DNA of 64,000 nt from Algoriphagus aquimarinus (GTDB lineage: Bacteria > Bacteroidota > Bacteroidia > Cytophagales > Cyclobacteriaceae). This document shows, in pieces, positions 1 through 64,000 of the stretch. How positions within the stretch are numbered: position 1 is the first letter of the stretch; each line of letters starts with the position of its first letter. Under the pieces are notes generated by a model. The model saw only the letters and a list, made by a program, of their open reading frames with translations. It was not told the DNA's origin and did not search any database. The DNA lies in contig NZ_VORW01000010.1 of assembly GCF_007997215.1 (NCBI RefSeq), positions 1-64,000 of the forward strand. Direction: 5' to 3'. Position numbers and translations under genes: made by a program.

Positions 1-216
1 TGAAAGCCAACCAAACGGCCCTATTTCCAACCTAGTGGGCTTACATTCCAATTTCACCCAAAAATCTCCTCTGATTAAGTTCTTTTCAACCTCTCTGAGA
101 AATTCTTACTTTAGTCGGACACTAGTGATTCGAAATTAAAAAATAACGAACGCCGAATGATGAATCAATAATCTCGAAGTTTCAAGAAAAATAAGGTTTA
201 ACAAAATTAGAATATA

Positions 217-1770
217 ATGCACATCAAGAGTAAGATCCTACTTGGACTAACATCTGTTTCCTTGTTTTGGGGATGTAGTTCTTCAGAAAAAGAAACAGCC
301 GAAACTGAAGCCACCAAACCTAATATTGTCATCATTTACATGGATGATTTGGGTTATGGTGACTTGAGTTCCTACGGAGCTACTGAACTTTCTACTCCTA
401 ACATGGACAAGCTGGCAAATGGTGGAATAAGATTCACCAATGGCTATGCCTCCTCGGCAACCTGTACACCTAGTCGTTATGCTTTACTCACTGGCGTTTA
501 TCCTTGGAGAAATGCAGATGCGAAAATTCTTCCAGGCACAGCTCCTTTGCTGATCAGCACCTCTCAGATGACTGTCCCTAAAATGCTAAATGGGCAAGGC
601 TATGAAACTGGAGTGGTAGGAAAATGGCATTTGGGTCTTGGTGATGGAAATGTAGATTGGAATCAGCACATCAGCCCAAGTCCAAATGAAGTTGGCTTTG
701 ACTACAGCTACATCATGGCTGCCACTCAAGACCGCGTGCCTACTGTTTATATCGAGAATGGAAATGTGGTCAATCTGGATCCAAATGATCCTATCGAAGT
801 TGATTATGATAAAAACTTCGAAGGTGAACCTACAGGAAAAGATAATCCTGAGTTGACTACTATGAAGTGGCATCACGGTCACAATAATAGCATTGTGAAT
901 GGCATTCCTAGAATCGGATTTATGAAAGGTGGAGAAGCTGCAAAGTGGTCAGATGTTGACATGGCGGATCACTTTCTTGAAATAGCACAAAGCTATGTGA
1001 AGTCACATAAGGAAGGACCATTCTTCCTGTACTATGCATTCCAGCAACCGCATGTGCCTAGAACGCCAAACCCACGGTTTGTTGGCAAATCAGGCATGGG
1101 CCCAAGAGGAGATGTGATTTTGGAAGCTGACTGGATGGTAGGTGAGTTTATGAAAACTTTGGAGGATGAAGGTTTGCTAGAGAATACATTGATCATTTTC
1201 ACAAGTGATAATGGCCCCGTATTGAATGATGGATATTACGATGATGCGGTAGAAAAATTAGGGAATCATACCCCTGCTGGCGCTTTAAGAGGAGGGAAAT
1301 ACAGTCTTTTCGAAGCTGGAACCCGAGTTCCATTTATGGTTTATTGGAAAGGGAGAATCCAACCGCAAGTATCCGATGCCTTGGTTTGTCAGGTGGATTT
1401 TTTGAGTTCATTGGCAGCACTTACAGGAAGTACGGATACCTCCGAGGATAGCGAAAATCTATTGTCAGCCTTTATGGGTGAGGAGAAAACAGGTAGATCC
1501 GAATTGATGCTGGAAGCTACTGGTAGAACTGCACTCAGAAAAGGCGAGTGGATTATGATTCCTCCATATAATGGTGGAGCGGTACAACAATCTGTGAATA
1601 TTGAAGTAGGTAATGATAAAAACTATCAGTTATACAACCTCACAAATGACATAGGTCAAGCTGATAATATGGCAGAATCCAATCCTGAAAAATTGGAAGA
1701 AATGATCGCTGCTTATACGGCTATTCGTGGGGATATGAATAGTAACATTGAGGATGTAGTGTTGAAATAA
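217..1770 (+). CDS. Lipoprotein sulfatase (type I arylsulfatase family)
   Basis: A 517-residue secreted sulfatase of the alkaline phosphatase superfamily, expected to hydrolyse sulfate esters, probably on polysaccharides. The N-terminus has a lipoprotein signal ending in FWGC, so Cys20 is probably lipidated. The metal-binding DDLGYGDL motif starts near residue 43. The sulfatase signature CTPSR is at residues 83-87; Cys83 would be converted to formylglycine. GKWHLG and the later TSDNGP and GGKYSLFEAGTRVP blocks complete the fold. Length is normal for the family. A second sulfatase follows 80 bp downstream in the same direction, and relics of two more superfamily members lie beyond it, so this looks like the remains of a sulfated-glycan locus. 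No formylglycine-generating enzyme is visible in the window. The substrate cannot be told from sequence. Confidence 0.93.
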   Translation: MHIKSKILLGLTSVSLFWGCSSSEKETAETEATKPNIVIIYMDDLGYGDLSSYGATELSTPNMDKLANGGIRFTNGYASSATCTPSRYALLTGVYPWRNADAKILPGTAPLLISTSQMTVPKMLNGQGYETGVVGKWHLGLGDGNVDWNQHISPSPNEVGFDYSYIMAATQDRVPTVYIENGNVVNLDPNDPIEVDYDKNFEGEPTGKDNPELTTMKWHHGHNNSIVNGIPRIGFMKGGEAAKWSDVDMADHFLEIAQSYVKSHKEGPFFLYYAFQQPHVPRTPNPRFVGKSGMGPRGDVILEADWMVGEFMKTLEDEGLLENTLIIFTSDNGPVLNDGYYDDAVEKLGNHTPAGALRGGKYSLFEAGTRVPFMVYWKGRIQPQVSDALVCQVDFLSSLAALTGSTDTSEDSENLLSAFMGEEKTGRSELMLEATGRTALRKGEWIMIPPYNGGAVQQSVNIEVGNDKNYQLYNLTNDIGQADNMAESNPEKLEEMIAAYTAIRGDMNSNIEDVVLK

Positions 1771-1850
1771 TTCATTTTCTGTAATTTACTAAGGAAGATT
1801 GTAGCTCTTTAATAGGTGCCAGAGTCTTCCATTTTTAATTTAACCTCATT

Positions 1851-3254
1851 ATGCGTAGACCCTTAATTTACCTTCAGCTAGTAGTTCTTTTTCTCTCTTT
1901 CACTCCCCTGGCATTTAGCCAAAGTACGAAAGAATCCAAGCCCAATTTCATTATCATTTTTACAGATGATCAAGGCTATGGTGATTTGGGGGCATTTGGA
2001 CATCCCACGATCAAGACTCCCAACATAGATCAAATGGCTGTGGAGGGGCAGAAATGGACCAGTTTCTATGTAGCTGCCAATGTCTGTACTCCGAGTAGAT
2101 CAGCGATCTTGACGGGAAGACTTCCTGTACGTACAGGGATGTACAGCAATAAGCGAAGGGTTCTATTTCCAGATTCTGATGGAGGATTGCCTGCCTATGA
2201 GAATACAATTGCAAAGCTTCTAAAAGGTGCTGGTTACTCCACTGCTGCAATTGGGAAATGGCATTTGGGGCACCTGCCGCAATACTTGCCTACCAGTCAC
2301 GGCTTCGATTCCTACTTCGGAATTCCCTATAGCAACGACATGGATCGCGTGAATGACATCACTGCAAAGGAAGCTTTTGCGGATTCAAAATTCGAGTATT
2401 TCAATGTGCCTCTGATGAGAAATACTGAGATTATTGAGCGACCTGCAGATCAAAATACCATCACCAAGAGATATGCTGCCGAGGCTGTAGAATTCATTTC
2501 CTCCAATAAGGACAAGCCATTTTTTCTTTACTTAGCTCATTCTCTTCCCCATGTTCCTCTTTTTGCTTCTGGCGATTTCAGGGGGAAAAGTGAACGTGGA
2601 TTGTATGGGGATGTGATCGAAGAGATTGATTGGTCTGTAGGAGAGATTTTGAGAGCATTGAAGGAAAATGGACTGGATGAAAATACCTATGTGATTTTTA
2701 CTTCTGATAATGGACCATGGCTGGTTTACAATGAGCAGGGTGGGAGTGCTGGTTCTCTTTACGGTGGAAAAGGAACTAGCTATGAGGGTGGAGTTCGTGT
2801 ACCTACGGTAATCTGGGGACCGGGAAATGTGAAGCCCGGCGTGATCTCAAAAATGGGAAGCACGCTGGATTTGTTGCCAACTATTACTACACTTGCTGGC
2901 GCAAAAATGCCTCAAGATCGTATTTACGATGGCTTCGATTTGAGTCCGGTACTTAGAGGGGAAAATGCTACTCCTAGGGATGAAATGTTTTACTACCACG
3001 GTAATCGACTTTTCGCGGTGAGAAAGGGTGATTTCAAACTCTATTTCTACAGTAATAACCCAGCTGGATATCCTGAGAAACTAGAAAAGTTGGAAAAGGT
3101 GACCCTCTTTAATTTGGGACATGATCCTTCTGAGCGTTTTGATCTGGCAGATCAGTATCCAGAGATCGTTAAAGAAATCCAAGAAATCGCCAAAAAACAT
3201 TCGGCAGAAATGGTGTTTGGTGAAACGCAGTTAGAGAAGAGAATAGAAGACTAA
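1851..3254 (+). CDS. Secreted arylsulfatase (type I Cys-sulfatase)
   Basis: A 467-residue sulfatase with a cleavable signal peptide (hydrophobic stretch 5-22, then AFSQS). TDDQGYGDLG near residue 38 binds the metal. CTPSR at residues 79-83 is the formylglycine site. GKWHLGH, the SLPHVPLF block and TSDNGPW are the usual later motifs, and YGGKGTSYEGGVRVP is the conserved C-terminal-half motif. It most resembles arylsulfatase A/N-acetylgalactosamine-6-sulfatase-like enzymes, but the substrate is not inferable. It probably shares a transcript with the upstream sulfatase (80-bp gap). Unlike that protein it lacks a lipobox, so the pair may act in different places, one surface-anchored and one periplasmic or secreted. 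Confidence 0.93.
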   Translation: MRRPLIYLQLVVLFLSFTPLAFSQSTKESKPNFIIIFTDDQGYGDLGAFGHPTIKTPNIDQMAVEGQKWTSFYVAANVCTPSRSAILTGRLPVRTGMYSNKRRVLFPDSDGGLPAYENTIAKLLKGAGYSTAAIGKWHLGHLPQYLPTSHGFDSYFGIPYSNDMDRVNDITAKEAFADSKFEYFNVPLMRNTEIIERPADQNTITKRYAAEAVEFISSNKDKPFFLYLAHSLPHVPLFASGDFRGKSERGLYGDVIEEIDWSVGEILRALKENGLDENTYVIFTSDNGPWLVYNEQGGSAGSLYGGKGTSYEGGVRVPTVIWGPGNVKPGVISKMGSTLDLLPTITTLAGAKMPQDRIYDGFDLSPVLRGENATPRDEMFYYHGNRLFAVRKGDFKLYFYSNNPAGYPEKLEKLEKVTLFNLGHDPSERFDLADQYPEIVKEIQEIAKKHSAEMVFGETQLEKRIED

Positions 3255-3362
3255 CAGTGGTCCATACTAACTTGTAGATAGAAAACTTTTTTCTGATTAT
3301 TAGTAGATATCATTCTAATTGTAGCTTCAATATTTTCTTATCCTTTAATCACTTTATATCAT

Positions 3363-3488
3363 TATTATTCTAGTTACCCACCTAATGAAACGTCTTTTTA
3401 TAGTCTGTCTATCGCTTGGGTTTTAGGTTTGGATATGCCAAAAAGCTGGAGAGGAAAACCGGTAGGAGATAGCTTTAAGTCTTATTGA
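3363..3488 (+). pseudogene. C-terminal tail of an alkaline-phosphatase-superfamily enzyme (relic)
   Basis: Reading the frame that ends at TGA 3486-3488 gives YPPNETSFYSLSIAWVLG followed by LDMPKSWRGKPV, the usual end of type I phosphodiesterase/nucleotide pyrophosphatase-like proteins. The frame is open only back to about 3297, with no start codon and no catalytic part, so only the last 40-60 residues survive. It lies directly behind the two sulfatases. The family assignment rests on recognising the tail pattern and has not been checked by a search. Confidence 0.5.
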
Positions 3489-3540
3489 ATCCAGTTTGAA
3501 ACTTATTAATTGTAACTAAAGAAATCAACAAAAACCCATA

Positions 3541-3954
3541 GTAGAGTTTTTTATAACTATAGTTGTCAGTCCTCTATTTTTCAGTTTAAGTCGATTTGCG
3601 CAGCAACCTAATATCCTCTGGATTACTATAGAAGACACTTCCCCACAATTCATAGGGAGCTATGGAAATAGCAATGCCAGAACTCCAGGGTCTATAAGCC
3701 TAACTACGATTTTATACGAATTGAGTCAAAACAAAGCGGCCGAGTCATTACTCAAGAAATCGGTTTTGAGTACAGATAAACACTTGGCACTGATGACAAT
3801 CAATTACCTAGTTTATACTAACAATAAGTCTCCTTTTGTGAAGACAATAACGGAAGTCTTTGAAAGAGAAATAGACGATTACAATACATCCGCTACTTCC
3901 AAAGATTTTCTCGGAAGTTTGGAATTAACTCCAAATAACTTTGAGTATAGATAG
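3541..3954 (+). pseudogene. Sulfatase relic with in-frame internal deletion and lost start
   Basis: One continuous open frame runs from after the TAA at 3517-3519 to the TAG at 3952-3954. Its first part reads as a signal peptide end (FAQQ) followed by PNILWITIEDTSPQFIGSYG and NARTP, a classic sulfatase N-terminus. About 15 residues later it becomes a C-terminal sulfatase segment (NKAAESLLKKSVLSTDKHLA and following), like the small helical tail of Bacteroidetes heparan-type sulfatases. The whole middle, including CxPSR, is missing. There is no ATG/GTG ahead of the signal-like stretch; the only initiator-type codons are internal (TTG at 3721). Both ends in one frame point to a clean deletion in a formerly intact gene. 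Confidence 0.6.
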
Positions 3955-4013
3955 TTGATAATCAGTGTTGTTGAGAAATAATTAAGATAGGTAGGGGCGA
4001 GAAATTTTTCGCC

Positions 4014-4196
4014 CAATTGGAATTACACATAGGCAGACAGTTTCCTCCCCTATAATTCCACCTCTCCACTTGCGTAAGAGCATCTTTTACGCTGATACTA
4101 GTCTTACTACTTTAAGGCGATTGCCTAGATGACTTCGGTTATATTATCCATGTAGAAGTTATCGACCTCATAGGTAGCTTTATGGTATTTCGGTTT
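4014..4196 (-). pseudogene. Degenerate copy of the 3' end of the M28 peptidase gene
   Basis: The minus strand translates to KYHKATYEVDNFYMDNITEV followed by several stops. This aligns with the C-terminus of the intact peptidase encoded at 15223-16521 (NYHKASDEIGTLDMDNMTEV and on). DNA similarity continues beyond the stop codon into flanking sequence: ACATAGG..ACAGTTTCC..CCCCT is shared with 15176-15222. The two copies are in the same orientation and bracket the PEP synthase and N-ATPase block. Many substitutions and stops show that the left copy is old and non-functional. The next bases, 4197-4452, hold only two small hairpins (4348-4360 and 4372-4389) downstream of the PEP synthase gene. Confidence 0.8.
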
Positions 4197-4452
4197 CATT
4201 TATTATCCTTTTTAAAGTCTACAAAAAGGAAGCATCGTCAAATTTGGAGAGAGTGAAATTTGCTGTGGTTCAACGTTTAAACCCCAATTATTTTGTGCGG
4301 TATTTTTGTCGGGAAAAAGCATTACGAAATAACAGAAGGGGACTAATGTCTCATTGAGACTTTTCAAGTTAAAGCCTTCATTTTGGCTTATGTGCTTTAT
4401 CGTGGATCATACTATTTCCCTTTGTTTTTTTAAATCCGAGTCAGATATATAT

Positions 4453-6867
4453 TTAGTTACTATTATCGATCGAGGTTTTGCTTTCCGCCTGCTTCATATT
4501 AGAAATACCTTTTATCAATGCATCCGGATTGAAGGAAATACTGTCAATACCACACTCAACAAGAAACTTAGAGTATTCAGGGTAATCGCTTGGTGCCTGA
4601 CCACATAAACCAATTTTGACACCTGCAGCTTTTGCTTTGGAGATAGCCATGCTGATCAATTGCATCACGGCCGGATCAAACGGAGAAAAGATGTCGCTGA
4701 GTAATTCCGAATCTCTGTCAGCGCCTAGTGTCAATTGAGTAAGGTCATTTGATCCAATGGAAAAGCCATCAAAATGTTTGGCAAATTCGGTGGCCTGCAA
4801 TGCATTGCTTGGAATTTCAAGCATCATATACAACTGCAAACTTTTTTCACCTCTTACCAATCCATTATCCTTCATGATCGCAATTACATTTGTTGCTTCT
4901 TGGATCGTTCGAACAAATGGAAGCATCAGTTTTACATTGGTAAATCCCATTTCCTCCCGTACCATTTTCATCGCTTTGCATTCCATCACAAAAGCATCTT
5001 TGTATAAAGGATGATAATACCGTGACGCACCTCTGAACCCGATCATTGGGTTTTGCTCCACAGGTTCAAATGTGCTCCCACCAAGCAGACTGGCATATTC
5101 ATTTGATTTAAAGTCACTCATTCTTACAATCACATCTTTAGGATAGAAAGCGGCTGCAATCATTGCAGTAGCTTCTGCCAGTTTGTGTATGAAATAATTC
5201 TTCTTATCCGGGTAGTGATGGGTCAGACTTTCAATTTCCTTTATAACTGCTTTATCTTTCAGCTGATCAAAATTATGCAGGGCCATTGGGTGAATTCTGA
5301 TCGAATTGTTAATAATAAATTCCATTCGCATCAATCCTACACCATTATTGGGGAACAACGAATACCGGAATGCCTTATCTGGATCTGCAAGAATGAGCAT
5401 AATCTGCGTTTCTGGCATTTCAATTTTGGAGGTGTCAATCTCTTGCTCATCCCAGGTGCCCTTGCCATCATAGACAAACCCAGTGTCACCTTCAGCGGTA
5501 GAGATAGTTACTAGTTGACCATCCTTTATTACTTTGGTAGCATTACCACTTCCCACAATAGCGACTGCTCCTACTTCTCTCGCCACAATAGCCGCATGAG
5601 AAGTTCTTCCTCCTTGATCAGTTACTATACCCGCAGCTTTTTTGAGGATAGGGTCCCAGTCAGGATCGGTTCTTCCTGTTACTAGAATTTCACCCTCCTT
5701 AATCTTATCGATATCCTTTGGGGAGTCCAATCGCCTTGCAATACCTGAAGTAATGCGATTTCCTAAGCCAATTCCCTTACAGATTAATGTCCCCTTTTCT
5801 TTGATTCGATATTCTTTGAACTGACTCTTGTTCTTATTTTGGCTATGAACCGTTTCAGGGCGAGCCTGAACGATAAATATTTCATTCGTGTCGCCATCTT
5901 TTGCCCACTCAATGTCCATGTGACGCTCATAATGATCATGAATAATCACTGCCCACTTCGCCAACTGCACTACTTCTTCATCGCTGAGTATAAACTTTTG
6001 TCTGTTTTCAGAGGATGTGTCAAGATTTATGATGGCATCTTCCGGTTTTTGAATCTCAGACATCTTTTTATCAGCATACACCATTGTTTTCTCCTTGCTC
6101 CCTAATTTTCTTGAGATGATGGGTTGCTCTACTTTTCCGATAAATGACTTATATACCAGAAACTCATCAGTGTTAACACTTCCCTGCACCACATTTTCAC
6201 CTAGCCCCCAAGCCCCTGAGATAAGTGCAACCTTATCAAATCCGGTATCTGGATCGAGTGAAAACATCACGCCAGCACAGGCTTTGTCGGACCGAACCAT
6301 AATCTGAATACCGATTGAAAGTGCCACTTTCATATGATCAAAACCATTGTCAACCCTGTATTTTATGGCTCTGTCTGTAAAAAGAGATGCATAACAACGA
6401 TGACAGGCAGCAATCAGGTTTTCTTCTCCCTGTACATTAAGGTAAGATTCCTGTTGGCCGGCAAAACTTGCATTGGGTAAATCCTCAGCTGTCGCACTAC
6501 TACGTACGGCTAGAGAAATGGTACTTCCCGAACGCTTTTCCAATTGTTTGTATGTGGTTACAATCTCATCACTCAATTCTTTTGGAAAAGATGCATCCAA
6601 CAGCAATTTCCTGGCTTGTGAACCAATTTTGGAAAGGTTATTAAACGTTTTAAGATCCAATTCTGAAAGAATCGCCGTGAGTTTTGGAACAAGTTCGTTT
6701 TCATTTAGAAAACTCCAATAACCTTCACTTGTCACAGCAAACCCATCGGGCACTTTAATGCCTTTGGAAGACAGTTCTGAAAACATTTCTCCCAAGGAAG
6801 AATTTTTCCCGCCCACGAGTGAAATGTCCTTTAAATGTATTTCCGAAAAGTTCTTTATATGTTTCAT
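4453..6867 (-). CDS. ppsA: Phosphoenolpyruvate synthase (pyruvate, water dikinase)
   Basis: An 804-residue cytosolic enzyme making PEP from pyruvate and ATP (giving AMP and phosphate) for gluconeogenesis. The N-terminal ATP-grasp-like nucleotide domain covers about residues 15-340 (LVGGKNSSLGEM near 17; VRSSATAEDLPNASFAGQQE at 121). The swivelling phosphohistidine domain holds GGRTSHAAIVARE with catalytic His424. The C-terminal PEP/pyruvate TIM barrel ends with IGLCGQAPSDYPEY, which includes the conserved Cys. Length matches the PpsA family. The start ATG at 6867 is followed by the usual family N-terminus. It sits alone on the minus strand downstream of the N-ATPase operon, separated from it by about 550 bp of relic sequence. 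Confidence 0.95.
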   Translation of the reverse strand: MKHIKNFSEIHLKDISLVGGKNSSLGEMFSELSSKGIKVPDGFAVTSEGYWSFLNENELVPKLTAILSELDLKTFNNLSKIGSQARKLLLDASFPKELSDEIVTTYKQLEKRSGSTISLAVRSSATAEDLPNASFAGQQESYLNVQGEENLIAACHRCYASLFTDRAIKYRVDNGFDHMKVALSIGIQIMVRSDKACAGVMFSLDPDTGFDKVALISGAWGLGENVVQGSVNTDEFLVYKSFIGKVEQPIISRKLGSKEKTMVYADKKMSEIQKPEDAIINLDTSSENRQKFILSDEEVVQLAKWAVIIHDHYERHMDIEWAKDGDTNEIFIVQARPETVHSQNKNKSQFKEYRIKEKGTLICKGIGLGNRITSGIARRLDSPKDIDKIKEGEILVTGRTDPDWDPILKKAAGIVTDQGGRTSHAAIVAREVGAVAIVGSGNATKVIKDGQLVTISTAEGDTGFVYDGKGTWDEQEIDTSKIEMPETQIMLILADPDKAFRYSLFPNNGVGLMRMEFIINNSIRIHPMALHNFDQLKDKAVIKEIESLTHHYPDKKNYFIHKLAEATAMIAAAFYPKDVIVRMSDFKSNEYASLLGGSTFEPVEQNPMIGFRGASRYYHPLYKDAFVMECKAMKMVREEMGFTNVKLMLPFVRTIQEATNVIAIMKDNGLVRGEKSLQLYMMLEIPSNALQATEFAKHFDGFSIGSNDLTQLTLGADRDSELLSDIFSPFDPAVMQLISMAISKAKAAGVKIGLCGQAPSDYPEYSKFLVECGIDSISFNPDALIKGISNMKQAESKTSIDNSN

Positions 6868-7124
6868 ATTAGCGTTTTGAAAGACTTACTATTTTGGTTC
6901 TACCCTTAAGTTAGTGGAAAAGATGGTTCTTGTTAGGCTTAAATATCAATGGAGAAAAGGCCAGGAGCATTTTAAGACTGAATATCAGGCTCCTTTAAGC
7001 GTTATTCAGCTAGGAGGTAGATTTCATTACCGGACTTCTATTAAATTCGTGGTAGAACCCTTTAATAATTCCCAGTTCTATCATCTGTAAATGGAATTTC
7101 TTTCAAAAATTCAAGGCTTGCCAA

Positions 7125-7432
7125 TCAGGAAAAAGAATTGAGACTTCTTGAGCCATCCTTACATTCTATTTCCCCTTTGTATAGGGGATCAACGAATGTT
7201 GTTAAAGCAACAGGCAAGCCTTTGAGCAATTTGTTACTATTTCCCTGATAAATATGCCAGAAGTAATTGCTATCGATCTCTTTATGTCCTTTTTGCAGTA
7301 AATTTCTCAAGCAATTATCTAGAAATAAAATGGTCAGGTAATGACCATTTTCGTCGAAGCCGTCTATTTTTTAGTATGCCAAACGATTTCCGAGCGCAAC
7401 AACAAGATAATCGTACTTGATTTTACGGATTG
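7125..7432 (-). pseudogene. Fragment of an FAD/NAD(P)-dependent oxidoreductase (relic)
   Basis: Minus-strand reading from about 7432 gives IRKIKYDYLVVALGNRLAY, an in-frame TAA, then KIDGFDENGHYLT, continuing open to the stop at 7125. YDYLVVALG plus a following GF(D)ENG block is the typical end of the FAD-binding half of pyridine-nucleotide disulfide oxidoreductases, of the sulfide:quinone or NADH dehydrogenase type. The GxGxxG start and the C-terminal catalytic half are absent. The segment 6868-7124 upstream of the PEP synthase gene shows nothing recognisable. The relic lies between ppsA and the end of the ATPase operon. Confidence 0.45.
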
Positions 7433-7698
7433 AATGTCCTAACGTTCATTTGGTTGATATCATAACATATTGGATTCTGGATCAATCGCGTGTTTCTTCG
7501 GAGGTTCCGCAGTAGGGATGGGGTAACTCCTACGATCTCCATTTTCTTCACAAAACTGTTGATCTGTAGTTCTAAAGGAGTTCTTTCTTCCTTAATCGTT
7601 TTCAGGCTTTTATTTTTTTTCCCGAGTTTTGTTTTATTTCCATTTGGTGTTTTCGTTAAGAAAGCCATTCCACTTGCTCCCGTAATTTTTTTTTCCAT
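7423..7698 (-). CDS. Small basic hypothetical protein downstream of atpG
   Basis: A possible 91-residue protein whose ATG lies 32 bp after the atpG stop, so it could be the last gene of the N-ATPase transcript. It is rich in Lys, Asn and Arg and has no signal peptide or membrane segment. The middle (ERTPLELQINSFVKKMEIVG) could form amphipathic helices. Its 3' end overlaps the oxidoreductase relic in another frame. I do not recognise a family. It may be a genuine small protein or a chance frame in decaying sequence. Confidence 0.35.
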   Translation of the reverse strand: MEKKITGASGMAFLTKTPNGNKTKLGKKNKSLKTIKEERTPLELQINSFVKKMEIVGVTPSLLRNLRRNTRLIQNPICYDINQMNVRTFNP

Positions 7699-7730
7699 GA
7701 TTTCACATGAGCAGTCTGCGGCTATGTCTT

Positions 7731-8618
7731 TTAATCTTTCTTTAGTGCTTCAAAGCCCGAAACCACATCAAATAATTCTTCATCAATGGAGCTCTGTCTG
7801 AGGCGATGGTATTTTTTGTTGAGCTCATCCAGCAGGTCACTTATGTTTTTTTCTGCTCTTTGCATAGCCTCCAAGCGACTGGCATTTTCACTTGCCAATG
7901 ATTCTACACACGCTTTGAATAGGGAAGTGAAAAGATACCCATTAATCAAGGCGACCAACGTAGGTTTTGCGGCTCCTGCAATCTGTGGAAGTAGCTTGCT
8001 TGGCCATTGGGTTTTCTGTAAGGTTTCCTTCCATTTTTCATCCAATGGTAAGAACCGTTGCATCACAGGAACGTATCCTGAATCCGGTTTGGGTTTATTG
8101 TGAAAAATATAGAAGCTTGTCACTTCATGCTTCAGCTGTTTCTTCTGACTCTCTTTTAAGATTTCAGTAACCAGAGGAGTGACAGCATTAATATCATTTG
8201 GAACTGGATAAAGCTTTGAGCTCGTCAATCCATCGTCAGACAGAAGCAATTGAACACGTTCTCCAATTACCCAGATCTCTTTTTTTCCTGGTAAGGCATT
8301 CAGTGAATTAGACACAAAATCTGCCATAGAATCATTGAATTGCCCTACAAGACCCTGATCAGACCCGAAAACTATAGCGCAGACTACCTCTTCAGACTTA
8401 TTGGTAGCAGCTGACTTTTCACTGATACCGGCAATTTTCTCCGCCTTGAAATAGGCCACGATTCCTAAAGCGATGGTATGGTAATAATCAGAAAGCGAGC
8501 TAACGGCTGTCTCGTATTGAACAATATTTGAACCTGCCATTGCTTTCATGGCACTTACCACAGATTTCAGGTCTTTTGCCCCTTCCGTTTTGTCTCGTAA
8601 ATTTTCGAGTGTATCCAT
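7731..8618 (-). CDS. atpG: N-type ATPase gamma subunit
   Basis: A 295-residue gamma (central shaft) subunit of the rotary ATPase. The N-terminal helix has the family pattern (TLENLRDKTEGAKDLKSVVS then AMKAMA). The C-terminal helix (LASENASRLEAMQRAEKNIS) matches the conserved end of gamma subunits. The ATG shares its A with the atpA stop (TAATG), which indicates translational coupling. Gamma as the last gene of the cluster is the order known for N-ATPase operons and differs from the atpH-A-G-D-C order of ordinary F-ATPase operons. The sequence is divergent from housekeeping gamma, as expected for the N-type. Confidence 0.93.
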   Translation of the reverse strand: MDTLENLRDKTEGAKDLKSVVSAMKAMAGSNIVQYETAVSSLSDYYHTIALGIVAYFKAEKIAGISEKSAATNKSEEVVCAIVFGSDQGLVGQFNDSMADFVSNSLNALPGKKEIWVIGERVQLLLSDDGLTSSKLYPVPNDINAVTPLVTEILKESQKKQLKHEVTSFYIFHNKPKPDSGYVPVMQRFLPLDEKWKETLQKTQWPSKLLPQIAGAAKPTLVALINGYLFTSLFKACVESLASENASRLEAMQRAEKNISDLLDELNKKYHRLRQSSIDEELFDVVSGFEALKKD

Positions 8619-10165
8619 TACTTTTTAGGTTGATCTGGACCCTCCTTTTCTTGAAAAGGGACAAGGATGGTTTCTGCGAACTTTAGTATGGCCTTGCTAT
8701 CGTCTTCACTCAGCTTTTCGTTACCTACGATTCTCTTGATTATTTCCTCTGGAAAATCCTTGCTGTTAGTGAGTAACGCTTCTTCGGCTTCATGAATTTT
8801 TTCAATAGGGATCATATCTAAAAGACCTTCCTTTAAGGCCAGTAGTACGACGATTTGTTCAGAAGCGGTTAATTGCTGGAGCTCATGTTGCTTGAGGCAT
8901 TCACGAATTCGTTTGCCATGGATAATGGTTTGCTTGGTGGTTTCATCAAGCCTGGTACCGAATCGGGCAAATGTTTCCAGTTCTTCAAACTGCGCGTACT
9001 CTAATTTCAACTTTGCAATGGAGCGATAAGCAGCCAATTGGGCTTTGTCACCTACTCGGGATACCGACTTTCCGACATCCACAGCGGGTAAAATACCTAA
9101 CTCAAAAAGTTTGGGAGATAGATAAAGCTGCCCATCAGTAATGGAAATAAGATTTGTGGGAATGTAGGCTGAAATATTCTGGGCCTCTGTTTCAATAATA
9201 GGCAATGCTGTTAGTGAACCGCCTTTTAATTCCTCACTTAAGTGAGTGGAGCGTTCCAATAATCTGGAATGGATGTAAAAAATATCTCCAGGAAATGCCT
9301 CGCGTCCGGGAGGTCTTCTCAATAATAAGGAGAGTTCGCGGTAAGCGCGGGCATGATGGGTAAGATCATCATAAACAATGAGCACATCCCGACCCTGTTC
9401 CATAAAATACTCGGCAACACTGGTAGCTGCATAGGGCGCGATATATGATATACCTGGAGAATCATTTCCTTCGGCCACCATCACAACGGTGTATTCCATG
9501 GCACCTCTATCCCGCAGGTTGGCAATCACTTTTGCCACCGCCGAAGCTCGCTGCCCGATAGCGCAATAAACGCATAACACATTTTTATCGTGCTGATTTA
9601 GAATGGTATCAATAGCTATAGCTGTTTTGCCCGTTTGGCGATCTCCCACAATTAATTCACGCTGACCTCGACCAATGGGAATCAAAGCATCAATTACTTT
9701 TATTCCTGTTTGTAAGGGAACAGCTACCGCACTTCGGTCCATGATGGCATGTGCCGGGCGTTCGATAGGCAAACGTTCGCCATACATAATTGGCCCTTTT
9801 TCATCTAGTGCTTGCCCCAAAGGATCAATCACTCGACCAATTAATTCATATCCAACTGGAATATCCATCACCCGTCCAGTGCGCTCTACTTCATCTCCGG
9901 CTTTCAGAGAAGTATCTTTACCCAAAAGGATAACGCCTATCTCATCTTCATCCAGATTATATGCAATACCGAAAAGCCCTTCTTTAAATTTCAGTAATTC
10001 TTCAAAGCCTACACCGGGTAGCCCTGATACTTTGGCAATTCCAGTTGACACACTTGTTACCAAACCAACTTCTCGGGGTTGCATAGAAAAAGTAAAGTTT
10101 TCTAAGCCTTTGGCGATTTGGCCGAAGGTGCTGCCCTCTAGAAGATTATTTTCAATTGCTGACAT
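8618..10165 (-). CDS. atpA: N-type ATPase alpha subunit
   Basis: A 515-residue non-catalytic nucleotide-binding subunit. The beta-barrel domain covers about residues 30-95. The P-loop GDRQTGKT is at 174-181. The signature [13 protein letters not shown] near residue 365 includes the alpha Arg finger. Length is typical. The gene lies 30 bp downstream of atpF and overlaps atpG by one base. Together with AtpD it forms the hexameric head. Confidence 0.96.
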
Positions 10166-10195
10166 CTGATTTTTTCTTCGACTTTGGCTTATCTT

Positions 10196-10942
10196 TTATT
10201 TTGCTGAAATTTCCTGTTCCAGGGCATTTAGGTATTCTGAAAAACTCCACGCTACTTTATAACCCTTGGTGGAAAGTTCAATGCCGCTTATTATTTCAGG
10301 TGCAGTTTTAAACTGCAATTCTGTCTTGATGTTGAGCAGGTCATTGACAGCATCATTTATTTGTTCCTGCTGTTTGGCAGGAAGGTCAAAGGCACTTTTT
10401 ACCAAAATAGAATCAGGGTGGGATTTGAATGCATCGATTAAGTTTTGCTTTTCATCGTCTTTTGAAGATTTAAGTTGTTTGATGAATTTGGTTGCGGATT
10501 GTTCTTCTAAACTGACGGAAGCAATTGCCTCAAGCGCTTTTCTAGTGATGTCAAACACCTGCTTTTTAGTTTTTTCGGCAAGATCTTTATTCTCATTCTC
10601 CTGTTCTTTTTTCGCTGCCTTTTCCATCTTGGATATCATAGCAATTGCTTCTGCCTTTGCAGCATTTATCAATTGGGTTTTTTCTGTAGCCGCCTCAACC
10701 ACTACAGTATCCATCAATCCTTTTTTCTGCTGCTCAAAATCTTCATTCTTCCTTTTAAACTCATCCTTTTCTTGCTGAGCAACTGCTACTTTATCACTTG
10801 CTTCTTTCAATTGGTCCGTGATTTTTTTTTCCCGTTCATTGACAGCATTGAGTATAGGCTTATACAAAAACTTCTTGAGCAACCAGACCAATATCAGGAA
10901 GTTAACCAGCTGTGCAATTACTGTGAACCAATTGATATCCAT
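10196..10942 (-). CDS. atpF: N-type ATPase b subunit with delta-like C-terminus
   Basis: A 248-residue peripheral-stalk subunit, much longer than the usual b subunit (about 160). One N-terminal membrane helix (about residues 5-27, VIAQLVNFLILVWLLKKFLY) is followed by a long charged coiled coil (about 30-150). The last 80 residues (LPAKQQEQINDAVNDLL, then ELQFKTAPEIISGIELSTKG and SEYLNALEQEI) look like the C-terminal domain of subunit delta. No separate atpH is present in the operon, so this extension may take over delta's job of tying the stalk to the head. It sits 6 bp downstream of atpE. Confidence 0.9.
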   Translation of the reverse strand: MDINWFTVIAQLVNFLILVWLLKKFLYKPILNAVNEREKKITDQLKEASDKVAVAQQEKDEFKRKNEDFEQQKKGLMDTVVVEAATEKTQLINAAKAEAIAMISKMEKAAKKEQENENKDLAEKTKKQVFDITRKALEAIASVSLEEQSATKFIKQLKSSKDDEKQNLIDAFKSHPDSILVKSAFDLPAKQQEQINDAVNDLLNIKTELQFKTAPEIISGIELSTKGYKVAWSFSEYLNALEQEISAK

Positions 10943-10948
10943 GATCTA

Positions 10949-11218
10949 TTAATTGGCTAGTATGTAATTCCAGAATGGATTGGCGAAAATGAGGATCATT
11001 GACACCACAAAACAGTAGATGGCAGTGGATTCAATCATGGCCAATCCTACAAATAAGGTTCTGGTAATAGTTGGCGCAGCGTCAGGCTGCTGGGCAATTG
11101 AATTTAAAGCTGATGATACCGCTTTGCCCTCACCTATAGCAGGCATCATGCAGCCAATGGCAGTGGTAAGACCGGCAGTGATTATTGATGCGATTGCAAT
11201 TGAAGTTATACTATCCAT
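10949..11218 (-). CDS. atpE: N-type ATPase c subunit (putative Na+-binding)
   Basis: An 89-residue rotor-ring subunit with two transmembrane helices (about 5-40 and 50-80) joined by a polar loop (QQPDAAP). The ion-carrying carboxylate is Glu63 in AMIESTAIY. By analogy with the Ilyobacter tartaricus site (Gln32, Glu65, Ser66, Thr67, Tyr70), the matching residues here are Glu30 (in PAIGEGKA), Glu63, Ser64, Thr65 and Tyr68. This gives two carboxylates per site plus the hydroxyl and Tyr ligands usual for Na+ binding. Na+ coupling is an inference; a Burkholderia N-type ring has been reported as H+-specific. Confidence 0.93.
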   Translation of the reverse strand: MDSITSIAIASIITAGLTTAIGCMMPAIGEGKAVSSALNSIAQQPDAAPTITRTLFVGLAMIESTAIYCFVVSMILIFANPFWNYILAN

Positions 11219-11230
11219 TTTATGATGTTT

Positions 11231-11929
11231 TTAAGTGGTTATTACTTTCGTTTTAGATTTTTCTTTCGCATTACGAACAGCTGCCGCTATATAGACAGTG
11301 GCCAAAATGCTGAAAATATAGGCTTGTACGGTTCCGGTGAGCAAGCCAAGCATATTCATGATAACAGGGAAAATAAAAGGGGAGATGCTCAACAAAATCG
11401 CTACGATCATTCCTCCGCTCATAATGTTGCCAAACAATCTCACTGCTAAAGCAAGTGTGCGGGATACTTCCCCGATCAGATTAAAGGGAAGCATGATCCA
11501 TGTGGGCTGTAGGAATGACTTTAGATAGCCCCATACGCCACTCTTGCTGATACCATAAAATGGGACTGCCAGAAATACAGCTAGTGCTAAGGCCGTGGTG
11601 GTGGACAGTGATGCGGTGGGCGGAGTGTATCCAGGGAAAATGATACAGATATTGGAAACCCCTATGAATAAAAACAAGGTACCGATAAAGCCAATATATT
11701 CCTCTGGTTTGCTTAGACCAACTTCCTCGATTTGCTCGTTAATGCCTGTCACTATCATTTCCAGAAAGCATTGCCAACGGGAAATATGAATATCAGTTTT
11801 TAGCTTTCTGGTAACCAACCAAGCCGAAACTATGAGCAATAGCATTATCCCCCAAGTCGTAACCAGGGTAAGATTGATTGTAATAAAACCATACTCCCAG
11901 AAGATGGTTTGGTCAGGGCTAAGCTCCAT
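11231..11929 (-). CDS. atpB: N-type ATPase a subunit
   Basis: A 232-residue integral membrane stator subunit with about five to six hydrophobic helices. The conserved arginine facing the c-ring is Arg164 in LALAVRLFGNIMSGG. An Asn/Gln-rich last helix follows (LTGTVQAYIFSILATVYIA). It overlaps the end of atpR by 11 bases. Its length and a near-absent N-terminal periplasmic extension fit the N-type/short a subunits. It forms the ion channel with the c-ring. Confidence 0.94.
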   Translation of the reverse strand: MELSPDQTIFWEYGFITINLTLVTTWGIMLLLIVSAWLVTRKLKTDIHISRWQCFLEMIVTGINEQIEEVGLSKPEEYIGFIGTLFLFIGVSNICIIFPGYTPPTASLSTTTALALAVFLAVPFYGISKSGVWGYLKSFLQPTWIMLPFNLIGEVSRTLALAVRLFGNIMSGGMIVAILLSISPFIFPVIMNMLGLLTGTVQAYIFSILATVYIAAAVRNAKEKSKTKVITT

Positions 11930-12233
11930 GTGTTTCCTCTTTTTTCAAGTGCACTTGTTTTGCATCAAGAGCTTTGGTGAAATGAATTACTACAAATCTG
12001 GAGGCTATAAACCCCAATAGGCAAAGTAACAGATGCTGCCAGTTCTTGACTCCGATGATATAGAATCCAAGGAGTGTAATACTGATTCTAAGTATGAAAC
12101 TTAGGAAGATCCAAAGTGCTGGAATTTTAGATACGACCGCTTTCTTTACTGTGAACCAAAGTCCACCGAAGAAAAAAACTCCCAAAACAATTCCAGTCAC
12201 AAGAGCTACTATCATTGATACCGTTTCATTCAT
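11919..12233 (-). CDS. atpR: N-ATPase accessory membrane protein AtpR
   Basis: A 104-residue hydrophobic protein with about three transmembrane helices (residues 7-28, 40-58, 64-85). Its position between atpQ and atpB, overlapping both (8 and 11 bases), identifies it as AtpR of N-ATPase operons. AtpR is thought to help assemble or stabilise the c-ring; that role is known only by association. The charged C-terminus (KQVHLKKEETHGA) is cytoplasmic in most topology guesses. Confidence 0.85.
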   Translation of the reverse strand: MNETVSMIVALVTGIVLGVFFFGGLWFTVKKAVVSKIPALWIFLSFILRISITLLGFYIIGVKNWQHLLLCLLGFIASRFVVIHFTKALDAKQVHLKKEETHGA

Positions 12234-12555
12234 CGTTATTTTCTTTATCCTTATTATGTACTTCTCTATCTTCCTTTAGCACCCAAGACCAGGCAATGAT
12301 GCTTCCGGCAATTATTCCAACCATCAAAAAAGTTAGTGTCCAAGAAAATGATTGGGGATAACTTTTATCCAACCATATTCCCAATGCTGCACCCAGCAAG
12401 GAAGGGACTGCTACTGACCAACCCACCATTCCCATCATTCCTAGTCCAAACCATACTCCGTTTTTGTCATGTAAGGCTTTCAACTTTCGTTGTTCTTTTT
12501 TAGCAACTTCATTACTAAAAAAATTCTCGTCTGGCTTATTTGCTGCAGGCTTCAT
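12226..12555 (-). CDS. atpQ: N-ATPase accessory membrane protein AtpQ (AtpI-like)
   Basis: I choose the ATG at 12555, one base after the atpC stop, giving 109 residues. A longer frame from 12612 would run back into atpC. Two transmembrane helices follow a charged N-terminus: GLGMMGMVGWSVAVPSLLGA with LGIWLD, then LTFLMVGIIAGSIIAWSWV. This is the AtpI/AtpQ fold, which in F-type operons assists c-ring assembly or Mg2+ handling. It sits between atpC and atpR, exactly as in atpDCQRBEFAG operons. Confidence 0.85.
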   Translation of the reverse strand: MKPAANKPDENFFSNEVAKKEQRKLKALHDKNGVWFGLGMMGMVGWSVAVPSLLGAALGIWLDKSYPQSFSWTLTFLMVGIIAGSIIAWSWVLKEDREVHNKDKENNDE

Positions 12556-12556
12556 T

Positions 12557-12940
12557 TTAATGGTTTCGAAATTTGTCCAGGCTATAAATAAACCCTCTTT
12601 CAAGCTTGGCAATCACAGTTTTTGATTCCCGTTCATTCTCATGCTGGTTGTTAAACTCATCTTTAACCAGTTGACCAAGTTTGCCCAGATCTGCTCCGCC
12701 CACCGCGTTACGTACAGAAACTAATACCTCAGAGCCTGCTTTTATCATGACACCTTCATCCACCGCAACATAATGTACGATGTCGGTTTCATAGCTTAAA
12801 ATACCCGGCACCAATGCCGCAACACAATCCAGTCTTTGAGGAAGCAAACCATAAGAACCTTCACTGGTTTCCATCACCACCTGCTTGACGTCTTTGATGT
12901 CAGCAAACACTTTGTATGGAAGAAGAATCTTGAGGTTCAT
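12557..12940 (-). CDS. atpC: N-type ATPase epsilon subunit
   Basis: A 127-residue epsilon subunit of the central stalk. The N-terminal beta-sandwich is recognisable (SEGSYGLLPQRLDCVAALVP; the usual family motif is GxxGxLP.H). A short helical C-terminus ends in ERGFIYSLDKFRNH. It lies 19 bp after atpD and one base ahead of atpQ. The beta-epsilon pair at the head of the operon is diagnostic of the N-type arrangement. Confidence 0.92.
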   Translation of the reverse strand: MNLKILLPYKVFADIKDVKQVVMETSEGSYGLLPQRLDCVAALVPGILSYETDIVHYVAVDEGVMIKAGSEVLVSVRNAVGGADLGKLGQLVKDEFNNQHENERESKTVIAKLERGFIYSLDKFRNH

Positions 12941-12959
12941 AACTGGTACCTTTATATTT

Positions 12960-14459
<1,500 letters not shown>

Positions 14460-14530
14460 TTACTATTACTAGAATTATAATTTAGAGCTTAATACTAGTT
14501 AGTCAAAATTATCTTCAAGGCTTTTTCTTT

Positions 14531-14735
14531 TTAGATATTTCTAATCACTTTATTAGCTCGTATGGGAGTGGAATTGTGTGCTGAATAGGACAGATATACC
14601 AAAGGTCCTGCTACCGCAATCGCAACGGTGTCAACTGCCTTCATGCCGCCATTGACGGTGATACATTAAATAATATGATTATCCGCAATGATGCCAGTCA
14701 CCAAAATTTCTTTGCTTACTCGGCAGGAAGACCGA
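14531..14735 (-). pseudogene. Possible isochorismatase/nicotinamidase-like relic
   Basis: A minus-strand frame gives SKEILVTGIIADNHII, an in-frame stop, then CITVNGGMKAVDTVAIAVAG up to the stop at 14531-14533. The order VTG-x-x-x-D, then a Cys-centred segment and an AVD block, resembles the catalytic end of isochorismatase-like hydrolases. The rest of the gene is missing. It lies just upstream of the N-ATPase operon. The family call is weak; what is clear is an open frame with one stop and protein-like composition. Confidence 0.25.
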
Positions 14736-14759
14736 TGACAGGTGACCGAAGTGGCCTAA
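14730..14759. repeat. Dispersed short repeat, copy 1
   Basis: The 17-base core GGTGACCGAAGTGGCCT with the preceding GACCGA is shared with an intergenic copy at 22682-22714. Both copies sit in non-coding sequence after or between genes. Confidence 0.6.
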
Positions 14760-14865
14760 ATGCTAGTATTTACCAAATGCTGTAATGCTTTACTGGCAGA
14801 TAAGCGAATAGTCATATTAAATAATCACAAGATCTACCGTTTTTAAGAAGTTCCTACTTTGTAAT

Positions 14866-15080
14866 ATATGTATTCGTTTGAATGCACGTAGCAAAATAAT
14901 ATTTTGAATCCTTTCCCTTCGACTGCGCTCAGGGACCGAATTTAAGCGTAAAATCAAGGGAGAGGGAGAGAATGCGGCACCGCCGCATTCTCTCCCTCTC
15001 CCTTTAAGCCAAAATTGACCGGAGGCTGAGCGCAGTCGAAGCCTGATTGAACATACGTGCAGATATCCGAATACACATAT
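14866..15080. mobile_element. MITE-like nested palindromic element (215 bp)
   Basis: Three nested inverted repeats share one centre. The terminal arms are imperfect (left ATATGTATTCG...TGCACGTA; right, reverse-complemented, ATATGTGTATTCG...TGCACGTA). A 16-bp perfect pair follows (CTTCGACTGCGCTCAG at 14917-14932; its complement at 15026-15041). The central perfect 23-bp pair is at 14956-14978 and 14982-15004 with a 3-base loop. The element is framed by TTTGTAAT at 14858-14865 and 15081-15088, which looks like an 8-bp target duplication. It has no coding capacity, so any transposase would act in trans. It could instead be a REP-type element. Confidence 0.6.
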
Positions 15081-15175
15081 TTTGTAATGTTTTAAAAATA
15101 AATCAACAATAAATTCTTGGTTTACAGTGAACCAGAGTTCATTCTTTAGAAGTCAAGTTTCACTAGGGGGGCACC

Positions 15176-15360
15176 CAAGTGGAATTGCACATAGGTACAC
15201 AGTTTCCGCCCCTGCAAATCCTTTAATCCAATTTCTCTACTCGTGAAGGCGTGTCTTTTCCGCTGATAATAGTCTTACTACTTAGTGCGATTGCCTTGAT
15301 GACTTCGGTCATATTGTCCATGTCCAAGGTACCGATCTCATCGCTTGCTTTATGGTAATT
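15176..15360. repeat. Direct repeat: functional copy of the segment duplicated at 4014-4196
   Basis: This segment covers the 3' end and downstream flank of the M28 peptidase gene. It has a degenerate same-orientation copy about 11.16 kb to the left. Similarity starts in the downstream flank (GGAATTGCACATAGG vs GGAATTACACATAGG) and runs to about TTTATGGTA. The two copies bound the ppsA/N-ATPase block. Confidence 0.75.
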
Positions 15361-16521
15361 AGGCTCGTCGTTTGGAGCTTCTTCCATTTTGGAAGTGGAG
15401 ATGGTATGAGCAGGAACTCCCAATTCGGCTAAGGTTCTGTTGTCACTTCGGTAAAATAAGTTTTGCTTAGGGTATGGATCTGGTTCAAAATGGAATTTAG
15501 AACCTACTAGATTTTTTTGAAGTATTTCTCCCATGGAGCTCTTTTCAAAACCGGTGATGTAGGCAGAATTTGGTCCCCATTTGCTGTCTGTGCCGATCAT
15601 CTCAATATTGAACATGGCAACCACCTTGTCTGGATCTAGCTGCTTACTGAAGTAGGTACTTCCAAATCCTCCAGATTCTTCCGCTGTGAATGCGACAAAG
15701 ATTAGTGTGCGCTCATTGTCTTTAAGTTCGTTGAAATATTTCCCAAGCATCATTACAGCGGTGGTTCCTGCGGCATTGTCATTTGCGCCGTTGTAAATGC
15801 TGTCTTGCTTTGCATCAGGTCTACCTATACCGATATGGTCGTAATGTCCTCCGAAAACTACATATTCATCCTTTCTAGACTTACCAGGAATTACTCCGAC
15901 CACATTCTTTAGCGGTTGCTTTGTTACCGTATTTTTAGCGGTTAGTGCTAGAGACTTAGGGTCCAAATTGTCTGTCATTATGAACACTTGAGAATACTCA
16001 GTTGGGAATTTTGCTCTGCCAGCTATCCTTCCCAATCTAGCAAAGTTAGCCGCATGTGCTGGGTCTATCAGCACCACTACATTCTTATCGGCACGTAATA
16101 CTGGGAATACCAACTGATTGAAATTAGCATCCTTGGCGACTTTGACTAGTTCGTAATCCGTAAGCGATTTTACTTCTACAGATTCTGAAGTAGAATTCAC
16201 AGTCACGTTACTAGTGCTTAATGCTTCCTGATCCAAACTTCCATTGATTGTGCTAGGCGAAGCTTGCAGCATATCGAAACTCTGCATATACGAGTCATTT
16301 CCACCGAAAAACTCTAAGCCACTTTTCTGGAACTCTGCAGCAATAAAGTCAGCAGCTTTGTCCAGTTCTGGAGTGAAAAGTTGCCTGCCTTTCATGTCAT
16401 CAGCAGAAAGCACGGTTTCAATACGCTCTACTTCTGATACATTAATTATAGAGCCTATTTTCGGGGTACAGGAATACAAAGCCGTACCAAGAATAGTGAG
16501 GGATAAGAGTATTTTTTTCAT
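15223..16521 (-). CDS. M28-family zinc aminopeptidase lipoprotein
   Basis: A 432-residue exported peptidase with a lipobox-like LYSC (Cys18). The metal and catalytic residues of M28 peptidases are all present: GGHYDHIGIG (His226, Asp228), NGANDNAAG (Asp248), FVAFTAEESGG (Glu281/282), an Asp in the NIEMIGTDSKWG segment, and His in PNYHKASDE near the end. A PA-like insert probably occupies about residues 120-210. It should cleave N-terminal residues from peptides outside the cytoplasm. A dead copy of its 3' end lies at 4014-4196. It is transcribed away from the two-component genes. Confidence 0.93.
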   Translation of the reverse strand: MKKILLSLTILGTALYSCTPKIGSIINVSEVERIETVLSADDMKGRQLFTPELDKAADFIAAEFQKSGLEFFGGNDSYMQSFDMLQASPSTINGSLDQEALSTSNVTVNSTSESVEVKSLTDYELVKVAKDANFNQLVFPVLRADKNVVVLIDPAHAANFARLGRIAGRAKFPTEYSQVFIMTDNLDPKSLALTAKNTVTKQPLKNVVGVIPGKSRKDEYVVFGGHYDHIGIGRPDAKQDSIYNGANDNAAGTTAVMMLGKYFNELKDNERTLIFVAFTAEESGGFGSTYFSKQLDPDKVVAMFNIEMIGTDSKWGPNSAYITGFEKSSMGEILQKNLVGSKFHFEPDPYPKQNLFYRSDNRTLAELGVPAHTISTSKMEEAPNDEPNYHKASDEIGTLDMDNMTEVIKAIALSSKTIISGKDTPSRVEKLD

Positions 16522-16831
16522 TTGGGCGAAAAGCTTGAATCTTAGTAATTGAGGATAAAGTAAAGATTGTCTTTTTCTACCAGTAATAGAATCTATTTAT
16601 ATAAATGGGGTATCGATCTATTCAGGAAGAAGTATGCCTATCGCGTGGTGCAGAGGTGACTGCTTGGTTTTTATTCCTTAAAATCCAAGCAGCCTTGCCT
16701 CCGACTTTTCTCCACACAAAATCTTGTTAGGGTTAAGATTTTCTTCTCACTTATAACGTAGCAATCGGAGCGTTAATTTTCGGAGATTGTATTAAAAAGC
16801 TTTAAAAGATGTTAAGTCTAAACCCAATTAC
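16522..16831. other. Intergenic region with one long hairpin
   Basis: 310 bp between the peptidase start and the response-regulator stop. No coding frame is convincing. An imperfect hairpin at 16660-16692 (CTGCTTGG ... CCAAGCAG with complementary A/T continuation) may end the two-component transcript, though it lacks a clear T-run. The peptidase promoter should lie in the part nearest 16521. Confidence 0.5.
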
Positions 16832-17512
16832 CTAGCACACCAATTTATACCCAAATCCTCTCACATTTAAGATCTGGATTTGAGGATCTTCCTGGAGCTT
16901 TTTGCGAAGCTTGGTGATAAAGACATCCATACTGCGAGCATTGAAAAAGTCATCTGATCCCCAGATCTGTGTCAGAATCAAGCTTCGATCGGTGATTTGA
17001 TTGGCATTTTCCAGGAGGATTTTTAATAGCTGGGATTCACGGGCAGTGAGATGATACTCTTCATTCTCTAGCTTTAAAAGCTGTTTTGTAGCGTGAAACT
17101 CATACTTTCCCAAATTGAGCCAATCGGACTGATTTTTACGGAGTTGTAGGCGGTTAAGTTGAGCTTTGATTCGGACTATGAGCTCCTCCATACTGAATGG
17201 TTTTCGTACGTAGTCATTGGCTCCTAATCCAAAGCCTTTGAGTACATCCTCTGTTTGAGATTTGGAAGTCAGAAAAATGATTGGAGTGTAAGGGTCGGTT
17301 TTTCGAATTTGCTCAGCGAGGGTAAATCCATCTTTTTTAGGCATCATCACATCCAAAACCAGTACGTCAGGTTTGGACTTTTGATAACTGTCCCAAGCTT
17401 GTAGTCCATCGGCGCAAAGAGTTACTTGAAACTCCCGGCTTTCAAGACTTTCCTGGATGATCATACCCAAGGCCATTTCATCTTCTGCTAGTAAAATCTT
17501 GATTTTGCTCAT
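16832..17512 (-). CDS. OmpR-family response regulator
   Basis: A 226-residue two-component regulator using the ATG at 17512, which overlaps the kinase stop as ATGA; an ATG two codons upstream also exists. Receiver domain, about residues 1-118: acidic pair EDE near 10, phospho-acceptor Asp in LVLDVMMPKKDGF (about residue 54), Lys in FLTSKS. The C-terminal winged helix (about 130-226) has YHLTARESQLLKILLENANQ and the end MDVFITKLRKKLQED...GFGYKL. It is coupled to the histidine kinase upstream. It probably regulates the divergent GLPGLI/beta-barrel genes through the GTTAAC repeats at 19069-19098. Confidence 0.94.
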   Translation of the reverse strand: MSKIKILLAEDEMALGMIIQESLESREFQVTLCADGLQAWDSYQKSKPDVLVLDVMMPKKDGFTLAEQIRKTDPYTPIIFLTSKSQTEDVLKGFGLGANDYVRKPFSMEELIVRIKAQLNRLQLRKNQSDWLNLGKYEFHATKQLLKLENEEYHLTARESQLLKILLENANQITDRSLILTQIWGSDDFFNARSMDVFITKLRKKLQEDPQIQILNVRGFGYKLVC

Positions 17513-19029
17513 GGCCAAGTCGTGATAAAAGATGTGCTCTTTGCAGATGATTCCAGCTCTATTTTGCCGTTATGTTTTTCGATGATCTTCTTCACATAAT
17601 ATAGCCCTATACCAAAGCCTTTCACATCATGGAGATTTCCTTTCGGGATTCTATAGAACTGTTCAAAAACTCTTTCTTTTTGATCATTACCAATGTTTCC
17701 ACCATTATCCCAAATCCGGATGCGAGTATTTGTGCCTTGATCCACAGTAATCCGAATCTCCTCACCACCATACTTGAGGGCGTTGTCCAGTAGATTGGAT
17801 AAGGCATTCTCGAAGTGGAAAGGATCAACATTGATAGCCGATATTTTCGAAGGGACCACTAGTTCTATTTCTTGCTCAGGTGACAAGGTTTGGAACTTCT
17901 GCACCAAGGATCTAAGCACAGGGATAGGATCAATTTCCTCTTTCTGTAAAATAAATTGTTCTGAATCCAGCTTGGCAGTTTCCAGAAGTTTCTCCACCAT
18001 CAAGTCCAATTTGAGCATCTGACTTTTAGATATTCCGAGGTATTTCTTCGTCTTCTCCGGATTATTTTCAGGATTGAATAATTCTATTCCTTCAATAGCG
18101 GAAAGAGTCGTGGCTATAGGTGTTTTGAATTCATGGGTGATATTTGCGATCAGATCTTCCTTGATCTCGGCGATTTCCTTTTGGTTTTTGATGGTTTGGT
18201 AGAGGTAATAAAATGCTCCTGTGATAATCAGAAGAAAGATAACTGACATAAGAATATCCAGGACGCCTCGCTTTAGAACTGTTAAAGCTGTGTTTTCAAA
18301 GTACATTTCAAGCTTTTCACCACGAGGCAAAAAAGTGGATTTTGAAACGGTGGAAAATGGCATTTCGGTCAAAGCCGGATAGTTAAACGATCCTGAAATA
18401 GTGTCACGATCGTAGTGCAGCAAGCCGTAATTTATAGTGATGTCTTTTCTATCCAATTCATCCTTTACCAGCGCGCTTATTTTCTCGAAATCAAGTGAAT
18501 CCCGTGTAATGGATATGATGATTCGATTGGTTAAAAGCTTGAGATTGCTGATGCTATCGGCTGCATTCAGGCCTCGAAATATATTGATGCTTTGAATCTT
18601 TTCAGGATGGATGTTTTTCAGTGTGTCTGTATAGGCTTCGAAGCGAAGGTTTTGTGTCTCGTCCAGATTCCCAAACCAATCAGCACTCGAAGTGTCTCCA
18701 GCTTCCATTTTTTCGAGAGTCTTCATAAGTATTTTACTCTCTCCAATTTTTTTGAAGAAATCATTCTCGGTACTATCATTTGCCACTTTGCTGGTGGTAC
18801 TTAGCCTAAAGCTAGAACTATTGTTTTCCGTCAAAGTAATCACATCAGTTTTTGCTAAATCTGCAAAGTAAATTTCCAGGGCATTATCCAAACTCTGCTG
18901 TATATCAGCAACAAGCTGACTTTCGTTTTGCTTGAATTGGGTGTAGTTTCTATAAATCTGCACACCTATACTGACCATCAATGTGAGGGCAATCAGAACT
19001 CCTATTCGCTTGAATTGTAGCTTTTTCAC
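17509..19029 (-). CDS. Sensor histidine kinase
   Basis: About 506 residues from the GTG at 19029 (VKKLQFKRIG). A longer GTG start at 19086 is possible, but it would place the GTTAAC array inside the gene. One N-terminal membrane helix (GVLIALTLMVSIGVQIY), a periplasmic sensor domain of about 230 residues and a second helix (ILMSVIFLLIITGAFYYLY) precede the HisKA domain (NITHEFKTPIATTLSAIEG; phospho-His). An HATPase domain follows (NALSNLLDNALKYGG, GFGIGLYYVKKI). The sensor domain has no recognisable ligand motif. It forms an operon with the response regulator by 4-base overlap. Confidence 0.93.
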   Translation of the reverse strand: MKKLQFKRIGVLIALTLMVSIGVQIYRNYTQFKQNESQLVADIQQSLDNALEIYFADLAKTDVITLTENNSSSFRLSTTSKVANDSTENDFFKKIGESKILMKTLEKMEAGDTSSADWFGNLDETQNLRFEAYTDTLKNIHPEKIQSINIFRGLNAADSISNLKLLTNRIIISITRDSLDFEKISALVKDELDRKDITINYGLLHYDRDTISGSFNYPALTEMPFSTVSKSTFLPRGEKLEMYFENTALTVLKRGVLDILMSVIFLLIITGAFYYLYQTIKNQKEIAEIKEDLIANITHEFKTPIATTLSAIEGIELFNPENNPEKTKKYLGISKSQMLKLDLMVEKLLETAKLDSEQFILQKEEIDPIPVLRSLVQKFQTLSPEQEIELVVPSKISAINVDPFHFENALSNLLDNALKYGGEEIRITVDQGTNTRIRIWDNGGNIGNDQKERVFEQFYRIPKGNLHDVKGFGIGLYYVKKIIEKHNGKIELESSAKSTSFITTWP

Positions 19030-19068
19030 AGGGCTAAAGTAGATGCTAAGAAATATATAAAACCGAAT

Positions 19069-19098
19069 GTTAACACACGTTAACACTGGTTAACTCAG
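19069..19098. promoter_or_regulatory. Three GTTAAC sites at 10-bp period (likely response-regulator operator)
   Basis: GTTAACACAC, GTTAACACTG and GTTAACTCAG follow one another directly, so three identical hexamers lie on the same helix face. The array sits in the divergent region between the kinase and the GLPGLI gene, just upstream of a candidate promoter for the latter. Tandem half-sites at about one helical turn are typical of OmpR/PhoB-family binding, and TTAACA repeats resemble the Bacillus PhoP box. Assignment to the adjacent regulator is inference. Confidence 0.55.
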
Positions 19099-19110
19099 TT
19101 GTAGGGGTAG

Positions 19111-19139
19111 TTTGTATTGGTTTGTAGTAACTAATTTAC
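19111..19139 (+). promoter_or_regulatory. Candidate Bacteroidetes promoter for the GLPGLI gene
   Basis: TTTG at 19111-19114, 17 bases, then TAATTTAC (partial match to TAnnTTTG) at 19132-19139. The ATG follows at 19144, implying a very short or absent leader. The GTTAAC array ends 12 bp upstream of the TTTG box. Confidence 0.35.
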
Positions 19140-19143
19140 TGCT

Positions 19144-19974
19144 ATGAACTTACGATTACTATTTCTCGCCTTCGCCCTGATGGGCTCGATTATCACAGCC
19201 ACTGCTCAAGGTCTTACGGGTAGAGCATTTTACAAATCTTCTTCCAAGATTTCATTTTCTATGGATAGTACCAAAATGGCTCCTGATGTCATGGCAGACC
19301 TACAGAAGCAATTGAAAAAGCAAATGGAGCGTGAATATGTACTTACTTTTTCTCAGACAGAATCTAACTGGAAGCAAGTAGAAAGTCTAGGAGGCGGTCC
19401 AGCTACAGCCTCTTCCGGCGGGGCAACTATCATGATCAGTACGGGTAATCAGGATAAACTACTCTATAAGAATGTGGCAGAGCAAAATTATATAGAGGAA
19501 GAGGATCTGATGGGAAAAGGTTTTCTGGTGAAAGATAGCCTGAGGAATTACGATTGGGAATTGACTGGAGAAAGCAAAAAAATAGGTGACTACACTTGCC
19601 AAAAAGCCATCTATTCGAGGATTGTTGATAGTAAAGTTTTTTCTATGGGTAAGGATGAAATGGAAGCTAGTAAGGATACTGTGAATGTGACTGCCTGGTT
19701 TACCATGCAAATTCCTGTGAGCCATGGACCAGATGATTTTTGGGGATTACCGGGATTGATCCTAGAATTACAAAACAATGGAATGACTTACATCGCAGAG
19801 AGAATTGTATTGAATCCCAATGATCCAGTAAAAATAGAAATCCCTAAAAAGGGAGAAATGATCAGCAGAGAAGATTATCAAGCGCTTTCCGAAGAGAAGA
19901 TGAATGAGATGATGAAGAGGTATTCGGGCAAGCCAGGAGATGGTAATCAGATGACTATCAAAATCGGGAATTGA
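19144..19974 (+). CDS. GLPGLI family secreted protein
   Basis: A 276-residue protein with a signal peptide (hydrophobic 3-20, ATAQG) and the defining FWGLPGLILELQ motif near residue 200. This Bacteroidetes-specific family has no established biochemical function and is usually encoded next to outer-membrane beta-barrel proteins, as here. The middle (YTCQKAIY, then TAWFTMQIPVSHGPDDFWGL) matches the family core. It partners with the next gene, whose start lies 20 bp further on. Its promoter carries the GTTAAC array, so the neighbouring two-component system may control it. Confidence 0.92.
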   Translation: MNLRLLFLAFALMGSIITATAQGLTGRAFYKSSSKISFSMDSTKMAPDVMADLQKQLKKQMEREYVLTFSQTESNWKQVESLGGGPATASSGGATIMISTGNQDKLLYKNVAEQNYIEEEDLMGKGFLVKDSLRNYDWELTGESKKIGDYTCQKAIYSRIVDSKVFSMGKDEMEASKDTVNVTAWFTMQIPVSHGPDDFWGLPGLILELQNNGMTYIAERIVLNPNDPVKIEIPKKGEMISREDYQALSEEKMNEMMKRYSGKPGDGNQMTIKIGN

Positions 19975-19994
19975 TTTTTTCGGAAACTATACTC

Positions 19995-22676
19995 ATGTTT
20001 TTTCTAAAGCGCTTTTTAGCAATTGGGTTTTTCTTCCTGATTGCCCTTCCTTCTTTTTCCCAAAACAAAAACCTGATTGGTCAGGTGCTTGATAGCTTAA
20101 ATCAGCCGATTGCCTATGCCAATGTGGTAGCTGTGAACCAGACTACGCAGAAGATCGGTGGCTTTAGCATCAGTGATGCGGAAGGTCGATTTAAGATAGG
20201 ATTGGCGCTCGGGTCTGAATATTTGCTTCGTGTTTCTTTTGTTGGGTACAAGCAATTTGAAGTGAAAATCTCCGAGTGGTCTGACGAGGAGCAAATAAAA
20301 GTCATCCTGAGTCAGGACGAAACCATACTCGATCAAGTGGAGGTAGTGACGGAACTGCCGATCACCATGAAAGGAGATACACTGACTTATAAGACTGATG
20401 CATTCACCACAGGTACGGAACGTAAGCTCAAAGACGTGCTTGAAAAGCTTCCAGGATTCGAAGTTGATGATAATGGGGAAGTGAAGGTCCAGGGAAAAAA
20501 AGTGGATAAGGTAATGGTGGATGGCAAGAACTTCTTTGATGGAGATACCAAACTAGCTACCAAAAACCTTCCTGCAAATGCGGTGGATAGGGTACAAGTT
20601 TTGAAGAATTTCAATGAAGTAGGACCGGTCCGAGGATTGGATAATGACGAAAGTCTAGCACTAAATATTCAACTCAAGGAAGGGAAGAAGAATCTCGTAT
20701 TTGGTGATTTGACAGCTGGAGTTGGGCCAGAAGAAAGGTATTTGGGACATGCGAATGCATTTTACTATTCTCCTAAAGTGAATCTCAATCTGATTGCCGA
20801 TGCCAATAATGTAGGAGAATTGGCTTTTACTCTTCAGGATTATTTTAGGTTCAGTGGCGGATTGGCTGGTTTGGCAGGAAAGTCTGGTTCTTCGCTGAGT
20901 GTAAGCTCGGATGATCTAGGTATTCCTATGGCGCAGCGTAACAATGCACGTGATTTGAGAACCGAGCTTGCGGCAGTGAATTTGAATTATAATCCGAGTT
21001 CAAGATGGAGGCATTCAGGTTTTGTAATAGGTTCAGCTTCCAAAAATAAACTGGGTTCAACTTCCCAAAGAACGTATTTGAGATCCGATGAAAACAATCA
21101 GGAAACGTTGGTTTCAGCAAGTACCGTCGAGAATAAATCCGGCCTGATGAAGTATTCGGTGACTTTTACACCTAAAGAGGAGACTTATGTGAAATACAGT
21201 GTTTTTGGGAAGTTGGCCGATATAGCTAATCAGAATTTCCAAGATTCAGATTTTGGGCAAACACGTCAGCAGATTTCTAGCTACCAAAGTAGGCAGCCAT
21301 ATGCGGTACAGCAGAAAGGGGAGTGGTTTCATGCTCCTTCGGATAAAAGAGTCTTTTCCATGGAAGTGAACTGGGAGAAAAAATACCAGAATCCACTTTA
21401 TGATTTGACTACAAACCAAAAGCCTTTTGGTGGAATTGTACCGATTTTGGATCGAGATACCTATCGTTTTCTACAGAATCAGGATATCAAAACCCGCACG
21501 ATTGAAGGGGCTTTTAACTATTACCTGATACTTAATCCCACCAATCATATCAATTGGAGTTTGGGATACACGGATACCAGACAAGAACTTGTTGGAGATG
21601 TGAAGCAGGTGTCCACTTCCGAGGAAGCTGATTTTGGCCTTTTTGAAAATGACTCCCGTTTTAACTTTCAGGATTTGTATTTCGGTATGACTTACAAAAC
21701 CAAATGGAAGTCAGTAGTGATCAGTCCTTCGCTTTATCTCCACAGATATGCTTGGAATGATGTGCAAATGGAGGATGAGTTGAGCAATGATAAGCTTGTG
21801 CTACTTCCGGGATTGTATGCCAAATGGAGTGTCAAATCCAATCGCTCGCTCACTTATCGCTTCAGTAGTCAGGCGAATTTTATGGATATTCAGAAGCTTG
21901 CCCAAGGTCTGGTGGTATCGGATTACAATTCGATTTTCCGGGGAAATAGGCAATTGGACAACGGTTTGTTTTTCACCCAGTCAATTGGGTACAATCATTT
22001 TGATTTCTTCTCAGCACTCAATCTTTTTGGAAATCTAACTTGGTCTAGGAAGCACCAAGATCTGGTGAACACTACCACTTTTGCTGGTATCAATCGGATC
22101 ATGAGCATTCAAAATATTGACCCTATCAATGAAACACTAACTGGAAGCTTGCAGGCAGATAAGCGATTTCAGTCATTCAAATTAAGTGGTGGAGGAAATT
22201 GGAATACTTATTCTACCAATAGTCTTGTCGATCAAAACCTGATAAATAACAGTCAGTTTGCGCACTCGTACTTCTTCAAATTCACTAGCACGTTTATGAA
22301 AAAAGTAGAGGTTGATTTGGGATATACCTGGGATCAGAACTTCTATAAGTCCACGAATGCTAAAAATACCTTTAGTACTCACAGTCCGAAAATCGAAATT
22401 GACTGGGATATCTGGAAGGGGCTGAAGCTAAATGCGGATTATACGTACAATGCATATTTGAACAAGGCTTCACAGACCAAAAGCGAGTTTGACTTCTTCA
22501 ATGCTTTCATCAGCTATCAAGGTAAGTCTAGCCCTTGGGAATTTAGATTTACGGTTTGGAATATACTGGATACCAGATCCATCCGCAGAGATAGTTTTAC
22601 AGAGAACTTGATTAGCACCTATTCCTATTTGGTTCAGCCGAGATATGGTCTGCTTACTGTGAAGTGGGATATTTGA
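19995..22676 (+). CDS. Outer-membrane beta-barrel protein with carboxypeptidase-like N-domain (TonB-receptor-like)
   Basis: 893 residues from the ATG at 19995. A TTG 24 bases upstream, overlapping the previous stop, is possible but adds residues ahead of a good signal peptide (FLKRFLAIGFFFLIALPSFS). Residues about 25-115 form a CarboxypepD_reg-like beta-sandwich (LIGQVLDSLNQPIAYANVVA). A plug-like segment follows (DVLEKLPGFEVDDNG, VDGKNFFDGD), then a large barrel rich in alternating aromatic strands ending in RYGLLTVKWDI. It belongs to the outer membrane beta-barrel family found next to GLPGLI proteins and probably forms a functional pair with the upstream gene. Cargo unknown. Confidence 0.9.
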   Translation: MFFLKRFLAIGFFFLIALPSFSQNKNLIGQVLDSLNQPIAYANVVAVNQTTQKIGGFSISDAEGRFKIGLALGSEYLLRVSFVGYKQFEVKISEWSDEEQIKVILSQDETILDQVEVVTELPITMKGDTLTYKTDAFTTGTERKLKDVLEKLPGFEVDDNGEVKVQGKKVDKVMVDGKNFFDGDTKLATKNLPANAVDRVQVLKNFNEVGPVRGLDNDESLALNIQLKEGKKNLVFGDLTAGVGPEERYLGHANAFYYSPKVNLNLIADANNVGELAFTLQDYFRFSGGLAGLAGKSGSSLSVSSDDLGIPMAQRNNARDLRTELAAVNLNYNPSSRWRHSGFVIGSASKNKLGSTSQRTYLRSDENNQETLVSASTVENKSGLMKYSVTFTPKEETYVKYSVFGKLADIANQNFQDSDFGQTRQQISSYQSRQPYAVQQKGEWFHAPSDKRVFSMEVNWEKKYQNPLYDLTTNQKPFGGIVPILDRDTYRFLQNQDIKTRTIEGAFNYYLILNPTNHINWSLGYTDTRQELVGDVKQVSTSEEADFGLFENDSRFNFQDLYFGMTYKTKWKSVVISPSLYLHRYAWNDVQMEDELSNDKLVLLPGLYAKWSVKSNRSLTYRFSSQANFMDIQKLAQGLVVSDYNSIFRGNRQLDNGLFFTQSIGYNHFDFFSALNLFGNLTWSRKHQDLVNTTTFAGINRIMSIQNIDPINETLTGSLQADKRFQSFKLSGGGNWNTYSTNSLVDQNLINNSQFAHSYFFKFTSTFMKKVEVDLGYTWDQNFYKSTNAKNTFSTHSPKIEIDWDIWKGLKLNADYTYNAYLNKASQTKSEFDFFNAFISYQGKSSPWEFRFTVWNILDTRSIRRDSFTENLISTYSYLVQPRYGLLTVKWDI

Positions 22677-22681
22677 TAGTG

Positions 22682-22714
22682 GATGACCGAAGACCGGTGA
22701 CCGAAGTGGCCTTA
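22682..22714. repeat. Dispersed short repeat, copy 2
   Basis: Contains GACCGAAGACC followed by GGTGACCGAAGTGGCCT, matching 14730-14759. It lies a few bases after the beta-barrel gene stop. Confidence 0.6.
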
Positions 22715-22810
22715 ATAGGTGAGTTTAGCTAACCTTAAGATGCTTTGGGCTTCAGTTTAGAGAAAAGTGGGAATAGTTGCTGATTACTTATTAGCGAGAA
22801 TCTTAAACAA

Positions 22811-22837
22811 GAAAGGCCGGGATATCCCGGCCTTTTC
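22811..22837. terminator. Bidirectional terminator between the barrel gene and yceI
   Basis: GAAAGGCCGGGATATCCCGGCCTTTTC forms a near-perfect GC-rich stem with A- and T-rich flanks, between two convergent genes. Confidence 0.8.
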
Positions 22838-22855
22838 TCTGTTGTAGATCAGTGA

Positions 22856-23434
22856 TTACTCACTTGCTATTAGTTTCACGTCAAGCTCTACGTCGTCATA
22901 GATTAGCTTATCAGCTAGGTTTTCGAAGTAAGATCCTGAGCGGAACTTGATATCATAGTGTGTACGATCAAATGTCAACTTTCCAGTTGCGGTGATTTTA
23001 CCTGCATTTACCGCTACCGTTGCTGGAAAACTAACTGGCTTAGTGATTCCTTTGATAGTAAGATTTCCAGTGAGTACGTAGTCTTTTCCATTACTGGTTT
23101 TTGCATCTGTGATTTTGAAGTTAGATGTGTTATGCTTTTCTACGGAAAAGAAATCATCTGACTTAAGGTGATCTGTTAGCTTTTTGTTCATACCTGCATC
23201 TGTAAGATCTTCCACAGTTAAGCTGGTCATGTCCATCTCGAAAGTTCCGCCGAGGATTCTTCCATTTTGGTAATCCAACGAAGCAGAAGTGATAGGTACC
23301 TTGCCATGATGCTGACCGGTTACTTTTTTAGCAGTCCAGGTGATCGTGCTTTCAGCTGTATTCACCGTAGCCATTTCTGGAGCAAATGAGAAGGCTGTAA
23401 AAGCTAAGGTAAACAGTAAAGTAAAGATTTTCAT
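22856..23434 (-). CDS. YceI-family periplasmic protein
   Basis: A 192-residue exported protein with a signal peptide (FTLLFTLAFTAFSFA). The YceI lipocalin-like fold is indicated by STITWTAKKVTGQHHGKV, the central LKSDDFFSVEKHNTSNFKIT and the end TFDRTHYDIKFRSG. Family members bind polyisoprenoid-type lipids in the periplasm. The physiological role here is not known. It is a single-gene unit with its own terminator. Confidence 0.92.
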   Translation of the reverse strand: MKIFTLLFTLAFTAFSFAPEMATVNTAESTITWTAKKVTGQHHGKVPITSASLDYQNGRILGGTFEMDMTSLTVEDLTDAGMNKKLTDHLKSDDFFSVEKHNTSNFKITDAKTSNGKDYVLTGNLTIKGITKPVSFPATVAVNAGKITATGKLTFDRTHYDIKFRSGSYFENLADKLIYDDVELDVKLIASE

Positions 23435-23619
23435 ACGTGTTGAAATTGGTTGATAAAGTGAAATTTGGTTTGAATAAAGTAAGACGGAGTTAAATGGCGT
23501 AAGGTTCTGTAGCCTAGTTACTTTTAGGTTGATTTTTTAAGGTGATATATTTAGTGAAGGCATACTTGTGCCATCTATCCTATTGGGAAAGTGTTTGTTG
23601 TTAGGATAAGTGAGGGTTG

Positions 23620-24078
23620 TCAATAAGCAAGCAAGGCAGCGGCAGCCACTATACCATCCTGCGCTGAACTAGCACCAGAGATACCGATAGAACCTACAAT
23701 GATTCCGTCTTTAAAAATAGGTAAACCGCCTTCTATGGCTACAGCATTTGGTAATGTGGCTATTCTTGCCCCTCCTTCCGCTTTCATAGCGTCTTCAAAA
23801 ACTTTTGTCGGACGTTTGAAATAGGCTGCCGTCTTTGCTTTGCCTATGGCTACATCTATACTCCCGATCTGTACTCCATCCATTTTACGAAGCGATATCA
23901 TATGTCCTCCAGCATCCATTACCACAATCACCATGTTCCATCCCTCTGCTTTGGACTTAGCTTCTGCAGCATCGGATATGCGGGTTGCGTCTTCCAGACT
24001 TAGGTAAGGTTGCATCTGGGTTTGTGCATGGGTGAAAAATGGAACCAAGAATAGAAGGATAATCAATAACTTTTTCAT
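23620..24078 (-). CDS. GlcG/HbpS-family heme-binding-like protein
   Basis: A 152-residue protein with a signal peptide (LLIILLFLVPFFTHAQ). The GlcG/HbpS domain (about 25-150) shows WNMVIVVMDAGGHMISLRKM, the AIGKAKTAAYFKRPT segment and the glycine-rich IVGSIGISGASSAQDG. Some relatives bind heme or act with two-component sensors; GlcG itself lies in the glycolate operon. No partner gene is adjacent, so function remains open. Confidence 0.88.
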   Translation of the reverse strand: MKKLLIILLFLVPFFTHAQTQMQPYLSLEDATRISDAAEAKSKAEGWNMVIVVMDAGGHMISLRKMDGVQIGSIDVAIGKAKTAAYFKRPTKVFEDAMKAEGGARIATLPNAVAIEGGLPIFKDGIIVGSIGISGASSAQDGIVAAAALLAY

Positions 24079-24198
24079 GTTGATATAAGGTTGAGGTGAA
24101 TTTTAAAAACGTCTTTCAATTTAAGAATTATTTGGAGGTATTAATGAAAGCATTATCTTGATAAGTGTATTAGTTTTCAAATCCTTAACCTAAAATCT

Positions 24199-25299
24199 AT
24201 GAATTTTATCTCGAGAAGAACCACCTTGAAATCACTTGCCCTAGGCGCTGGAGTGAGTATGGTTTCTCCTTTTAGCGTTTTGTCTTCGACCAAGCCTGAA
24301 AAGGAGAAATTAGGAATAGCCCTAGTTGGACTGGGATATTATAGTACAGATCTCCTCGCTCCGGCATTAGAAAAAACAGAAAAGTGTTACCTCGCTGGTA
24401 TCGTCACGGGCACACCATCCAAAGCAGCAGTGTGGAAGACGAAGTATAAAATTCCTGAGAAAAATATTTATGATTACGAATCCTTCGACTCCATCGCTGA
24501 TAATCCAGATATCGATGTGATTTATATCGTATTGCCACCTTCCATGCATAAAGAGTATGTAATCCGCGCGGCTAAAGCCGGTAAGCACGTCTGGTGTGAA
24601 AAGCCTATGGCTGTGACAGTAGATGAGTGTCAGGCTATGATAGATGCTTGTAAGCAAGCCAATGTTTCTTTGTCTATCGGATACCGATGCCAGCACGAAC
24701 CAAATACAAAGGCATTTCAGAAAATTGTAAGAGAACAGAGTTTAGGGAAAGTGTTAGGCTTGGATTGCGCAGCAGGATATAGAGAAAACAGAACAGATCA
24801 CTGGAAGCAGAAGCGAGAAATGGGTGGAGGGGTGATTTACGATATGGGTGTTTATTCAATTCAGGGGGCGAGACTTGGGGCAGGAATGGAGCCTATTGCC
24901 GTGAACTCTGCTAAAGTATGGACAGAGAGACCTGATATTTATAAGGACGGCTTGGGTGAGATTGTAGAAGCAGAATTGGAATTCCCAGGAGGTGTTATAG
25001 GTACAATCAAGACTTCTTTTGGAGATAATATGAATTTCCTCAATATCAACTGTGAAAAAGGAATGATAGAGATGGCGCCGTTTTCAGCCTATGCAGGTAA
25101 CAAAGGGAAAAGTCCGTTAGGTGAGATTGATTTCCCATTTCAACAGCCCATGGAGCAAGTGTGGCAGATGGATGACGATGCCCAAACTATCATGGACGGA
25201 AAGCCACAAGCTGTGCCTGGAGAAGAAGGACTTCGGGATATACGCATAGTTCAGGCTATACTTAAATCAGCGGAAACTGGTAAAAAAGTGTTGGTTTAA
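24199..25299 (+). CDS. Tat-exported Gfo/Idh/MocA family oxidoreductase
   Basis: A 366-residue NAD(P)-dependent sugar or inositol oxidoreductase homologue. The start RRTTLKSLALGAG is a Tat-type leader. A Rossmann fold follows (GIALVGLGYYS near residue 40), then CEKPMAVTVDE, the EKP motif of the family, and the C-terminal alpha/beta domain (GGGVIYDMGVYSIQGARLG). It most resembles periplasmic glucose-fructose oxidoreductase-like enzymes. Substrate unknown. Neighbours give no pathway hint. Confidence 0.9.
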   Translation: MNFISRRTTLKSLALGAGVSMVSPFSVLSSTKPEKEKLGIALVGLGYYSTDLLAPALEKTEKCYLAGIVTGTPSKAAVWKTKYKIPEKNIYDYESFDSIADNPDIDVIYIVLPPSMHKEYVIRAAKAGKHVWCEKPMAVTVDECQAMIDACKQANVSLSIGYRCQHEPNTKAFQKIVREQSLGKVLGLDCAAGYRENRTDHWKQKREMGGGVIYDMGVYSIQGARLGAGMEPIAVNSAKVWTERPDIYKDGLGEIVEAELEFPGGVIGTIKTSFGDNMNFLNINCEKGMIEMAPFSAYAGNKGKSPLGEIDFPFQQPMEQVWQMDDDAQTIMDGKPQAVPGEEGLRDIRIVQAILKSAETGKKVLV

Positions 25300-25545
25300 G
25301 TCCATTCCAATCCTTTTTGGGTATTGAATAAGCCAATTTGGGGAGTACAAGAGTATTTTTGGTGTGTTCTTAAATTCAATTTTTAGTAGGAAATATTGCT
25401 GAAAGTTGAAAAAAATGAAGGTTTTAATGAAAACATCATTTTTATGCACTAAAAATTAAAAATAAACGCCAAAAGACTTCTAATGGCATTATAAATGATG
25501 TTTATTGTATCTAAGTATAATTTATAACCAACCAATAAAATAATT

Positions 25546-25725
25546 ATGAGCAGACACCAAGAAGTTAAAGATTTGGTCGATTCTTTAGAAGGAGACTTTG
25601 CGAAATTTTACGAAAACGGTAACAAAGCAGCCGGAACTAGAGTAAGAACTGGTATGCAAGCGATCAAAAATCTTGCACAAGAAATCAGAGCTGAAGTTAC
25701 AGCGAAGAAAAACGAGGCTAAGTAA
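25546..25725 (+). CDS. Histone H1-like protein HC1
   Basis: A 59-residue protein, short and easily missed. It starts MSRHQEVKDLVDSLEGDFAK and ends in a Lys-rich tail (EVTAKKNEAK). The charge pattern and the VRTGMQAIKNLAQEIR helix match the small HC1 nucleoid proteins of Cytophagales and related Bacteroidetes. It probably binds DNA. A strong terminator follows 20 bp after the stop, and an AT-rich 246-bp upstream region should hold the promoter. Confidence 0.88.
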   Translation: MSRHQEVKDLVDSLEGDFAKFYENGNKAAGTRVRTGMQAIKNLAQEIRAEVTAKKNEAK

Positions 25726-25745
25726 TCTACTTAGTCACTTATTAT

Positions 25746-25779
25746 AAAAGCCCCGAAAAATTAGTTTTTCGGGGCTTTT
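25746..25779 (+). terminator. Terminator of the HC1 gene
   Basis: AAAAGCCCCGAAAAA, a short loop and TTTTTCGGGGCTTTT form a long perfect stem with a T-run; it probably also serves the convergent gene ending at 25831. Confidence 0.9.
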
Positions 25780-25830
25780 GCGTTAATAGGAATTACTTTA
25801 GTATGAAGATCCAACTTCTGTTTTTCGAGG

Positions 25831-27027
25831 TTAAAAGGATTCGTTGATATTGAGGTAAAAACCTGAATTGCCTTTTTGTCCAAAGCCGTAGTCAGCCGAA
25901 ATGGTAGTTCGGTTTTCTTTATTGATCATCACCCTAAGCCCAAGACCATAGCCAGGATTGATTTTTGTAAAAATGTTTTCCTGAGTAAGTTTACTCCCGA
26001 AGCTAGCAGCATTCACAAATACAGTTCCGCCAAAAGTCTCTTTGTTTTTTTGTAATGGGAATCTATATTCCGCCTCAGAATAGACCATGCTTTCCCCTCT
26101 GAATCGACCTTGGGAATACCCTCTGCCCGAGCGTCCAAACATATCATATCCAATGGATGGTAAAGCCATGTAGGGTAGATTTCCTGATACCAGGAAATTG
26201 GCATAACTCCATAGCGCTACTAAATGACGCTTTCGCTTTTCACTCAACGGAAAATAGTGACGGTAATCGAGTAGGAGAGTGGAAGATGACTGATTTGATC
26301 CTAAAAATTCCGGGTTAATTTTATAAGAGATCATAGCAAAGTTGGTCTCGTAAGGAGATACTGCCATGTCACGATTTTCCATTACAGCATTCAAAGTAAT
26401 CCCGGAAAGCGTGTTTTTATCTAGGTTAAATCCTTTCGTCTGATTGTAGAAATCATTGGAAAAAGTCAGTTGCGGTGGCATTTCCTGATCTATAAAGTTT
26501 TCTATTTTGGAATAGATGTCAAGATGATAGCCTACACCTAAATAAAACTTTGATGTTGAAATTCGCTTTAGTACAGTCTCGTAAAACCGGACCCAATTGT
26601 AATCCATTTGTTGTTCACCCTGCCAGACACCTAATTGGTGTGGATTTTCTTCCGGTAAATTTGGAGTAGAACTTCCTAATCCGAAAGTAGGCTGAGAGGT
26701 AATGAAGAAGCGCCAGTCTCCAACTAAAATCCAGCTGTCCTCTGCTAGGAAAATATTGCTTCGAGAGCTAATCAGCCACTGTTTTTTGGTGGTGTAGAGT
26801 AAGTTGCCAACCAAGTTGGATAGGTGAGTGCTTTCTGGATTTCCCATCCTCCAGGTAGCTGATGGAGCGATACCAAATAACCAGCCGTTTGCAGGGTTGG
26901 AAGCAATGGCTGGTAAAGGAATCAATTTAAAATCTCGAATCTGATTGGGTTTATATACTACTGAATCCTGTGCTAGAATGGGGAAGTTGATACAAAGGAA
27001 TAGTAGTAAGATTGAAATACGAGTCAT
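25831..27027 (-). CDS. BamA/TamA-family outer-membrane surface-antigen protein
   Basis: A 398-residue protein with a signal peptide (ISILLLFLCINFPILAQ) and a predicted beta-barrel. It contains the segment GYDMFGRSGRGYSQGRFRGE near residue 290, equivalent to the RGF/Y-G loop region of Omp85 barrels, and ends with the aromatic-terminated strand GNSGFYLNINESF. There is no POTRA domain ahead of the barrel, so it is a short barrel-only member of the bacterial surface antigen family, common in Bacteroidetes. Role unknown. Confidence 0.85.
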   Translation of the reverse strand: MTRISILLLFLCINFPILAQDSVVYKPNQIRDFKLIPLPAIASNPANGWLFGIAPSATWRMGNPESTHLSNLVGNLLYTTKKQWLISSRSNIFLAEDSWILVGDWRFFITSQPTFGLGSSTPNLPEENPHQLGVWQGEQQMDYNWVRFYETVLKRISTSKFYLGVGYHLDIYSKIENFIDQEMPPQLTFSNDFYNQTKGFNLDKNTLSGITLNAVMENRDMAVSPYETNFAMISYKINPEFLGSNQSSSTLLLDYRHYFPLSEKRKRHLVALWSYANFLVSGNLPYMALPSIGYDMFGRSGRGYSQGRFRGESMVYSEAEYRFPLQKNKETFGGTVFVNAASFGSKLTQENIFTKINPGYGLGLRVMINKENRTTISADYGFGQKGNSGFYLNINESF

Positions 27028-27306
27028 TAAAAGAAGAGGTCAAGTGGTAGGCGAAAACGCAATGCATTGTGGTAGTTCTTTAATTTCAAAGGTAAACGTG
27101 GTCAATTCTGTTGTTAGTTTACTTTTATGCTCTTCAAAAAACCAATTGAAAGTAAGGCTAATTCTCGTTGTTTGTTACTTTCTATATTTAAATCTGGACT
27201 AATGACCGCATATCTGCTTGCTGCCTCCAAGGGTTTCGTCCAAAAGTTTAATATTTTCGAGGGAAAATACCCCGCCATAGAATCTATCGCTACAGTGAGT
27301 GGAAAC

Positions 27307-27708
27307 TTATTTTTTAAGAACTCTGATCTCAACTTTTCGATCTGTTTCTACAGACTCTTTTGATCTTCCTCTTACGATTAATCCTCCATTACTTACTGAT
27401 ATTCGATCTGGGGCAATGCTATAATAATCCACTAGCGTTTTGGTCACTGCCGCAACACGCTTCTCAGTAAGTGTAAGATTATAAGCCACGGAGCCTGTAT
27501 TGTCTGCAAATCCTACCAATTCCACAATCACGTTTGGATTCTTCTTTAAATATTCAGCAATAGGGGCTACTTTATAACGCTCTCCATCAGACAAGGTCGA
27601 TTCATTGATAGCGAAGTAAAGCTCCACTTTACTATCACTCAGTAAGCTATCTAATACTGTCTTTCTGACTAAAACTATGCGGGTAAAGTCAGATTTGTAA
27701 AGAAGAAC
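27307..27708 (-). pseudogene. OmpA C-terminal domain remnant
   Basis: An OmpA-like peptidoglycan-binding domain: VELYFAINESTLSDGE, VELVGFADNTGSVAYN, LTEKRVAAV and the end VETDRKVEIRVL. The frame extends upstream without a stop to the TAA at 27709-27711 (FTRIVLVRKTVLDSLLSDSK) but has no ATG; the only candidate starts are internal GTG or TTG codons (e.g. GTG at 27627). No signal peptide or barrel precedes the domain. I read it as the 3' end of a larger outer-membrane protein that lost its 5' part. A short cytoplasmic protein is less likely. The stretch 27028-27306 between it and the preceding gene shows nothing recognisable. Confidence 0.6.
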
Positions 27709-27852
27709 TTATGCCAAGCAATGTTCTTAACTGACGCACACAAAGTTGGAGTAACCAACGGCTGTACTAAGCGCTGATTTGGGGTAAGTAAATTAATTAG
27801 TAGGGCTGTTCCGATTGTATAATAAGGCACCTTCTTTTCTGCCTCTAATCAT

Positions 27853-28431
27853 CTAGTCCTTAAGGACCATTTTTAGAATTTCTCTCCTAACAAATACTAT
27901 CACAAACCAGCTTATTAATCCGGCTGCTACTCCAACTAATGCACCTACTAGTATGTCCAAAGGATAATGAACTCCAAGATAAATTCTGGTGTAGGAAATG
28001 ACGGCTGCCCATAAAAAGAGCCAAGGAAGAAAGCGGAGTTTTCCTTTCATTTTTAAATTCAAAAAAGCAGCCAAACCGAAGGTGTTTGCAGCATGGGAGG
28101 AAGCGAATCCATACAAACCACCGCACCTGAGATAATTATGGATAATACCGTCCCAGCGCTCATCATGACAGGGTCGAAGTCTTTCAAAGAAGGGCTTCAT
28201 AAATCCAGATGTAAACTGATCCGAAATAAGTATGGTCAATGCTACACCCCCAATTACCCACCAGCTATTTTTTGGCTCTACCTTGTAGATAAAAAAGATC
28301 AGTATAGCATAAAAAGGTAGCCATGTATAAGTCTGAGAAAGTTGGAAATTAACAACATCCAGCCAATCAGTATGAAAGGAGTTTAACCATAGGAATAATT
28401 CCTCATCCCAAATCTTAAGTTGTTCGATCAT
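27853..28431 (-). CDS. PAP2-family membrane phosphatase
   Basis: A 192-residue integral membrane protein with about five helices and all three PAP2 signatures: KPFFERLRP, FASSHAAN (in place of PSGH) and YTRIYLGVHYPLD. It should dephosphorylate lipid phosphates such as undecaprenyl diphosphate or phosphatidate at the membrane. Its ATG overlaps the hemF stop by 4 bases, so the two are co-transcribed. Confidence 0.93.
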   Translation of the reverse strand: MIEQLKIWDEELFLWLNSFHTDWLDVVNFQLSQTYTWLPFYAILIFFIYKVEPKNSWWVIGGVALTILISDQFTSGFMKPFFERLRPCHDERWDGIIHNYLRCGGLYGFASSHAANTFGLAAFLNLKMKGKLRFLPWLFLWAAVISYTRIYLGVHYPLDILVGALVGVAAGLISWFVIVFVRREILKMVLKD

Positions 28432-29339
28432 TTTATAAAAGATAACCAGTCGATCCCTTTGTTAAGGTTGTTTTGGGTGTATTCTTCCTTTGAACCGATT
28501 TCAGGTTCATGCATGTATTCCCATTCTGCCATCGGGGGCATACTCATCAGTATACTCTCAGTACGTCCATTGGTATCCAGACCGAATTTGGTTCCTGCAT
28601 CCCAGACCAGATTGAATTCCACGTACCGTCCTCTTCTTAAACTCTGCCATGATTTCTCAGGTTCTCCAAAAGGGATTTGAGAATTCTTTTTCATAAAATA
28701 CCCGTAGACTTCAGGAAATAAGCGTCCTAGAGAAAGACTGAATTGAAGCAGGTGCTCAAACTCATTATCGTCTTTTGCCTCTAATCTATCATAGAAAATA
28801 CCTCCAATTCCACGAGTTTCATTTCTATGCTTGATGTAGAAGTAATCGTCTGCCCAATTTTTAAACTTAGAATAGAAGTTAGAATCGTATTGATCACAGA
28901 CATTTTTCACTTCCTGATGAAAGTGCTTTGCGTCAGCTCCATCTATATAATGTGGAGTCAGATCTATACCGCCACCGAACCAATGCACTCCATTATCCAT
29001 CTCAAAGTAGCGGATGTTCATGTGAATGATGGGGACCATAGGGCTTTTAGGATGCAACACGATAGAAACTCCTGTGGCAAAAAACTCGGACTTGTCTAGA
29101 TTTAGCTTCTTAAGAATTTTGTCCGGGGTAGGACCGTGTACTGCAGAAAATGCAACTCCACCTTTTTCGATGATGCTACCATTTTTGAATATCCTGGTTC
29201 TTCCGCCACCTCCAGCAGGTCTTTCCCATTCATCTTCTTCAAATTTCCCACTGCCATCAGCCAACTCTAATTCTCTGCAGATATGATCCTGCATTTTCAT
29301 ATAGATTTTAGCTATTTCTTCTTTACTCCTTCTAGACAT
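28428..29339 (-). CDS. hemF: Oxygen-dependent coproporphyrinogen III oxidase
   Basis: A 303-residue cytosolic enzyme converting coproporphyrinogen III to protoporphyrinogen IX with O2. Family signatures are WFGGGIDLTPHYI and RYVEFNLVWDAGTKFGLDTN followed by RTESILMSMPP. Length is typical. The O2-requiring form suggests aerobic heme synthesis. It is followed by the PAP2 gene with ATGA overlap and preceded, 19 bp away, by a large outer-membrane protein gene on the same strand. Confidence 0.97.
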   Translation of the reverse strand: MSRRSKEEIAKIYMKMQDHICRELELADGSGKFEEDEWERPAGGGGRTRIFKNGSIIEKGGVAFSAVHGPTPDKILKKLNLDKSEFFATGVSIVLHPKSPMVPIIHMNIRYFEMDNGVHWFGGGIDLTPHYIDGADAKHFHQEVKNVCDQYDSNFYSKFKNWADDYFYIKHRNETRGIGGIFYDRLEAKDDNEFEHLLQFSLSLGRLFPEVYGYFMKKNSQIPFGEPEKSWQSLRRGRYVEFNLVWDAGTKFGLDTNGRTESILMSMPPMAEWEYMHEPEIGSKEEYTQNNLNKGIDWLSFIK

Positions 29340-29358
29340 TATTGAGTTATTTATCGCT

Positions 29359-31779
29359 TTAGAATGGATATCCTATGCCAAAGTTAAGAACAGTTTGCCC
29401 TTTCACACCAAATAGGTTTCTGAATGAAATGTTATCCAGTACCCATCGTTGCCCTTCGGGCATAGAAGGATCTACAGCTTTCGTAGCCAAATCAAGTCGG
29501 ACTACCAGGAAATTAAAATCCATTCGTAATCCTAATCCTGTTCCTATAGCTATTTCTTTATAAAATCGATCAAATCTGAAATCTGCACCTGGCCGAGAGT
29601 TGTCTATGCCAATCACCCAAGCGTTTCCAGCGTCAATGAATGCTGCCATATCGAAATACCCAAATAAGGCACGGCGATATTCCAGCATCGTTTCAAAAAT
29701 CATCTCTGCGGGCTGCTCAAAACTATAATCATATCTACCCTTGTCACCGATTGGAGGAGTATAACTTCCCGGTCCTAATCTTCGGGCTTGCCAAGCTCTT
29801 ATGCTTGTACCACCTCCGGCGAAGAAATATTTCTCGTATGGTAAAATTCCTGCACTAATGCCATAAGGTTGGGCTATTCCAAAGTTTACTCGGTAAGCAA
29901 TGGTTTGCTTGGGAGTAATTGGCTTATATCTTCTGAAATCAGCCTGAAATTTTAGCCATTGAAAATTGGCATAAGTTGTTGTCTCAGTGATGTCTTTTAC
30001 ATTGAAAAGATTAAGAGTTGTGCCTCCGCTTTCTACGAATAACCTTAATAAGGAAGATTTACTGGAGTTAAAGTCTCCATATTCATTAAAGTTAATGATG
30101 GACTGCGCAGACACAGAGCTTACCAATGATGGTAGAAATGACCATATCAAATTGTTCCCCTGATCTTGGAGATCAGTTAATACTGCTAAAAACTCAGGAG
30201 TAATATTTGGAGTCCTGATGTAGTTAATATCTGCGAGATTCAGCGTGTATTGCTGTCTCTTGTTGCGGGTAGCCCATGTATATGCCAATAGCCCGTTCAG
30301 TCCTGATCGTGTATATTCAGGTCTGTTGGTGAAATTATAGCCAAGTTGAGTTCTAGTATTTGGGTTGTAGCGTCCATATTTCTGTAGGCTTTTTCCGTAA
30401 AATGGTATCAGAAATCTTGGGAATATCACCGATGCTGAAGCTCCAAATTCCTTGCTTTGGTAGACTCCCTGATCTGTAGCCGATGCCACGCCCTCATAAC
30501 CAACCCTTGCATTGAATTCCAGTATTTCCCCAGCTCGGAAGAAATTTCGGTTTCTTAAAACAGTACTAAAGAATGGTCCCGGCAATTGCTCTGTGATGCT
30601 AAGCCCCAGCTGATTAGTAAGCTGATATTTTTGATTAGGCTGCGTTAAAATCTTTGCAGTCAGACTAGTGCCCACAGTGTCGAATGAAATATTTATGTAC
30701 CGGAATAAATCCAGGTTGCTGAGCTGTTTTTGAGTTTCTACAATGTTTAATCTATTGTATGGTTGGCCTTCATCAAATAGAATCCTGGAGCTAAGTAGTT
30801 TGGATGAGAATCGATCTCTGTAAAATGTAAAATCTATGTCACGGTAGTTTCTAAGGACTTTTTCATCTACAAATTCATCGCTTGGCGGACTGATTTTGAA
30901 GGTGATAGAATCTATCCTATAGATCTCGTGTTTTTCTGAGAATGAAGGTTTAAGTATTCTCTGTTCTGCATTGATACTCTTGGAAGTGGTGTCATAGTAA
31001 AGATTGTAATCAATAAAGCTTTTAGTGAACATGAAATACCCATTGTTTTTGAACAGGTTTTCCAGTCTATCCCTTTCTCTAGTGAAATTACTCTGATCAT
31101 AATTCTCTCCTTTCTTTATGAAAGATTCATCCTTAGTGCTATTAATCAAGGATAGAATCCCCGCATTAGTAGAGTTGGTATATATTGAATCTAATAGATA
31201 GGGTTCTTTCTCTTCTATGATATAAATTACGTTCGCCTTTTTTTTCTTTGTTTCTACTTCGTAGGACACTTCTGAATCTAGGAATCCTTTATTGTACAGG
31301 TAATTATCTATTTCGATTACGGTCTTCTTTGTTTGGGAACTATCCAAAATTGCAACCGGATTTCCTGTTCTCATCAGGAAATTCCCATATTCCTGCATCT
31401 TTTCTAAGTCTTGTATTTTGGATTGGAGTTTATCCCGTCTTTTCAGAAGCTTTCGATCATCTGATGCTTCGTCGAGTCGTTCTTTTACGAGCTGAAGCTC
31501 TGAATTCTTTGACTTCAATTTGCTATTTACTTGTGCGCTGTCATAGAAATACCTGCCTATCCGGTAAATGCTGACACCAAGTGAGGAGTTCGTTAGTGGG
31601 ATTTTCGTGTTTGGCTCTTGAAAATACAAACCTTCAATTTGAGCGTGATTTGCCTTTTCAACTCCCTCAAGGGTATTGCTATTCAGTACATACTTGCCTT
31701 CCGGTAAGTTTTTGCTCAAAGAGCAAGCCTGCATAGCCCACAGGACACAGATAAAAAGTATATATTTGGTGAATTTCAA
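29359..31779 (-). CDS. TamA/BamA-like outer-membrane lipoprotein (Omp85 family)
   Basis: About 806 residues from a TTG at 31779, giving a lipoprotein-type leader (KFTKYILFICVLWAMQAC). A TTG at 31809 would add ten residues and overlap the divergent methyltransferase gene. After a coiled-coil segment (about 90-125 of the protein) come POTRA-like repeats and a C-terminal Omp85/surface-antigen barrel: the YEKYFFAGGGTSIRAWQARR loop, a GAVIDAGN-like AAFIDAGNAW strand, and the end TVLNFGIGYPF. Predicted role is insertion or transport at the outer membrane (TamA-type). No ATG start exists in the region. Confidence 0.85.
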   Translation of the reverse strand: MKFTKYILFICVLWAMQACSLSKNLPEGKYVLNSNTLEGVEKANHAQIEGLYFQEPNTKIPLTNSSLGVSIYRIGRYFYDSAQVNSKLKSKNSELQLVKERLDEASDDRKLLKRRDKLQSKIQDLEKMQEYGNFLMRTGNPVAILDSSQTKKTVIEIDNYLYNKGFLDSEVSYEVETKKKKANVIYIIEEKEPYLLDSIYTNSTNAGILSLINSTKDESFIKKGENYDQSNFTRERDRLENLFKNNGYFMFTKSFIDYNLYYDTTSKSINAEQRILKPSFSEKHEIYRIDSITFKISPPSDEFVDEKVLRNYRDIDFTFYRDRFSSKLLSSRILFDEGQPYNRLNIVETQKQLSNLDLFRYINISFDTVGTSLTAKILTQPNQKYQLTNQLGLSITEQLPGPFFSTVLRNRNFFRAGEILEFNARVGYEGVASATDQGVYQSKEFGASASVIFPRFLIPFYGKSLQKYGRYNPNTRTQLGYNFTNRPEYTRSGLNGLLAYTWATRNKRQQYTLNLADINYIRTPNITPEFLAVLTDLQDQGNNLIWSFLPSLVSSVSAQSIINFNEYGDFNSSKSSLLRLFVESGGTTLNLFNVKDITETTTYANFQWLKFQADFRRYKPITPKQTIAYRVNFGIAQPYGISAGILPYEKYFFAGGGTSIRAWQARRLGPGSYTPPIGDKGRYDYSFEQPAEMIFETMLEYRRALFGYFDMAAFIDAGNAWVIGIDNSRPGADFRFDRFYKEIAIGTGLGLRMDFNFLVVRLDLATKAVDPSMPEGQRWVLDNISFRNLFGVKGQTVLNFGIGYPF

Positions 31780-31798
31780 AATGGCAGAGTCGATCCGA

Positions 31799-32548
31799 AT
31801 GCTTAGCAAAAATACAGTTAAGTTTATTAAATCCTTACATCAAAAGAAATTCCGAAATCAGGAGCAAAGATTTTTTGTTGAAGGTGAAAAGAGCGTTTTA
31901 GAAGTGCTCAATTCAAATTTCAAAGTGGAAGTTCTCATTTGTACAGATGAGTTTTTGTCCAAGTATGACAAGCAATTAAATCACTCAGAAATCCAAATTA
32001 TCACTGCTACCCAGCATCAACTGGAAAGCCTTGGCCAATATCAAAGCAATGATAGTGCCTTAGCAGTGGTGCATATGAAAGCAAATAGTGCTTTTGATTT
32101 TCCTGAGGGGGATTTTGTGATTGGATTGGATGACGTACGAGATCCTGGTAATCTAGGGACTATAATTAGAATAGCTGATTGGTATGGCATCAAAAATTTG
32201 GTGTTTTCGCATCAAACGGCAGATTTTTACAATCCGAAGGTGATTCAATCCAGTATGGGATCTTTCACTCGGGTCAATTTTTTCTATGCAGATCTTGATA
32301 AAGTTTTTCAGCAATGGAATGTTCCTATCTATGGAGCATTTCTAAATGGGGAAAATGTGCATAAAATGAAGAGAATTTCTCAAGGGGTAATCCTGATGGG
32401 AAATGAGTCAAATGGTATTTCGGAGGACCTAGGTCAACTTGTGACCGATAAGGTGACTATTCCAGGATTTGGTCAGGCCGAGTCATTGAATGTGGCTATA
32501 GCGACTGCCATTCTTTGTGACAATTTTAAACGATTAATGATCGTATGA
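31799..32548 (+). CDS. TrmH/SpoU-family RNA 2'-O-methyltransferase
   Basis: 249 residues from ATG 31799 (MLSKNTVKFIKSLHQKKFR is the usual family start); an ATG at 31781 is the alternative. The N-terminal substrate-binding domain contains FFVEGEKSVLEVL. The C-terminal SPOUT domain has LDDVRDPGNLGTIIRIADWY, GVILMGNESNGISEDL and SLNVAIATAILCDNF, the three SpoU motifs that form the knotted SAM site. It methylates a ribose in rRNA or tRNA; the exact target is not inferable. It overlaps the following transporter gene by 4 bases. Confidence 0.92.
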   Translation: MLSKNTVKFIKSLHQKKFRNQEQRFFVEGEKSVLEVLNSNFKVEVLICTDEFLSKYDKQLNHSEIQIITATQHQLESLGQYQSNDSALAVVHMKANSAFDFPEGDFVIGLDDVRDPGNLGTIIRIADWYGIKNLVFSHQTADFYNPKVIQSSMGSFTRVNFFYADLDKVFQQWNVPIYGAFLNGENVHKMKRISQGVILMGNESNGISEDLGQLVTDKVTIPGFGQAESLNVAIATAILCDNFKRLMIV

Positions 32549-33531
32549 TTAAAAAATTAGCCAGTACCCTGAATAGGGTTGGGATTAATGGATTTTTATT
32601 AGGCTTGTTTGCAGCGATTTTATTGGCTTGGTTGTTTCCTTTTGCGGGTTCCAATCAATCTCCAGTCCCTTGGAAACCTATTATTAATGTGGGAATTGGA
32701 TTAGTTTTCTTTCTATATGGAGTAAAGCTCGATCCCGTTCAGCTGATGTCAGGTTTGAAAAACTGGAAATTGCACGTACTTATTCAGCTCACTACATTTG
32801 TTCTTTTCCCGATGATCGTGCTGGCGATTTTGCCCTTTATGACTTGGGTAGATAAGGATTTTCAAATGGGGATTACTTATTTATCAGTCCTTCCTTCTAC
32901 TGTAAGCGCTTCGGTGGTGATGGTTTCCATTGCTCAGGGAAATATTCCCGGAGCCATATTTAATGCGAGTATTTCCAGTCTTTTAGGCGTGATAATTACC
33001 CCTGCTTGGATGGGGATTTTAGCAGATTCAGCAGATATTGAGATGGACTTCTTACCTACTTTGGGAGAGCTTTCCGTCAAGGTACTCCTGCCTGTAATTC
33101 TAGGTATTATAGCTCATAGGTGGCTTTATCCTAAAATTGAGAAGCATCTCTCAGCGTTGAAATACATAGATCAAACTGTGATCATGATCATCGTATTCAC
33201 TTCTTTTGCCCAATCCTTTTCACAGGATATTTTTTCACCCTATAAGATGAGTGTGTTGTTTGAAGTAGGAGCAACCATGCTGGGTCTATTTTTCTTGGTT
33301 TGGACGGTTATTGAAGTTTTGTGTCGCTTGCTGGGTTTTAGCTGGGAGGATCGTGTGACGGCCTTGTTTTGTGGTTCAAAAAAATCTCTGGTACAAGGAG
33401 TTGTGATAGGGAAGGTGATTTTTCCAGACCCTGCTATCCTCGGGTTGGTGTTGCTTCCATTGATGTTGTATCACATTCAGCAGCTCATCGCGGGAAGTAT
33501 TATTGCTTCCAGATTTTCAAAAAAGATTTGA
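32545..33531 (+). CDS. Bile acid:Na+ symporter-family transporter (SBF-like)
   Basis: A 328-residue membrane protein with about nine to ten hydrophobic helices, fitting the SBF/BASS fold (YfeH-type, SBF-like CPA branch). GIGLVFFLYGVKLDPVQLMS and LSVLPSTVSASVVMVSIAQG match the conserved discontinuous-helix regions. A Na+-coupled organic-anion transport role is a family-level inference. It is translationally coupled to the upstream methyltransferase (ATGA) and ends at a shared terminator. Confidence 0.87.
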   Translation: MIKKLASTLNRVGINGFLLGLFAAILLAWLFPFAGSNQSPVPWKPIINVGIGLVFFLYGVKLDPVQLMSGLKNWKLHVLIQLTTFVLFPMIVLAILPFMTWVDKDFQMGITYLSVLPSTVSASVVMVSIAQGNIPGAIFNASISSLLGVIITPAWMGILADSADIEMDFLPTLGELSVKVLLPVILGIIAHRWLYPKIEKHLSALKYIDQTVIMIIVFTSFAQSFSQDIFSPYKMSVLFEVGATMLGLFFLVWTVIEVLCRLLGFSWEDRVTALFCGSKKSLVQGVVIGKVIFPDPAILGLVLLPLMLYHIQQLIAGSIIASRFSKKI

Positions 33532-33569
33532 GTGAGCTTTAGATATTAATGTGAATCTCAATATGAATT

Positions 33570-33608
33570 AACAGCAAAAAGCCTGAAATACTCAGGCTTT
33601 TTGCTGTT
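33570..33608. terminator. Bidirectional terminator
   Basis: Perfect 17-bp arms (AACAGCAAAAAGCCTGA and its complement) around AATAC, between the convergent SBF-like gene and acyl-CoA-binding gene, overlapping the latter's stop codon. Confidence 0.9.
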
Positions 33609-33867
33609 AGATGTGAGTCTTTGATAGCTGGTCTACTAGCTGAATGTATTGTTCCGTGGCTTCTTCCTTGGATTTGCCTTTCATATTCAGCCAGGCATTA
33701 TATTTTGCGGCAGCTTTGAAATCAAAACCTCCTGGTCTTTCATTCTCATTATCACCTTCTGTAGCTTGTTTGTAGAGACCATATAGCTTGAGTAAATCCT
33801 CATTGCTAGGTTTTTCAGTGAATTTTTTGGTTAATGCTATAGCATCTTCTAAAGTTTGGGCTGACAT
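33607..33867 (-). CDS. Acyl-CoA-binding protein
   Basis: An 86-residue four-helix ACBP. It includes LLKLYGLYKQATEGDNENER (the YxLYKQAT motif), FDFKAAAKYNAWLNMKGKSK (the K..K.AW...KG motif) and EEATEQYIQLVDQL. It binds long-chain acyl-CoA esters in the cytosol. ACBPs are mainly eukaryotic, with a scattered set in bacteria, including Bacteroidetes. Standalone gene with its own terminator. Confidence 0.95.
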   Translation of the reverse strand: MSAQTLEDAIALTKKFTEKPSNEDLLKLYGLYKQATEGDNENERPGGFDFKAAAKYNAWLNMKGKSKEEATEQYIQLVDQLSKTHI

Positions 33868-33945
33868 TTTATTTGGTGTTTGATTAGGGGTGAAGGTTCA
33901 AAATTAGTACCATTTACGAATTCGCCTTCATTTGCCTTATAAATA

Positions 33946-33975
33946 AAATAGCCAGCTGATTTCAGCTGGCTATTT
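33946..33975 (-). terminator. Terminator of gltA
   Basis: AAATAGCCAGCTGA and its complement around a two-base loop, 29 bp after the citrate synthase stop; AT-rich flanks on both sides. Confidence 0.85.
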
Positions 33976-34003
33976 AAACAAAGCGGGGAATTAGCGCTGC
34001 AAC

Positions 34004-35290
34004 CTATCGTTTATTCATCGATACGTAGTCACGCTCATTTGCGCCTGTATATACTTGTCTTGGACGCCCAATAGGCTCTCCATTTTCTCTCATTTCTTTC
34101 CACTGAGCGATCCAGCCTGGAAGTCTTCCTAGGGCAAACATCACAGTGAACATGTCAGTAGGGATTCCAAGAGCTCTGTAGATAATACCAGAGTAGAAAT
34201 CTACGTTTGGATACAATTGACGATCGATAAAGTATTGATCATTAAGTGCAGCGTGTTCAAGTTCTTTGGCGATCTCCAAAACAGGGTCATTTACGCCTAA
34301 TTTCTCAAGTACATCATCAGCTGCTTTTTTGATGATTTTCGCTCTTGGATCAAAGTTCTTATAAACTCTATGTCCAAAGCCCATCAATCTGAATGGATCA
34401 TTTTTGTCCTTTGCCTTATCCAAATACTTCTTAGCATCTCCACCATCGGCTTTGATTGCTTCTAGCATCTCAATTACCGATTGGTTAGCTCCACCATGAA
34501 GAGGTCCCCAAAGTGCGTTGATACCAGCAGAGATAGAGGCGTAAATACTTGCTTGAGAAGAACCTACAATTCTCACAGTAGACGTAGAGCAGTTTTGCTC
34601 GTGATCCGCGTGAAGGATAAGTAACTTATCCAATGCCGCAGAAACCACAGGATCAACATCATACTTCTCTGCAGGAAGCGCAAACATCATTTTTAGGAAG
34701 TTTGAGCAATAATCCAATGAGTTGTCAGGATAGTTTACCGGATGACCCATTTCGTTTTTGTAAGCCCAAGCAGCGAAAGTTGGCATCTTCGCGATAAGAC
34801 GAATGATGCTCAAATTAACTTCCTCTTCACTTCTATTTGGATTCAAAGAAGCTGGGTAGAAGGCTGTAAGCGCACAAATCATAGAAGAAAGAACGCCCAT
34901 TGGGTGAGCATTGGAAGGGAAACCTTCCAAAATCTTCTTAATGTCTTCATGAACCAATGTATGGTGAGTGATTTCTTTGGAGAAATCCTCGTATTGAGCT
35001 TGGGTAGGAAGCTCACCATAGATCAATAAATAAGAAACTTCAAGAAAAGTGGACTTCTCGGCCAAATCTTCGATTCTATAACCTCTATAGCGAAGAATTC
35101 CTTCTTCACCATCTAAAAAAGTAATGGCGCTTTTCGTAGCTCCAGTGTTTTTGTATCCCGGGTCAAGGGTGATAAGGCCCGAGGATGCTCTAAGTTTTGC
35201 GATATCAATCGCTGATTCATTTTCTGTTCCGGTGATTACCGGGAATTCATAGTCTTGTCCTTTGAAAGAAAGCTTAGCTGATTCAGACAT
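34004..35290 (-). CDS. gltA: Citrate synthase
   Basis: A 428-residue type II citrate synthase, catalysing acetyl-CoA plus oxaloacetate to citrate, the entry of the TCA cycle. The N-terminal beta domain (LSFKGQDYEFPVITGTE) is typical of the hexameric gram-negative type. Catalytic residues lie in NALWGPLHGGANQSVIEML (His), MGFGHRVYKNFDPRA (His) and VDFYSGIIYRALGIP (Asp). Monocistronic, with a hairpin terminator. Confidence 0.97.
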   Translation of the reverse strand: MSESAKLSFKGQDYEFPVITGTENESAIDIAKLRASSGLITLDPGYKNTGATKSAITFLDGEEGILRYRGYRIEDLAEKSTFLEVSYLLIYGELPTQAQYEDFSKEITHHTLVHEDIKKILEGFPSNAHPMGVLSSMICALTAFYPASLNPNRSEEEVNLSIIRLIAKMPTFAAWAYKNEMGHPVNYPDNSLDYCSNFLKMMFALPAEKYDVDPVVSAALDKLLILHADHEQNCSTSTVRIVGSSQASIYASISAGINALWGPLHGGANQSVIEMLEAIKADGGDAKKYLDKAKDKNDPFRLMGFGHRVYKNFDPRAKIIKKAADDVLEKLGVNDPVLEIAKELEHAALNDQYFIDRQLYPNVDFYSGIIYRALGIPTDMFTVMFALGRLPGWIAQWKEMRENGEPIGRPRQVYTGANERDYVSMNKR

Positions 35291-35502
35291 ATATTTTTTG
35301 TTTGGATTGCTTATGTTAAAAAACCTCGAAATAGGCTCGTAAGATAATAAAATCAGGTAGCTTTTTGATGGCTGAATATGACCTATGGGTTATTATTCTT
35401 GTGAAAAGTGTAATAATTCACAGAAACTAACCTGATCCCTAAGTAAATCCTCAGAAATAGAGAACTCTGATTTTATTATTCCTTAGTGAAAATTGGTTGT
35501 GG

Positions 35503-35531
35503 AATAAAAAAAGCCCCGGAGGGCTAATTTT
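35503..35531 (-). terminator. Terminator of the suf operon
   Basis: AGCCC-CGGA-GGGCT stem with A-tract on one side and TAATTTTTTA on the other, directly after the bacilliredoxin stop at 35532. Confidence 0.75.
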
Positions 35532-35954
35532 TTATGCGCAGAAATGCTCAAATACTTCAACCAAGTGGTCGCCGATCATTTTTGCATTTCTTCCTTCGAT
35601 GTGGTGACGCTCGATGAAATGTACCAATTCGCCATCTTTAAATAGAGCCATTGCTGGAGAAGATGGAGGGTAGGGAAGTGTCAATTCTCTGAATTTATCA
35701 ACAGCTTCTTTATCATTTCCTGCAAATACAGTAGCAAGAGTCGTTGGCTTAACTTTCGCATTTTCTACCGCGTAAGTTATTCCTGGTCTTGCAGCTCCTG
35801 CTGCGCAACCGCAAACTGAATTCACTACAACAAGGGTAGTACCTTTATGGTCTGGACCAAGATGCGTTGCAACTTGCTCAGCAGTTCTGAACTCTTCAAA
35901 TCCTACGCTGGAAAGTTCTGCTCTCATTGGAGCAATCAATTCTTCTGGATACAT
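35532..35954 (-). CDS. Bacilliredoxin BrxA/BrxB (YphP/YqiW family)
   Basis: 140 residues from ATG 35954 (MYPEELIAPMRAELSSVGF, the conserved family start); a frame from 35999 would overlap the upstream gene. The active-site motif CGC is in VNSVCGCAAG. FVGND-like FAGNDKEAV and HFIERHHIEGR are the other family blocks. Bacilliredoxins remove bacillithiol from mixed disulfides or act as thiol-disulfide reductases. Last gene of the suf operon, 25 bp after the DUF59 gene, consistent with thiol chemistry linked to Fe-S assembly. Confidence 0.92.
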   Translation of the reverse strand: MYPEELIAPMRAELSSVGFEEFRTAEQVATHLGPDHKGTTLVVVNSVCGCAAGAARPGITYAVENAKVKPTTLATVFAGNDKEAVDKFRELTLPYPPSSPAMALFKDGELVHFIERHHIEGRNAKMIGDHLVEVFEHFCA

Positions 35955-35979
35955 ATTATTACTAGTTTTAAAGTACTTT

Positions 35980-36324
35980 TTATAAAAAACCCAACTCAAG
36001 CTTTGCCGCTTCGGACATCATATCCTGAGAATAGGGGGGGTCAAAGGTTAACTCAACCTCAACATTGTTAATACCTTGAATCTGCTGGATCTTATCCTTT
36101 ACTTCGGAAGGGATAAACTCTGCGGAAGGGCAATTTGGAGAAGTCAAAGTCATTAAGATATACACGTTGTTTACAGGATAAACCGTGATTTCGTAAATCA
36201 ATCCCAAATCATGAACATCCACAGGGATTTCAGGATCATAGACCAGTTTGATGGCCTGAACCACCTTTTCTTTAAGGCCTTCGATTTGTGTTGAAGTGGT
36301 TTCTGTGTTGTTCTCTGTTGACAT
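35980..36324 (-). CDS. MIP18/DUF59 Fe-S assembly factor (SufT-like)
   Basis: A 114-residue cytosolic protein of the DUF59/MIP18 family. VYDPEIPVDVHDLGLIYEI is the core signature and TLTSPNCPSAEFIP holds the conserved Cys. Relatives (SufT, PaaD, CIA2) help mature Fe-S proteins. It lies inside the suf operon between sufE (4-bp gap) and the bacilliredoxin gene, so a Fe-S role is well supported by context. Confidence 0.92.
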   Translation of the reverse strand: MSTENNTETTSTQIEGLKEKVVQAIKLVYDPEIPVDVHDLGLIYEITVYPVNNVYILMTLTSPNCPSAEFIPSEVKDKIQQIQGINNVEVELTFDPPYSQDMMSEAAKLELGFL

Positions 36325-36328
36325 ACTA

Positions 36329-36760
36329 TCAGGCGTTTTGTTTGCTTTGAATAGCCAAAGCGTATAATTTGATTTGCTTGATCATAGACGCAAATCCGTT
36401 GGAGCGTTGGCTACCAATAATAGAACCCATTCCGATTCTCTCTACGAAATTAAGTTCCGCTTTGATAATCTCTTCTGGGATACGATAGTTCAAAACTCTC
36501 AATAAAAGTGTGATCAATCCTTTGGTGATATCCGTATTGGAATCAGCCTTAAAGTGCACTTTTCCATCCTTTTCATCAGCTATCAGCCATACTTTGGATT
36601 GACATCCTTTAATCGTATTAGTTTCGATTCTTTCATTATCAGGGAATTCTTCCAAGCTTCCGCCCAGCTCCATGATGTAATAAATTGTCGATTCCTTGTC
36701 GTCTCCTAGAATTTCAAATTCAGAAACTATTTCATCTTGAACTTCTTGAATGCTGCTCAT
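36329..36760 (-). CDS. sufE: SufE sulfur-transfer protein
   Basis: A 143-residue partner of SufS that accepts persulfide sulfur on its Cys in NTIKGCQSKVWL and passes it to the SufBCD scaffold. ELGGSLEEFPDNER is typical of the family. It overlaps the sufS stop by 4 bases (ATGA), so the pair is made in step. Confidence 0.95.
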   Translation of the reverse strand: MSSIQEVQDEIVSEFEILGDDKESTIYYIMELGGSLEEFPDNERIETNTIKGCQSKVWLIADEKDGKVHFKADSNTDITKGLITLLLRVLNYRIPEEIIKAELNFVERIGMGSIIGSQRSNGFASMIKQIKLYALAIQSKQNA

Positions 36761-37980
36761 TTATTTTTGATTCGTGCGATCCGGCTTACACCTTCCGCTA
36801 ATTTTTCTATTTCGGATTTCGAATTGTAAACCGCGAATGAAGCTCTTACAGTTCCTTCCAGCCCTAATCTTTTCATCAGTGGCTGCGTGCAGTGATGACC
36901 AGTTCGAACTGCGATACCGTTGGCATCCAGCATCATTCCCACATCGTAAGGATGCATAGCATTGATGTTGAATGACAAGACACTTACTTTTTCGGCTGCT
37001 GTTCCCACTGGAATAAATCCCTTTACCTGAGACAAAAGCTCATTTGCATAGCGAAGTAACTCATCTTCATGTTGGCGAATTTCTTCCTTTCCTATAGCAT
37101 TGACAAAATCAAGCGCCGCTTTGAAAGCGATTACATCACCAATATTTGGAGTGCCTGCTTCAAATTTGAAAGGGATCTCATTATAAGTGGTTTTTTCAAA
37201 AGTCACTTCTTTGATCATCTCTCCGCCACCTTGATAAGGAGGCATAGACTCTAGTACTTCTCTTTTTCCATAAAGTACTCCAAGACCAGTAGGGCCATAA
37301 AGCTTATGTGCAGAGAAAGCTAAGAAATCACAATCCAAGTCCTGAACATCTATAGACAAGTGACTTGTACTTTGTGCTCCATCCAAAAGTACCTTCGCTC
37401 CCACAGCATGTGCAGCAGCAATTACTTTTTTGACTGGATTGATTGTGCCAAGTGCATTGGAAGCATGAACAATGCTGACCATTTTGGTCTTTGGAGAAAG
37501 TAACTTATCGAATTCATCGAAGAGAATCTCACCAGCATCATTAATAGGTATCACCTTGAGAATAGCTCCTTTTTCTTCACATAGCATTTGCCATGGGACG
37601 ATATTGGAATGATGCTCCAGTGTGGAAATGATAATTTCATCTCCTTTTCCAATGAATTTTCTTCCAAAAGTGGAAGCTACTAAGTTGATGCTTTCGGTAG
37701 TTCCCTTTGTGAAAAGAACCTCAGCAGATTCTCTCGCATTGATGAAAAGCTGGATAGCTTCCCGAGATTCCTCAAAATACCTCGTAGCTCGATCCGCCAA
37801 AGCATGCGCACCACGGTGAATATTTGAGTTGTCGGTGGAGTAGTAATTATTCAACGCATCAAGAACTGCTTGTGGCTTTTGCGTCGTAGCGGCATTGTCA
37901 AAATAAACCAAAGGCTTGCCATGCACTTCCTGATGGAGTACAGGAAACAAGCCTCTGATTTTTTCGATTTCAATTCCCAT
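36757..37980 (-). CDS. sufS: SufS cysteine desulfurase
   Basis: 407 residues from ATG 37980 (MGIEIEKIRGLFPVLHQEV); a longer frame reaches back into sufD and is not used. PLP-dependent group II desulfurase: PLP Lys in FSAHKLYGPTGLG, catalytic Cys in VRTGHHCTQPLM, and YFDNAATTQKPQ near the start. It supplies persulfide to SufE. It starts 8 bp after the sufD stop. Confidence 0.96.
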   Translation of the reverse strand: MGIEIEKIRGLFPVLHQEVHGKPLVYFDNAATTQKPQAVLDALNNYYSTDNSNIHRGAHALADRATRYFEESREAIQLFINARESAEVLFTKGTTESINLVASTFGRKFIGKGDEIIISTLEHHSNIVPWQMLCEEKGAILKVIPINDAGEILFDEFDKLLSPKTKMVSIVHASNALGTINPVKKVIAAAHAVGAKVLLDGAQSTSHLSIDVQDLDCDFLAFSAHKLYGPTGLGVLYGKREVLESMPPYQGGGEMIKEVTFEKTTYNEIPFKFEAGTPNIGDVIAFKAALDFVNAIGKEEIRQHEDELLRYANELLSQVKGFIPVGTAAEKVSVLSFNINAMHPYDVGMMLDANGIAVRTGHHCTQPLMKRLGLEGTVRASFAVYNSKSEIEKLAEGVSRIARIKNK

Positions 37981-37988
37981 GTTGTGTT

Positions 37989-39257
37989 TTAGAATTTGCT
38001 TCCTAAGCGATCCTGCACTAGGTCTGTGCAATACTTACGGAAGCTTTCGTCTCTGATATGCTCTAGCACTTCACCTGCAAAAGCGTAAAGTAGCAAGCCT
38101 TTGGCCTGATCCTTAGCAATTCCTCTTGCCTGAAGGTAGAATAATGCTTCTTCGTCCAGCTGACCAGTGGTACAGCCGTGAGAGCATTTGACATCATCAG
38201 CCCAGATTTCCAATTGAGGCTTAGTGTTTACCACAGCGTCTTCGGAAAGCAGGATATTATTATTTTGCTGGAAAGCATTAGTCTTCTGAGCGTCTTGTCT
38301 TACGAAGATTTTGCCGTTGAAAACTCCCCGCGAATGATCTGCAAGAATTCCTTTATATAGCTCATTAGACTCAGCATGAGGCACCGTATGATCCACGTTG
38401 GTATGATTATCCACGTGGGATTTGCCATTTAGCAAATACAGACCGTACATGTTTCCTTCAGAATTACTTCCCAGGATATTTATGCTCAGGTTATTTCTAA
38501 CCATTTCTCCAGAAAGAGAAATAGTCACAGAAGAGAATCTTCCGTCCTTGTGAATGTCAGTTTCAGTATTACTTACTTCGATTACGTTTTTCCCTTCATT
38601 CTGAAGTTTGTAAAAACGAATCTGCGAGTTTACTCCACCTTTTATTTCTGTTACTTTATTAGAGAAATAGGTAACATCGCTCAAATTAACTGTATGATTG
38701 ATGAAAGTCACTTCTGCAAAATCACCCGCTTCGATCCAGACACGAGGTTGAATCACTTGGCCGTTAATTGCCTTGTTGAAGTTCAGCAACAGAATTGGCT
38801 TTTCCACCACAGCTTTCTTAGGAACTGAAATGAATATACCATCTGTGAAAGCAGCTTGATTTAGTGCGCAGAAAGGATCTTTTGCTGGTTTTGCGATGCT
38901 TCCAACTGGTGTATCAGATTTCTCTGATAGGAGAGAAACTTCAATTCCTGCGATGGCTGAAGAAAGATTAGGCTGAAAATGCCCATTGGTGAATACCAAC
39001 ACATCTCCAGTATATCCTTCAAACAGATTGCTTTTCACGTCTTCTGCTGTAACCTCAAATGACTCAGCTAGAGCATAATTCTGAATGCTTTGCTCGAGTT
39101 TTTTGCTGATTGCAGTGAACTTGTATTCTTCTGATTTATTGGTAGGAAAGCCTTGGTTTTCGAATGCTTCTTTTCCTTCAGCTCGGGCTTTTTCAAAACC
39201 TTTACTGCTGGAATTCAACATCTCTCCAAGTGTTTCATGCTTAATAAGCGTACTCAT
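37989..39257 (-). CDS. sufD: SufD Fe-S scaffold subunit
   Basis: 422 residues from ATG 39257 (MSTLIKHETLGEM); an apparent earlier start would overlap sufC. The C-terminal beta-helix carries DVKCSHGCTTGQLDEEALFY, with the His conserved among SufD proteins. NKSEEYKFT near the start is also typical. It forms the SufBC2D complex that builds clusters. Confidence 0.95.
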   Translation of the reverse strand: MSTLIKHETLGEMLNSSSKGFEKARAEGKEAFENQGFPTNKSEEYKFTAISKKLEQSIQNYALAESFEVTAEDVKSNLFEGYTGDVLVFTNGHFQPNLSSAIAGIEVSLLSEKSDTPVGSIAKPAKDPFCALNQAAFTDGIFISVPKKAVVEKPILLLNFNKAINGQVIQPRVWIEAGDFAEVTFINHTVNLSDVTYFSNKVTEIKGGVNSQIRFYKLQNEGKNVIEVSNTETDIHKDGRFSSVTISLSGEMVRNNLSINILGSNSEGNMYGLYLLNGKSHVDNHTNVDHTVPHAESNELYKGILADHSRGVFNGKIFVRQDAQKTNAFQQNNNILLSEDAVVNTKPQLEIWADDVKCSHGCTTGQLDEEALFYLQARGIAKDQAKGLLLYAFAGEVLEHIRDESFRKYCTDLVQDRLGSKF

Positions 39258-39279
39258 GAGTAGTTTTTTAGAATGAAAA

Positions 39280-40044
39280 TCAGACTGTAGCTTTAGAATC
39301 GACTTCTTCTTTGATCCAGTCGTATCCTTTTTCTTCAAGCTCCATTGCTAGTTCTTTGGTGCCTGATTTTACGATTCTTCCGTTGTACAATACGTGCACA
39401 AAATCCGGAACAATATAATCCAACAATCTCTGGTAGTGAGTCACTACGATTGTAGCGTTTTTATCTGATTTCAATTGATTTACTCCATTGGAAACGATAC
39501 GAAGTGCATCGATATCAAGTCCTGAATCCGTCTCATCCAAAATGGATAGGGTAGGGTCAAGCATTGCCATCTGGAATATTTCATTTCTTTTCTTTTCTCC
39601 TCCGGAAAAGCCTTCGTTCAAAGATCTGCTCAGAAGCTTCTGATCAATCTCGACAAGCTTCATCTTTTCCTTCATCAAAGTCAAGAACTTCACAGCATCC
39701 AATGGCTCTAGACCACGGTATTCTCTTACTTGGTTAACTGCCGTTCTTAGGAAGTTAGTAGAGCTTACACCTGGGATTTCTACCGGATATTGGAAAGCAA
39801 GGAATACACCTTCTCTTGCTCTAACTTCTGGAGAAAGTTCAAGCAGGTCTATTCCCTTGAAAATAACTTCACCTTCAGTCACTTCATATTCTTCTCTTCC
39901 TGCTAATACTGAAGCAAGAGTAGATTTACCTGAACCGTTTGGCCCCATGATCGCATGAACTTCTCCTGCTTTCACTTCAAGGTTGATGCCTCTTAGGATT
40001 GGAGTCCCTTCGATAGAGGCGTGCAAATTCTTTATACTAAGCAT
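39280..40044 (-). CDS. sufC: SufC ATPase
   Basis: A 254-residue ABC-type ATPase. Walker A GPNGSGKST near residue 34, the Q-loop in LAFQYPVEIPG, signature FSGGEKKRNEIFQ and Walker B LSILDETDSGLD are all intact. It drives SufBC2D conformational change. Its start is separated from sufB by a 470-bp insert containing an unrelated four-helix-bundle gene. Confidence 0.97.
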   Translation of the reverse strand: MLSIKNLHASIEGTPILRGINLEVKAGEVHAIMGPNGSGKSTLASVLAGREEYEVTEGEVIFKGIDLLELSPEVRAREGVFLAFQYPVEIPGVSSTNFLRTAVNQVREYRGLEPLDAVKFLTLMKEKMKLVEIDQKLLSRSLNEGFSGGEKKRNEIFQMAMLDPTLSILDETDSGLDIDALRIVSNGVNQLKSDKNATIVVTHYQRLLDYIVPDFVHVLYNGRIVKSGTKELAMELEEKGYDWIKEEVDSKATV

Positions 40045-40050
40045 AATGCT

Positions 40051-40518
40051 AAATTTGAAATTTGAAATTTGAAATTGAGGAAACCTGGTTTTTAGCTTTT
40101 AAACTTATTTCCCCTAATCTCACTTTCTTTTAAATACTTTATAAATCCAGAAATAGACTTGCTGATTTCTAGGCTTTTTTCAGAAGCTACACTGAGTGTT
40201 TCTTCTGAAATATAGTGTCGATCAAAAGCTCTGTATAACTGAGATCTTGACTCACCGGCTGATGCTTTGGCTATACTTAAGAATTGGATGAATTCTCTAT
40301 TCCCTTCTCGCTCAAAGCCTTCAGCTATATTGTCCATAATAGAGCCTGAAGATGAGTTAATTTGATTTTTAAGACTGAAATCATTTTGGAAACCATTTAT
40401 TTGAGTCAATGCAAAAACCATTTTGCAATATTCTCTCGCCTTTTGCCAGATGTCTAAATCTTCGAATCGGGTGATGGTTGCCATAATCTCAAATCAGAAA
40501 TCTCTAATTTCAAATTAA
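40051..40518 (-). mobile_element. Single-gene insert with heptad-repeat inverted arms inside the suf operon
   Basis: The left arm (40051-40080) is three exact AAATTTG units plus AAATTGAG. The right arm (40485-40518), read on the other strand, is four degenerate versions of the same heptad (AATTTGA, AATTAGA, GATTTCT, GATTTGA). The arms thus form about 30-bp inverted repeats around a four-helix-bundle gene. The right arm runs into the sufB stop codon and the left arm begins 6 bp before the sufC start. It looks like a compact insertion that leaves both neighbours intact. Mobility is inferred. Confidence 0.5.
40092..40484 (-). CDS. Four-helix-bundle protein (23S rRNA intervening-sequence family)
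   Basis: A 130-residue protein of the S23/IVP family. [20 protein letters not shown] is the hallmark start, followed by [20 protein letters not shown] with GFERE and then [20 protein letters not shown]. Family members are encoded in 23S rRNA intervening sequences or stand alone in Bacteroidetes; they are structurally related to Avd of diversity-generating retroelements. Function is unknown. It has no evident link with Fe-S assembly despite lying between sufB and sufC in the same direction. Confidence 0.93.
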
Positions 40519-41960
40519 CCTACAGATCCCTCAAGTGTCAAAGCCAACAACTTCTGTGCTTCCACAGCAAATTCCATTGGCAATTGATTCAATACCTCTT
40601 TCGCATATCCATTTACAATCAAAGCCACCGCATCTTCTGTAGCGATACCTCTTTGGTTGCAATAGAAAAGCTGATCCTCACCGATTTTCGAAGTAGTAGC
40701 TTCATGCTCCACTTTTGCGGTTGAATTGTGGATATCGATATAAGGGAAGGTATGAGCTCCGCAGCGATCACCCATCAATAGGGAGTCACACTGAGAGAAG
40801 TTACGTGCATTAGTAGCGCGCTTCATCACTTGTACTTGACCTCTGTAAGAGTTCTGAGATTTTCCTGCAGAAATACCCTTGGATACGATTCTTGACTTGG
40901 TGTTTTTACCAATGTGAATCATTTTCGTTCCAGTATCTGCTTGCTGATAGTTATTAGTTACCGCTACTGAGTAGAATTCTCCGATGGAATTGTCTCCTTT
41001 TAGGATACAAGACGGATACTTCCAAGTAACTGCAGAACCTGTTTCTACCTGAGTCCAAGAGATCTTGGAGAAATCACCAGCACAAATACCACGCTTAGTT
41101 ACGAAGTTGTAAATACCACCTACTCCTTCTTTGGATCCTGGGAACCAGTTCTGAACAGTTGAGTATTTTACCTCAGCATGCGCTCCAGCGTAGATTTCCA
41201 CTACTGCTGCGTGCAATTGATTTTCATCACGTTGCGGTGCAGTACAGCCTTCCAAGTAAGACACGTATGACTCGTCCTCAGCTACAATCAGGGTTCTTTC
41301 GAACTGACCAGTGTTTGCTGCATTGATTCGGAAATAAGTAGAAAGCTCCATTGGGCAACGAACGCCTTTGGGGATATAGCAGAAAGATCCGTCGGAAAAT
41401 ACAGCAGCATTAAGTGCCGCATAGTAGTTATCCGTCATTGGAACCACAGAACCCAAATACTTCTTCACCAATTCAGGATGCTCTTTAACAGCTTCGCTAA
41501 ATGAACAGAACACAATTCCAAGTTTGGAAAGTGTGCCTTTGAAGGTAGTGGCTACTGAAACTGAGTCCAATACCGCATCTACTGCGATTCCTTGAAGTCT
41601 CTTTTGCTCATTAAGATTAATACCCAAGCGCTTGTATATATCAAGCAATTCGGGATCGACCTCATCTAGGTTTTTAGGCTTGCTGGCAAGCTTTGGTGCT
41701 GAATAATATTTTAGAGACTGCAAGTCAATTTTCGGATAATGGACATTAGCCCATTTTGGCTCTGACATGGCTTGCCATGTTTTGAAAGCTTTAAGCCTCC
41801 AATCGAGAAGCCACTGAGGCTCTTCCTTCTTGGCAGATATCCAACGTATAGTTTCTTCAGTTAATCCTACTGGAGCTTCATCGGCTTCGTAGTTCACTGA
41901 CCATCCGTGTTCGTATTCTTTTGACGTTAGTTCTTCTAAAATCTGATTGTCTTTGCTCAT
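40515..41960 (-). CDS. sufB: SufB Fe-S scaffold subunit
   Basis: A 481-residue core scaffold on which clusters form. Conserved blocks are [20 protein letters not shown] near the C-terminus, KWKYP-like [20 protein letters not shown] and [18 protein letters not shown]. Length is usual. First gene of the operon; the 231 bp upstream to 42191 should carry its promoter. It is separated from sufC by the four-helix-bundle insert. Confidence 0.97.
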
Positions 41961-42112
41961 TTGTGTGAGTTATTTAGACTAATTACATTTTAACGGCGAA
42001 GGTACAACATATAATGAAAATATCATGTTTGAACCTATTGGATAATTCTATCGATCATATAAAACTTCAATACAAATCGCCCTTTTCATATACTCTATAA
42101 GGTCTTTACAAA

Positions 42113-42140
42113 AAAAAAGTATTGAAGGTTCAATACTTTT
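42113..42140 (-). terminator. Terminator of the Lrp/AsnC gene
   Basis: Perfect 11-bp arms (AAAAGTATTGA and its complement) around AGGT. On the minus strand the stem is followed by about eight T residues, 50 bp after the lrp stop. Confidence 0.88.
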
Positions 42141-42191
42141 GATTTTTAATTTAACGATTAAATTTTTTATTTAGATTTAATCTTAATTGGA

Positions 42192-42665
42192 TTATTTCTC
42201 CTTGTCGAAAAACTGAATTGGTCTGTTAATCGATTCTTCCAATACTATTAAGGTTTCTGTTCTGTCAATTCCTTCTACTTTTTGAATATTATCAAGCACA
42301 AATCTTAGGTGGTTTGTATCTCTACAGATGATTTTTGCGAAAATCGAATAATTACCTGTTGTGTAATAAGCACTGACTACTTCTGAAATTGTTTTAAGTT
42401 TTTCGATGACAGTATCGTAAAGTGAACTCTTCTCAAGATAAATCCCCAGGAATGCTGATATGTCATAGCCAAGTTTTGAGAAATCAATATTCAATGTAGC
42501 ACTTTTGACTATGCCCATATCCTCCAATTTCTTCATTCGTACGTGCACTGTCCCTGATGAAACGAAGACTTTTTTCGCTATTTCTGTATAGGGAGTCTTA
42601 GCATCTTCATTGAGAAGGGAAATGATCTTCAAGTCTATGTTGTCGATATCTAAAATTTTATCCAT
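42192..42665 (-). CDS. Lrp/AsnC-family transcriptional regulator
   Basis: A 157-residue regulator with an N-terminal helix-turn-helix (DIDNIDLKIISLLNEDAKTP, then YTEIAKKVFVSSGTVHVRMK) and a C-terminal RAM ligand/oligomerisation domain (VVSAYYTTGNYSIFAKI). Typical length. It probably senses an amino acid or small metabolite and may control its own promoter in 42666-42780. Targets are not inferable. Confidence 0.95.
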   Translation of the reverse strand: MDKILDIDNIDLKIISLLNEDAKTPYTEIAKKVFVSSGTVHVRMKKLEDMGIVKSATLNIDFSKLGYDISAFLGIYLEKSSLYDTVIEKLKTISEVVSAYYTTGNYSIFAKIICRDTNHLRFVLDNIQKVEGIDRTETLIVLEESINRPIQFFDKEK

Positions 42666-42784
42666 TTTTCTTGGCTGATTTTGGATGATTGTTAATGAAT
42701 CTGCGTGTAAATTAGAGATTCTTCAAAATATTGCAAAATTATTTTTTCAATTTGTAATTAAAAGCAAAATCAACTTACTTTGGA

Positions 42785-42956
42785 CTCGATATAAATGTTC
42801 AGATGAATATTTTGTTCGTAGAGTAAAAAGTCAAATTAAAATCTGAGATCATTTGTATTTTCAGATTTTAGTTAATTTCAATTGAAACTTTTAATCTCTA
42901 AAGTTATATTTGGGTTTATATTCTGAAAAGGGTCTTGCTTCTGGCGAGACTTTTTT
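42785..42956 (+). ncRNA. Candidate small RNA or leader between lrp and the 43044 gene
   Basis: No protein gene on the plus strand precedes the terminator at 42932-42956, so some plus transcript must begin in this gap. Upstream, TTTG (42751-42754) is followed after 21 bases by TACTTTG, a near match to the Bacteroidetes promoter. The interval contains a perfect 10-bp hairpin (TAAAATCTGA at 42837-42846 with 42861-42870) and the palindrome TTTCAATTGAAA. The exact ends are guesses. It could be a 6S-like or regulatory RNA, or an attenuated leader of the next gene. Confidence 0.3.
42932..42956 (+). terminator. Orphan intrinsic terminator
   Basis: GTCTTGC-TTCTG-GCGAGAC forms a 7-bp stem (one G-U pair) followed by six T residues, with no plus-strand protein gene upstream. 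Confidence 0.65.
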
Positions 42957-42987
42957 GTTTTCTTTCCAATATTTATAATACAGAATA

Positions 42988-43019
42988 TTGTATTTGAAAA
43001 TTTAAATATTGTATTTTTG
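42988..43019 (+). promoter_or_regulatory. Bacteroidetes-type promoter for the 43044 gene
   Basis: TTG at 42988-42990, a 21-base spacer, then TATTTTTG, an exact TAnnTTTG match, at 43012-43019. The ATG is 24 bp further on. Confidence 0.55.
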
Positions 43020-43043
43020 TTTTTATTCAGCCCATATCATCAA

Positions 43044-43568
43044 ATGCCTGCACCACGGATATTTACCTACATTAGTTTTATTCTTTTTCTCTTCACACCT
43101 CTTGTGGGTAAATCTTTGGTAGCCCAAGTTTCACATGGATATTCTTTTTCCGAAGAAAGTTTTGTTGAATACCATAATCTGAGAATTAGAAGTGTGGATA
43201 ATACTTCAGCTTCATCAAAAAGCACAGTAGCATCTGAATTGAATTTTGCGCCTCTAACAACTATTGAAAATAATTTGGCCAAAAATCTTAATTCACATTG
43301 GGTTTGGTCTGAAAATACGCTCGATATACTTGATAGTTATTCACCATTTTTATTCAGAACAAAAAAATCTGCTAATGTGGAAGAAGTAAAAGTTCTGCTT
43401 CAAGTGAATTCGATGGGTAGATTAAGTGGTTTCGAAGTAATGAGCGATGTAGATAAGGGCCTGAAAGAGCGAATTGATTATGTGCTAAGGAAATTACCTG
43501 ATTGTAAGCCTGTACCTGGTTATGAAAACTACGGTATAGAAACTTTCGAATTAATTATCAAAAAATAA
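43044..43568 (+). CDS. Exported hypothetical protein with TonB-C-like end
   Basis: 174 residues from ATG 43044 (MPAPRIFTYISFILFLFTPL); an earlier in-frame TTG would lie in the promoter box. A signal peptide is followed by a low-complexity linker. The last 70 residues (EEVKVLLQVNSMGRLSGFEV, then LRKLPDCKPVPGYENYG) resemble the TonB C-terminal domain seen in many Bacteroidetes periplasmic proteins. No membrane anchor beyond the signal is present. Function not recognised. Terminator directly after the stop. Confidence 0.75.
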   Translation: MPAPRIFTYISFILFLFTPLVGKSLVAQVSHGYSFSEESFVEYHNLRIRSVDNTSASSKSTVASELNFAPLTTIENNLAKNLNSHWVWSENTLDILDSYSPFLFRTKKSANVEEVKVLLQVNSMGRLSGFEVMSDVDKGLKERIDYVLRKLPDCKPVPGYENYGIETFELIIKK

Positions 43569-43569
43569 C

Positions 43570-43593
43570 AAGCCGGTTTAGCCGGCTTTTTTT
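43570..43593 (+). terminator. Terminator of the 43044 gene
   Basis: AAGCCGG-TTTA-GCCGGC... stem followed by nine T residues. Confidence 0.9.
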
Positions 43594-43726
43594 TTAAGCG
43601 GTTAGGGCAGGGAACTATGGTGTTTTTATTTTTGAAGTGTTCCTTGCTACCAATTTCTACTATAAACTATTAGAAATGTTTTATTTTGGTTTGTAGGACA
43701 GGGTCTAACCTTTAATTCGCCACAAG

Positions 43727-46555
43727 ATGAAAATTAAAAGATTTGGAGTTTTGCTGATTGTTCTGCTCCTCGGATCACAAACACTTTTTGCACAGCAAAA
43801 AAGGCCTCTTACTCACTCAGATTATGATGGCTGGGAAAGGTTGGCATCTGAAAAGATTACTAAAAATGGGAAGTGGGTTGGTTATCAGGTGGCGCCTCAA
43901 GATGGCGATGGGCGAATAGAGATTTTCTCATTCAAGGATCCCAACAAGCGCCAGATTATCTCTAGAGGATCCGCATTTGACTTTTCGGCTGATGATGCAT
44001 TTGCAATTGGAAAGATTGTGCCTGAGAAAGATTCTGTCTATGTATTGAAATTGAAAAAAACCAAGAAGGATGATATGCCTGCAGATAGTCTTTTCATCTA
44101 TAATATGGCAGAAGGAAAATTAGAGAAACTCCCAAGAGTAAAATCTTTTGCCACACCAGAGAAAGCAGGGAGTTGGATCGCTATTCATTTTGAAAAAGAG
44201 AAAGAGAAGAAAGCAAAGGGTGAGGGAAATGTAGAGGCAGATTCTACAGCGAAGGTGGCTAAGCCGAAGAAAACAGACGGGACTAATCTTTCTGTCAGAA
44301 AATTAGATGGCTCAGTAAGCTATGACTTTGAAAGAGTTAAGTCTTATGGCTTTTCTAAAAATGGTGAATTCCTTCATTATGTTCTGGCAGAGGAAGATAC
44401 ATTGGACAACGCAGCCATTTATCTGTTGAACCTAGGAAATGGAGAAAGCAAAATGATATCTGAAGGAATGACTTCTTATTCGGATGTCACATTTTCGCCA
44501 AAAGCTAAATACCTCGCTTATCTCTCTACTGATGATTCTACCAAATCCAAAAAACCTTATCATTCACTCTTTCTTGTTCAGACACTGAATGGAAATCTTA
44601 AGGAAATAGCTAACAAAGATTCTGACGGAATTCTCACAAATGGGAGAATCAGTGAGAATGGTAACCTTACTTTCTCTGAGAACGAAGAACGCTTGTTTTT
44701 TGGAGTAGCCCCGGAATATGTGGACTATACCTATGAAAATGATACTACGATATTGGATGATGAGAGAGTTAGTTTAGATATTTGGGGATGGCAGGATTCT
44801 GAGATTCAGCCTATGCAATTGAAAAATAAAGGCCGAGAAGAGAATTTTTCTTATTTGGCTACGATTGATCTGAAAACCGATAAAATCACTCAGCTCGCAG
44901 ATCTTGACGTGAAAAATGTAAGTCTGGAGTCAAAAATAGAACGCGATTTTGGTATAGCTTGGACTGATGCGCCTTACCGAATAAACTACAGCTGGGATAT
45001 ACAGACTGGCCGAGATTTATATTTGGTAGACTTTAAGGATGGTGCCAGAACTCTGATTGAAAAAGATGCTTCAGGTGTCCCCTCTATCTCTCCAGAAGGG
45101 AAATATGTTTACTGGTACGATGGACGTGATAGTAGCTGGGTAACCTACGATGTAGCTCAAAAGGCTAAAATCAATCTTACCAATGGCCTTTCCGAAGTGT
45201 TTTATGAAGAATTACACGATTCTCCATCTCTTCCTGGGAGCTATGGAAGTGCAGGTTGGTTAGCAGGAGACGAAGCATTTTTAGTATATGACAGATTTGA
45301 TATTTGGAAAATAGACCCAAAAAATCCTGCTGCAGCAGTTAATTTGACTCAAGGAGCAGGTAGAAAATCCTATATGATCTTTAGAAGACAGGATCTGGAT
45401 AGAGAAGAAAGAAGCATTGATCCTAAAGGGCAATTGTTACTAACTGCTTTCAATGAAAAGACTAAAGAGGCCGGTTTTTTCACTGGCTCATTCGACGGAA
45501 AGTCTGCTCCGAAGCAGTTAATCATGTCAGCAAATCGTTATAACGGTCTCACCAAAGCAAAAGAAAGCTCCGAGGTATTTCTAACTAAGTCCACTTATAC
45601 GGAGAATCCAGATATGTATTTGGGAGATCTTTCTTTCAAAAACCTCAAAAAAGTATCCAATCTAAATCCTCAGCAAGCCAATGTGAATTGGGGTTCAGTG
45701 GAATTGGTGGATTATTTAACAAATGATGGAGAGCCATTACAAGGCTTATTATTTAAACCAGAGAACTTTGATGCTTCCAAGAAATATCCGCTGATGGTGT
45801 ATTTCTATGAGCGTAATAGTGATGGCTTACACAATTATAGACCACCAGCACCAAGCGCATCCACGATCAATATTCCATACTTTGTGAGTAATGATTATTT
45901 GGTTTTCGTCCCAGACATCAAGTATGAATTGGGACTTCCAGGACCTAGCGCTTACAACTGTATAATCCCAGGAGTGCAGGCTATTGTTGCCAAAGGATTT
46001 GTGGATTCAGATAATATGGCGATCCAAGGTCAAAGTTGGGGCGGCTACCAAGTCGCTTACTTGATCACTCAGACGAATATGTTCAAAGCTGCAGGAGCAG
46101 GTGCACCGGTAGTGAATATGACTTCAGCTTACGGAGGAATCCGATGGGGTACAGGCATGAGTCGTATGTTCCAATACGAACAAACTCAATCTAGAATAGG
46201 AGGTACGCTATGGGAAAAACCTCTTTATTATTTAGAAAACTCGCCCTTGTTCTTTATGGATCGTGTGAAAACTCCAGTATTGATTATGCACAACGACGAG
46301 GATGGTTCTGTGCCATGGTACCAGGGAATAGAAATGTTTATGGCTTTGAAGCGTTTGAATCAACCGGCATGGCTACTCCAATACAATGGCGAAGACCACA
46401 ATCTGGTACAGCGAAAAAACCGAAAAGATCTTTCTGTCCGCCTCAGTCAGTTTTTTGATCATTATCTCAAAGGCGCGCCAGCTCCACTATGGATGTCAGA
46501 AGGACTTCCGGCAGTGCAGAAAGGGAAGACCCTTAAATATGAGCTAGAGAAATAG
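43727..46555 (+). CDS. S9-family prolyl oligopeptidase-like peptidase
   Basis: A 942-residue exported serine peptidase with a signal peptide (LLIVLLLGSQTLFAQ). An N-terminal beta-propeller region (about 30-640) precedes the alpha/beta-hydrolase domain. The catalytic triad is visible: Ser in IQGQSWGGYQVAYL, Asp in MHNDEDGSVPWYQG, His in QYNGEDHNLVQ. It most resembles large dipeptidyl-peptidase/acylaminoacyl-peptidase-like S9 proteins of Bacteroidetes. It probably cleaves peptides in the periplasm. Own terminator follows. Confidence 0.93.
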   Translation: MKIKRFGVLLIVLLLGSQTLFAQQKRPLTHSDYDGWERLASEKITKNGKWVGYQVAPQDGDGRIEIFSFKDPNKRQIISRGSAFDFSADDAFAIGKIVPEKDSVYVLKLKKTKKDDMPADSLFIYNMAEGKLEKLPRVKSFATPEKAGSWIAIHFEKEKEKKAKGEGNVEADSTAKVAKPKKTDGTNLSVRKLDGSVSYDFERVKSYGFSKNGEFLHYVLAEEDTLDNAAIYLLNLGNGESKMISEGMTSYSDVTFSPKAKYLAYLSTDDSTKSKKPYHSLFLVQTLNGNLKEIANKDSDGILTNGRISENGNLTFSENEERLFFGVAPEYVDYTYENDTTILDDERVSLDIWGWQDSEIQPMQLKNKGREENFSYLATIDLKTDKITQLADLDVKNVSLESKIERDFGIAWTDAPYRINYSWDIQTGRDLYLVDFKDGARTLIEKDASGVPSISPEGKYVYWYDGRDSSWVTYDVAQKAKINLTNGLSEVFYEELHDSPSLPGSYGSAGWLAGDEAFLVYDRFDIWKIDPKNPAAAVNLTQGAGRKSYMIFRRQDLDREERSIDPKGQLLLTAFNEKTKEAGFFTGSFDGKSAPKQLIMSANRYNGLTKAKESSEVFLTKSTYTENPDMYLGDLSFKNLKKVSNLNPQQANVNWGSVELVDYLTNDGEPLQGLLFKPENFDASKKYPLMVYFYERNSDGLHNYRPPAPSASTINIPYFVSNDYLVFVPDIKYELGLPGPSAYNCIIPGVQAIVAKGFVDSDNMAIQGQSWGGYQVAYLITQTNMFKAAGAGAPVVNMTSAYGGIRWGTGMSRMFQYEQTQSRIGGTLWEKPLYYLENSPLFFMDRVKTPVLIMHNDEDGSVPWYQGIEMFMALKRLNQPAWLLQYNGEDHNLVQRKNRKDLSVRLSQFFDHYLKGAPAPLWMSEGLPAVQKGKTLKYELEK

Positions 46556-46560
46556 ACTCA

Positions 46561-46596
46561 AAAAGCCCTGAATCAAAATCGATTCAGGGCTTTTTT
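46561..46596. terminator. Bidirectional terminator between the S9 peptidase gene and thyA
   Basis: AAAAGCCCTGAATC ... GATTCAGGGCTTTTTT stem between convergent genes. Confidence 0.9.
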
Positions 46597-46627
46597 GTGA
46601 TATAAGTGAATGAAAAAAGATACTTAT

Positions 46628-47422
46628 TTAAACGGCCACTGCTGCCTTAATATGTGGGTGCGGATCGTAATTAAGCAATTCGAAGTCCTCGTATTTGAAT
46701 TCAAAAATATCCTTGATCTCAGGATTGATTTTCATTGTTGGCAATTCCTTAAGTTCTCTGCTCAGTTGCAACTCAGCTTGCTCCAAGTGATTGGAATACA
46801 AATGTGCATCGCCAAAGGTGTGAACGAAGTCACCTGCCTCTAATCCGCAAACTTGAGCCACCATCATGGTGAACAAAGCATAAGAAGCAATATTGAAAGG
46901 CACTCCAAGAAAAACATCTGCGCTACGCTGGTAGAGTTGGCAACTCAATTTGCCATCAGCTACATAGAATTGGAAGATTGTATGGCAGGGAGGCAAGGCC
47001 ATATTGTCCACATCAGCCACATTCCAAGCGCTTACAATATGTCTGCGACTGTCTGGTTTGGTCTTTATTTGATGGATAAGATTTTTGATTTGATCGATTT
47101 CTCCCCCTTTGCCATCTGGCCAATGTCTCCATTGATAGCCATAAACTGGGCCCAAATCACCATTCTCGTCTGCCCATTCGTTCCAAATGGACACCTTATT
47201 ATCGTTGAGGTATTTGATATTAGAATCTCCTTTGAGGAACCAAAGTAGCTCAATGATGATAGATCGAAGGTGAACCTTCTTGGTTGTTACTACAGGGAAA
47301 CCTTTAGATAAATCAAACCGCATCTGATGACCGAATATACTCCGCGTTCCAGTTCCTGTTCTATCTCCTTTTACTGCTCCTTCATCTAGGATTTTGCGCA
47401 TCAAATCGTGGTATTGCTTCAT
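46628..47422 (-). CDS. thyA: Thymidylate synthase
   Basis: 264 residues from ATG 47422 ([15 protein letters not shown]), the same start and length as E. coli ThyA; a longer frame to 47452 is less likely. DRTGTGT near residue 20, catalytic Cys in [13 protein letters not shown] and [18 protein letters not shown] are diagnostic. It makes dTMP from dUMP with methylene-tetrahydrofolate. A folA-type dihydrofolate reductase gene, which often follows thyA, is not present here. Confidence 0.98.
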
Positions 47423-47557
47423 CTCGTCTGTTTGATTTTCAAGTTTCGGCAAGTTAAGCAGTTCAGAGAATAAATGGAATTGATTTAGAACAAAGCAGCT
47501 TCAATCTTATTATACTTGAAACGTGGAATAGGTATGAAGGCCATTTATAACTAACAG

Positions 47558-49810
47558 ATGTTCCAAAAATCAGCAGCGTACGCTTTTCTAATATTTGCCG
47601 CTTTACTCAGTGTTTTGCTGATAATTTTTCGCCCAATTCCTCAGTTTAATTATGATTTTGAGACATTTTTCCCACAGAATGATCAGGACTTAGATTTCTA
47701 TCAAAATTTCAAAAGTCAGTTTGAAAATGATAACGACTACTTGCTAGTGGCCCTAAGTAATGAGCCAAAAGAACTCTTGTCAACTGATTTCCTAACAAAA
47801 GCCAACAGCATACACACTGAAATCCAACGATTGGATAAAGTAGACACGGTCATTTCAATCCTGAATTTTGAGCAACCAATCATTGGGGTTTTCGGATTGA
47901 GGAATAGAAAAGTATTGGATTGGTCAGACGACAATTCTCTTCGTAAAACTTCATCTAATTTGGATCAATATAGCTCTCAGCTAATTTCCAAGGATGGGAA
48001 TTCACTTTTGCTCTGGATCAAAAACGAGCAGAATATATCTAAGGTAGATGGAGACAGCTTGTATAGTGCTATAAAAAGTGTTTTCAGGCAGCATGATATT
48101 CAACCAATTGCAGTAGCAGGAAAAATCCAAACACAGGGTGATTTTATCAAGTTGATGCAGGATGAATTTGGGTTGTTTCTCGGATGCTCGATCGTGCTGA
48201 TGTTGCTTTTGCTTATCCTGATTTTTCGAGCTTGGTGGGGTGTTATTATTCCGCTTTTAGTCCTGATTATTGGTGTCGCATGGGCTTTTGGCTTACTTGT
48301 CTTTTTGGGGAAACCACTAGACGTGATGTCAATCATGCAGCCTACTATTTTCATGATTGTAGGCTTAAGTGCTTTGATTCATTTTTTCACTCATTTAATA
48401 AAAAAACTTAAAGAAGGCGATGAGAAGGCTGTAGCAATTCGGGCTGTTTTCAAGGAGTTAGTTGTGCCTGTTTGGTTAACCGTGTTGACGACAGCACTAG
48501 GTTTCATTTCACTCTATTTTACTACCATCCCAGCACTGCAGGATTTCGGATGGACCACTGGGCTAGGAGTGTTGGTGATGTTTTTTGCTGTGATTTCACT
48601 TGCTCCAGGTTTATTATATCTAATTCCTATTAATATTTCCCAATCTCCTCACAAGGCTGAAAATCCCGGTGTATTATTAAAGATTTTTTCCTGGCAATTG
48701 AAGCATAGAAAATCTATCAGCCTGTCATTTCTTGGGATTACTTTGCTTTGCATCGCCTTAGGCTCAACGCTTAAGATCAATGGGTACCTTTTAGATAACC
48801 TGCCTCTTGATCATCCTATTCGACAGGATTTTGAGTATTTCGATGAGCAATTTGGAGGTTCAAATCCTTTGGAGATTTATATTTCAGTAGGTGAAAAAGC
48901 AAATTCTTTACTGGACTATCATGTGCTCGGAGAATTGGGTAAGGTGGAAACGAAGATCAATGAGTTGTTTGGCGAAGGACAGGCTATTTCTCCTTTGACT
49001 TTGGTGAAATCTATCAATCAAGCTCAAAACCAAGGTGATGTTAAAGCTTTCCAACTACCATCTCAGGGGCAGAGGCAGAGAATGAATAAATGGCTCGAAA
49101 AAGCAGTAGAGGAAAGTGATTCAAAGGTATTATCTGTTGATCAAAAATCAGGAAGGATCAGTGCGAGAACGCCAGATCTGGGCTCATTGAAAATGACAGA
49201 ACTACGGGATGAATTGCTTGTATTCGTTCAAGAGAAGATAGACCCGGAATTGCTCCAAGTGCGATGGACTGGCACATCTTATTTAATAGATAAAGGACAC
49301 AAATCTGTGACCTTACAGATGGCAAAAGGACTCGGTGTAGCTTTTCTTTTGGTAGGTGTCATCGTAGGTTTTTTATTTAGGTCTTGGCGGATTTCATTTC
49401 TTGTGCTCATACCGAATTTCATCCCACTCATATGGATGCTAGGGCTCATGTATGTTTTGGGTATTGAGTTTAAGTTGACTACGGCGATCTTATTTACAGT
49501 GGCATTTGGGATAGCAGTGGATGATAGTATCCACTTCATGAGTAGACTGAAGCACGAGCTTGTCTTAGGTAAAAACCTGATTTATGCATTGAAACGTACC
49601 TTTTTAGAAACAGGAAAGGCTATAGTTCTGACTTCAATAGTCTTGACAGCTGGATTTGGCTTGTTGATCTTTAGCCAGTTTGGTGTAACCCATTTTACGG
49701 GTTTGTTGATTTCCGCTTCTATGATTTTTGCGCTTATAGCAGATTTGATGCTCCTGCCACTAGTACTTTTACCCTTAAAAAAGATGTGGGAGAAAAAATT
49801 CAAGAAATGA
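47558..49810 (+). CDS. MMPL/RND-family membrane exporter
   Basis: A 750-residue membrane protein with the RND layout: one N-terminal helix, a large periplasmic domain (about 35-205), a block of five to six helices (about 205-360), a second periplasmic domain (about 400-580) and a final helix block. VAFGIAVDDSIHFMSRLKHE, in the last helix bundle, is the MMPL/SSD signature with the conserved Asp pair. It probably exports hydrophobic compounds or lipids (hopanoid-transport-like). Single gene; no membrane-fusion or TolC partner is adjacent. Confidence 0.9.
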   Translation: MFQKSAAYAFLIFAALLSVLLIIFRPIPQFNYDFETFFPQNDQDLDFYQNFKSQFENDNDYLLVALSNEPKELLSTDFLTKANSIHTEIQRLDKVDTVISILNFEQPIIGVFGLRNRKVLDWSDDNSLRKTSSNLDQYSSQLISKDGNSLLLWIKNEQNISKVDGDSLYSAIKSVFRQHDIQPIAVAGKIQTQGDFIKLMQDEFGLFLGCSIVLMLLLLILIFRAWWGVIIPLLVLIIGVAWAFGLLVFLGKPLDVMSIMQPTIFMIVGLSALIHFFTHLIKKLKEGDEKAVAIRAVFKELVVPVWLTVLTTALGFISLYFTTIPALQDFGWTTGLGVLVMFFAVISLAPGLLYLIPINISQSPHKAENPGVLLKIFSWQLKHRKSISLSFLGITLLCIALGSTLKINGYLLDNLPLDHPIRQDFEYFDEQFGGSNPLEIYISVGEKANSLLDYHVLGELGKVETKINELFGEGQAISPLTLVKSINQAQNQGDVKAFQLPSQGQRQRMNKWLEKAVEESDSKVLSVDQKSGRISARTPDLGSLKMTELRDELLVFVQEKIDPELLQVRWTGTSYLIDKGHKSVTLQMAKGLGVAFLLVGVIVGFLFRSWRISFLVLIPNFIPLIWMLGLMYVLGIEFKLTTAILFTVAFGIAVDDSIHFMSRLKHELVLGKNLIYALKRTFLETGKAIVLTSIVLTAGFGLLIFSQFGVTHFTGLLISASMIFALIADLMLLPLVLLPLKKMWEKKFKK

Positions 49811-49821
49811 AAAACGTATAG

Positions 49822-50865
49822 CTATTCCCCAAACCCTTCCCAGGTGAATGTCGCTGATACAGGGTAATGATCCGAATAATCAACCTCTCTGTGAGTTTTA
49901 AATTGAACAGCCTTGAGCTTTTGGCTGGAGAAAATATGATCGATTCTTAAGAAGAAAAGAATACGGTTGTATGTGAAACCAAAACCTCTTCCTGCATTCT
50001 CAAAAGCGTTTTGATAATTTTCACCCAATTTGAAATAGGTGTATGAGTAGGGGATTTCATTTAAGTCTCCCATTAGGATCAAGGGATGGGGACTATTATT
50101 CATGTGCTCCAATAGTACTTTAAGTTGCTTACTTCTAGCCAAGCTACCTCTTTGAAGCTTGCTTAATGTTTGCCTGTAATTTTCCTTGACCCCTTCTAAG
50201 TTTTCCAGCCCATCTGAGTTTATCCTCATTGATTCCAAGTGAGTGTTATAAATACGAATGGTGTCATTTTTCACTAGAATATCAGCGAAAATAGCACCGT
50301 TAGTCCCTTGGGCATCGAATACCTTTCCGTCATTGATGATGGGATATTTGGAGAAAATAGCCAAGCCATTTGATTTTTTGCTCGGATTACCATCGGTGAT
50401 ATGATAGGAGACTTTGTAGTTAGAATTCTTACCAAGAATCTTTACAGCATCCCGTGATGGGGTAGTATTATCCTGATAAAATTCTTGAAATACCTTCACA
50501 TCTGCTGGTTGATTCTGAAGCCAAGAGAGGACATTTGAATCTGGGGTGACCTTACTTTTTGGGTTGTCGAAAAACATGTGAGCGTTGTAGGTAAGAACTT
50601 TTAAACCTTCAGCTTCTTCATTTTTAGGATGGATCTGAAATGTGGCAAGAAAAAATTTATAGCCGATAAGTAAAGCTAAAAGAGGTAGAAAGGATAGTTT
50701 TCTCCATGACAAAATCAATATCACCAGTAAGAATAGATTCAAAAGCAAAATTAGCGGAATGAAAAATGGCAATAATCCTACGTATTGAAAATACTCCGGT
50801 GAGATATATACGCTTGCAAACAATATAAGTGAAGCGGCAAAAATGAGCCATGTAATAATCTTCAT
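49822..50865 (-). CDS. Membrane-anchored endonuclease/exonuclease/phosphatase-family protein
   Basis: 347 residues from ATG 50865 (MKIITWLIFAASLILFAS); an ATG 33 bp upstream is possible. Three hydrophobic helices (about 4-75) anchor an EEP domain with all catalytic motifs: LTYNAHMF, FQEFYQD, IYNTHLES, LMGDLNEIPYS, RIDHIFSS and YSDHYPVSATF. It is expected to be a metal-dependent phosphodiesterase outside the cytoplasmic membrane. Substrate unknown. Confidence 0.88.
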   Translation of the reverse strand: MKIITWLIFAASLILFASVYISPEYFQYVGLLPFFIPLILLLNLFLLVILILSWRKLSFLPLLALLIGYKFFLATFQIHPKNEEAEGLKVLTYNAHMFFDNPKSKVTPDSNVLSWLQNQPADVKVFQEFYQDNTTPSRDAVKILGKNSNYKVSYHITDGNPSKKSNGLAIFSKYPIINDGKVFDAQGTNGAIFADILVKNDTIRIYNTHLESMRINSDGLENLEGVKENYRQTLSKLQRGSLARSKQLKVLLEHMNNSPHPLILMGDLNEIPYSYTYFKLGENYQNAFENAGRGFGFTYNRILFFLRIDHIFSSQKLKAVQFKTHREVDYSDHYPVSATFTWEGFGE

Positions 50866-51109
50866 GAATTGAAATTGATCAGGCAATATATTATGCAATA
50901 AATCATGATCCTATTGAGGAATGTGTGCGTATTACCTTCAAAGCAATCTTCGATCCAAGTGAAAATTGATAGGTATAAATCATTTAGCTATTTCGTAAAG
51001 GTAAAATTTTTGATGTTGAAGCAAATGATTGCTGTGTAAATGATGAAAGAGAGGCTTGAATTTTGCTCATTTACTAAATATTAGTTATTTCGATAGAAAT
51101 TTACCCACT

Positions 51110-51685
51110 ATGAAAACGTACCGAACTATTTTAGGGACAGCAATGATTGCTTTGGCTTTTGCTTCATGCAGTGAATCAAAGACCTCTGAATCCTCAGAGT
51201 CTGAAGTTGCAGCTGAAACCAAGGAAGCAGCTGAGGCAGTGGAATCCAGACCGAGCCCACTGATGGTGAAAGAAGGTCAAATTGCCGGTAAGGCATTTAA
51301 AGTACAGTATGGTTCTCCTGCTGTGAAGGGCAGGGAATTATGGGGTGATTTGGTACCATACAACGTAGTATGGAGAACAGGTGCTAATGAAGCATCCTAT
51401 GTGGACCTATCCGAGGACATGACAGTGGAAGGCAAAAAACTTCCTGCTGGGAAATACTCTCTTTTCACTATCCCAAAGGAAACAGGTCCTTGGACTGTGA
51501 TTTTCAATTCTGAATGGGATCTAGAACATGGCCATTTTCAATATGACGAGAAAAATGATGTATTGAGAGTTGAAGTAAACCCTGTTTGGGAAGAAAGTAA
51601 TCAAGAAGGGCTAGTAATGGACATTAGTAATCCAGGATTAATTATACGTTGGGAAAAACTCAAGTTACCCATCTCGATTAATTAG
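51110..51685 (+). CDS. DUF2911-family lipoprotein
   Basis: 191 residues from ATG 51110, with a lipoprotein signal (MIALAFASCSES). A Ser/Glu-rich linker is followed by the DUF2911 domain: VQYGSPAVKGRELWGDLVPY, WRTGANEASYVDLSEDM and PAGKYSLFTIPKETGPWTVI are its conserved blocks. Common in Bacteroidetes, of unknown function. A strong terminator lies 20 bp after the stop. Confidence 0.88.
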   Translation: MKTYRTILGTAMIALAFASCSESKTSESSESEVAAETKEAAEAVESRPSPLMVKEGQIAGKAFKVQYGSPAVKGRELWGDLVPYNVVWRTGANEASYVDLSEDMTVEGKKLPAGKYSLFTIPKETGPWTVIFNSEWDLEHGHFQYDEKNDVLRVEVNPVWEESNQEGLVMDISNPGLIIRWEKLKLPISIN

Positions 51686-51703
51686 TGCTTTATATTCATA
51701 TGT

Positions 51704-51737
51704 AAGCCCTCAAAATCATTTTTTGAGGGCTTTTTTG
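51704..51737 (+). terminator. Terminator of the DUF2911 gene
   Basis: AAGCCCTCAAAA ... TTTTGAGGGCTTTTTT stem with T-run. Confidence 0.9.
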
Positions 51738-51821
51738 TTGATAGCTATCAAAAGGATGGCCCAGTTTGATTAATAGTTCCCAGATTGGGCTAAATTCGTC
51801 ACATTACCTGAAATCGAATCC

Positions 51822-54236
51822 ATGAAGTATATAGGTTTTTTAGTCGTTTTGACTTTGACAGTTGCCTTGGCACTATCAGTTTCTAGACAGTTTGGAACAA
51901 TCCCTCCTTTGGCCCCTTTACTCGATCCTTACCATGGATTTTGGCAAAATTCAATCTCTGAAGATGAATTGGCGGAGGATAAACTCGAGCTCAACAAGTT
52001 GAGTAGCGAAGTGAAAGTGGTTTATGATGAAAATCTAATTCCACACATTTTTGCAAATACTCAGGCTGACTTATACCGGGCACAGGGATACATCACGGCA
52101 AAGCATAGACTTTGGCAAATGGAATTTCAAACCATGGCAGCAGCAGGAAGAATATCTGAAATAGTAGGCCCGCTGGCTTTGGATCTGGATAGAATTACCC
52201 GTAGAAAAGGTTTGGCTTATGGTGCTGAGAAGGGAGTGACATTTATTCAAGAAAATGATCCTGAATCTTTCCTCTTATTAGAGGCTTATGCAGATGGAGT
52301 GAATCAGTACATAGATCAACTCAAGGATGCTCAGTTACCCGTTGAATATAAAATTCTTAATTATAGACCTGAGCACTGGACGGCTTTCAAATCCATTCTT
52401 TTACTGAAATACATGACCGACATGTTGGTAGGAGATCGTGATTTGGAGTATTCCAATCTGCGTAAAATCCTGGGAGATGTGATGCTGGATAAACTTTATC
52501 CAGAATATCCAACGGGAGTAGAACCTATCATTGAAGCAGGCCATAAATGGAATTTCAATCCACTAGCAGTAACACGCCCAGACAGCATTAATTATCCAGA
52601 TGATCAATTAGTAATTGACCCTTTGCCACAGCCAGAGGAAGGAACAGGCTCAAATAACTGGGCAGTTTCGGGATCGAAAACTAAAAGTGGTAATCCGATT
52701 TTGGCAAATGATCCACATTTGAGTTTGAATCTGCCGTCACTCTGGTATTCCATGCAATTGACTACTCCTGAGTACTCTGTGAAAGGAGCAACGCTCCCGG
52801 GCGCTTTGGGAGTCATTTCCGGTTTCAATGAGAATATTGCTTGGGGAGTCACTAATGCTACCCGGGATACACGGGATTGGTACAAAATCACTTTTCAGGA
52901 TGAATCGAGACAAGCTTACCGCTACGGTGAAAAGTGGCAACAGACTTCTTTTAGAATAGAGGAAATAAAAGTGAAAGGCGAAGAGGCATACCTTGATACT
53001 GTTGTCTATACGCATTATGGGCCAGTGGTCTATGATAAGACCTTCAATTCTAACCGTCAGGATGTGAATTTCGCTTTGAAATGGAATGTGCATGAAGGTT
53101 CAAATGAGCAGAAAACCTTTTTAATGCTTAATGCTGGCAAAAGCCACGATGACTACAATGCCGCTTTGGATAATTACACAGCACCGGCTCAGAATTTTGT
53201 TTTTGCTTCCAAAAGTGGAGATATCGCTATGAGAATTCAGGGTAAGTTTCCCTTGAAATGGAAAGGGCAAGGCAAATTCTTTATGGATGGAGCCGATCCA
53301 AGAATGGAATGGCAAGGATATATTCCGAATGAACAAAATGCCAGTACCTTAAATCCTTCTCGTGGATTTGTAAGTTCCGCCAATCAGCATCCTACAGACT
53401 CGACTTACCCTTATTACGTGTTTGACAACAGTTTTGAATTTTATAGAAATCGTAGGATTAATAGTCGGCTTAGCGAGATGAAAGACATCACAGTTGAAGA
53501 TATACAGGCTTTACAGTTCGATGATTACTACTTACATGCGGCGGAAGCATTACCGATTATGCTCGAGCTGTTAGGAAGTGAGTTTGAAAATGATGACCAG
53601 GCAAAAAAGTATATCACTTTATTGAAAGAATGGGACTTTTATGCGGATCCTAATCAAAAGGGACCATCCTTATTTTATATCTGGTGGCGAAAAACCTATA
53701 GTCAAGTATGGAAGGAATTGTCTGACAATGTTGCTCCCATTGTTTTACCTAGCTATTATCAGACAGTCTTGTTTATGAAAAATGAGCCCAGTGGGCCTGT
53801 GTTTGATTTAAAAAATACAGCAGAAACGGAAACAGCCGCAGCCCATGTGAAACAGGGGTTTCTAGAAATGCTTACCGACATGAAAAAATGGGAGTTAGAG
53901 GAGGGCGATTTCTCATGGGCCAACTATAAGAAAACAACAATTAAGCACCTTGTTCCACAGTTTAAATCCTTTTCTGTGGAGAATGTCTACACAGGTGGAG
54001 GTTCAGGAATAATAAACGCTACAAGTGAAAGACATGGGGCAAGTTGGAGAATGGTCGTAGAATTAGGAGCAGATGTAAAGGCTTTTGGCATTTACCCTGG
54101 AGGGCAATCGGGCAATCCTGGAAGTAAGTATTACAGTAATTTCATTGCTAAATGGGCAAATGGAGAGTACCTGGATTTTAACCTGAGGACTGCCGATCAA
54201 ACGGAAGGTGTATTGTTCCAAACTATTTTAAACTAA
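51822..54236 (+). CDS. Penicillin acylase family protein (Ntn-hydrolase)
   Basis: An 804-residue exported Ntn-hydrolase precursor. After a signal or anchor helix (IGFLVVLTLTVALALSV) comes the alpha chain, then the autocleavage site in GTGSNNWAVSGSKTKSG; the Ser following the Gly becomes the N-terminal nucleophile of the beta chain. ILANDPHLSLNLPSLWY and the Asn in GVTNATRDTRDW are typical. Family members hydrolyse N-acyl amides such as acyl-homoserine lactones or beta-lactam side chains; the substrate cannot be told here. Confidence 0.93.
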   Translation: MKYIGFLVVLTLTVALALSVSRQFGTIPPLAPLLDPYHGFWQNSISEDELAEDKLELNKLSSEVKVVYDENLIPHIFANTQADLYRAQGYITAKHRLWQMEFQTMAAAGRISEIVGPLALDLDRITRRKGLAYGAEKGVTFIQENDPESFLLLEAYADGVNQYIDQLKDAQLPVEYKILNYRPEHWTAFKSILLLKYMTDMLVGDRDLEYSNLRKILGDVMLDKLYPEYPTGVEPIIEAGHKWNFNPLAVTRPDSINYPDDQLVIDPLPQPEEGTGSNNWAVSGSKTKSGNPILANDPHLSLNLPSLWYSMQLTTPEYSVKGATLPGALGVISGFNENIAWGVTNATRDTRDWYKITFQDESRQAYRYGEKWQQTSFRIEEIKVKGEEAYLDTVVYTHYGPVVYDKTFNSNRQDVNFALKWNVHEGSNEQKTFLMLNAGKSHDDYNAALDNYTAPAQNFVFASKSGDIAMRIQGKFPLKWKGQGKFFMDGADPRMEWQGYIPNEQNASTLNPSRGFVSSANQHPTDSTYPYYVFDNSFEFYRNRRINSRLSEMKDITVEDIQALQFDDYYLHAAEALPIMLELLGSEFENDDQAKKYITLLKEWDFYADPNQKGPSLFYIWWRKTYSQVWKELSDNVAPIVLPSYYQTVLFMKNEPSGPVFDLKNTAETETAAAHVKQGFLEMLTDMKKWELEEGDFSWANYKKTTIKHLVPQFKSFSVENVYTGGGSGIINATSERHGASWRMVVELGADVKAFGIYPGGQSGNPGSKYYSNFIAKWANGEYLDFNLRTADQTEGVLFQTILN

Positions 54237-54241
54237 GAGTC

Positions 54242-54300
54242 ATGAAATCGAGCATGTCGCAAACGACACACACTGGGATGATTATAAACCAAGCGAGATT
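54242..54300. repeat. Dispersed hairpin repeat GAAATCGAGC...AAGCGAGATT, copy 1
   Basis: The ends ATGAAATCGAGC and CAAGCGAGATT are shared with 62416-62491. Between them is a small hairpin (TGTCG-CAAA-CGACA). The interior differs between copies, but each contains hairpins. It lies just after the penicillin acylase stop. Confidence 0.5.
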
Positions 54301-54333
54301 CCATGTGACAATTAAAAGACAAATTATAGACAC

Positions 54334-54708
54334 ATGAAATTTATACTATTCACCTTTCTCACCGCTTTGCTCGTCATCGTGTTTAATCCATTTTTGCATT
54401 ACTGGTCTGTGATGCTTTTGATCGCAATTTTTGCAGCACTGGTAGGGAATAAAGGGGCCGGAGCTTTTTTTGCTGGAGGGCTTGGTATGGGAATAGCTTG
54501 GCTAGGGCAAAGCCTCTACATCAGCACAGTTTCAGGCAGTAATTTACCTCAAAAAATGGGTGATTTAATGGGGTTTGGCTCCGATATTGTCCTGTTAGCC
54601 GTTACAGCTGGATTAGGTTTTTTTCTCGGGGCATTTAGTGCTTTAACGGGGAGTTTGTTTAGAAGATTATTGAAAAAAAAGCCTAATAATATCTACAAAG
54701 GGTATTGA
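54334..54708 (+). CDS. Small membrane protein of unknown function
   Basis: A 124-residue protein with about four hydrophobic segments (2-18, 24-38, 42-62, 84-110) and a basic end (RRLLKKKPNN). No family recognised. It follows the penicillin acylase gene by 97 bp and precedes the polysaccharide-locus regulator. It could be co-transcribed with the former, but the repeat between them argues against tight coupling. Confidence 0.75.
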   Translation: MKFILFTFLTALLVIVFNPFLHYWSVMLLIAIFAALVGNKGAGAFFAGGLGMGIAWLGQSLYISTVSGSNLPQKMGDLMGFGSDIVLLAVTAGLGFFLGAFSALTGSLFRRLLKKKPNNIYKGY

Positions 54709-54819
54709 TAATAAAGAGAAAGTAGTTTACAGCTGTCATTCTTTATCAAAAACACGAGTTTTATTTTTCCTATCCAAAGCAATGAGTACCTTTGTTACTC
54801 ACTATTTGGGTGAATTTTT

Positions 54820-55338
54820 ATGCTTGAATCCTTGATTACCTCAAAGACAAGGTTGAGGTTACTTGTTAAGTTTTTCGTTAACTCAAAAACGCAGAGCCAT
54901 TTGAGAGGATTGGCAGATGAGTTTGGGGAATCTACCAATGCAATTCGCAAAGAGTTAAACAATTTGACCAGTGCTGGAATCCTTGTTAAAGAATCTGATA
55001 AAAATAAAATTGCCTACATGGCAAATGTAAAGCACCCCTTTTTTACCAATATTCAAGATATCATTCGAAAGTATTTGGGTCTGGACAAACTCCTGGAGCA
55101 AATTCTCGAGCGAATGGGAGAGGTAGATCAAGTGGTTCTTGTCGGTGATATTTCTAAGGGTATTGATTCAGGCAAAATAGATGTAGTCGTGACGGGAGAT
55201 AACCTTAATGAGGACTATATTTTGAGCCTTTCAAATAAGATAGAACAAATGATAGATCGCAAAGTGGTATTGACATTGCTTGATGAAAGGATGGTTTCTA
55301 CCGGTCTGATTTTGTTTGATAAGGAAATTGGGGCATAG
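54820..55338 (+). CDS. Winged-helix regulator with degenerate nucleotidyltransferase-like domain
   Basis: A 172-residue protein. Residues 1-75 form an ArsR-like winged helix (KTQSHLRGLADEFGESTNAI with the NNLTSAGILVKE recognition region). Residues about 100-165 (QVVLVGDISKGIDSGKIDVV) look like a minimal nucleotidyltransferase fold (GS..KG....SDIDL in active members) with the catalytic acidic pair altered. Proteins of this type commonly stand first in Bacteroidetes polysaccharide clusters. It probably controls the export and sugar genes that begin 80-150 bp downstream. Confidence 0.8.
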   Translation: MLESLITSKTRLRLLVKFFVNSKTQSHLRGLADEFGESTNAIRKELNNLTSAGILVKESDKNKIAYMANVKHPFFTNIQDIIRKYLGLDKLLEQILERMGEVDQVVLVGDISKGIDSGKIDVVVTGDNLNEDYILSLSNKIEQMIDRKVVLTLLDERMVSTGLILFDKEIGA

Positions 55339-55487
55339 GTAGAGCCTTTTTACTAGTGAATTTTGTGATAGGCACTTTTGTGACTGAAAGGGCGAAGCTG
55401 TGTAAAATTGTTTGAGAATTGATTAAAAATCAGAAATTAGCAATTGATACGCGTATAAAAATTGAGTTGAACACGAAAATTATAGAA

Positions 55488-58118
55488 TTGAAAAAATACA
55501 CTTGGTTGATTAATTCAAGGAATTACCTATTAATGGTGATTTTTTTATTGCTAGCCTTTGCAGCGCAAAGTCAAAGCCTGTCAGATATCCAGAATCTCAA
55601 AGTGGATGATTTGTCCGATGCTCAAATCGAACAACTGATTAAAAGAGCTGAATCGAATGGTCTTACTACAAATCAGCTAACTGCTTTGGCACGTGAGAGA
55701 GGTATGCCTGCTTTGGAGGCTGCCAAATTGAGTAGAAGAATCTCTGAACTTCAGATGACAGCTATGCCTCAGAGTGGGGCTCAAGATGGCTCTGGCGGTA
55801 GAACGATCAATGGCTTCCAGGAAACGGATATGTTTGATTCTATTCGCCGGTCAGATCCCTACTATGATTTGACAGTAAAGCAGAAGAAGATTTTTGGGTT
55901 TAAACTCTTTCACAACCGTGATCTGAACTTCAACCCAAGCTTAAATATTGCAACTCCCATGTCTTATGTGATAGGGTCCGGAGATCAGTTATTACTCGAT
56001 GTTTACGGTGCTTCTCAGCAATCCTACGATTTGAATGTCACTCCAGAAGGCAGGGTTTTTATTCCAAATGTTGGTCCAATACAAGTAGGAGGATCCAGTA
56101 TAGAAGCTGCTACTTCAAGGATAAAAACGGCTCTTGGTAGAATTTATTCAGGGATGAATGGGGCCAACCCAAATACCTTTATTCAATTACGTTTGGGTAA
56201 TATTCGCTCGATTAAGGTTTCTATGGTGGGGGAATTGACCAAACCTGGAACCTATACCTTGCCATCCTTTGCTACAGTTTTTAATGGGCTATTTGCAGCT
56301 GGAGGACCAAATGAAAATGGTGCATTTAGAAATGTCCAAGTCTATCGAGACAGTAGATTAGTTGCTACCGTTGATATTTATGAATTTCTCTCCAAAGGCA
56401 TTCAAAGTTCAAACATCACACTTCAGGACAATGATGTAGTGATAGTACCCCCAGTTTCTACCCGAATTGAAATCGTAGGTCCAGTACGTAGAGAAGGTCT
56501 TTTTGAAGTAAAACCTAGCGAGACTCTAGAAGACCTGCTAATATTTACTGGCGGTTTTACCAGTATGGCTTATAGAGACAGAGTCACCGTCCGAAGAATT
56601 GAAAACAACCAGCGAAAGGTGGTAGATGTGCCTTCTGGTGAGTATGGATCATTTTCTCCAAAAGATGGCGATGAGATACTAATAGGAGAGGCATTGGATA
56701 GATTCTCTAATAGGGTTCAAGTGACAGGTTCGGTCACACGGCCAGGCGAATATTCATTAGATGAAAGTGGATTGACGGTGAAAGGACTTGTGGAAAAAGC
56801 ACAAGGCTTAAAACCAGAGGCATTTGCTACCCGAGCTACTCTTTACAGAACTAGTTCTGATTTGACTTTGGCAGCTGAATCGCTTAACCTGAAAGGTATA
56901 TTAAATGGAACTTCTCCGGATGTGCCCTTGAAAAATGAGGATCTTTTATTTGTCCCGAGCAGATATGATATTCAAGAGGAGTATTATGTAAAGATTTCTG
57001 GTGAAATCAATTATCCAGGTACTTATCCTTTTGCTTCAGACATGACAGTTGGAGATCTTATTTTGAGATCAGGAGGCTTGTTGCAATCAGCGACCAACTC
57101 ATCTATTGAGATAGCTAGAAGAGTACGAGATGCTACTTCTGGGAAAATCGCAGAGATAGAGACTCTATCCATTGATCCCAACTTGGAATTGACGGATGAA
57201 GAAAGAAATCAACCTCTTCAACCTTTTGATCATGTATTCATTAGAAGAAGTCCAGGCTTTGAAAGAGAACAATTAATAACGATTCAAGGTGAAGTAATAT
57301 ACCCTGGTGATTTTGCGATTGCAGCGTCTAACGAGAGAATTTCAGATGTAATCAAACGTGCTGGAGGAGTCACTCAATATGCTTATCCTAAGGGAGCAAG
57401 TTTGATCAGGAGAACGGTTTATTACAAAGGCCCAACCGAGGAAGAGTTGAGAAATCAAGCGCTTAAAGATATCCGGTCAAATTTGGATACTGAGACAAAT
57501 CGAAATTCTAATGAAGCTGAAGAGCTCTTATTTGAAAGAATAGACAAAAAGCTAGCTCAATATGAACTAGAGAAATTTGAAAGAGAGCAAGCTGAGCAAA
57601 AACGTAAGTTATTTGCAATTTCACCTGCTTTTGATACCCTAAGACAAGACTCTACAATCACTTCTATGCGGTTAAAAGAACAGGATTTTGTTGGGATTGA
57701 TTTAGAGTATATTTTGACCCATCCCGGCTCAGAAGAGGATTTACTCTTACTGGAAGGAGATGTAATACAGATACCAAAAGAATTACAAACTGTACGCATG
57801 GTTGGTGAAGTGCTATTGCCAACCACAGCCAGGTATAGCAAAAAAAATAATTTAAGAAATTACATATCAAAAGCTGGTGGCTTCACTGAAGATGCGCGAC
57901 GCGGGAAGACTTATGTAGTCTATGCCAATGGTGATGCTAAGAGAACTCATCATTTTTTAGGATTGAGATTCTATCCAGAATTGGAGCCAGGAGCAGAGAT
58001 TGTAGTTCCAAAGAAGCCAACACGAAGTCGAATAGGCCCAGCCACTTGGATAGGAATAGCCTCGAGTCTGGCAACAGTTGCCATTTTAGTTCAAACCATA
58101 GTGAATAATAGCAAATAG
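55488..58118 (+). CDS. Polysaccharide export protein with multiple SLBB domains (Wza-like)
   Basis: I choose the TTG at 55488 (then KKYTWLINSRNYLLMVIFL), giving 876 residues with a signal peptide ending AFAAQSQS; a TTG at 55419 adds 23 residues. A short helical segment is followed by the Poly_export domain (TPMSYVIGSGDQLLLDVYGA, about 175-270). Repeated SLBB units follow (SIKVSMVGELTKPGTYTLPS, RVQVTGSVTRPGEYSL, YYVKISGEINYPGTYPF, LITIQGEVIYPGDFAI, RMVGEVLLPTTARY). One helix (TWIGIASSLATVAILVQTIV) spans the end. At about 900 residues it is far longer than E. coli Wza (379). It should form the outer-membrane/periplasmic export channel. Confidence 0.92.
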   Translation: MKKYTWLINSRNYLLMVIFLLLAFAAQSQSLSDIQNLKVDDLSDAQIEQLIKRAESNGLTTNQLTALARERGMPALEAAKLSRRISELQMTAMPQSGAQDGSGGRTINGFQETDMFDSIRRSDPYYDLTVKQKKIFGFKLFHNRDLNFNPSLNIATPMSYVIGSGDQLLLDVYGASQQSYDLNVTPEGRVFIPNVGPIQVGGSSIEAATSRIKTALGRIYSGMNGANPNTFIQLRLGNIRSIKVSMVGELTKPGTYTLPSFATVFNGLFAAGGPNENGAFRNVQVYRDSRLVATVDIYEFLSKGIQSSNITLQDNDVVIVPPVSTRIEIVGPVRREGLFEVKPSETLEDLLIFTGGFTSMAYRDRVTVRRIENNQRKVVDVPSGEYGSFSPKDGDEILIGEALDRFSNRVQVTGSVTRPGEYSLDESGLTVKGLVEKAQGLKPEAFATRATLYRTSSDLTLAAESLNLKGILNGTSPDVPLKNEDLLFVPSRYDIQEEYYVKISGEINYPGTYPFASDMTVGDLILRSGGLLQSATNSSIEIARRVRDATSGKIAEIETLSIDPNLELTDEERNQPLQPFDHVFIRRSPGFEREQLITIQGEVIYPGDFAIAASNERISDVIKRAGGVTQYAYPKGASLIRRTVYYKGPTEEELRNQALKDIRSNLDTETNRNSNEAEELLFERIDKKLAQYELEKFEREQAEQKRKLFAISPAFDTLRQDSTITSMRLKEQDFVGIDLEYILTHPGSEEDLLLLEGDVIQIPKELQTVRMVGEVLLPTTARYSKKNNLRNYISKAGGFTEDARRGKTYVVYANGDAKRTHHFLGLRFYPELEPGAEIVVPKKPTRSRIGPATWIGIASSLATVAILVQTIVNNSK

Positions 58119-58147
58119 TAATTAGTTAATTCTAGTTTAAAATAGAT

Positions 58148-59467
58148 ATGAAAATAGCAGTAGTAGGTACCGGGTATGTTGGTCTGGTGTCAGGAGCATG
58201 TTTTGCTGATGTAGGGATCGAAGTTACTTGTGTTGACATTGATCAAAAGAAAATAGAAAACCTTAAAAATGGCATCATGCCTATTTATGAGCCAGGTCTC
58301 GAAGAGGTCGTCATTCGTAATTTTAAGAGTGGTAGACTCAAATTCAGTACGGATTTGGGTGAAGCAGTCCAAGGTGCTTCAGTTGCATTTATAGCTGTAG
58401 GGACTCCTCCAGGTGAAGATGGATCTGCTGATCTGAAATATGTATTGGGCGTGGCAGATGAGATCGGTACTAAAATGACTGATTACATCGTCGTAGCGAC
58501 CAAAAGCACAGTTCCAGTGACGACTGGAGAGAAAGTTCGTGCTGCGATCAAGGCAGCTTTGGATAAAAGAGGTTCTGATTTGCCATTTGCTGTAGCATCA
58601 AATCCAGAATTCCTGAAGGAAGGTGCAGCAGTAGAAGACTTTTTGAAGCCAGATAGAATTGTGATCGGTGTAGATGATGAACGTGCTGAAGAGATCATGA
58701 AGCGTTTGTACAAGCCATTTCAACTAAGTGGCGAGCGTATCATCTACATGGATATTCCATCTGCTGAGATGACTAAATATGCAGCGAATGCCATGTTGGC
58801 CACCAAGATTTCTTTCATGAATGATATTGCAAATCTATGTGAACTAGTAGGTGCTGATGCAAATATGGTGAGAAGAGGAATTGGCTCGGATCCAAGGATT
58901 GGTAATAAATTCATCTATCCTGGCGTAGGTTATGGAGGTTCTTGCTTTCCTAAAGATGTAAAAGCGATCATCAAAACAGCAAAACAATATGGCTACGACC
59001 TAAGAGTACTTCAAGCTGTGGAGGAAGTGAACGATGATCAGAAATACGTGCTTTCAAAGAAAGTCAAAGAGCATTTTGGAGAAGACTTAACAGGCATGAC
59101 CTTCGCGATGTGGGGTTTGAGCTTTAAGCCAAACACGGATGATATGCGTGAGGCTCCTGCTGGAGTGATCATTGATGAATTGAGAGCTGCTGGAGCTACA
59201 GTGAGAGCATACGATCCAGTAGCAATGGATGAAGCAAGAGAACATTACATTTTTGATAAGGTTACTTATTGCAAGGATGCTTACGAAGCTCTAGTGGATT
59301 GTGATGCCTTACTTTTAGTTACCGAATGGTCTGAATTTAGGATTCCTAGCTGGGATGTAGTAGGTAGACTTTTGAAAAACAAAGTCATCTTCGATGGACG
59401 AAATATCTACGATAAAAAATATCTAAAAACGCTGGGTTTTGAAGCTCACGGAATCGGATCTAAATAA
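58148..59467 (+). CDS. ugd: UDP-glucose 6-dehydrogenase
   Basis: A 439-residue NAD+-dependent enzyme that oxidises UDP-glucose to UDP-glucuronate. NAD-binding [18 protein letters not shown] at the start, catalytic Cys in [15 protein letters not shown], and the [12 protein letters not shown] and [15 protein letters not shown] blocks are all present. It resembles the TuaD/Ugd branch more than UDP-GlcNAc dehydrogenases. It supplies uronic acid to the polysaccharide made by this cluster; it starts 29 bp after the export gene. Confidence 0.96.
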
Positions 59468-59475
59468 TAATTATT

Positions 59476-59505
59476 GCCCTTGGGTTATACTCAAGGGCAT
59501 TACTA
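59476..59505 (+). terminator. Hairpin after ugd
   Basis: GCCCTTG-GGTTATA-CTCAAGGGC-type stem directly after the ugd stop with a weak T-run; it may be partial, since the cluster continues in the same direction. Confidence 0.6.
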
Positions 59506-59526
59506 TGTTTTAACAAATAGAAATTA

Positions 59527-60141
59527 ATGATAATTGCTGGTGCCGGTGGACATGGATTAGAGGTGGCTTTTGCCCTTAGGGAATTAGGTTTTCTTTCCTC
59601 TGATATATGTTTTTTTGATGAAGATAAGTCCAAAGCACAGGACTCATTGTTCAAAGACTCCTTGATTGTGGAAGTGGATGTTTTGAAGATCAAATTGAAG
59701 CACGACCCGAGATTTATACTTGGAGTAGGCAATCCAATCTTTAGAGAAAAGTTATTTCACATGCTGACCTCCCTAGGCGGTAGCGCATATGGTATTAATT
59801 GCGTCTCCTATCAAGAACCAGAAAATTCAACTTCAGTTTTTGATGCGATGCCTTATAGTTTCATTGGTCCGGAGACCAAAATTGGCTTAGGCGTTTTAGT
59901 AAATACCAGAGCTCATGTCCATCATGAATGTGTAATTGGAGATTTCAGTGAAATCGGGCCAGGTGCAATACTGTTGGGAGCATCTAAGGTAGGCGCTAAA
60001 TGTAGAATCGGAGCCGGAGCAATACTATTGCCGGGAGTTGAATTAGGTGATGAGGTGATAGTAGGAGCTGGAGCAGTAGTGACTAGATCAGTTTTTAGAC
60101 AATGCGTTTTAGTTGGAATACCAGCACAGCCAGTTTCATGA
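59527..60141 (+). CDS. NeuD/PglD-family sugar O-/N-acyltransferase
   Basis: A 204-residue transferase. The N-terminal Rossmann-like part (IIAGAGGHGLEVAFALREL) is the family hallmark. The C-terminal left-handed beta-helix shows hexapeptides (IGPETKIGLGVLVNTRAHVH, CRIGAGAILLPGVELG) with the catalytic His in VHHE. It acetylates a sugar nucleotide intermediate of the polysaccharide. Which sugar is not clear. Confidence 0.9.
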   Translation: MIIAGAGGHGLEVAFALRELGFLSSDICFFDEDKSKAQDSLFKDSLIVEVDVLKIKLKHDPRFILGVGNPIFREKLFHMLTSLGGSAYGINCVSYQEPENSTSVFDAMPYSFIGPETKIGLGVLVNTRAHVHHECVIGDFSEIGPGAILLGASKVGAKCRIGAGAILLPGVELGDEVIVGAGAVVTRSVFRQCVLVGIPAQPVS

Positions 60142-60186
60142 TTTTAAGTAAATTTATTTTTTATTTCAAACCTATAAAAGTTACTC

Positions 60187-61284
60187 ATGCCTTCAAATGA
60201 TCAGTCAAAAGTGGAGCTGAACTACCTGGAGTTGATCCAGAAAATCTTCTCTTATAAAAGAAGATTGCTTGCATTTACATTGGCGGGACTTTTATTGGGG
60301 ATTTTAATTGCATTTACCAGCCCCAAAGAATTTACTTCCTCCTCTTTAGTGATCCTTGAAGAGTCTGAAAGTTCAGGACAATTTGGACAAATGGGAGCCT
60401 TAGCAGGTTTAGCAGGAATATCAATTCCTCAAATGCAGGGAGATCAAACCAGATTAAGTGCTGAATTATTTCCAGATGTAATCCATAGCAGGGATTTTAT
60501 GCTGGATATCATGAAGGAAGAATTCTTTTTTCAATCTAAAGGGAAGAAAATGACTTTGGAAGAATATTATGCGGAGGAAAGACCGGGTAATATTGTGAAG
60601 AAAACCATTGACTTTATTTTTAGTATTCCAGCACGGATTATTAATGTTTTTTCATCCAGTGAACCTGCCCCAGCACTGGTTGAGGCTAGTGATTCAGAAG
60701 CTGTAGAACTCGGTTATGTGGCAGTGACATCACAGGAAAATTATGTCTTGAGGCAACTGAAAGAAAGAATTACCATTGAAGATCAAATGAAATTGATTGA
60801 GCTCAATGTATCCATGCCTGAACCGAAAATCTCTGCCGAAGTAAATGCTTTAGTGTTAGAAAGGTTGATTGGATACGTCACAAATTACAAGACTGTAAAG
60901 CAGAAAATAAATCTTGAGTTTGTGGAAGAGCGCGTTGATGAAGCTCAGGTTAAGTTTCAGGAATCTCAGTTAAAGCTCGCTTCTTTCAGAGATTCCAACC
61001 AAGGAATTATCTCCCGACGGGCTATGACGAAGGAAGAGCAATTGCAATTTGAGTTTAATATTTCCTTCAATATTTACAATACATTGAAGCAGGAGCTGGA
61101 ACAGGCGACTATTCAACTTAAAAGAGAAACACCAGTGTTTACGGTCATGGAAAAGGCAAGTATTCCATTAGGACCAAGTAAACCAAATAAGCCTTTGATT
61201 ATTGTTTTCAGTATGTTTCTCGGCTTTTTCGTAGGGGTATTGTATGCTGTCTATCGAATCCTGCTTTCCCAAATTACTAAGTAA
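60187..61284 (+). CDS. Wzz-like polysaccharide chain-length regulator
   Basis: 365 residues. Two membrane helices (about 30-48, LAFTLAGLLLGILIAF, and about 335-355, IVFSMFLGFFVGVLYAVY) flank a large periplasmic coiled-coil region. The proline-rich PLGPSKPNKP motif before the second helix is typical of Wzz/PCP proteins. No C-terminal BY-kinase domain is fused. It is expected to set polymer length together with the SLBB export protein. Gene order supports it. Confidence 0.92.
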   Translation: MPSNDQSKVELNYLELIQKIFSYKRRLLAFTLAGLLLGILIAFTSPKEFTSSSLVILEESESSGQFGQMGALAGLAGISIPQMQGDQTRLSAELFPDVIHSRDFMLDIMKEEFFFQSKGKKMTLEEYYAEERPGNIVKKTIDFIFSIPARIINVFSSSEPAPALVEASDSEAVELGYVAVTSQENYVLRQLKERITIEDQMKLIELNVSMPEPKISAEVNALVLERLIGYVTNYKTVKQKINLEFVEERVDEAQVKFQESQLKLASFRDSNQGIISRRAMTKEEQLQFEFNISFNIYNTLKQELEQATIQLKRETPVFTVMEKASIPLGPSKPNKPLIIVFSMFLGFFVGVLYAVYRILLSQITK

Positions 61285-61291
61285 TCCAAGT

Positions 61292-62419
61292 ATGCGTTCT
61301 ATACAAATGGTGGACTTAAAGTCCCAATATGTTGCAATTAAAGCTGAGGTAGACCAGGCGATTCAAGGAGTTATCGATACTACTGCTTTTATCAATGGAC
61401 CTCAGGTAAAAGAGTTTTCAAATGCGCTGGCAGCTTATACTGGAGCGAAGTATGTAATTACCTGCGGCAATGGGACTGACGCACTTCAGATTGCCATGAT
61501 GGGTTTGGGTTTTCAGCCTGGTCAAGAGGTAATCGTTCCTGCCTTTACCTATGTGGCTACTGCAGAAGTTATCGCCTTACTGGGATTGAAACCTGTGTTT
61601 ATTGATGTGATTGCTGATACCTATGAGCTTGATATCAGTCAATTGGAATCCAAACTAACTTCAAAAACCGTTGGGATAGTACCAGTTCATCTCTATGGTC
61701 AATGCTCCAATATGGAAGAGATTTTAGCTTTTGCCGCAACCCATAATCTGAAAGTGATTGAAGATACAGCACAGGCAATTGGTGCGAAATACACGTTTTC
61801 AGATGGGCGCACTTGTCAGGCAGGAACTATGGGTGATGTGGGTACCACTTCATTTTTCCCATCCAAAAACCTAGGATGTTATGGAGATGGAGGAGCAATG
61901 TTTACCAATGACGAGAAATTAGCAGAGAAACTTTGGATGATTGCAAATCATGGCCAAAAAAAGAAATACAATCATCATATAGTCGGAGTTAACTCACGTC
62001 TAGATACTGTGCAAGCCGCAATTTTGAATGTGAAACTGCAGCACTTGGATAGATACTCAGCTTCCAGAAATCAGGTGGCAGATAAATATGATGCAGCTTT
62101 TGCGGGGCATCCTAACGTCAAAACCCCAGTTCGAGCACATAATTCTACCCATGCATTTCACCAGTATACAGTGCAAATTGAAGGTGTCAGTAGGGATGAG
62201 TTAAAAGCGTATTTAGCTGAAAAAGGAGTGCCTTCTATGGTCTACTATCCTCTTTCCTTGCATCAACAGGTGGCGTATATGGATTTGGGATTCAAAAATG
62301 GTGATTTTCCTGTTTCTGAATCACTTTGTCTAAAGGTGCTCTCACTGCCGATTCATACAGAGATGATAGCCGATGATCAAGAGTATATTATTGAAACCAT
62401 TAAAAGTTTTTTTGAATGA
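61292..62419 (+). CDS. DegT/DnrJ/EryC1/StrS sugar aminotransferase (WbpE-like)
   Basis: 375 residues from ATG 61292; a longer frame overlaps the previous gene. PLP-dependent, with the Schiff-base Lys in TTSFFPSKNLGCYGDGGAMF, plus AFTYVATAEVIALLGLKPVF and the SRLDTVQAAIL motif. In WbpA-B-E-D pathways this enzyme adds the 3-amino group to UDP-3-keto-GlcNAcA. The neighbouring WbpD- and WbpB-like genes make that role probable, though an amino sugar of another type is possible. Confidence 0.92.
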   Translation: MRSIQMVDLKSQYVAIKAEVDQAIQGVIDTTAFINGPQVKEFSNALAAYTGAKYVITCGNGTDALQIAMMGLGFQPGQEVIVPAFTYVATAEVIALLGLKPVFIDVIADTYELDISQLESKLTSKTVGIVPVHLYGQCSNMEEILAFAATHNLKVIEDTAQAIGAKYTFSDGRTCQAGTMGDVGTTSFFPSKNLGCYGDGGAMFTNDEKLAEKLWMIANHGQKKKYNHHIVGVNSRLDTVQAAILNVKLQHLDRYSASRNQVADKYDAAFAGHPNVKTPVRAHNSTHAFHQYTVQIEGVSRDELKAYLAEKGVPSMVYYPLSLHQQVAYMDLGFKNGDFPVSESLCLKVLSLPIHTEMIADDQEYIIETIKSFFE

Positions 62420-62491
62420 AATCGAGCCTGCCTGAGGCAGACAGGTATGACTCTAACTTCCCTTCGGAGGAAGTGTCAATCAAGCGAGATT
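62416..62491. repeat. Dispersed hairpin repeat GAAATCGAGC...AAGCGAGATT, copy 2
   Basis: Same ends as 54242-54300. The interior holds CCTGCCTGAGGCAGACAGG and ACTTCC-CTTCGGA-GGAAGT hairpins. It starts at the aminotransferase stop codon (ATGA overlaps the TGA). Confidence 0.5.
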
Positions 62492-62537
62492 ACTGCCGAT
62501 AGCTATTGGGAGAACCCTTTAAAATAATTATAAACAG

Positions 62538-63110
62538 ATGAAAGAATATTTCGCACATGAAAGTGCCTACATAGATGAAGGCTGCGAAATCGGAGCTGGA
62601 ACCAAGATCTGGCATTTTTCACATATCATGCCTAATTGTAAAATCGGCGAAGGATGTAATATAGGTCAGAATGTAGTCGTTTCTCCTCAAGTAATCCTTG
62701 GTAACAATGTGAAGGTTCAAAATAACGTATCCATTTATACTGGAGTAACTTGCGGTGATGATGTGTTCTTAGGGCCTTCAATGGTATTTACTAATGTGAT
62801 CAATCCGAGAAGTGCCGTAAATCGCAAGTCTGAATATGCCAAGACTAATGTAGGAAATGGTGCCAGTATCGGAGCTAATGCAACTATAGTCTGCGGACAT
62901 GATATTGGCCCTTTCGCGTTTATTGGCGCAGGTTCAGTGATTACCAAGAATGTACCTGCCTATGCATTGATGGTAGGTAATCCAGCCAGGCAAATGGGGT
63001 GGATGAGTGAATTTGGAAGTAGATTAGAATTTGATGAGCAAGGTCAGGCCGAATGCAAGGAAACTGGAGACCGATATTTGCTCAATAATAATGAAGTAAC
63101 AAAGCTGTGA
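62538..63110 (+). CDS. UDP-amino-sugar N-acetyltransferase (WbpD/WlbB-like)
   Basis: A 190-residue left-handed beta-helix enzyme. It begins with [20 protein letters not shown], contains repeated hexapeptides ([28 protein letters not shown]), the [14 protein letters not shown] motif characteristic of WbpD/WlbB, and ends with the Pro-rich [17 protein letters not shown] helix lead. It acetylates the 3-amino group of UDP-2-acetamido-3-amino-glucuronate. It precedes the WbpB-like oxidoreductase by 2 bases. Confidence 0.92.
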
Positions 63111-63112
63111 GT

Positions 63113-64000
63113 ATGAAGAATTTTGCCTTGATAGGTGCGGCGGGGTATATAGCCCCGAGACATATGAAAGCTGTAAAGGATACAGGAAATGTATTATTAG
63201 CAGCTTATGATAAATTTGATAGCGTCGGAGTGATGGATAGCCATTTTCCAGAAGCTGATTTTTTCACTGAATTTGAACGCTTTGATAGACATGTAGAGAA
63301 GTTAAAGCGTACCAAGAAGCCAATTGATTATGTAAGCATTTGCTCGCCAAATTACCTACATGATTCTCATATTCGCTTTGGACTGAGGGTAGGAGCAGAT
63401 GTGATTTGCGAAAAGCCTTTGGTATTAAATCCCTGGAATATTGATGCGCTTTCGGAAGTAGAAAAAGAACATGGAACTCGTGTTTATAATATTCTTCAAC
63501 TTAGGCTTCACCCTTCTATCGTAGCGCTAAAGAAGAAAATAGAAGAAGGTCCAAAGGATAAGATTTATGACATAGATCTTGCTTATATTACTTCTAGAGG
63601 ACATTGGTATTTTACGTCCTGGAAAGGCGATGTGAGTAAGTCTGGAGGAATAGCTACAAATATTGGAGTTCACTTTTATGATATGCTTACCTGGGTTTTT
63701 GGAGCGGTAAAGAAAAATGTGGTGCACGTGCATACGCATGATAGGGCTTCTGGATATTTTGAATTGGAGAAAGCTCGGGTCCGCTGGTTCTTGAGCATCA
63801 ACGCCGATACTTTACCAGATGCTGTAAAGGCAAAAGGGGGTAGAACTTATCGCTCACTAACTATGGAAGGAAATGAGATAGAGTTCTCAGATGGCTTTAC
63901 CGAATTACATACGCATAGTTACCAGCATATTCTCGATGGTCATGGCTTTGGTTTAGAAGAAGCAAGACCAAGCATTGAGATAGTTCACGATATCAGGCAT
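63113..64000 (+). CDS. Gfo/Idh/MocA oxidoreductase (WbpB/WlbA-like), 3' end beyond window
   Basis: At least 296 residues, open at the window end; it begins MKNFALIGAAGYIAPRHMKA. NAD-binding Rossmann domain with the EKPL motif (DVICEKPLVLNPWNIDALSE), then RLHPSIVALKKKIEEG and GIATNIGVHFYDMLTWVFG. This matches WbpB/WlbA, which oxidises UDP-N-acetylglucosaminuronate at C3 ahead of the WbpE/D-type steps. The remaining C-terminus is outside the window. Confidence 0.9.
   Translation, partial: MKNFALIGAAGYIAPRHMKAVKDTGNVLLAAYDKFDSVGVMDSHFPEADFFTEFERFDRHVEKLKRTKKPIDYVSICSPNYLHDSHIRFGLRVGADVICEKPLVLNPWNIDALSEVEKEHGTRVYNILQLRLHPSIVALKKKIEEGPKDKIYDIDLAYITSRGHWYFTSWKGDVSKSGGIATNIGVHFYDMLTWVFGAVKKNVVHVHTHDRASGYFELEKARVRWFLSINADTLPDAVKAKGGRTYRSLTMEGNEIEFSDGFTELHTHSYQHILDGHGFGLEEARPSIEIVHDIRH

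Follow-up and report, generated by a model that had tools for sequence, protein, structure and literature searches.

The 23S rRNA IVS of Coxiella burnetii holds an S23-family open reading frame (ORF) between complementary arms that form a 28-bp stem. It has been called a selfish element, and excision by RNase III is reported for 23S rRNA IVSs (excerpts of PMC4990558). The same excerpts mention no 7-bp period, no variable repeat units and no dispersed copies. The unit described here was found in a 64-kb stretch of Algoriphagus aquimarinus DNA (the window), and it too has an S23 ORF inside complementary arms that are able to pair. The host of the IVS is an rRNA gene, that of the window unit a protein operon, where it sits between sufB and sufC; no Rfam hit was found between positions 36000 and 44000 of the window.

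Intergenic tandem arrays of 7-bp units are likewise known as heptameric SSRs, with the units GGGAATC in Xanthomonas, GGGGA(C/T)T in Nostoc and TAACTGA in Beggiatoaceae. Unlike the S23 arms, these published arrays are treated as quadruplex-forming or regulatory (PMC4692102 and PMC4679880, both in excerpt). Two Xanthomonas species have 70 and 75 inverted, convergent pairs of GGGAATC arrays; these arrays are described as generally not associated with mobile elements, and the excess of heptamers in bacteria is explained by hypotheses only (PMC4692102, in excerpt). The terms ‘S23’ and ‘four helix’ are absent from the main texts of both papers. Since the TAACTGA sets are nearly all direct repeats (PMC4679880, in excerpt) and the Nostoc repeats are seldom paired (PMC4692102, in excerpt), only part of the heptamer class may belong with S23 units. 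The window arms are themselves intergenic tandem arrays of a 7-bp unit, as in the heptameric SSRs.

REPIN/RAYT systems and MITEs have short inverted ends and include ORF-less relatives of a gene-bearing unit. The S23 unit shares both traits, but its ends are set by a period and not by a shared sequence. The arrangement of REPIN/RAYT was not found at the window locus, as the Y1_Tnp matches of the A. aquimarinus genome lie on contigs C8 and C22 and the gene of the unit belongs to PF05635. To our knowledge, no class of mobile element with ends defined by a period has been described. The Avd protein of diversity-generating retroelements (DGRs) shares the four-helix-bundle fold with S23, and homology between the two has been noted (excerpts of PMC10053308). 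Avd of DGRs adjoins a reverse transcriptase, whereas the window S23 gene (contig C1) and the only RVT_1 match of its own genome (C55) are on different contigs. Among the papers listed in searches of the open-licence literature, to which subscription papers and bioRxiv do not belong, none linked S23 genes to heptad arrays.

With a probability of about 0.75, the window unit is a copy of a very widespread mini-mobile element that lacks a transposase and consists of an S23 gene bounded by inverted arrays of period 7 or 8. The features of the locus are as follows.

39280..40044, minus strand: sufC, the downstream host gene (ABC_tran)
40051..40076, no strand assigned: sufC-side arm, AAATTTG in 3.7 copies on the plus strand (TRF score 52; lag-7 score 19)
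40051..40516, minus strand: the whole S23 heptad-arm unit, arms and gene, which fills the sufB–sufC spacer
40092..40484, minus strand: S23/IVP four-helix-bundle gene of 130 aa (PF05635, TIGR02436)
40485..40516, no strand assigned: sufB-side arm of degenerate heptads (lag-7 score 11)
40515..41960, minus strand: sufB, the upstream host gene (PF01458)

The minus-strand order is sufB, S23/IVP gene, sufC. An earlier note, written from the letters of the sequence, had described an S23/IVP gene that splits sufB from sufC, and profile matches and coordinates confirm this. The sufC-side arm (40051-40076) consists of perfect AAATTTG copies, which read as the reverse complement on the gene strand, where they form the downstream arm. 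The sufB-side arm (40485-40516) abuts the S23 start codon and is the upstream arm on that strand. The two arms are inverted relative to each other over 18-19 nt at 89% complementarity; together with the TRF and lag scores, this bears out the note's description of inverted 7-base arms, one near-perfect and the other degenerate. Both of its boundary observations are also right, in that the sufC ATG (40042-40044) lies 6 bp from the sufC-side arm and the sufB stop codon (40515-40517) overlaps the sufB-side arm. TRF returned four period-7 rows in the window, of which the sufC-side arm scores highest (52 vs. 30 for the others). The same arm is the sole non-coding period-7 array with a lag score of at least 12 in the 64 kb. 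In a predicted RNA fold the arms pair around the gene (z -3.2), which is weak evidence as a single sequence was folded.

The S23 protein of the window scores 107.1 bits against PF05635 (cut-off 33.8) and 102.9 bits against TIGR02436 (cut-off 24). Both its profile scores, above the curated cut-offs, and its four-helix-bundle fold place it in the S23/IVP family. Its AF2 model (pLDDT 94.9) matches the S23 structures 2gsc (TM 0.78-0.82 by query length) and 2rld (TM 0.72-0.75 by query length), each of which contains five chains. Xcc0516 is said to be assembled of five four-helix bundles. The match to Avd 4dwl is weaker (TM 0.73/0.88, E 0.09), and the Avd structures 4dwl, 8ub7 and 8ube give TM 0.67-0.73 by query length; the earlier note had mentioned a structural kinship to Avd. 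Profile searches found no catalytic domain in the S23 protein. PF05635 is matched eight times in the A. aquimarinus genome, each time on a different contig, and one of the matches contains five stop codons. A reverse transcriptase or a Y1 transposase as obligatory partner of S23 is unsupported: RVT_1 (PF00078) is unmatched in the S23-bearing genomes G004, G022, G023 and G032, where assembly gaps or reverse transcriptases outside the model are possible, Y1_Tnp (PF01797) is unmatched in the S23-bearing G014, and the S23-free G018 matches both profiles. PF05635 is unmatched in G018, a congener with a completeness rating of 100%, and is matched up to 13 times in other members of the genus. The first 400 kb of G018 contain one non-coding period-7 array with a score of at least 12 and no period-8 array.

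Repeat arrays were scored at 188 S23 loci by how well the DNA up to 220 bp from the gene matches itself at each lag; 97 of these loci came from the same order, 80 from across phyla including archaea, and 11 from plasmids. A period-7/8 array was found within 220 bp of the gene at 165 of the 188 loci and on both sides at 109. By group, arrays were present at 82/97 same-order loci (both sides 57), 72/80 cross-phylum loci (both sides 43) and 11/11 plasmid loci (both sides 9). At 720-940 bp from S23 loci, the corresponding figure was 22/168 (10/89 same order, 9/68 cross-phylum, 3/11 plasmid). ParE toxin genes of relatives had arrays at 4/30 loci and on both sides at none of the 30, and shuffled flanks gave 15/970, 21/800 and 3/110 for the three groups. 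The signal is specific in period: scores of at least 10 occurred at lag 7 in 74/97 same-order loci and at lag 8 in 16, with 0-4 at each of the other lags from 4 to 12, and at lag 7 in 59/80 cross-phylum loci and at lag 8 in 16, with 0-6 at the others. Period-7 arrays scoring at least 12 are scarce elsewhere (2 in 54 kb of sampled non-coding DNA of the A. aquimarinus genome).

These counts describe the loci examined and are not a census, since the samples are similarity-ranked and partly orthologous. The same-order loci are 97 of 184 matches, picked by search rank and genome, some of them orthologous, and the suf-site copy itself is present in at least four genomes of this sample (G000, G015, G017, G021). 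The cross-phylum loci are the best 80 of at least 577 confirmed, by similarity to one query; by record title they include Planctomycetota, Clostridia, Acidobacteria, Proteobacteria and Methanophagales archaea. The plasmid loci are from 11 of 39 records and include two near-copies (L289 and L290), and the ParE loci are 30 of 44 matches. Within the loci examined, sequence comparison establishes both the arm–gene–arm architecture and its breadth.

The earlier note had proposed to look for AAATTTG arms at other S23 genes. Arms were found, but AAATTTG as a fixed signature of the element is ruled out, as other S23 genes bear different 7- or 8-bp units. By eye, the S23 flanks of the A. aquimarinus genome alone show AGACATA, CCGATGT, AAATTTG, GATTAGT, AATAACC, TTTACGA and other units. 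Two of its eight S23 loci score low at lag 7, namely L004, with period 8, and L007 (G000:C15), the pseudogene with five stops, where one flank still shows traces of a CAGTGGG-like array of period 7 (lag score 8). Arms of period 8, of the ATTGAAAA, AATCTCCC and TTTTCACA types, occur at L004, L081, L100, L106, L124, L067, L211 and L282, and the S23 flanks of L245 have a period of 9.

Both arms are clear in 54 loci: 48 of these have inverted arms and 4 direct ones, and in 2 the orientation is undecided. G outnumbers C in the upstream arm of 45/54 loci, and C outnumbers G in the downstream arm of 42/54. Arms lie close to the ORF and most commonly have 4-5 units, with a long tail of longer ones. 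The order of variant units is not mirrored between the arms beyond chance (mean z -0.13 over 33 loci and -0.35 over 19 loci), and most stems are thus not kept intact base for base. Mirrored order as proof of a selected stem was therefore not found, although the rRNA copy L297 looks mirrored by eye.

The S23 pairs compared were those whose surroundings show no relation in DNA or protein. Among them, the 12 pairs with the highest protein similarity (14 loci in non-homologous contexts) share 0.327 of their arm 5-mers, a value reached in 1/2000 permutations though from few pairs, against 0.087 for pairs with protein similarity below 0.3, 0.089 at 0.3-0.5 and 0.127 at 0.5-0.6. Over all pairs the correlation between protein and arm is weak (r 0.06; 49/2000 permutations as high). 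Because sharing is high only among the closest proteins, the repeat unit seems to travel with its S23 protein for a while and then to drift.

The S23 gene mostly lies downstream of, and co-directional with, its upstream neighbour. In same-order tandem spacers it is sense in 68 cases and antisense in 4, and a further 11 copies sit between convergent genes and 0 between divergent ones (14/97 set aside); the cross-phylum and plasmid loci give sense 53, antisense 6, convergent 12 and divergent 3 (17/91 set aside). The copy at an nrd site (L288) is antisense to its neighbours. As ParE genes share the sense bias (14 vs. 3), the orientation of S23 genes is read as dependence on read-through and not as a unique mark.

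Filled and empty versions of the same site were compared at several places. Of 20 loci scanned with Rfam, one, L297 of Azospirillum lipoferum 4B, has its S23 gene within a 23S rRNA gene, and its arms GAGGACGGATGACAGAGGACGGAGGACAGA and TCCGTCCTCTGTCTTCTGTCATCCGTCTTC both have period 7. In a second 23S copy of this strain, a 19-bp hairpin stands where L297 holds a 473-bp insert, and the flanks are identical between the two copies over the 433 and 354 bp compared; the 19 bp are replaced by the insert without target duplication. The S23 frame at L297 (1434-1906) is absent from the gene table of the record, which also lists no RNA genes. L297 shares heptad arms with the S23 units outside rRNA, and 23S rRNA IVSs are best read as a special case of S23 heptad-arm elements.

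A site next to a TraM gene is filled in L292 and L351 and empty in L344 and L345 (93-95% identity); L352 lacks the gene there but has a clear array (CTGTTCCCTATTCCC...) on one side, opposite a degenerate stretch. Of the plasmids listed for this site, the alignment covers two that are empty and one that is ORF-less, with L346 and L353 left out. An integrase site is filled in L289 and L290 and empty in L347-L349 (about 90% identity), and the nrdB–nrdA spacer is filled in L288 and empty in L350 (85% identity). Read by eye from the alignments, roughly 10-45 bp are replaced at these three plasmid protein-gene sites, and no target duplication is evident at them. The target-site duplication typical of insertion sequences is thus not evident at the compared sites. 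The empty rRNA, TraM, integrase and nrd sites contain no array, the highest lag-7/8 score being 6. At several sites, then, comparison shows arms and gene as one block, either wholly there or wholly missing, with a short stretch at its position in the empty site, a pattern that suggests mobility of the units.

Plasmid copies from Nostoc and Geminocystis, in unrelated surroundings, are 71% alike over 474 bp, from arm to arm and not beyond. Two other comparisons were set aside: L071 and L120 share a downstream gene and do not give a clean element boundary, and at cas6–cas4 the pair L294/L343 (98.8% identity) fails as a clean filled–empty comparison, because the plasmid without S23 carries a different insert there. 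The cas6–cas4 spacers of two cyanobacterial plasmids (L291, L294) hold S23 units, and in L294 cas1d (type I-D) adjoins.

At the suf site itself, a sufC match at 89-96% identity was found in each of the other 58 genomes of the genus (in G045 as a fragment only, in G023 in two pieces). The sufB–sufC junction could be read in 50 of the 59 genomes and is filled in 9 and empty in 41. The earlier note had looked to relatives for empty junctions, which are the majority here, and it had held that a gene present in all relatives, with other S23 genes armless, would mark an old operon member; with 9/50 junctions filled and arrays at 165/188 loci, neither is the case. In a tree of 750 bp of sufB, seven of the filled genomes group together, with the empty G053 and G054 within the group, and the two remaining filled genomes lie elsewhere. 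At the fewest, five gains or losses are needed on this tree, at least three of them forced by well-supported branches; three of the changes may be one gain and two losses. Two genomes carry an altered suf-site gene: in G050 a TGA interrupts the frame, and in G019 the ATG is changed. The pattern at this site mainly reflects inheritance within a clade, with losses and possible transfer, and is no proof of recent movement. The proposal of a mobile unit is supported by patchy presence, filled and empty sites and ORF-less copies, within the limits that the window copy itself is mainly clade-inherited and that movement is deduced from comparison.

Among the 41 empty suf spacers, 14 have a lag-7/8 score of at least 9 and no S23 gene, and 9 score at least 10, so arrays can exist there alone. 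The nine are L162, L163, L175, L180-L183, L196 and L198, often with ATTGAAAA-like octads. Such spacers may hold solo arrays, remains of elements or earlier targets.

ORF-less relatives were traced through the Xanthomonas-type repeat. The pattern (GGGAATC)3, with at most one mismatch, was found in one (G445) of 369 genomes drawn from the class of a gammaproteobacterial locus. The only PF05635 match of G445 spans positions 1-64 of the 106 in the profile and appears to be frameshifted beyond them; as read from translation, it lies between accB and accC, with inverted GGGAATC-type arms. G445 also has six ORF-less convergent pairs, most of them from places chosen for holding arrays; a seventh, L403, was discarded because it is the S23 element itself, and the listing has 19 further unpaired rows, some of which are arms of the same pairs or chance matches. 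Pair L373 matches the inner ends of the S23 element on either side (8 nt, exact, and 9 nt), and L393 (13 nt), L379 (7/8 nt) and L410 (6/8 nt) match them on one side; L391 and L394 show little such likeness. Divergent pairs numbered 0 in sixteen 20-kb windows of G445, a weak control because only one of the six convergent pairs lies in those windows. For GGGAATCGTTCAAGC, at most two mismatches allowed, the excess over the reversed control was no more than twofold (14 vs. 7); the weight lies with the inner-end matches in G445. Comparison shows some ORF-less relatives of the element, L352 among them, and the few cases in G445 fit deletion derivatives of S23 elements.

The element as we picture it would measure about 0.45-0.5 kb, with a unit of 7 bp or, less often, 8 bp that differs between elements and is similar in both arms of one element. 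It would have no promoter of its own and would depend for its expression on read-through out of the host operon. The arms would pair in the RNA and loop out the S23 frame, as in 23S rRNA IVSs, and RNase III would cut the arm stem outside rRNA as it does there, by which insertion into operons could be tolerated. The S23 protein may recognise its own arm array with roughly one protomer per repeat, in an assembly that would be five-membered as in solved relatives, and may help to install new copies via host replication or repair, possibly at hairpins. A reverse transcriptase would not be needed for such spread. The earlier note had offered a protein-binding array or an mRNA element as another view of the arms; either may be part of how the element works.

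It is unlikely that the arrays came first, by slippage or by their own spread in spacers, and that S23 genes insert into them as a target. Solo arrays do exist, as shown by the AAATTTG pattern in the A. aquimarinus genome (34 hits vs. 1 in the control), by the 14 of 41 empty suf spacers scoring at least 9 at lag 7/8 (9 of these at least 10) and by the ORF-less pairs of G445. A target array, however, predicts arms in the same direction, and 48/54 are inverted; the empty rRNA, TraM, integrase and nrd sites are free of arrays (top score 6), strong period-7 arrays are rare in sampled non-coding DNA away from S23, and some ORF-less pairs have inner ends common with the S23 element. Distinctly unlikely, too, is an immobile, ordinary operon gene whose arms are an autoregulatory array, bound beside its own start codon by an oligomeric RNA-binding protein. 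The closeness of the arms to the ORF, their usual 4-5 units, the tracking of unit and protein similarity among close pairs and the five-membered assemblies of the fold (2gsc and 2rld) would all suit such binding, but patchy presence, filled and empty sites, ORF-less copies and a copy inside a 23S rRNA gene are foreign to it. Autoregulatory binding may occur alongside mobility and not instead of it.

Retro-mobilisation, with a reverse transcriptase acting in trans, S23 acting like Avd and heptads arising from iterative template copying, draws on the likeness to Avd (4dwl, TM 0.73/0.88, E 0.09) and on the RNA-like sense orientation of the genes; it is very unlikely given that the four S23-bearing genomes named above (G004, G022, G023, G032) have no RVT_1 match and the S23-free G018 has one. 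An ordinary old operon member with arms that are a chance AT-rich repeat is barely credible. Seven of the nine filled suf genomes do fall in one clade, but the array statistics (165/188 loci against the controls), the 41/50 empty junctions and the altered genes of G050 and G019 run counter to it.

Beyond the transposase-less mini-element itself, a wider and more tentative reading, to which we give slightly less than even odds, would make S23/IVP genes the coding members of a pan-prokaryotic transposase-less class. Its ends would be read by their 7-8 nt period by a ring of protomers, one repeat each, and copies would be installed by replacing short hairpins or spacers while the host replicates or repairs its DNA; rRNA IVSs, together with some of the heptameric arrays and inverted pairs that still lack an explanation, would be copies and remains of it. 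If so, one phenomenon would embrace the S23 insertions by which 23S rRNA is fragmented, the many dispersed ‘four helix bundle’ genes and some of the heptameric-repeat excess, and bacteria and archaea would share a class of mobile element without known transposase and with ends set by rhythm and not by sequence. In our judgement, based on the open-licence literature, period-ended elements would be a new kind or, with the rRNA IVS taken as the parent kind, a far-reaching variant of the IVS. S23 units sit within core operons, suf here and accB–accC, nrd and cas6–cas4 elsewhere. With filled and empty sites at hand in the same strain, the old question of rRNA IVS movement is directly testable.

The AAATTTG pattern, whose 34 hits in the A. 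aquimarinus genome include some that overlap, was also followed through the genus. Away from S23 genes, its arrays in this genome are largely short palindromes (15 loci, by eye). Over the genomes with a read junction (9 of the 59 without one being left out), suf-filled genomes have a median of 29 arrays and empty ones 4 (p 0.012, kinship ignored). As a marker of suf-filled genomes this abundance is weak, given that kinship is ignored and that the hits number only 2-3 in three of the filled genomes. The reversed control gave at least 12 hits in the congeners G009, G010, G015, G047, G050, G057, G063 and G065, so similar A/T heptad arrays with the letters in another order seem to be common in these eight as well.
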